Below are positions 1 through 22,393 of a stretch of 22,393 nucleotides of DNA, piece by piece. The translations under genes and the position numbers were made by a program. A model generated the notes under the pieces. The model saw nothing but the letters and a program-made list of their open reading frames with translations. It did no database searches and was not told where the DNA came from. The stretch is from positions 1 through 22,393 of IMG/VR virus record IMGVR_UViG_3300025823_000010; one strand, given 5' to 3'. How positions within the stretch are numbered: position 1 is the first letter of the stretch; every line of letters begins with the position of its first letter. Source of the stretch: a virus.

Positions 1-410
1 TCATCAACAATGGCTGTTGCGGGAATATCCGCCCACCATGAAAAAATCAAAGCACCCGGCAAAGGTGCAGCCGCAACTGTATCGTAAATTTCAACAAATG
101 CTCTTTGTGGCACACTTGGTGACGATACCATCACCCCGCAACCACCAGAGGCTGCTACTTTCGCAGCGGCAGAAGGAATCATCCACCCTGCGTTTGTAGT
201 GTAATCACCGGCATTCGCCATTGTCAGTTCTGAAAATACCGGAGAACCTGAATCAATTGCTTTGGTTGGCCCGTTTGCTGGTTCTTCGTCAAATTTGAAC
301 CATGCAAACTCTGACGCAAACTCGCCTTCAGCAATTACTGCACCAGCACCCCCCGCCTTCTGCATGGCGGAGAAAGCATTCATTGCCCTGTATCGGTATG
401 AGTGGCTCAT
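1..410 (-). CDS. Hypothetical tail-region protein, cut by the left edge
   Basis: An open frame starts at ATG 410 (MSHSYRYRAMNAFSAMQ...) and stays open to the window edge, giving about 136 visible residues with no stop. AAGG lies 8 nt upstream of the ATG. The gene follows the 108-aa gene stop (421-423) by 10 nt, as expected for the next gene of the operon. The visible part is rich in Ala and Gly with short hydrophobic runs. It has no signal peptide or catalytic motif I recognise. By position it is probably a tail or receptor-binding accessory protein. The C-terminus is outside the window. I am fairly sure it is coding and do not know its function. Confidence 0.7.
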   Translation of the reverse strand, partial: MSHSYRYRAMNAFSAMQKAGGAGAVIAEGEFASEFAWFKFDEEPANGPTKAIDSGSPVFSELTMANAGDYTTNAGWMIPSAAAKVAASGGCGVMVSSPSVPQRAFVEIYDTVAAAPLPGALIFSWWADIPATAIVD

Positions 411-420
411 TTGTTATACC

Positions 421-747
421 TTATGCGTAGTATGAGATATTAGCGTAGGCAGTGGATGCGGCAACAGCTTCAATAAGCGATAGTTTGCTAAGGTCCCCCG
501 TGTATAAAAAACTGTTCCCGGCTGCCAGGAGCATACCACCTTCAGTGCCAGCGGCAGTCGCAGACGCAGCAGTCCCGTCATCACGCCAGGATATGTCATT
601 TCCGACAGCCTGTATAATGGCAACTCTTGCTCCAGCAGGAACAGATAATCCGGCATTTGCTGTCGATAAGTCATCTGTCTGCTGATACCCAAGTGGAGTG
701 ATATTGGCATCAGCAACATGTCTAAGTCCTAAAATCTGTTCCGTCAT
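421..747 (-). CDS. Small phage structural-region protein of unknown function
   Basis: A 108-aa protein with ATG at 747 and GAGG 8 nt upstream. The core reads VPAGARVAIIQAVG, then ISWRDDGT, then LLAAGNSFLYTGDLSKL, ending in a short beta-like strand ANISYY. I remember this pattern (arginine-aspartate-aspartate-glycine, then a YTGDLSK strand) from many small beta-sandwich proteins encoded beside tail genes of tailed phages, usually annotated only as hypothetical or structural. No signal peptide or membrane segment is visible. It begins 15 nt after the stop of the 115-aa gene, so it is probably co-translated with the tail genes. It is likely a minor virion component. The exact role is not known to me. 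Confidence 0.8.
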   Translation of the reverse strand: MTEQILGLRHVADANITPLGYQQTDDLSTANAGLSVPAGARVAIIQAVGNDISWRDDGTAASATAAGTEGGMLLAAGNSFLYTGDLSKLSLIEAVAASTAYANISYYA

Positions 748-762
748 CTCAAATTCCTCGTG

Positions 763-1110
763 TTAACTCCAGCCTGTTTCATCCCATTTTTTACCAACTA
801 CACCGGGAAGGTTCATGTATGAAAATTTCTGTAAATACTCGTCTTTCGCCTCATCATTAAAATCAGCCCATGACTGCTCGACCTTGTCACGCATCTGCGC
901 CTTTGACATACTCTCAGGGTCGATATCACGCACGATCTCATACAGCGTACCATCTTTCAGTTCCTGTATCTCTGAGGCCGTCATACCTGCGCCAGCAGGA
1001 ACCCTTGAAGGATCTCTCGATGCCGTCGAGTGCATGTGAGGTGGCACAGGGTAATAGAACGCGACACTGACAGCCTGTGGAGATAGTGCGATGATTTCTG
1101 CTTTAATCAT
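763..1110 (-). CDS. Hypothetical 115-aa tail-operon protein
   Basis: A 115-aa protein whose ATG (1110) overlaps the stop of the 284-aa gene by 4 nt (ATGA), which indicates translational coupling. The first 25 residues are hydrophobic and beta-like. The rest is charged and probably helical, with the stretches MTASEIQELKDGTLYEIVRD and KVEQSWADFNDEAKDEYLQK. The second half could form a helical bundle. No enzymatic motif is visible. By position it belongs with the receptor-binding tail genes and might be a small assembly factor or a minor tail protein. I do not recognise a named family. Confidence 0.75.
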   Translation of the reverse strand: MIKAEIIALSPQAVSVAFYYPVPPHMHSTASRDPSRVPAGAGMTASEIQELKDGTLYEIVRDIDPESMSKAQMRDKVEQSWADFNDEAKDEYLQKFSYMNLPGVVGKKWDETGWS

Positions 1111-1961
1111 GCTTCTGTGCCTCGGCTTGTAAAGTATGTCTGCAGCCTTGTTGCAATAGACAACAGCTGTGCATCAGTGAGTCCACCACCAAAGAACCAG
1201 GCTCCTATTCTGGCAGGAGCGTGAGCATAATCAGAGTAGCTTGATGCTCCAGTGGCCGCGCAACCTACTCCAGCACTAAATGACATCGGTTGCGATAATG
1301 CGGTTGATATCGATGGGGTAGAATCCTGTGTTGAGGAGCCTCCAGAATAGTTATGAATGAACCTTAAATCAGCTGCCCCCTGCCTGGTTACACCGAAGAA
1401 CCCTGTCGCCTTTGTTGGCAGACTCTCAAGTTCTGGTGATATGTCAGACGTGTTTTCGTTTCGCGCCCTTAACTGCTCCGCGTTACCTGCTCTTTGGTTG
1501 TATAAATCAGCACCAGTGTCGTAATCTACCCACCCTATGTGTATGAAATCCCCAACACCATCGTCTGTGGTTATATAAACTCCGAGCGAATTACTTGCCG
1601 TGTTAAAGTTCGCTCCTGATAAAGCGTTGAAGTTACTATCGACTGCATTGCCACTTGTCACAGCAAATCCTGAATTGTAGGAGAATGACGGGGTTCCTAT
1701 CCTCGATGCGTTATAAGCATTCTGCTTGATATTCTGTAGCATGTTGTCAAACGCATCTGTTGTGCTTGTAGTGGCCTCGCCGGCCACATGAAGTGAATCG
1801 AGCGCATTCCATGAATCGTCTGCCTTCAACCCGTTAATCAGGGTCTGTATATCGTCCTGCGTGGTGCTTTCCATACCGGTCGTTCTGCCAAAGTAAATAC
1901 TCCAGCTATCTATAGCACCGCCGGCGCCAAATCCGCACAGGTTTGTTACATTAAGCGTCAT
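1107..1961 (-). CDS. Tail protein with lectin/LamG-like fold (receptor-binding candidate)
   Basis: A 284-aa protein rich in Ser, Thr, Asn and Gly with alternating hydrophobic residues, as in beta-sandwich proteins. The C-terminal motif AWFFGGGLTDAQLLSIATRL followed by QTYFTSRG resembles the last strand and helix of concanavalin/LamG-like domains at the ends of phage tail proteins. There the phrase 'GxxLTDAQxxxLYxxxQTYL' is common. The ATG at 1961 lies inside the preceding gene's final codons (11 nt overlap). Its ribosome site is weak, so coupling is likely. The probable role is binding host surface glycan or supporting a fibre. The fold is inferred from pattern memory and was not modelled. 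Confidence 0.7.
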   Translation of the reverse strand: MTLNVTNLCGFGAGGAIDSWSIYFGRTTGMESTTQDDIQTLINGLKADDSWNALDSLHVAGEATTSTTDAFDNMLQNIKQNAYNASRIGTPSFSYNSGFAVTSGNAVDSNFNALSGANFNTASNSLGVYITTDDGVGDFIHIGWVDYDTGADLYNQRAGNAEQLRARNENTSDISPELESLPTKATGFFGVTRQGAADLRFIHNYSGGSSTQDSTPSISTALSQPMSFSAGVGCAATGASSYSDYAHAPARIGAWFFGGGLTDAQLLSIATRLQTYFTSRGTEA

Positions 1962-2871
1962 TTACGGTATCCGTCGTGTAGAAGAGTTTCACCCCGACCA
2001 AATATGCACTCACATCGAGTGTATCAGAACCATTGTTAGCATCCCTTGATATGTTGAAATAGACAATGTCACCATCCGCAGGTGAACCGTCAACAGTTAT
2101 CCCGGTCTTCTCTGCTGTAATATACAGGTCAGTCGTTGTGCCTCCTGAGTCTGTAGCAAACGCCGACGTTGTTGAGTATGTGGCCGCTATAGGGTCGTCA
2201 TTCGATACAGCAACAGCCTTCAGATTCCATATCACATTATAAGCAGTAGCCGCTGGATGAGCCCAGTAGACTTGAGCACTGATGTTACCGAGGTCCCATG
2301 AGTTCGGAAACGTCACCTGAAACTGTGCGTTCTCATCAGTGTCAGGGTCGAATGCCAGGGCATGGATGTCAGGTTTGCCTGCCGTCGTTTCTACCCTTGA
2401 GATCGCAGTACAGCCATTTGTAGCCGTTGGCAGCATTGCCGCGGATGGAACCCAGATCGTCTGCTTTCCTTCAGACTTTGCATGTACCGATCTGGTTATG
2501 ATGTACCCGTCGATCGCATCGTTGACCTGAACTGTGATGGACTCGTTCTGCTGCAGTTCGTAGTCACCGGTCGCCGCTACCCCATCCAGAGTATCAGACC
2601 CTTGAGTCTTTACAATGATAACCCCTGTGTCTGTGTTCTTTATAGTGACGATGAACTCTTCAGGGTCAGTACCACCACCCGGGACCGCGGTTGCCGTTGC
2701 AAGCAGGGTGACATTGTATGGCCCACTGGAGCACTCAAGGGTTGAGTTGTTCTCGGATATCAGGACCGATTTCGTTGTAGTGACCGCAACAACATCCTGG
2801 TTGAAATTGGCATCCAGTTCATTCCATGAAAGTTCGGAACCTTTGTTGTTGCGTGTTGTCTTTGTGGTCAT
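1951..2871 (-). CDS. Phage tail fibre-like protein
   Basis: A 306-aa protein. The N-terminus contains NKGSELSWNELDANFNQ, matching the 'KGSxLTxxELDANF' signature found at the start of many tail fibre proteins and thought to mount them on the tail. A beta-rich region follows to about residue 130. From KQTIWVPSAAMLPTATNG (about 136-153) to the end (LVGVKLFYTTDTVNDA) it matches a C-terminal domain I remember from many marine and enteric phages, with the successive motifs ALAFDPDTDENAQFQVTFP and YWAHPAA. Its ATG is 1 nt past the stop of the 292-aa gene (2873-2875). It is probably a trimeric fibre or receptor-binding accessory. A chaperone or enzymatic domain is not evident. Confidence 0.78.
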   Translation of the reverse strand: MTTKTTRNNKGSELSWNELDANFNQDVVAVTTTKSVLISENNSTLECSSGPYNVTLLATATAVPGGGTDPEEFIVTIKNTDTGVIIVKTQGSDTLDGVAATGDYELQQNESITVQVNDAIDGYIITRSVHAKSEGKQTIWVPSAAMLPTATNGCTAISRVETTAGKPDIHALAFDPDTDENAQFQVTFPNSWDLGNISAQVYWAHPAATAYNVIWNLKAVAVSNDDPIAATYSTTSAFATDSGGTTTDLYITAEKTGITVDGSPADGDIVYFNISRDANNGSDTLDVSAYLVGVKLFYTTDTVNDA

Positions 2872-2872
2872 A

Positions 2873-3751
2873 TCAATTGTCTACCAGAATTAAGTCGAAC
2901 CCTGCTGAAATATCCATATCAGCAGCGCCTGAAAGTGCCTGCATCTTTATAATAGCAGGGCCAGGAATCTTGAAATAGGGTTGATATTCATGGCGTATAT
3001 AACTGTTTCCAGTCGCTATCAACGCTTGAGTGTGCTTGTGAACAAAGTTAATCAGTTCAGTATTTGGTTCAGGGTTAACCAACAAACGAATATTCGCAAG
3101 ACCAGTCGTCCCACCCGCCTTGTTTGCTGAAGCATAATAGTGGGTCATGTACGCCGTCTGTGTCGATGGTATTCCACAAATAGCCATCTGTGTCTGACCC
3201 TTTCCTACGTTGATTTGAGCTGTTACAAGACCACCACCACCGATCGCTGTTGCTTTAATCGTCCCTACGTTTGAACTGGTTGCACCTTTCGTAAGAACTT
3301 TCATCCTGTGAATAATCACATACGAATTGACTGTAGGAACATTCGTAGTCCCGTTCATAGTTATTACTTCGCTGGTCTCTTTGCTGCCCCAATCAGTAAG
3401 ACCATAGACTTGTATAGTCCTTGCTCCAACGCCAGCAGGCGAGCCGTCATCGCTTGTGCTTGTTGATACTATATTGTGATTGACCGCACTTGTAGGTGCA
3501 TCCCATATAAGATTACCGCCCGTCTGCCCGTTGTCCCAAATGTCAGCAACCGCAGCACTTGCTATTACTGTATTCCTTCCGAACTTGCACACCCCGGAAT
3601 GACTCGGTACATTACCTGCAGACACTTCAAGCATGAAGTCAGTGTTCATATTTTCCTGTACCTGCTTATATAGATAAAACAACCAATCACGCCATATTAC
3701 CTCGAATTCATTAATCTCTCTAGGCGGCGGATTTAGTGGGATGTGGGACAT
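2873..3751 (-). CDS. Virion structural protein, tail or fibre component
   Basis: A 292-aa protein. Its first 35 residues (PLNPPPREINEFEVIWRDWL then FYLYKQVQ) form a proline-rich stretch plus an amphipathic helix, a pattern seen at the N-terminus of tail-attached proteins. The body begins SAGNVPSHSGVCKFGRN and ends PAIIKMQALSGAADMDISAG then FDLILVDN. I remember this combination as a conserved virion protein family in marine podoviruses and other phages. It also carries QINVGKGQTQMAICGIPSTQ. It starts directly after the 61-aa gene stop at 3755. The likely place is the tail tip or fibre assembly. The role is not established from sequence alone. Confidence 0.75.
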   Translation of the reverse strand: MSHIPLNPPPREINEFEVIWRDWLFYLYKQVQENMNTDFMLEVSAGNVPSHSGVCKFGRNTVIASAAVADIWDNGQTGGNLIWDAPTSAVNHNIVSTSTSDDGSPAGVGARTIQVYGLTDWGSKETSEVITMNGTTNVPTVNSYVIIHRMKVLTKGATSSNVGTIKATAIGGGGLVTAQINVGKGQTQMAICGIPSTQTAYMTHYYASANKAGGTTGLANIRLLVNPEPNTELINFVHKHTQALIATGNSYIRHEYQPYFKIPGPAIIKMQALSGAADMDISAGFDLILVDN

Positions 3752-3754
3752 ACT

Positions 3755-3940
3755 CTATTTCTTTGGCTGGAACAGCATCGACGATATTGACGGAGGCTGT
3801 GCCATTTTCAGCACGTCATCGGTCGATACATAATTGTCGTTCGTCGTCGGAAGTGGGACAATAGGCTTCTTCTCACCAAACAGAGTGCTCATGAGAGAGG
3901 TATTCGCCCGGTCGATTGCGTTATCCATGACGGTCTGCAT
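3755..3940 (-). CDS. Small hypothetical protein between ejection and tail genes
   Basis: A 61-aa ORF, MQTVMDNAIDRANTSLMSTL..., ending PPSISSMLFQPKK. The start is uncertain. ATG 3940 follows GAGG by only 3 nt; a second in-frame ATG at 3928 would give 57 aa. An in-frame TAG (3941-3943) lies directly before ATG 3940. Upstream of that TAG, the same frame is open for 14 codons from ATG 3985, just after the ejection gene stop. The gene sits between the largest ejection protein and the first tail protein, within a few nucleotides of both. No domain is recognised. Composition and tight spacing favour a real gene. Confidence 0.6.
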   Translation of the reverse strand: MQTVMDNAIDRANTSLMSTLFGEKKPIVPLPTTNDNYVSTDDVLKMAQPPSISSMLFQPKK

Positions 3941-3986
3941 CTACCTCGTCGCCGGTCTTCCAGGGTTGATCATAACCTGCATCATT

Positions 3987-6272
3987 CTACTCACTACCGG
4001 CACCCACAGCAGCCGGGGTTAAGAATGGGGTGACGCCTACAGGTCCAAGTTCGCGCAATGGGAAGTCAGCACCAGCTGCTGCACTTCCAGCCTTGAATGA
4101 ATTCCGTAGGCCTTGAAGTCCGCCACTCATCTCCATCGTTGACTTTGCGATGATAGCCCCCGGAACACCACCGGCCGCCCCGCCCATCATCGTTGCCATC
4201 TGGCTGAATGAGTCATTGACGTACTTTGCCGCCATGTGTGCGGACTTCGACTTGTTCTGCAGTTCAGGTTGAGCCCTGATAACGGCCCGTGCGAAGTTGC
4301 GGAAGGTCCCGATCTCATCAGGAGTGAACAGGGTAGTAAACAGAGTCCGCGACTTGTCGTTTGCGTCGGTGATGTTCGTCAAGAACTTCTGCCCGCTGAT
4401 GACGTCACGCTTCCCGGGGTCCGTCAGTTTCAGGAACGCTGCCTGCCTGATCGATGACCACTCCTGAGAGTCAGGCCCGAGTTCATCCTTCAGCCTCTGA
4501 GCGAGTTTCGCAGCGTTCTGCTTGCCGTGGATGCCATTGACCGACCAGAAGTAGTTGATCACCTGCTCGGGCGTTGGGTCGAACTCGACCATCGTCTGAA
4601 TAGCCTCGCCGGCGAAGTCCTTGCGCTTCTTGCCACCCTTCAGCCTGGTATCGTTCTGAGTGAACCGCTTCATGTATTCACTGTGAAGAGACCTTGCCTT
4701 CTTCAGTTGATCGATAACGGCCTGGTCGCCGTTGAACATCGACTGGTTTATAGCCCGGTCAATGTACTTGTCGAACTCGTTCTTGATCAGGGTGACCTGG
4801 CGCCGGTCGGTGTCATTCGTCGCGCTGTTGATATTCGCGGACAACTGCCTGCGCATCTGCTCGACACGGTTGATGTGTATCGGGCGTAGACCACCCTCCA
4901 TCTCATCGACGAACCTCTTGCGGTCCATGATCCACTTCAGTGTGTCATTGGTCGCCAGGTTCGCCTCGGTGACATCGAACATATTTATCTTGACGACGCG
5001 CTGTAGCCGGTTTATCAGATTTCTCTGCCCCTCGGGCTTGAGACTTGCGCGTCCGACCTGGTCATAGGCATCCTGACCTTCTTGTCGCAGCCTGCCGGCC
5101 CGGCTCTGGAGTCCTGTGGTGACGTCCTGTGCCATATCGTGCTGGTCGGAAATCATCCGATTCTGTCCGGCAAGGTCTGCCTGGACCTGGCCACGGGCCT
5201 GCATGATCTCCTCACCCTGACGGGCCTGGAAGCCCGGGTTTTCTGGCGTACCCATGCCCAGCTTACGTTGGGCGCCCGCCCCCTTTCCGCCCTCGCGGGC
5301 CTGCTCCTCGAAGTCCAGCTGCGGGCGGTCACCGCTGGCCTGCCCCTTTGTGTACGAGATCCCGAACCTGGATGTATCCTCACCGGCCTGCGTCATCGCG
5401 GCCATCGCTTCATCGTTATACCGGCGGATCAGGTCATCCGTCACGTGCATCGGGTTCATGCCCTGGTTCACGATCAGTTCATTCGTCCACAATGCCCTGA
5501 CTTCGTCCGTCAACTGACCCTTTGCAGCCCGCCAAGCTGGTCGCAGGGCGTTGATCAGGGACACGCTTAAGCCTTCAAACGCTGCGCCACCTGCCGAGGC
5601 AATGGCTACGTTGGTCTTGTCAATATTCGACGGAGAGACCCTCTCAGTGCCTCCTGTGGCCTGGTTCATCAGGTCCATGCCGGTCTCGGTGGCCGCACCC
5701 AGGACACCGGTCGTCAGCATCTTCGATCCGAGACCTACCGCCATAGACGCCCCGCGGCCTGCCGGGGTGAACGCTGCCACCTGGAACCCGGCCTTTGCGA
5801 AGTCGTTGACCGACCACCCGGGGGCGTTCATGTACCCGGTTTCGGCCCCGTAGGCGCTGCCATCGACGATGATATTACCCTGCTTGTCTTCAGCGAACTT
5901 CAGTTTCGGGTAATTCGAGTGCAGGGAATTCAGTTCCCGGCCCTTGTCGAAGGTCGAAACCTTTCCGAGTTGTGCAAGGGCGTAACTCATCGGCCCCTCA
6001 CCACCCGGGATGCTGAATTCAGGAAGGTCATACTCGGCCTTGCCCTCACCGGTTACCATGCTCCTCGCGCCCTGCCAGAACCCCTCTGGGGCATTGTCTC
6101 TGGACCTGGGCAGGCCGCCGGGGTCGAAGGTAGGCATACCCGCTGTCGCCCCCATGTCAGGCATAGCAGGACTTCCGTACTGAGAAAAGTCCGGTGCTCC
6201 TGAGTTCTCCGGCGGGCTCAATGTCGCCGGGGTCCCATAGGCGGAGAAGTCTAGCGGTTCTTGATTAGCCAT
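3987..6272 (-). CDS. Large ejection (internal virion) protein, 761 aa
   Basis: I take ATG 6272 (MANQEPLDFSAYG) as the start because AAGGA precedes it by 6 nt; an upstream in-frame ATG at 6371 would overlap the previous gene by about 120 nt. The N-terminus repeats a DFSxYGxPA motif (residues 8-16 and 28-36). YPKLKFAEDKQGN lies near 121-133. A small-residue hydrophobic region follows at about 160-200. The middle has FGISYTKGQASGD and a long helical, charged portion. The C-terminus is again Gly/Ala rich. Size, composition and position after the gp10-like gene match P22 gp16/gp20-type ejection proteins, which enter the periplasm and help DNA cross the envelope. No lysozyme or transglycosylase motif was seen. 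Confidence 0.75.
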   Translation of the reverse strand: MANQEPLDFSAYGTPATLSPPENSGAPDFSQYGSPAMPDMGATAGMPTFDPGGLPRSRDNAPEGFWQGARSMVTGEGKAEYDLPEFSIPGGEGPMSYALAQLGKVSTFDKGRELNSLHSNYPKLKFAEDKQGNIIVDGSAYGAETGYMNAPGWSVNDFAKAGFQVAAFTPAGRGASMAVGLGSKMLTTGVLGAATETGMDLMNQATGGTERVSPSNIDKTNVAIASAGGAAFEGLSVSLINALRPAWRAAKGQLTDEVRALWTNELIVNQGMNPMHVTDDLIRRYNDEAMAAMTQAGEDTSRFGISYTKGQASGDRPQLDFEEQAREGGKGAGAQRKLGMGTPENPGFQARQGEEIMQARGQVQADLAGQNRMISDQHDMAQDVTTGLQSRAGRLRQEGQDAYDQVGRASLKPEGQRNLINRLQRVVKINMFDVTEANLATNDTLKWIMDRKRFVDEMEGGLRPIHINRVEQMRRQLSANINSATNDTDRRQVTLIKNEFDKYIDRAINQSMFNGDQAVIDQLKKARSLHSEYMKRFTQNDTRLKGGKKRKDFAGEAIQTMVEFDPTPEQVINYFWSVNGIHGKQNAAKLAQRLKDELGPDSQEWSSIRQAAFLKLTDPGKRDVISGQKFLTNITDANDKSRTLFTTLFTPDEIGTFRNFARAVIRAQPELQNKSKSAHMAAKYVNDSFSQMATMMGGAAGGVPGAIIAKSTMEMSGGLQGLRNSFKAGSAAAGADFPLRELGPVGVTPFLTPAAVGAGSE

Positions 6273-7432
6273 TGCCCGTCCTTCGGGTTCACAAACAGCT
6301 GCCCTGGCATCAACTGATTCATCTGCTGTTGAGTGAACGGCCTTGCAACGATTGGATTGGCTGATTTCCACTGCCTGATGTACCGGTCAGCACCATCGAG
6401 ATTACCTCCATTCGCGTCCACAAACTGTTGATATTTCTCGTATATCTTCTCGTTACGATTCATCACTGCCTCACGCAGCAGGATGTAGTTATAAATCGCC
6501 TTCGGCTCGTTTGTGATGTCACCGACAAGGTTGATGGCAAAGGCGAGTTCCTTCTCCGAGGTCGGTCCCTTGAACCGCGCCAGTTCATCAAATGCCTGCT
6601 TGTTCATCAACCTGTTGAATTCCTGCGTGTCTGCCGGGTCAACATTAACCCCCAGTGACTTCAGCCACCGTTCCGATGCGTAACGTAGTGCCCCGGTGCG
6701 CCCAAGTTTCTGGTCAACACCTTCCTGTAGGAGGTACTTCATACGTTCGATGTCTACACGGGACTCCTGCGCGGTATCGACACCTTCGGAAACAGCCGCC
6801 TTGAATTCAAGGTCCGACTTCGCAAGTCCACCGCCCATTGCACCTGCGTAGGCGCTCTCCTGCTTGTTATCGATCTGTACCAGGGGTGTTTGTGGTCGTG
6901 GCTGGAATCCTTCAACCTGGCGCTGTTGTCCGTACTGATTCGACTGCATGAATGCCGGACCTTCCGGCCCAACAGCTGCCTGCGGCTGCCCCCACTTTGG
7001 GTCGCCGTAGATGTTGATTAAGGCGTCCGTTTCCATCTTCAACTGTTCCCGGGTCTTCCCGCCGAACTGCTGCTGGATCTGGTTGTCGTCCATCGTGTTG
7101 ATCTGCTGCTGCATCATCTGGGCCTTTTGCACCATCTGCTCCTGACCCTGTTTTGTTTGCTTGCCGAAGGCATCCAGCATCTTGTTTGCGGTCTCTGGAT
7201 TGACTGCCATCAACTGCTGCATCGCCTGCTGATTGCCAGATGCCGCGGCACCCATCAAGGGAAGTGCGGCGTTGGTCATGTTCACCTTTTGGGTAGTCTC
7301 AGCAGCGTCTGCCGATGCCTTTTGTGCCAAGGCCATCTTGCCGGCCTGGTTCAGGTAGGTATCCTGCAGGGAGTGTGTCAGGAGCGGTTCAGGTGCTCCA
7401 CTACCCCACCTCAATAGATCCATATTAGGCAT
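6251..7432 (-). CDS. Ejection (internal virion) protein, 393 aa
   Basis: The ATG at 7432 overlaps the preceding stop by 1 nt (TAATG), and the 3' end overlaps the next gene start by 22 nt. Residues 90-123 are rich in Gln, Met and Lys (QMVQKAQMMQQQINTMDD) and probably form a coiled coil. The C-terminal half has an ordered helical domain with KSLGVNVDPADTQEF and ARFKGPTSEKELAFAINLVG. The second motif recurs in phage internal virion proteins as I remember them. It is the second of three consecutive large genes after the gp10-like gene, the slot that P22 uses for gp7, gp20 and gp16. The likely function is release with the DNA during infection. The specific P22 equivalent is not assignable. Confidence 0.72.
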   Translation of the reverse strand: MPNMDLLRWGSGAPEPLLTHSLQDTYLNQAGKMALAQKASADAAETTQKVNMTNAALPLMGAAASGNQQAMQQLMAVNPETANKMLDAFGKQTKQGQEQMVQKAQMMQQQINTMDDNQIQQQFGGKTREQLKMETDALINIYGDPKWGQPQAAVGPEGPAFMQSNQYGQQRQVEGFQPRPQTPLVQIDNKQESAYAGAMGGGLAKSDLEFKAAVSEGVDTAQESRVDIERMKYLLQEGVDQKLGRTGALRYASERWLKSLGVNVDPADTQEFNRLMNKQAFDELARFKGPTSEKELAFAINLVGDITNEPKAIYNYILLREAVMNRNEKIYEKYQQFVDANGGNLDGADRYIRQWKSANPIVARPFTQQQMNQLMPGQLFVNPKDGQWLIKNR

Positions 7433-9216
7433 TAGTCACCACCCGTATTCCATGAAACAAAATCTTTCGACCTTCGCGCAGCGTTCAAATCATCGTAATA
7501 CTGGCTCACCCCTGCACTGTCATAGGCCTCGAACATCGGTGCCCAGAAGTTCTCGACGGGCTGCACGTCCATCTGACTCCGCAACTGGCCGATAGCATCG
7601 TTCAGTGCCTGCCTGTAGTAGACCTGTGACGGGTCATCCGGGCCGATCACCTTCGACAACGGGCTGTCTGCAGGTATAATCTTGCCCATCAGAGTGACTA
7701 TGCCCTCGGCGAGAGGCTTGTCCTTTCCAAGTGCCCATAGAGCGTTAACCGTGTCGGTCCTGTCTCCGGGTCCAGGGAAAGCCCCTCCGCTGGCGAACGA
7801 ATCAAGCCCGTCAAGCAGCCATCCAGCCGCCAACTGATAATCTTCACCGTTACGGTCGGTGGCGTTGTTCATAACGTCCATCATCGTGCCGCCTGCGGTT
7901 GCGAAATCAATATTCGCTTGAAGTCTGTCCTCAGGTGTTGCATTAACAACACCCGTCATGATGGCCCCGTTCTTCATCAGTGGCGCCATCGCTCCGGCAT
8001 ACGGGTTTCCAGACTTGATGAGCATCTGTTCCTGTTGGTCAGCATAGGACAAATCATGCCCAAACTGCGATGACAGGATCTCGTACAGTATCTTTCCTCC
8101 GGCCACCGCAAATCCACCGATCATCGCGGTATTCATGAGCCCTGCGGCGACGGACGACGGCACCCCAGCCGCTTGTGTGGCTGCGGTGACCTCTGATGCC
8201 TGAGAGCCTGCCAGTGTGGTGCTCACATCAGCTGTGGTCAGGCCTCCGGCCTGATAGCCTGGGATGGTCAGCGACCCTGCCCCGACACCTGAACCTGCCC
8301 CAGCGGCTGCAGGCGCGGCACTTGCCCCGACATCCCACCATTCCGCGGCGGGTGCCGCACCTCCTCCACCAGATGCCCCTGCAGATGTCCACCCGGACGT
8401 TGCCGAGGCTGCCGGGCCCTGTCCATATGCGTACGGGGTAGCGGCCCCCGGAACACCACCGCCAGTAGCACCACCGGCCACACCTCCGGAACCACCCGCG
8501 ACACCACCACCAGCCGGCAGTGATGGAACAGCGGCACCTGAATTCGGAAGCCCAGTGTATGGAGCTGCAGTACCTGCCCCGGCTATCTGCTTCGGACCGG
8601 TGAACAGGTCCTGAATGCCTTGTGCTGTGCTTGAGATAGACCCGGCCGGCAGGTTCTTCAAGAGATCGAGTCCAGCACCCAGGTATCCGGTTGTTGCCTG
8701 CGAGTCAGCCAGCGGGATCGTCGCCTGCTCGTTACCAATGGCGCTCTGCAGTCCAGCAATACCGGTCGCGGCACTGTTTGCAGCGGATAACCCGCCAGCT
8801 GCCGGTAACCACCTGCGGGCCAGTTCCTGGTCATAGTTCTGGGTGGCAAAATTACCAGCGTCCCGACTCAGCGACTGGTACAGAAGACCGGAATCGTTGT
8901 AACCCTGCGCCCCGAGTGAATTCTGCAGAGCCCTCTGACTCTCACTCAGGCCGAACTCATAACCCGGAGTGCTCCGCATGATCTCGTCGCGGGACTGTGT
9001 GTCATTTCCGTACAGAAGGTCGTTGTACCCGGAAAGCGCCTTAACACCGGATGCAACATAGGGGTCAGTATACTGCTGGAGCGTGTTTATACCGGCTCCA
9101 TAAGCATTAGATTGTACGTTTGCCGCATCCTGCCGGGCATTGTTCTTCTGGTACGAGTTGTACACATTCGCACCGAACCCGAGCAACGGTTCAAGATAGT
9201 CAGTCCATGCCATCAT
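7432..9216 (-). CDS. Ejection / DNA transfer protein with Gly/Ala-rich linker
   Basis: A 594-aa protein. The ATG at 9216 overlaps the gp10-like stop by 4 nt; a second ATG at 9213 is equally usable. The N-terminal domain includes YTDPYVASGVKALSGYNDLL (49-68), STPGYEFGLSESQRALQNS (82-100) and NDSGLLYQSLSRDAGNFA. This is the pattern of phage DNA transfer proteins of the P22 gp7-like type as I remember it. Residues 212-320 are a low-complexity Gly/Ala/Ser/Pro linker. Residues 355-382 are strongly hydrophobic (AGLMNTAMIGGFAVAGGKIL) and could insert in a membrane. The C-terminus is folded and acidic. The layout fits a protein ejected into the host envelope to build a DNA channel. Confidence 0.78.
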   Translation of the reverse strand: MMAWTDYLEPLLGFGANVYNSYQKNNARQDAANVQSNAYGAGINTLQQYTDPYVASGVKALSGYNDLLYGNDTQSRDEIMRSTPGYEFGLSESQRALQNSLGAQGYNDSGLLYQSLSRDAGNFATQNYDQELARRWLPAAGGLSAANSAATGIAGLQSAIGNEQATIPLADSQATTGYLGAGLDLLKNLPAGSISSTAQGIQDLFTGPKQIAGAGTAAPYTGLPNSGAAVPSLPAGGGVAGGSGGVAGGATGGGVPGAATPYAYGQGPAASATSGWTSAGASGGGGAAPAAEWWDVGASAAPAAAGAGSGVGAGSLTIPGYQAGGLTTADVSTTLAGSQASEVTAATQAAGVPSSVAAGLMNTAMIGGFAVAGGKILYEILSSQFGHDLSYADQQEQMLIKSGNPYAGAMAPLMKNGAIMTGVVNATPEDRLQANIDFATAGGTMMDVMNNATDRNGEDYQLAAGWLLDGLDSFASGGAFPGPGDRTDTVNALWALGKDKPLAEGIVTLMGKIIPADSPLSKVIGPDDPSQVYYRQALNDAIGQLRSQMDVQPVENFWAPMFEAYDSAGVSQYYDDLNAARRSKDFVSWNTGGD

Positions 9217-10772
9217 CCACCCCTTGGCGTGGTATCGAGCCCTTCGACCCGGTACTGTTCACCGCCTGAATAAGTAAGTTCATAATTTCTGCGCTGGAAT
9301 CGACCCATCGCCTTCAGTATCCTGCGCTTCGATGTCTCGACAGACCGCCCGGTATTCCATGAGTCGCTGTTCTCGTTCGACCACTTTAATGTCGCCGTCT
9401 GAGACGTTGATGTCTTGTCGGCGACGATCTCGACCGCGGTGTCGTTCTTCCATTTTGTGGTATCGTAGTCAATAAGCCCTGTTCGTACGATCATCTCGAT
9501 ATTGTTACCCTCGGCACCGGTCTCGACAACATAACCATCTAACACTGTTGCATCAACAAAATACCCGGTCGCCACCAGCGTATCAGTCGGGACCAGGTTG
9601 TCCTGAATCGTAACCATATCACCGTTGGTCATAATGCCTTCGCCGGACCTCGGTGTCTCTCCGGTCCTCAGGTTCCAGTCAACCAACGGGAAATTCGTCA
9701 GGCCTCCTGTCTCGGTCTCCCACTCACCCCAGCCACTGCCGGTCATGACCAGTGTCAGTTGCGGCACGATAACAGTCTGAATCCTGTAGAGCGTGATGAC
9801 GTAGTACGTCTTCCTGGATGCCGTGAACCCGGACCCGAGGATATTTAACGACTCGGTGATGCGGGCGTTCGTAAGGAAAGATGACAGCGTGTCCGACCCA
9901 ACAGGCTCGATCTTCATGTTGACCATGCGAAACGGGAACAATCCGCCCGTCCTGTGGCTACCGATGCCATAGATAACATCGTCCTCCATGAAGATCGTAT
10001 CACCCGATAAAAGACCGATGCTGTGATAGATGTCTGAACGTCTGGAGAGCGGAGATGCTGAAGAATTTCCGGCATCGTAAAAGAATTCAATCGTTCGCGT
10101 TCCGAAGGCGACTAGATGGTCATGGTGCTTGACCAGGCTAACGCCACCGTCAGACTCGCGCTGCGCGGTAATGAAGGCGGTAGCACTCCACGTCAGAGGA
10201 TCTTCAGTGTCGCAGTTGTATATCTTCGCATCAGTCGTGATGATATAAGCTTTGCCGTTGAGGTAAGCGCCGCCGGATGACAATGTACCGGTCGCAGGGT
10301 TACCGTTCGCAATACCCGCAAATACAGCATCCGTCATCAGTATCACATTGGTCGGGTCGCTCAGTAATATGTACCACCCCTCGTTATTATCAGGGTCCAG
10401 AATAAGCAGGTGGTTCTTCATCTCGATAAAGTAAACCCGGCCTGTGCTGCTTGTTATGGAGTCTGCACTTGTCTTTGCAGCATCATCCCAAACATCCAGT
10501 TCGGTAGAATAGTCCGATGAATAGATCTTTGCCCCATTGACGATATATCGCGCATCGGCATCACCCCAATAATATGAACCTCTTCCGAGTGCTGAAGCAC
10601 CACCGAGGGACGCATCTAGAAACAGGTCGATACTCGGGCGCTGTGTTATATATGGTCGCCCGTTCTGATATTGCCCGGGCACACAGTTCTTGTTGTACAG
10701 GTTCGCAATATTGATGGCTGAACCTGAGAAGTCCTCAAGGTGCAATTCAGGAATGAAAGGTACCAGTGGCAT
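9213..10772 (-). CDS. P22 gp10-like packaged-DNA stabilisation protein
   Basis: A 519-aa beta-rich protein starting MPLVPFIPELHLEDFSG. NGRPYITQRPSIDLFL at about residues 38-53 is the hallmark N-terminal segment of gp10-type tail accessory factors. Repeated blades of hydrophobic/Gly strands follow, such as GRVYFIEMKNHLLILDPDN and LVKHHDHLVAFGTRTIEFF. In P22, gp10 hexamers bind beneath gp4 and close the portal channel after packaging. P22 gp10 is about 470 aa, so this one is slightly longer. The ATG at 10772 overlaps the gp4-like gene stop by 1 nt, keeping the P22 gene order. The assignment rests on motif plus synteny. Confidence 0.85.
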   Translation of the reverse strand: MPLVPFIPELHLEDFSGSAINIANLYNKNCVPGQYQNGRPYITQRPSIDLFLDASLGGASALGRGSYYWGDADARYIVNGAKIYSSDYSTELDVWDDAAKTSADSITSSTGRVYFIEMKNHLLILDPDNNEGWYILLSDPTNVILMTDAVFAGIANGNPATGTLSSGGAYLNGKAYIITTDAKIYNCDTEDPLTWSATAFITAQRESDGGVSLVKHHDHLVAFGTRTIEFFYDAGNSSASPLSRRSDIYHSIGLLSGDTIFMEDDVIYGIGSHRTGGLFPFRMVNMKIEPVGSDTLSSFLTNARITESLNILGSGFTASRKTYYVITLYRIQTVIVPQLTLVMTGSGWGEWETETGGLTNFPLVDWNLRTGETPRSGEGIMTNGDMVTIQDNLVPTDTLVATGYFVDATVLDGYVVETGAEGNNIEMIVRTGLIDYDTTKWKNDTAVEIVADKTSTSQTATLKWSNENSDSWNTGRSVETSKRRILKAMGRFQRRNYELTYSGGEQYRVEGLDTTPRGG

Positions 10773-11719
10773 CAGAAACGGTCCGGCTCAAAATACTCTA
10801 CAACGTCTTCAGGGTCCCAGTTCTGGGCAATCTGTAAAGCCTCGTCACGGTTGTTCTTCATGTTCTGTGTGACCTCGATGCGGTACCGGTCGGCAACATC
10901 AAGGACCAACTGAAATTTGAGAGGGCGAAACCACTGCTGTGGGTAGTCAGGGGTATCAGTAGCTGAATCGAAATCCTCTATCGGGCGCAGGAACACCATC
11001 TCGATCCGGTCGTCGGAATCAGTCGGAGCCGCATCGATGAACAGCGTCCCGTCCGGGAGGGATGATTCATACAGGTAGGATGACGGGTCACCTTCCTGGT
11101 CCTTGTCCGGCATCGCTTCATACTCATCCAGTACCAACGGGTCCAGTGTGTACTCGTCGCCGTTGTCATCCTTCCACTGCATGGTGAGCATGTTCAACGG
11201 ACGATTGATCTTTGTGGTGTAGGAAATCACCCGTGCACCACTACTAGCAACCGCGGCCATTCCGGTCGTCAGTGTGACCGTAGTACCTGACGGTGCGCCG
11301 TTGACCGTGTCCCAGTGCACAGTACCATTGTCCATCGTGATGCCGATATTATCTCCAGAACTGATGCCGGTGATCGATGTGACCTCAAGCGCAGTTCCGC
11401 TGGCAGTAATCGCAGCGGCCGATGTGGTTTCCGTGTAACTCGCGGTGCAATGGTCACCTGCAGACGTCCCGAGCAAATACTCGTACTGCCCTTTCTGAAC
11501 GAACAGGGTCGCCCTCTTCCTTGACCATACCTTCAAACCCGGTGCAAAGTCAGCCTTGCCCTGCCACTGCTTCACGATCAGGTTCAAGGCCCGGGCGCAG
11601 TTGCTTAGCTGGTCTGAACTTGGAAGTTCGTCCTCCTCAAGCACATGACCATCGAGCAAGGCATCCCTGATCAGGTCGTCACGGCTTACCGAGAAGTCAA
11701 CGGACCCTGACGTCGTCAT
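10772..11719 (-). CDS. P22 gp4-like head-tail adaptor (tail accessory factor)
   Basis: A 315-aa protein. The N-terminus has the helical adaptor pattern SRDDLIRDALLDGHVLEED, then SSDQLSNCARALNLIVKQWQ. This is typical of gp4/gp6-type connector proteins that form a dodecameric ring below the portal. The C-terminal part continues the fold with YPQQWFRPLKFQLVLDVADR. Residues of about 90-170 are a Ser/Thr/Gly/Ala-rich beta insertion (TASGTALEVTSITGISSGDN) that explains much of the excess over P22 gp4 (166 aa). The ATG at 11719 overlaps the methyltransferase-glycosyltransferase gene stop by 4 nt. It precedes the gp10-like gene as in P22. Confidence 0.83.
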   Translation of the reverse strand: MTTSGSVDFSVSRDDLIRDALLDGHVLEEDELPSSDQLSNCARALNLIVKQWQGKADFAPGLKVWSRKRATLFVQKGQYEYLLGTSAGDHCTASYTETTSAAAITASGTALEVTSITGISSGDNIGITMDNGTVHWDTVNGAPSGTTVTLTTGMAAVASSGARVISYTTKINRPLNMLTMQWKDDNGDEYTLDPLVLDEYEAMPDKDQEGDPSSYLYESSLPDGTLFIDAAPTDSDDRIEMVFLRPIEDFDSATDTPDYPQQWFRPLKFQLVLDVADRYRIEVTQNMKNNRDEALQIAQNWDPEDVVEYFEPDRF

Positions 11720-13260
11720 GCGGCCTGCTCCTTTCTCAACAGATCGCGCATCGCGTTAAAGACACGATCAACGCTGATATCGGCCTGGCACTGTGCAACG
11801 CCGGTTTCTTCATCCCTGGAGCAGAAATTGAAGTTGTAGTGCATCTGGTGGCATGGATAGCAGGGTGTGTTCTCCGGGGTCAGTGCGACCGTATTCTTCC
11901 AGTGCTTGGTCAGGTTCTCGTGCGAAGAGTGCGAGAGCAGTGCTACCTTCGGCACGTCCTCGATCCCGACTGAATTCAGCAGACCGGTCTCGGCACCGAA
12001 GACAATATCAGCCTTCTGCGCGAACGTCAGTGACTCGCGTATTGACCAGACGCCGGCAGCGCAGATAACCCTTTTCTCGTTCTCCCACCCCATGTGCAGC
12101 ATCCTATCATCCTTGCCACCGGTCATGACGATAGTCATGTCAGGGTAGGTGATCAGAAGTCTCGCAATGAGTGCGTCCATATAGGGCCATACCTTGTGAA
12201 CGCTCGAACCGCTCAAGGCATAAACAAGGACCGTCCCGCCGAGTTCTTTAATCCGTCCATCGGCCCACTTCTTCTCCTCGTCGGTCGGATAAAACCTAGG
12301 GTCGAAGTCCTTGAACGGCACATCGGCGATAAGGTGAGTGCGCTCCAGGTAGTTCACATTCATAATCGCATGTCGCGCCTCGGTCGAGTATTGGTAGGCG
12401 ATGCGATTCGGCAATGCCAAGAGGCCGGCCTCGACAGACTCTGACAGGTTGATGAACCGGTCGAACTTCTTCCCTTGAACGCCCCAGAACGGCCCCAGTT
12501 CCTCATTCGGTACCTGGTCCTTGCCCTGGATGTACCAGTCGTCTATGTACGGGTTGTTCAGCAGTATCTCTTGACCTTCAGGGGTCGTCATCATGGTGAT
12601 GTGAAACCCCTGCGCCTTCAGCATAGGGAAGATACTGGATGACTGTATCATGTCACCGAACCCGCCATAACGCACCACGCAGGCTGTCTTTCCGGGTTTC
12701 TCAGGGATGCAGACCTTTAGTGTCTTGTGGGATGTGTTCTTGCGGTAGACCTGCAGGAATGAATACTCGTTCCCGTAGGCGCCTGCACCGTTGTCGTGAT
12801 CTCGTACTTCATCGACGATCAGGTCACACATGCCGATATCTTCCATGATTGCCCGTATGTCCCCGGGCAGGAAGTCGGACTTGTGGTCCTTGTTGGCACC
12901 GTCCTCGCCGATGTTCGGATACAGATCCTTGTGCGGGAGGTACAGGACCAGGTGACCGCCCTGCTTGATGACCCGGAACCACTCCTTCAGTGCCTTCTCT
13001 GGACGCTCCATGTGCTCCAGCAGGTGCGAGGTAAATACGAAGTCCATTGACTGGCTCGCAAACATATCAAGGTTGTCAGCCTCAGACACAACATCGCACC
13101 CGTCAGTACCCCAGTGATGTCCGTTGTCTACCCCGATGAAGTGAGGAAATGCCTTGTAATTACCGCACCCGATATCAAGCCCGCGGCCTTTGGTGTAACG
13201 GACCACGTCATACTTGACTTTCTGTGCCTCGTTGCACTGAGGATCTTCAGCCCTCCACAT
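11716..13260 (-). CDS. Fused SAM methyltransferase and GT9 glycosyltransferase
   Basis: A 514-aa protein of two enzymes. Residues 15-175 are a class I methyltransferase: motif I LDIGCG (28-33), LLEHMERPEKALKEWFRVIK (80-99) and GGHLVLYLPH. Residues 190-514 resemble glycosyltransferase family 9 (ADP-heptose:LPS heptosyltransferases): VVRYGGFGDMIQSS (195-208), ALSGSSVHKVWP (348-359), a sugar-nucleotide-type segment FGAETGLLNSVG (421-432) and a Cys-rich tail with C467, C470, C480 and C491. The gene overlaps the 106-aa gene by 14 nt and the gp4-like gene by 4 nt, so it is made with the virion proteins. It could decorate a capsid/tail protein or alter host surface sugar. Substrate and acceptor are unknown. 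Confidence 0.85.
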   Translation of the reverse strand: MWRAEDPQCNEAQKVKYDVVRYTKGRGLDIGCGNYKAFPHFIGVDNGHHWGTDGCDVVSEADNLDMFASQSMDFVFTSHLLEHMERPEKALKEWFRVIKQGGHLVLYLPHKDLYPNIGEDGANKDHKSDFLPGDIRAIMEDIGMCDLIVDEVRDHDNGAGAYGNEYSFLQVYRKNTSHKTLKVCIPEKPGKTACVVRYGGFGDMIQSSSIFPMLKAQGFHITMMTTPEGQEILLNNPYIDDWYIQGKDQVPNEELGPFWGVQGKKFDRFINLSESVEAGLLALPNRIAYQYSTEARHAIMNVNYLERTHLIADVPFKDFDPRFYPTDEEKKWADGRIKELGGTVLVYALSGSSVHKVWPYMDALIARLLITYPDMTIVMTGGKDDRMLHMGWENEKRVICAAGVWSIRESLTFAQKADIVFGAETGLLNSVGIEDVPKVALLSHSSHENLTKHWKNTVALTPENTPCYPCHQMHYNFNFCSRDEETGVAQCQADISVDRVFNAMRDLLRKEQAA

Positions 13261-13567
13261 TGCGGGCCTCTTTTACCTTGGCGACCAGGGTCTCGTGCTT
13301 GAACTTTCCGATGATCGACACGCCACGGGTGCGGAGTTCATCCTTCAGTTCGTCGGTGGTCATCTCGTTTGGATCGGTGTCCGGTTCAAATACAGAGTTA
13401 ACAACGTCATCCAGCACCTCCTCAGGCACCGTATGTTCCACGGGGAACAAAGGCTTGCCGTCAGTGCCGACCTCGACACCGTTGATGTTGTACAGTCTAC
13501 CGTCCTGCGTGTACTTCCAGTTGCGATAACCGACAACCGTTTCAAATGGTTGATCCCGATCCAGCAT
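13247..13567 (-). CDS. 106-aa protein with HeH/SAP-like C-terminal domain
   Basis: ATG 13567 is preceded by GGAGG with a 5 nt gap, one of the best ribosome sites in the window. Residues 1-50 are beta-like (VVGYRNWKYTQDGRLYNING). The acidic middle is VFEPDTDPNEM. The last 35 residues, MTTDELKDELRTRGVSIIGK plus FKHETLVAKVKEAR, form the helix-extended loop-helix pattern of HeH/LEM/SAP-like domains often found in phage head-region proteins. Those folds can bind nucleic acid or protein. It lies between small head-region ORFs and the fused enzyme gene. A head-completion or DNA-contacting role is possible but unproven. Confidence 0.8.
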   Translation of the reverse strand: MLDRDQPFETVVGYRNWKYTQDGRLYNINGVEVGTDGKPLFPVEHTVPEEVLDDVVNSVFEPDTDPNEMTTDELKDELRTRGVSIIGKFKHETLVAKVKEARNVEG

Positions 13568-13585
13568 AGTACCTCCGACAAGGAA

Positions 13586-13605
13586 GACCGCCCCTAGAGG
13601 CGGTC
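13586..13605 (-). terminator. GC-rich hairpin, possible weak terminator
   Basis: GACCGCC and GGCGGTC form a 7-bp perfect stem, with a possible extra U-G pair and a 4-6 nt loop. On the minus strand it is followed by TTCCTTGT, a poor U-tract. The stem includes the TAG stop of the 48-aa ORF. It lies about 20 nt before the ATG of the 106-aa gene. It may attenuate or process the late mRNA rather than fully stop it, because essential neck genes lie downstream. Confidence 0.4.
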
Positions 13606-13740
13606 GTCGTAGTTGTTGCGCTCGATGAATCCGCCGACAGGAGTTTCACCCTCCTCGTAGACCTTCATCATCTCTTCAATATTTTCGTCCCTGTCACTGG
13701 GAGGGGTTTCATCCGTGTAACCCCGCTCCAGATCGCCCAC
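13594..13740 (-). CDS. 48-aa acidic small protein (GTG start)
   Basis: Read directly from the sequence. The GTG at 13740 shares its G with the TAG stop of the preceding 56-aa ORF (TAGTG), and AAGGA lies 9 nt upstream. The peptide begins VGDLERGYTDETPPSDRDEN and ends GGFIERNNYDDRL, with a central EEMMKVYEEGE helix. It is strongly acidic. No family is named. The coupled start and good spacing favour a real gene. It may be a minor head protein or an assembly factor between coat and neck genes. Confidence 0.6.
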   Translation of the reverse strand: MGDLERGYTDETPPSDRDENIEEMMKVYEEGETPVGGFIERNNYDDRL

Positions 13741-13910
13741 TACATCGATTCCTTGTTGTAGCCTGTCGTTGCAGCACCGCCGGACGTACCAGACGAACCG
13801 GGAGACCCGGCCTTGTCGTACAGGTTCGCATTGCTGTTCTGCTTCGAGGGCTTGTTGGTAACTTCCCGGACCTTTCCACCTGAACTCTGCTGGGTATCAG
13901 TCTTTTCCAT
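13740..13910 (-). CDS. 56-aa small basic/Ser-Gly-rich protein
   Basis: Read directly from the sequence. The ATG at 13910 has AGAGGATAGAGTG before it, a good ribosome site. The peptide starts MEKTDTQQSSGGKVREVTNK. It continues as a low-complexity Ser/Gly/Ala segment (AGSPGSSGTSGGAATTGYN) and is probably unstructured. It follows the 128-aa gene by 31 nt and is coupled to the 48-aa ORF through a TAGTG overlap. I do not recognise a family. A flexible virion-associated peptide is one possibility. Confidence 0.6.
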   Translation of the reverse strand: MEKTDTQQSSGGKVREVTNKPSKQNSNANLYDKAGSPGSSGTSGGAATTGYNKESM

Positions 13911-13941
13911 CACTCTATCCTCTGGGTTAAAAGAAAACCGA

Positions 13942-14328
13942 CTAAGCGGTTACAGTAGCACCGGGTACGACCTCGTACTCGATTGCAGCCGAACAGGACA
14001 ATGTTGCACTGTTTGCCAGGGTGCGAATATCGAGAAAAGAACCCGCCGAGATGGAGATGTCGGTCGCATAAGCTGTACCGATATGACCAACAGACGATGT
14101 ACCCATCGTAATAGCACCGACCGAGGTCGTGCCGTTGTAGATGCCATAACCAGCTGAATCGTTTGTGCCGACGATGTTCATCACGATGTTTACCTGCTTG
14201 ATTTTCATATCGACCAGCGCAAGGAACTTTCCTGCTGATACGCTTGCAGCAACCGCTGGTAAATTCAGCGGAGCAACGTGCCGGCAGGTGTACGTCGGGT
14301 GGTCGTATGACATTGACTTTGTAGTCAT
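13942..14328 (-). CDS. Likely head accessory (decoration-type) protein
   Basis: A 128-aa protein directly after the major capsid gene. ATG 14328 is preceded by TGAGGAAACAAGC. The sequence is beta-rich and nearly free of charged residues after residue 50: MKIKQVNIVMNIVGTNDSAG, GAITMGTSSVGHIGTAYATD, then AAIEYEVVPGATV. Size, composition and position immediately downstream of the coat gene resemble head decoration or head-fibre proteins of phages. I do not recognise a specific family. A GC-rich hairpin separates it from the coat gene, which could set its expression level. Coding status is secure; function is inferred from context. Confidence 0.72.
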   Translation of the reverse strand: MTTKSMSYDHPTYTCRHVAPLNLPAVAASVSAGKFLALVDMKIKQVNIVMNIVGTNDSAGYGIYNGTTSVGAITMGTSSVGHIGTAYATDISISAGSFLDIRTLANSATLSCSAAIEYEVVPGATVTA

Positions 14329-14341
14329 GCTTGTTTCCTCA

Positions 14342-14364
14342 CCACCGGCGTCTCCTGCCGGTGG
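14342..14364 (-). promoter_or_regulatory. Hairpin between coat and accessory head gene
   Basis: CCACCGGC and GCCGGTGG form a perfect 8-bp stem with a 7-nt loop (AGGAGAC on the minus strand). The gap after the stem to the ATG of the 128-aa gene is 13 nt and contains that gene's AGGA. No U-tract follows, so it is not a classical terminator. It may stabilise the 3' end of processed coat mRNA or modulate initiation of the next gene. Confidence 0.5.
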
Positions 14365-14402
14365 CTATTGATTCGGATAAGGGAGGAAGACCCCTGTGCG
14401 GT

Positions 14403-15389
14403 TTATACCGCGCTATCCCATTTGACGATGCGGTTCTGTGCAGCAGTGGTATGGACGATGCCAAAACCACCGATGTAGTACCACGCGATACCCTTCGACC
14501 GTCCAAAGTCCGTCGGAATGCGACCACGCATCTCTTCAGGGTTGGCGATGCCTTCTGCTACGGTGTCCTCACCGAAGAAAAAGATCCAGTCAGACTTGGC
14601 GTTGTCCCACGCATCCGCCGTACCGGTGCTCGAATCCCAAGTAGTGGAATCCACGGCTCCGCCCTTCGGAATGTGGGTCTGCTCGACGTACCGGATATTT
14701 TCATACCGGCCAATCTCACCGTTCATGATCATCTGGAAACCAGCATCGCTGTACTGATAGATGGACTCCAGGTTGTTCTTGAACGTGCGGTACGTTGACG
14801 GCCATGCCAGGGCATAGTAGTCATCGTTGACGTACGGAGGAATGTTGCGTTCCTTCATGAAGTCCACAACAGACTTCGCATGACCATTGCCAAAGGCGAC
14901 GTTGTTGGTTTCCGTCATCGTGCCGTTGACTACAGTATCAAGCGCAACCGTATCGACCTTGGTCAACGGACAAACGCGCAGCAGACAGGAGTCGAACTGG
15001 GCATGTGCGGCGTTGTCAAAGGCCTTCTTGGCATCGTGCTTGAGGGTTTTGTTAACGACCTTCTTCACGGGGTGCAGGGACAGATCGTCCAGCTTCCCGG
15101 TGTAAGGTACGGAATTACCATACTCGGTCACCGTCAAGGTGCCCTGCGTGATGGTAAAGTTGGTTTCCGGCATCGTGTTCGTTTCAACCAGCGTGCCACC
15201 CTGGGAAGATACATCACTGTACACATCCCAATGGTACAACTGCCCGCGGTGCTTACCGAAGGCGTCTTTCACGTCGCAAAACTGGCGAAACTTCACAAGA
15301 GGCTGGACAGCGTGGCGCAGCACATCGGACAATTGGTCCGAGTACATGAAGCCACCGAGCGAGTTTGTCGCCCAGACTTGACCTGCCAT
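14403..15389 (-). CDS. Major capsid (coat) protein, probable HK97 fold
   Basis: A 328-aa protein starting at ATG 15389 with AGGA 8 nt upstream. It follows the scaffold gene by 21 nt, the standard position of the coat gene. Motifs resemble the N4-gp56 type of major capsid protein: the N-terminal MYSDQLSDVLRHAVQPLVKF, a long helix ahead of a domain with YYALAWPSTYRTFKNNLES (191-209), and MNGEIGRYENIRYVEQTHIP (222-241). FFFGEDTVAEGI and a Gly/Ile-rich terminal strand follow. A cleavable N-terminal delta domain is not visible, in line with a separate scaffold. Position is very strong evidence; the family is remembered and not searched. Confidence 0.85.
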   Translation of the reverse strand: MAGQVWATNSLGGFMYSDQLSDVLRHAVQPLVKFRQFCDVKDAFGKHRGQLYHWDVYSDVSSQGGTLVETNTMPETNFTITQGTLTVTEYGNSVPYTGKLDDLSLHPVKKVVNKTLKHDAKKAFDNAAHAQFDSCLLRVCPLTKVDTVALDTVVNGTMTETNNVAFGNGHAKSVVDFMKERNIPPYVNDDYYALAWPSTYRTFKNNLESIYQYSDAGFQMIMNGEIGRYENIRYVEQTHIPKGGAVDSTTWDSSTGTADAWDNAKSDWIFFFGEDTVAEGIANPEEMRGRIPTDFGRSKGIAWYYIGGFGIVHTTAAQNRIVKWDSAV

Positions 15390-15410
15390 AATTACATCCT
15401 CATGTTAAAG

Positions 15411-16406
15411 TTAAAAATCCTGGTGCCTCCCGGCTGCCATCTCTGCAAGGACTTCCTTGCGGGTCTTGGGCTTCGCGGGTCCAGTGCTTTGTGCAGACAT
15501 TCGACCGCCTGCTACAGGAGGAGCGTCGCTCGATCTTTTGCGGTTTTGCTTGTCGGAAAGGGTAGTCGTGGTGGATTGTGGTGTTATGCCGTCACGCCAT
15601 GCGCGTAGTCCGTTGCCGATACCGGAGTACAATTCCCGGTACGAGGGCAGAGGGTCGTTGTTCTGGGCACACTTTGCCCGGACCTCCTGCTCCTTCGCAA
15701 TGAACAACTGCCGCATGGTAGGGTCGGACCATAAGTCCTCGTATCCACCTTCCGCTGCCGGTCTTTCCAACATATTGACCGCGTCGTTATAAGCGATAGT
15801 GTCCTGTATAAAGGGCAACAGCTTGTCCTGTGAAACATTCTGCATCTGGGTAGCATTCGCGCCCATATGAGCCATTTTCTGCACGGCCGCTGCGGCCTCT
15901 TCTTCGCTCCCGTACTGTAACGCACGGGCCAGTTCTGCCGCGTCAAAGGATGGCGGCGCTTCAGGTGGTGGTGCTCCAACGCCCGAACCTGAGTCAGGTG
16001 GTTGGTTTGGATTGAACTTCTTTGCCTCGTTCAGCAGGTTGGTAGCTTCACGCAGTCGTTGGTCCGCTGTGGACTCCTTCTGCATGGTGCGCCGTCCCGC
16101 ATCAAGGACATCTTTCATTGGCACTTGCTTCTCAACGCCATCGACGATCAGGGTTACCATCTCGTCTTCGGTAGTTGCTTCACCCGATTCTAGTACAGTT
16201 TCAGGCTCTTCGCTAGTCTGTTCTTCAGAGTCATCGGGATCAGACGTGGAGGTATCGTCCGGGGAGAATCCTTCGTCCCTTAATTCCTGATCCCGGCGCT
16301 CGCGGGATAGGCGGGCCAGGTCATCGACATCGCCGACCCGTGGATTGTTCTGGCCCTGTACTGGTTTCTTCTCGTCACTGGTCGCGCCCTGCTGGGTAGG
16401 AACCAT
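15411..16406 (-). CDS. Scaffolding protein
   Basis: A 331-aa protein between the portal-side genes and the coat gene. The first ~85 residues are disordered and very acidic (TSDPDDSEEQTSEEPETVLE). Residues 84-130 contain VTLIVDGVEKQVPMKDVLDA and a helical stretch typical of phage scaffolds. Ala/Glu-rich helices follow after a Pro-rich spacer. The C-terminus is basic (KPKTRKEVLAEMAAGRHQDF), as needed in P22-type scaffolds for coat binding. The ATG is 1 nt beyond the stop of the 96-aa gene, and GAGGAGG sits inside that gene's last codons. Scaffolds assemble the procapsid and leave before DNA fills it. Confidence 0.83.
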   Translation of the reverse strand: MVPTQQGATSDEKKPVQGQNNPRVGDVDDLARLSRERRDQELRDEGFSPDDTSTSDPDDSEEQTSEEPETVLESGEATTEDEMVTLIVDGVEKQVPMKDVLDAGRRTMQKESTADQRLREATNLLNEAKKFNPNQPPDSGSGVGAPPPEAPPSFDAAELARALQYGSEEEAAAAVQKMAHMGANATQMQNVSQDKLLPFIQDTIAYNDAVNMLERPAAEGGYEDLWSDPTMRQLFIAKEQEVRAKCAQNNDPLPSYRELYSGIGNGLRAWRDGITPQSTTTTLSDKQNRKRSSDAPPVAGGRMSAQSTGPAKPKTRKEVLAEMAAGRHQDF

Positions 16407-16407
16407 G

Positions 16408-16698
16408 TCAAACCTCCTCTTTTGCGGTTAAGTTTTGCCATGCAACATCACCGTTGACTATGGCATCGTTCAGGTACTGGGTAATTCTGTTGCCGATCAG
16501 ATATTCCGTCTGTGACGCTGTGATAGCGTTCTGCAGTTCTGTCAGGGTGTTGTATTGGTAAGGATCAATCGTTAGCAGGTCATGGATGGCGTCCTTCTCG
16601 TCCTGCTCGGCCCGGGCAACGAATAGCCTTCCGAGGTCGGTCTCAAGGAAGTCTCGCGCTTCCTGACCGAGTTGCGCTTCGACGACTTCGGCACTCAT
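16408..16698 (-). CDS. Small conserved phage protein between portal and scaffold
   Basis: A 96-aa, mostly helical acidic protein (EAQLGQEARDFLETDLGRLF ... AITASQTEYLIGNRITQYLN). ATG 16698 overlaps the portal stop by 4 nt (ATGA). Small helical proteins in this slot, with the phrase 'QYLxDAxxxGxxAxQxL', occur in many podovirus-like genomes as hypothetical proteins. The gene is probably translated with the portal and scaffold. It may help portal or scaffold assembly, but no biochemical role can be read from the sequence. Confidence 0.78.
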   Translation of the reverse strand: MSAEVVEAQLGQEARDFLETDLGRLFVARAEQDEKDAIHDLLTIDPYQYNTLTELQNAITASQTEYLIGNRITQYLNDAIVNGDVAWQNLTAKEEV

Positions 16699-18839
16699 CT
16701 ACCCACCATCTGTTGCGGCATCTGTGGCAATTGCGGCCTTTGGGGGGTCTGTGGCCTTTGTGCTATCTGGTTGTCTTTCTGCATACCGGACAGGATGCTG
16801 TTCAGCACATTGGCCTGCGCCCTCATGCCCTCCAGGGTCGATGCGTTCTCGGATTTGACCAGTTCACGCAGCAAGTCGGTATCGTTCTTGTCTGCCGCCC
16901 TGCGGGATTCCGACGCCTGCTTGAGCGCTTCCTGCTCCATCCGTCCCTTTGCCTTTGATTCCTCGGCCAGGAGCACCTGCTGGAGTTGCTGCAGGCCTTG
17001 CTTCAGTTGTTCATTCTCCTGCATGGCCTGCTGCAGTTGCGGGCTCTTCTCCATGTCCGTGTAGAACCGGCGGATGTCCTTGTACCCGAGGCGCCCAAAG
17101 ATCTCCTGCGCGATAACCTGGCGGTCCATCTCGGGGGGCAGCATCTGGATGATCTCGGCATACTTGCCAAGCGCAAACAGGAACCGCTCGACCCGGGCGA
17201 CGGGATCAGTAGCCCCACCGCCTACGTCTACCGTCAATGACAGTTCCTGGTTCAGGATCTCATCAGTGATCTGGTCAACGCCATACCGGTCCACGACCTT
17301 CGCACGTTCGGCACACAAGGTCAGGAGCGTGGTGTCGGTCTCATAGGCCTGCTCCAGCTTCAACACCTGCCTGAGTGTCGGCTCAACCCAAGTCTCCGCA
17401 AACAGGCGCAGGGTGAACTCCGTCATGATGTTGCTGTTGCCACGGATCATCTGCAATCCACCAAGGGTGCCGTTGGTGTTGCCCATGTTCGAGGTCTGCA
17501 CCGAACCTTGGGAGAAAAGGCCCAGTAGTTCATCGTAATCGACGTTCAGACGGTCCTGTTCCAGATAACTCGATTGCGTTACATCGTTAAATTCCATCTC
17601 CCGGACGTCAGAATTGACATCATTGACCATCGTCACGCTACCGGCGGCGTTGCGTACCAGGGACTTGATGTCCACCTGCTTGCCTCGGGATACCAGATAA
17701 CGCTTGTTCAGGACCAGTTTCAGGTTGTCGAGGCGGGAATTCGCCACCTCGTTACACTCCTTCTGTATCGGCATACCGATCTCGATGGACCCTGCCGGCA
17801 TGATCTTGTGGGTTTCCAGTTCAACGCACCCCATAGTGACCGGGCGTTCGTTGTGGTGGTAGCACTCCTTCAGGGGTTTCGGGTCCGTCAGTCTATGCTG
17901 GGTGCCGAGCGTAAAATAGACCTTGTCCTCGCCACCTATCCGCATGAAGTTCTCATGTACCCAGACGATGTCGAACTCGCCAAGTTCATCGCTATGCTGC
18001 TGGTCCTGACTGTCCTGCCGATTCCCCTCGCGGGCCGCCCGGGTCGTGTCCACTTCATCCTGCCGGGCGTTCTTGATCGTCTGCTCATCGGCCTTGTGCC
18101 ACTTCGGCTGTCCGGTCTTCGGATCATCGATATCCATGCGCTCAAGGACGTCGCCCACATACATCGGCTGCATCAGGATGATGTACGGACTTGTACCTAT
18201 GGGGTCATACCACTTGGCTGCAGGAGATATTCTTACGTTTTCAACGGGATACAGGTCAATCACCGGCTCATCGGCAATCGTTTCCGTGCGGGATTCTGTG
18301 CGGGTTTCCTGCTTCCCTGTCCTGGCATTGATGAACGGACCACCGGTCTCGGGGTCGATCAGGGGAACATACACGTCATAGGTACGCTCCTGATAGTTCC
18401 AGTATTGCTTACTGCAGACGACCCCGGTGACCGAGGCATCCTGAAGTCCACCGATACAGACCTGGAACCAGGGTATGGTCTTCTTCAGCCGGTAGTTCAT
18501 GACCTCCTGCCAGACGTCAGCACTGACCCGCTGGTCCTTATCGGCGTTGTTCTCAGGCTCGATTGCCATATTGTCTTCGTTGCTGAAGAATGCAGCAGCA
18601 GCGGCGGCCTCATTATTCCTGACCAGTGTGCGGGACTTAGGACGAAATGTCTTCGACCGGTATCGGTAGGCATCGCTGTGGTACTTGGAACCGAGTGCGT
18701 GTTGTGAATTGAATGCCCGGATGTCGTCGTCCCACTGCTTCCGGTAGTTCGCATCGACGAATGAGGTAGATGTATCGAATGCCTCTGCTGCACGGTCCAG
18801 CCATATGTCGCCGGACTTCTCGGTTATTGTCTTTGCCAT
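16695..18839 (-). CDS. Portal protein, P22 type
   Basis: A 714-aa protein, close to P22 gp1 (725 aa). The N-terminus has KTFRPKSRTLVRNNEAAAAA, then FFSNEDNMAIEP, the usual membrane-free start of P22-type portals. Middle motifs include ASVTGVVCSKQYWNYQERTY, DLYPVENVRISPAAKWYDPI and QGSVQTSNMGNTNGTLGGLQ. The last ~110 residues form a Gln/Lys/Glu-rich coiled coil ending in a proline-glutamine repeat (QRPQTPQRPQLPQMPQQ), comparable to the barrel of P22 portal. The dodecameric portal is the DNA entry/exit ring and headful sensor. ATG 18839 overlaps the 132-aa gene stop by 1 nt. Confidence 0.9.
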   Translation of the reverse strand: MAKTITEKSGDIWLDRAAEAFDTSTSFVDANYRKQWDDDIRAFNSQHALGSKYHSDAYRYRSKTFRPKSRTLVRNNEAAAAAAFFSNEDNMAIEPENNADKDQRVSADVWQEVMNYRLKKTIPWFQVCIGGLQDASVTGVVCSKQYWNYQERTYDVYVPLIDPETGGPFINARTGKQETRTESRTETIADEPVIDLYPVENVRISPAAKWYDPIGTSPYIILMQPMYVGDVLERMDIDDPKTGQPKWHKADEQTIKNARQDEVDTTRAAREGNRQDSQDQQHSDELGEFDIVWVHENFMRIGGEDKVYFTLGTQHRLTDPKPLKECYHHNERPVTMGCVELETHKIMPAGSIEIGMPIQKECNEVANSRLDNLKLVLNKRYLVSRGKQVDIKSLVRNAAGSVTMVNDVNSDVREMEFNDVTQSSYLEQDRLNVDYDELLGLFSQGSVQTSNMGNTNGTLGGLQMIRGNSNIMTEFTLRLFAETWVEPTLRQVLKLEQAYETDTTLLTLCAERAKVVDRYGVDQITDEILNQELSLTVDVGGGATDPVARVERFLFALGKYAEIIQMLPPEMDRQVIAQEIFGRLGYKDIRRFYTDMEKSPQLQQAMQENEQLKQGLQQLQQVLLAEESKAKGRMEQEALKQASESRRAADKNDTDLLRELVKSENASTLEGMRAQANVLNSILSGMQKDNQIAQRPQTPQRPQLPQMPQQMVGR

Positions 18840-19237
18840 CAGATGATTATCCCGTTAAACGGTTGATCCTGCGCCCTTATTCCTTCGACGTGCGTTACTT
18901 CTACACCCTTGTCACCCGCCCGCGCAAGTCTGGCGCGTTCCAGCATCTCCCCACCGGCACGGACCACACACTTCAGGACCGGGTCCTGGTACACATCATT
19001 CAGCATCAGCCTGAACCCGTACTTGTACGATATCCTGTGGTTCTTGACGTTCATCACACCGCCCTCACTATCGACGTGGACGGCCCATAGGTACCCGGGG
19101 TAATGCTTCTCAAGCAGATCGGCTGCATTCTTTGCCAGCACCACGTCCTGTCGCTCAACGGCATGGCCGGGCTCGCCCCGGAACTCGGTACGCATCGCTG
19201 CATCGCGCTCGGCCAGTGCCTGGGATAGTGTGCTCAT
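18839..19237 (-). CDS. Hypothetical 132-aa protein before the portal
   Basis: ATG 19237 overlaps the 63-aa ORF stop by 4 nt (ATGA), and its own stop overlaps the portal ATG by 1 nt. The sequence contains HYPGYLWAVHVDSEGGVMNV, a compact mixed alpha/beta segment, followed by RISYKYGFRLMLNDVYQDP and a charged helix. Proteins of this type, with the phrase 'YPGYLWAVxVDxxGG', recur between terminase and portal genes of phages in my memory, without known function. It could be a packaging accessory. No catalytic motif is visible. Confidence 0.78.
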   Translation of the reverse strand: MSTLSQALAERDAAMRTEFRGEPGHAVERQDVVLAKNAADLLEKHYPGYLWAVHVDSEGGVMNVKNHRISYKYGFRLMLNDVYQDPVLKCVVRAGGEMLERARLARAGDKGVEVTHVEGIRAQDQPFNGIII

Positions 19238-19425
19238 ATCAGCCTGAGCATCAACAGCACCCGGCTGAGTACAGGGTATGCAGATACCACGTTGCGGGCC
19301 TTTGTGTACTCCTGCAGGTTGTCGTCGTTGTCATAGTCAAAGCACCAGCCATTGCTGGTGTACATAGGCAGGATCTGCTTCCGGCGCAGTCTCTTGCAGG
19401 TGATTATCGCTGTCAGTAAGTTCAT
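19234..19425 (-). CDS. 63-aa hypothetical protein
   Basis: ATG 19425 overlaps the previous ORF's stop by 1 nt (TGATG), with GGAGGAGGA just upstream. The peptide begins MNLLTAIITCKRLRRKQILP, with a short hydrophobic start followed by a basic stretch. It continues MYTSNGWCFDYDNDDNLQEY. It is too short for a confident fold. The start is supported by coupling on both sides. It is one of five small genes between large terminase and portal. Confidence 0.6.
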   Translation of the reverse strand: MNLLTAIITCKRLRRKQILPMYTSNGWCFDYDNDDNLQEYTKARNVVSAYPVLSRVLLMLRLI

Positions 19426-19571
19426 CAGTCCTCCTCCACTTCAGGTAGGCATTCGTTCTCAACCAGATTCATTCTCTGCTCGTCCGACATCCAGGCATAC
19501 TGCTCCTGCGTGTACAGAACCTTGATGGGTTCTGGCAGGGCGTTGTAGTCTGGGTGCGGAGTGAATGGCAT
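19425..19571 (-). CDS. 48-aa small acidic protein
   Basis: Read directly from the sequence. ATG 19571 overlaps the preceding stop by 1 nt (TGATG); AAGAAGGA is just upstream. The peptide starts MPFTPHPDYNALPEPIKVLY, continues with QEQYAWMSDEQRMN and ends LPEVEED. The phrase 'LPEPIK.. YTxEQYxWM' followed by an acidic tail resembles small conserved proteins near phage terminase genes as I remember them. Function unknown. The coding call rests on overlap spacing and protein-like composition. Confidence 0.65.
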   Translation of the reverse strand: MPFTPHPDYNALPEPIKVLYTQEQYAWMSDEQRMNLVENECLPEVEED

Positions 19572-19747
19572 CAGTCCTTCTTGTAGACTCCGCTCTCGCC
19601 ACGGTCACTGGACTCGAACTTGCGCCCATTGCTGAACTCATAACACTCATCCGACTTGTTATAGTCAGGCCCGTATGCCTTTAACACCAATGCTTTCCAT
19701 GAACGCACCAGGAATGTTGGTTTATCTTGTGATACACCATCAGCCAC
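19571..19747 (-). CDS. 58-aa small protein (GTG start)
   Basis: Read directly from the sequence. GTG 19747 has AAGGAG 7 nt upstream, an excellent site located inside the 37-aa ORF. It overlaps that ORF by 8 nt. The peptide starts (M)ADGVSQDKPTFLVRSWKAL, contains LKAYGPDYNKSDECYEFSNG and ends ESGVYKKD. No family is recognised. The strong ribosome site and the fully overlapping chain of neighbours support it as a real gene. Confidence 0.65.
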   Translation of the reverse strand: MADGVSQDKPTFLVRSWKALVLKAYGPDYNKSDECYEFSNGRKFESSDRGESGVYKKD

Positions 19748-19853
19748 TCTTCTTCTCCTTCCTCGCCTGCATTCGCCTGACGACGTCAGACAGACCGCCC
19801 AGCCCCCTCATCAGGTGCTGTATGCGCTCCCTGTTCTTGCTAGTCTTCGACAT
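19740..19853 (-). CDS. 37-aa very basic peptide overlapping terminase 3' end
   Basis: Read directly from the sequence. ATG 19853 lies in the last codons of the large terminase gene (14 nt overlap, different frame). The peptide is MSKTSKNRERIQHLMRGLGG then LSDVVRRMQARKEKKSG: highly basic and helical. It has no clear ribosome site of its own, so coupling to terminase would be needed. Its strong basic, amphipathic character and its tiling with the next gene suggest a true small gene, possibly nucleic-acid binding. Chance cannot be excluded. Confidence 0.5.
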   Translation of the reverse strand: MSKTSKNRERIQHLMRGLGGLSDVVRRMQARKEKKSG

Positions 19854-21480
19854 AATCAGGCATACAATCGTCTTCGTTGATGATCATCGGCGCCCTCGGG
19901 TCCATGTCATAGATTCTAGATAACGCATCAAGCATATCCTTTGCCGTTGTATTTGGAAAGAAAATCCACTCGTTGCGGATCATGTAATCAACCAGGTCGT
20001 ACAGTCGGTTGTCCTGGTCCTTGCGCTTGATTGGCTTGGCAACCAAATGACCATTGCCACGCTTGATTGCATCACGCTGCGCCGAGGTGGGCTCTCCGTC
20101 GTACGGAAAGAACAGGCGCCAGTTCCGTGCGTCCGGCTCCAACCGGCGGATGCGGTTGTCCTTTGCTACATCCCCGTCACGCGGCCAATTCAGCTCCTGT
20201 ATGTCAAAGTGCTCGTTCTCGATCAACATCATCTGCTCGAAGTGCTCGATGTCAGACTGTGCCCCGAACCGCTCATAACCTACCCAGACACCCTGAACCC
20301 CGGGTGCTGCCATCCATTTGCGCCTGAGTTGCTTCAGCATGGTCCATCGGTCAGACAGCCCCATCTTGTGGCAAGCGCCGTCCAGCAGGTACTTGTTCAA
20401 TGCATGATCTATGCCAACAACACAGAATGCCGTACGACTGGACCCGGTCGACTTCCGGCTGCCGGCATAATCGCACATGATGTACACATTCATGGTCAGG
20501 GGCCGCAGTTCGTACCGGCGTACCCACTCTGGCTTGAGTTCCTGCTCGCTGCCGGCTACAGGGTTCTGCAGTTGCTGGCAGGCGATGGTGTAGGTGCTGG
20601 ATTCGCTGACCTTCTTCTGCCAGACCTCGGGCTTGAGGAACACCGGGTCTCCGTCCATCGTACCATCACTGGTTGCCGGGTAGACCCTAGGAACCAGGGC
20701 GCCACGGGTCAGCAGCTGTCCGTAGGTATCCGCGAAGTTGTACCGGGTGCCGACGTGCCATGTACGTGGGTGCTGGCTGCTGGTCAGGTTCTGGGCCAGT
20801 TCCCAGGCCTCGGTTGTCTTGATGATCTGGTCAGGGGTGTTCACGGATGAGGGCGTCACCGTGTCATCGAAGATCGCCAGGCGAAAATGCTTAGAGATAG
20901 GCTGGCCGTCCACCAGACCCCAAGCCTCGACCGTTGCCTCCTTTGGGTTGGTGTTGCGCCTGACCACTATACCGGAATCCAGGGACCAGACGGGTGCTTC
21001 GCGCCGCGGGTTCGCCCATAGTACGTCGCTGTAGATCTCCTTCAGGTACTCGTTCTTCTCGAACTCCTGCATGATCTGGGACTGGAATGCCTTGGCGATT
21101 GGCCGGGTGTGGCTGAAGATTCCAATCGTGATGTTGCAGTCGTTCAGGATCTCCTGGATGGCCCCAGCGTATGTGATGATGGTGGATTTGTAGTGGTCCC
21201 GGGCCCAGAGGTCCAGAAACCCGTCAGTATCGGCCTCGACCTCCCGGCACCGGTCATATAGCCATGCCTGGCTGGCGTCTGCCCGCCCTAGAATGTGGGT
21301 CAACAGGAAGTATCGATCATTACGCCCGAGCGCTGCGACGGTATCGGCATCACACCCTGGCTCGTGCAGGACCATGTCGTACCACTGCATGGATTTCTTC
21401 CACGGGAGCGAATGCACCCAGGGTAACTCGTCGAGTATCAGTTCCGCGTTAGTCTTCGACTGTGCTGCGGAGCTTGGCAA
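19840..21480 (-). CDS. terL: Terminase large subunit (packaging ATPase-nuclease)
   Basis: A 546-aa protein (apparent TTG start at 21480 with GAGGG 8 nt upstream; no in-frame ATG until residue 31). The ATPase domain has a Walker A-type segment ARDHYKST (93-100) and Walker B FRLAIFDD (199-206), with a coupling segment SQHPRTWHVGTRY. The nuclease domain starts at YIMCDYAGS (D337) with further candidate acidic residues near GYERFG (E403) and DLVDYM (D496/D499). This is the motor that drives DNA into the procapsid and cuts the concatemer. It follows the small subunit with a 32 nt overlap. It shares the general layout of tailed-phage terminases. The headful type is inferred from the P22-like context. 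Confidence 0.9.
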   Translation of the reverse strand: MPSSAAQSKTNAELILDELPWVHSLPWKKSMQWYDMVLHEPGCDADTVAALGRNDRYFLLTHILGRADASQAWLYDRCREVEADTDGFLDLWARDHYKSTIITYAGAIQEILNDCNITIGIFSHTRPIAKAFQSQIMQEFEKNEYLKEIYSDVLWANPRREAPVWSLDSGIVVRRNTNPKEATVEAWGLVDGQPISKHFRLAIFDDTVTPSSVNTPDQIIKTTEAWELAQNLTSSQHPRTWHVGTRYNFADTYGQLLTRGALVPRVYPATSDGTMDGDPVFLKPEVWQKKVSESSTYTIACQQLQNPVAGSEQELKPEWVRRYELRPLTMNVYIMCDYAGSRKSTGSSRTAFCVVGIDHALNKYLLDGACHKMGLSDRWTMLKQLRRKWMAAPGVQGVWVGYERFGAQSDIEHFEQMMLIENEHFDIQELNWPRDGDVAKDNRIRRLEPDARNWRLFFPYDGEPTSAQRDAIKRGNGHLVAKPIKRKDQDNRLYDLVDYMIRNEWIFFPNTTAKDMLDALSRIYDMDPRAPMIINEDDCMPDYVED

Positions 21481-21712
21481 AGGGTATGCCCTCGTGGATG
21501 AGTTTGACTTCCCCAGTGTGTTCTACCATCAATTCCATTGCCTTGAGGTCAGGTATTGACTTGGCGATTACTATCTTTGCGGCATTTACCTGTGTTGCCG
21601 TCATTTCTATTTCACCATTTGCGTGAGAAATCAAACGGTTAATAAGCTGACTTGATGCTATTAGTCGCTTTGTCTTTGTATCGTGTTCGATTTTGTTTGT
21701 TCTTGCCGCCAT
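21449..21712 (-). CDS. terS: Terminase small subunit (probable)
   Basis: An 87-aa protein directly upstream of the large terminase. The central segment SQLINRLISHANGEIEMTAT then QVNAAKIVIAKSIPDL matches the 'RIxRxxLxGxxxMTPTQVxAAxxLLxKxxPDL' pattern I remember from small packaging proteins of phages. It is short compared with P22 gp3 (162 aa) and lacks a large N-terminal extension. A pac-recognition role is expected. It is the first gene of the late operon. ATG 21712 is weakly provided for: GGTATGAT lies upstream, with GGTAT as the only purine-rich stretch. Confidence 0.78.
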   Translation of the reverse strand: MAARTNKIEHDTKTKRLIASSQLINRLISHANGEIEMTATQVNAAKIVIAKSIPDLKAMELMVEHTGEVKLIHEGIPFAKLRSTVED

Positions 21713-21747
21713 ATCATACCTGAGAGTAATGCACGTTACGCCATAAT

Positions 21748-21825
21748 AAAAAACCCGATCCCCACACCTGCGCGGGCAGCTTGAGGGCGAAGCGTCGCGC
21801 GGGTGAGGGAGTAGGGGAACGGGTT
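21748..21825 (-). terminator. Strong intrinsic terminator before the late operon
   Basis: On the minus strand AACCCG (21820-21825) pairs with CGGGTT (21752-21757), and six T residues (21748-21753) follow. The arm continues inward with TCCCC/GGGGA-type pairing (21814-21818 with 21059-equivalent positions 21759-21763), then CACC/GGTG (21802-21805 with 21065-equivalent 21765-21768), and a 5-bp GCGCG/CGCGC stem (21796-21800 with 21770-21774). GCTT/AAGC can close the apical loop. This is a long, GC-rich rod ending in a U-tract, 35 nt before the small terminase ATG. All late transcripts starting upstream must pass it. Confidence 0.8.
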
Positions 21826-21925
21826 AAACTAATTCCCTGCCTGTCCGTTGCTGTGGATGTCTCTGGCAGTTATCTATTGGATGCTCCAGGTACCAACAGC
21901 GAACCGCAACAGGCCGGGAAATCTA

Positions 21926-21951
21926 TATACGTCAATCAATCATGTATACGT
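21926..21951. repeat. TATACGT direct repeat in late leader
   Basis: TATACGT occurs at 21926-21932 and again at 21945-21951, start-to-start distance 19 bp, close to two helical turns. The intervening sequence is TCAATCAATCA-like. It could be a protein-binding pair or a secondary promoter region, or simply chance in AT-rich DNA. Confidence 0.3.
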
Positions 21952-22016
21952 AATTGGGTTTTCTATGCTTATTAACTTTTTTCAGGGAATAGGAGACCTA
22001 CTGGCATTTTTAGTAA

Positions 22017-22045
22017 TCCCCGAAGGGTAAACCCCGAAGGGTTAC
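22017..22045 (-). promoter_or_regulatory. Tandem UUCG hairpins at predicted transcript 5' end
   Basis: On the minus strand AACCC-TTCG-GGGTT (22030-22043) is a 5-bp hairpin with a C(UUCG)G tetraloop. It can be extended by two pairs past a bulge. Two nucleotides further on, CCC-TTCG-GGG (22018-22027) makes a second, shorter one. They start at or next to the predicted first transcribed base. No U-tract follows either hairpin, so they are not standard terminators. Confidence 0.6.
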
Positions 22046-22048
22046 GGT

Positions 22049-22077
22049 ATTATAGCGCATTATCAATGAGATGTAAA
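22049..22077 (-). promoter_or_regulatory. Sigma70-type late promoter (pR'-like)
   Basis: On the minus strand TTTACA (22072-22077) and TATAAT (22049-22054) are separated by exactly 17 nt. This is 5/6 plus 6/6 match to the host vegetative consensus. It reads toward the small terminase. The -10 overlaps the stop codon (22050-22052) of the Q-like gene. The start point should be about 22042. Confidence 0.75.
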
Positions 22078-22393
22078 ATATTGTACCTGTAATCCCCTAA
22101 TTGTCTGGACGTCATGTTTAGCACCCTTTTCGTGTCATTGTACGACATGCCCCTGATGTACATACAGCAAACTATCAGCTTTAACTGCTCTGGGAAACTC
22201 AATACAACCGGGTCTATCTTTTCCAGTTTCCTCTCAAACCTCAATACAGGCGTTTTAGAGCGTGTTTCACGGTGGCTATGCGGCTGGCAGTGTTCTATAA
22301 GGGGTTTATGCTTTCGACGGTATACAGCGGCTTTCAAGGGCTTCCTGCGGGTCTCTGGCCACGTGCTTGTGATAAACAATCCTTGGCATGTTC
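22050..22393 (-). CDS. Q-like late antiterminator or sigma-r4-like regulator, partial
   Basis: The frame is open to the right edge, so the true start may be outside; a TTG at 22379 is the only start-like codon seen near the edge. About 113 visible residues. The N-terminal part is very basic (ETRRKPLKAAVYRRKHKPLI). The C-terminal part, SFPEQLKLIVCCMYIRGMSY then NDTKRVLNMTSRQLGDYRY, is a helix-turn-helix like sigma region 4 or phage antitermination Q proteins, including the 'Y-x-x-G-M-S' turn. It is directly upstream of the late promoter and terminator, where lambdoid phages keep gene Q. It probably lets RNA polymerase read through the terminator into the late genes. A plain transcription activator is the alternative. 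Confidence 0.6.
   Translation of the reverse strand, partial: TCQGLFITSTWPETRRKPLKAAVYRRKHKPLIEHCQPHSHRETRSKTPVLRFERKLEKIDPVVLSFPEQLKLIVCCMYIRGMSYNDTKRVLNMTSRQLGDYRYNILHLIDNAL

Follow-up and report, generated by a model that had tools for sequence, protein, structure and literature searches.

Which regulator turns on the late genes of a phage in which a strong promoter appears to fire directly into a strong terminator placed just ahead of the terminase genes, and is that regulator encoded by the open reading frame (ORF) that ends inside the promoter? This question is raised by the right end of IMGVR_UViG_3300025823_000010, a complete IMG/VR virus record of 22,393 bases, which was analysed over its whole length (the window). 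The record is classed as linear, and its right end is therefore a contig end, at which the gene upstream of the promoter is cut off. We observed, in this order, an ORF with a helix-turn-helix (HTH)-like C-terminus, a promoter, a leader, a terminator and the late operon, and we consider the chances about even that the unit at 22049-21748 forms, together with the operon, a late switch working by antitermination, of the type of lambda pR'-tR'.

Organization of the late operon

All recognisable genes of the window are carried by the minus strand (leftward), and the structural genes continue to its left end. The genes coding for the small and large terminase subunits, the portal protein and the major head protein are located on the same strand and form an unbroken late operon past the terminator (Table 1). 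An earlier analysis of the same DNA (the original prediction) had placed such an operon beyond the terminator and had taken the small terminase for granted; both points stand, since the large terminase, portal and capsid genes were identified on that strand and the relatives of the small terminase (41-77% identity over the matched part) are in several cases encoded directly 5' of a large terminase gene, the homologues in L022, L023, L025, L026 and L157 adjoining it upstream.

Several other features of the operon and of related genes were observed. Immediately ahead of the portal gene lies an ORF of 132 residues (18839-19237, -); L029, L030 and L031 encode an equivalent at this position, with a common motif around AGGE-LERA, and the Pfam and PHROG searches gave the ORF no name above noise; the 600-base gap between this portal-side gene and the large terminase (19238-19839) contains weak small ORFs only. 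Within the structural operon, the translation of the ORF at 11716-13260 (-), of 514 residues, looks by eye like a SAM methyltransferase in its N-terminal half and like a heptosyl/glycosyltransferase in its C-terminal half, and the 106-residue protein encoded at 13247-13567 (-) has a SAP domain (PF02037, E 1.4e-05), a DNA-binding domain that is unusual for a structural gene cluster. In L017, a large terminase of 957 residues (4747-7620, +) has an apparent intein-like insertion (CKLTKVLTTTGWKCHGDLKPGDFVFSPSG...), recognised by eye.

Table 1. Coordinates of the features of the window discussed in the text.
Feature	Coordinates	Strand	Basis or remark
Upstream half of the frame, running off the contig end	22245..22391	-	Coding status doubtful
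Coding-like 64-codon stretch, sigma-region-4-like HTH	22053..22244	-	Possible TTG start at 22244; candidate antiterminator or late activator
Sigma-70-type promoter TTTACA-17-TATAAT	22049..22077	-	11/12 consensus; overlaps ORF 3' end and stop
Predicted leader RNA, 295 nt	21748..22042	-	No convincing ORF
Transcript start, two tandem ACCC-TTCG-GGG repeats	22013..22042	-	5'-terminal hairpins possible; fold z -1.85
Long mid-leader hairpin abutting the terminator	21833..21920	-	-35.2 kcal/mol for 21822-21930, z -2.96, 0/300 shuffles
Intrinsic terminator (tR'-like), hairpin and T6	21748..21825	-	Fold and shuffles; predicted
Small terminase subunit gene, first of the late operon	21449..21712	-	Homology
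Large terminase subunit gene	19840..21480	-	phrog_38, E 1.4e-31; relatives up to 63-64% identical
Portal protein gene (SU10-type)	16695..18839	-	PF23899, E 2.2e-32
Major head protein gene	14403..15389	-	phrog_1357, E 5.9e-15

Promoter and terminator ahead of the terminase genes

The TTTACA-17-TATAAT promoter that had been proposed, with the end of an ORF inside it, is present exactly as described (22077-22049, -), the stop codon TAA (22052-22050) overlapping the -10 box. Of 2000 dinucleotide-shuffled versions of 21713-22200, 12 had an 11/12 promoter on the same strand; the whole window holds two such matches, the other lying in antisense orientation in a structural gene, and the promoter is therefore no proof by itself. 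The predicted transcription start is at ~22042. In the first 60 nt of the transcript a TAnnnT pause-like element fits only TACCCT at +14, a match that is not informative against chance, and beyond it no clear sigma-pause -10-like element was found at the transcript start; likewise, the spacer between -35 and -10 contains no direct repeat resembling the QBE of 21.

The leader of ~295 nt and the strong U-tract terminator 35 nt before the small terminase, also part of the original prediction, held up against shuffled sequences. The terminator hairpin (21825-21752) is followed by a T-run (21753-21748) that ends 35 nt 5' of the small terminase ATG at 21712; it has a predicted energy of -34.7 kcal/mol (z -4.2), was equalled in stability by none of 300 shuffles and surpasses in stability every other hairpin-plus-T-run of the window, and in 8/300 shuffled leaders a T6 was accompanied by a hairpin at least as stable as -20 kcal/mol. 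The terminator is aimed at the late genes only, with no flanking T-run on the other strand, and it was missed by a terminator scan because of its long loop. Both promoter and terminator are far above shuffles and stand in the right order, which supports a switch. A scan for sigma-70-like promoters found none on this strand between the terminator and the terminase, so that late transcripts coming from upstream must cross the terminator and late expression probably depends on readthrough. With a promoter firing into a terminator and no other promoter visible before the late genes, controlled readthrough is the economical model.

The late genes of many phages use activators and not antiterminators, which counts for a different reading, in which the terminator simply closes the early operon and the HTH protein acts, as a conventional activator or a sigma-like factor, at a late promoter that does not follow the sigma-70 consensus. 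Phage-specific promoters of this kind escape a sigma-70 consensus scan, and a sigma-region-4-like HTH is the only detectable feature of the protein (see below). We regard this reading as unlikely, however, since a strong sigma-70 promoter feeds the terminated leader, which a plain end-of-operon terminator does not need, and since the 35 nt from the T-run to the terminase start leave little room for a promoter.

Predicted leader RNA

The longest ORF in the leader has 21 codons, and none of the leader ORFs has a clear Shine-Dalgarno sequence. No family was found in an Rfam search of the leader, and comparison of its DNA with phages gave only chance matches of 27-45 nt. The mid-leader hairpin (Table 1) is an addition to the original prediction. 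The predicted transcript opens with two copies of ACCCTTCGGGG, which lie within a 14-nt direct repeat, and this repeat recurs as a partial third copy 62 nt upstream, within the ORF and just 5' of the promoter.

The absence of a convincing ORF, together with a 5' repeat hairpin, a hairpin of ~88 nt (z -3.0) and a terminator, is also what could be expected if promoter, leader and terminator constituted the gene of a stable small regulatory RNA, or a small RNA combined with an mRNA leader, and not primarily a late switch. The 6S RNA of lambda is a precedent for a leader-type small RNA of phages. IsrK of Gifsy-1 is reported to be another (PMC4825925). The absence of an Rfam match, the fact that no related DNA was found in which conservation of the structure could be followed, and a late operon that would be left without an evident promoter speak against this reading, which we hold to be improbable.

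It seems still less probable that the leader RNA itself controls readthrough, be it through put-like 5' UUCG hairpins or through a refold in which an upstream arm captures the U-tract. Such control has a reported precedent in the put sites of HK022 (PMC9378689), and it would fit the 14-nt direct repeat at the transcript start, as well as an imperfect 14-nt inverted repeat (21953-21966 / 21746-21759, 86% complementary) that could pair the U-tract and whose arms are base-paired when the leader adopts its minimum-energy fold. Nevertheless, the refold is not strongly favoured, since with the upstream arm blocked the leader loses only 1.1 kcal/mol (-92.3 vs -93.4 kcal/mol); T-rich ends pair readily by chance, and the z of the whole-leader fold is only -1.6. 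Promoter-proximal hairpins are, moreover, widespread: in many viral contigs (L038-L117) TATAAT is followed after 3-12 nt by a CCCTTCGGGG hairpin and often, soon after, by a start codon, which suggests that 5'-terminal UUCG hairpins may occur on phage mRNAs. These hits are single hairpins whose count is, by our own estimate, close to chance, and tandem UUCG hairpins after a promoter were seen in none of the viral-contig hits read. As single UUCG hairpins after TATAAT are common in viral contigs, those of the leader may be ordinary 5' mRNA hairpins.

The open reading frame upstream of the promoter

The frame that ends in the promoter has 113 codons, is open to the contig end and divides into two parts. 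The original prediction described a gene with a C-terminal HTH; the HTH is supported, by a phrog_36 match and by the helix order of the predicted fold, and the gene in part, with only codons 50-113 being coding-like. The amino-acid coding score of these codons is +5.8 (1.6 to 25.3 for sixteen real Q C-termini) and that of codons 1-49 is -12.1 (corresponding region of the 16 Q proteins: -4.5 to +13.3), the latter having a GC2 of 0.52 and a purine-1 of 0.50. The codon score of the whole frame is -16 bits, while all 20 structural genes score positive; early genes may differ from structural genes in codon usage. The coding-like stretch would represent the C-terminus of a small protein or perhaps all of it; a start at TTG 22244 would give a protein of 64 residues. 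An alternative frame of 28 codons at 22306-22390 (-), in frame +1 relative to the ORF (NMPRIVYHKHVARDPQEALESRCIPSKA-stop; NMPRIVYHKHV...), may represent the 3' end of another gene upstream, and gave no database match.

The phrog_36 match (22050-22241, E 8e-4 for the 22-kb record) is the only one in the six frames. We rejected phrog_36 as a specific family, as it has matches in 14 of 14 control genomes, among them archaea, and is therefore a marker of regulator HTHs in general. AlphaFold models calculated without an alignment had a pLDDT of 48.6 for the 113 residues, with the upstream half below 50, and of 66.9 for the last 64 residues alone, in which helices 19-30, 35-42 and 46-63 follow each other in HTH order. 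The matches returned by Foldseek are non-significant and are led by sigma-E region 4 structures; with the longer model, the antiterminator AlpA (7xyb_G) came sixth (E 2.8), and at such model confidence the likeness to sigma region 4 and AlpA may be taken as a hint only. We conclude that the C-terminus of the upstream ORF probably carries a sigma-region-4-like HTH. A Pex2_Pex12 Pfam match of the protein (E 0.02), below the cut-off, was taken as noise.

A chance open frame of ~113 codons, with the regulator encoded by phage sequence that is absent from the record, would explain the negative codon score, the non-coding-like N-terminal half and the lack of homologues, but we find it hardly credible, given that the last 64 codons have a coding score in the range of real Q C-termini and contain the sole phrog_36-like HTH of the record, and that, at this composition, a particular frame would stay open over 113 codons with a probability of ~0.001.

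Relatives of the upstream protein and Q families

No relatives of the upstream protein were found in two viral-contig scans, in phages, in plasmids, in 369 genomes of one bacterial class (that of G037, the genome of a MAG titled Candidatus Thioglobus), or in PDB, Pfam, PHROGs and NCBIfam. Matches with E about 1 in Bacteroides phages, located in part on an annotated tail fibre gene, were taken as chance. The relatives of the terminase, portal and small terminase gave access to more than 100 loci, none of which has a similar gene upstream, and a phmmer search across all ORFs of these loci found nothing that the upstream protein matches.

The original prediction could not assign the protein to a named Q family, and our searches bear this out: the protein matches neither PF06530 or phrog_79 (21-type Q) nor PF03589 or phrog_127 (lambda-type Q), whereas the positive controls matched strongly, real 21-type Q proteins matching PF06530 at 6e-16 and 1e-33 and lambda Q matching PF03589 at 6e-58. 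PF06530 and PF03589 had no matches in the related viral records scanned either, while lambda, P22 and phi80 match PF03589. When every PDB chain was searched with phmmer (E <= 10), no antiterminator, AlpA included, was listed. We also built a 21-type Q profile from 16 PF06530-type Q proteins. With hhalign, this profile covers the C-terminus of the window protein with a score above 200/200 shuffles and a probability of only 6%; with hmmsearch, the window protein ranks 142nd of 11,352 ORFs (E 80), below unrelated HTH proteins, and the invariant W and D of the 21-type Q family alignment are absent from it. Judged by these comparisons, the window protein would belong neither to the 21-type nor to the lambda-type Q family, and a very distant relation to 21-type Q is possible.

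A putative late switch

The Q-like layout of the locus is supported, and lambda-type Q switches are its best model. We are slightly less confident, falling just short of an even judgement, that the product of the upstream ORF is the Q-like antiterminator, a role suggested by its position and its HTH. Since 21Q, AlpA and GafZ have an HTH, and since AlpA and 21Q share a fold without sequence homology, a sequence-orphan HTH protein is a reasonable candidate here. Counting against the switch are the lack of a homologue and of a Q-family profile match, the non-coding-like N-terminal half, the lack of a clear pause element and of a QBE-like repeat, and the terminase relatives, which were read without finding a similar gene upstream.

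In an antitermination switch of this kind, the host RNA polymerase would start near 22042 from the strong promoter, without needing phage help, would synthesize the structured leader of ~295 nt and would then stop at the terminator before the terminase genes. As the regulator encoded immediately upstream accumulated, it would dock through its sigma-region-4-like HTH at or near the 22077-22049 promoter and load onto the early elongation complex, and the polymerase modified in this way would read through tR' and the ~21-kb late operon.

The original prediction considered a new class, which is possible. More specifically, we propose, tentatively and as a rather doubtful reading, that the small sigma-region-4-like protein represents an antiterminator family of its own, which would have no sequence relation to lambda Q, 21Q, AlpA or GafZ; the protein would load at the promoter located in the 3' end of its gene and activate the late operon via readthrough of the terminator of the 295-nt leader. 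Lambda Q, 21Q, AlpA and GafZ are known examples of antiterminators without mutual relation; if true, this would be one more independent antiterminator that shares layout and fold but not sequence, and a lambda-type late switch would be present in a group with an SU10-type portal and podovirus-like gene order, far from the lambdoids. In that case, the promoter-leader-terminator anatomy 5' of a terminase could flag antiterminators that are missed by profile searches. Should the proposal be wrong, what remains is a well-defined leader RNA that has two strong hairpins.

Comparison with known systems

The layout had been claimed to be exactly that of lambda and P22; the order of Q, pR', leader and tR' is indeed the same, while the exactness does not hold. 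Lambda, P22 and phi80 have, like the window, a gene followed by a strong host-type promoter, an untranslated leader, an intrinsic terminator and the late operon. In lambda and P22, however, the -35 element begins 42 nt past the Q stop and the lysis genes come first, whereas in the window the promoter lies inside the ORF 3' end and the terminase comes first; PF03589, moreover, recognises the proteins of lambda, P22 and phi80 but not that of the window. As a control, the same script was applied to lambda and located pR' at 42 nt and the T-run of tR' at 264 nt downstream of the Q stop; in the 21-type phages AS1 and IME307, strong T-run terminators are found 119-127 nt after Q. The leader of lambda has ~194 nt and that of the window is longer (295 nt). 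None of these differences in promoter position, leader length and gene order breaks the late-switch model.

The 21-type Q proteins (PF06530, phrog_79; Pseudomonas phages Ab31 and Riah, and coliphages) are small and have a C-terminal sigma-region-4-like HTH, as the window protein probably does, and a likeness between Riah Q and the window protein can be seen by eye (YFIHGMSYRD / MYIRGMSYND and a terminal ID-x-x-L). 21Q has a sigma-like or C-terminal HTH and its site lies between -35 and -10 (PMC6606751), and AlpA, which binds between -10 and -35 with a C-terminal HTH, has a fold in common with 21Q without sequence homology (PMC9371919). AlpA also has a downstream intrinsic terminator and no sequence homology to Q (PMC9371919; PMC7969949). 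In Pseudomonas aeruginosa it is a chromosomal regulator of lysis genes, unlike the case of the window, but the promoter-terminator plan and, probably, the HTH are alike. The N-terminal part of 21Q and AlpA forms a ring in the RNA exit channel, a part that a 64-residue HTH protein from the window would lack.

As in the window, the put hairpins of HK022 are located at the 5' end of phage transcripts; they act, however, on early transcripts and have a defined structure, whereas the leader of the window has no Rfam match. GafZ, from the gene transfer agent of Caulobacter, is an antiterminator with a sigma-like HTH and a site between -35 and -10 (PMC11150451). It acts together with GafY and IHF, and the window protein is set beside it by description only. 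Nevertheless, GafZ governs a cluster of packaging and structural genes from the promoter of that cluster (PMC11150451), and the plan of the window is alike.
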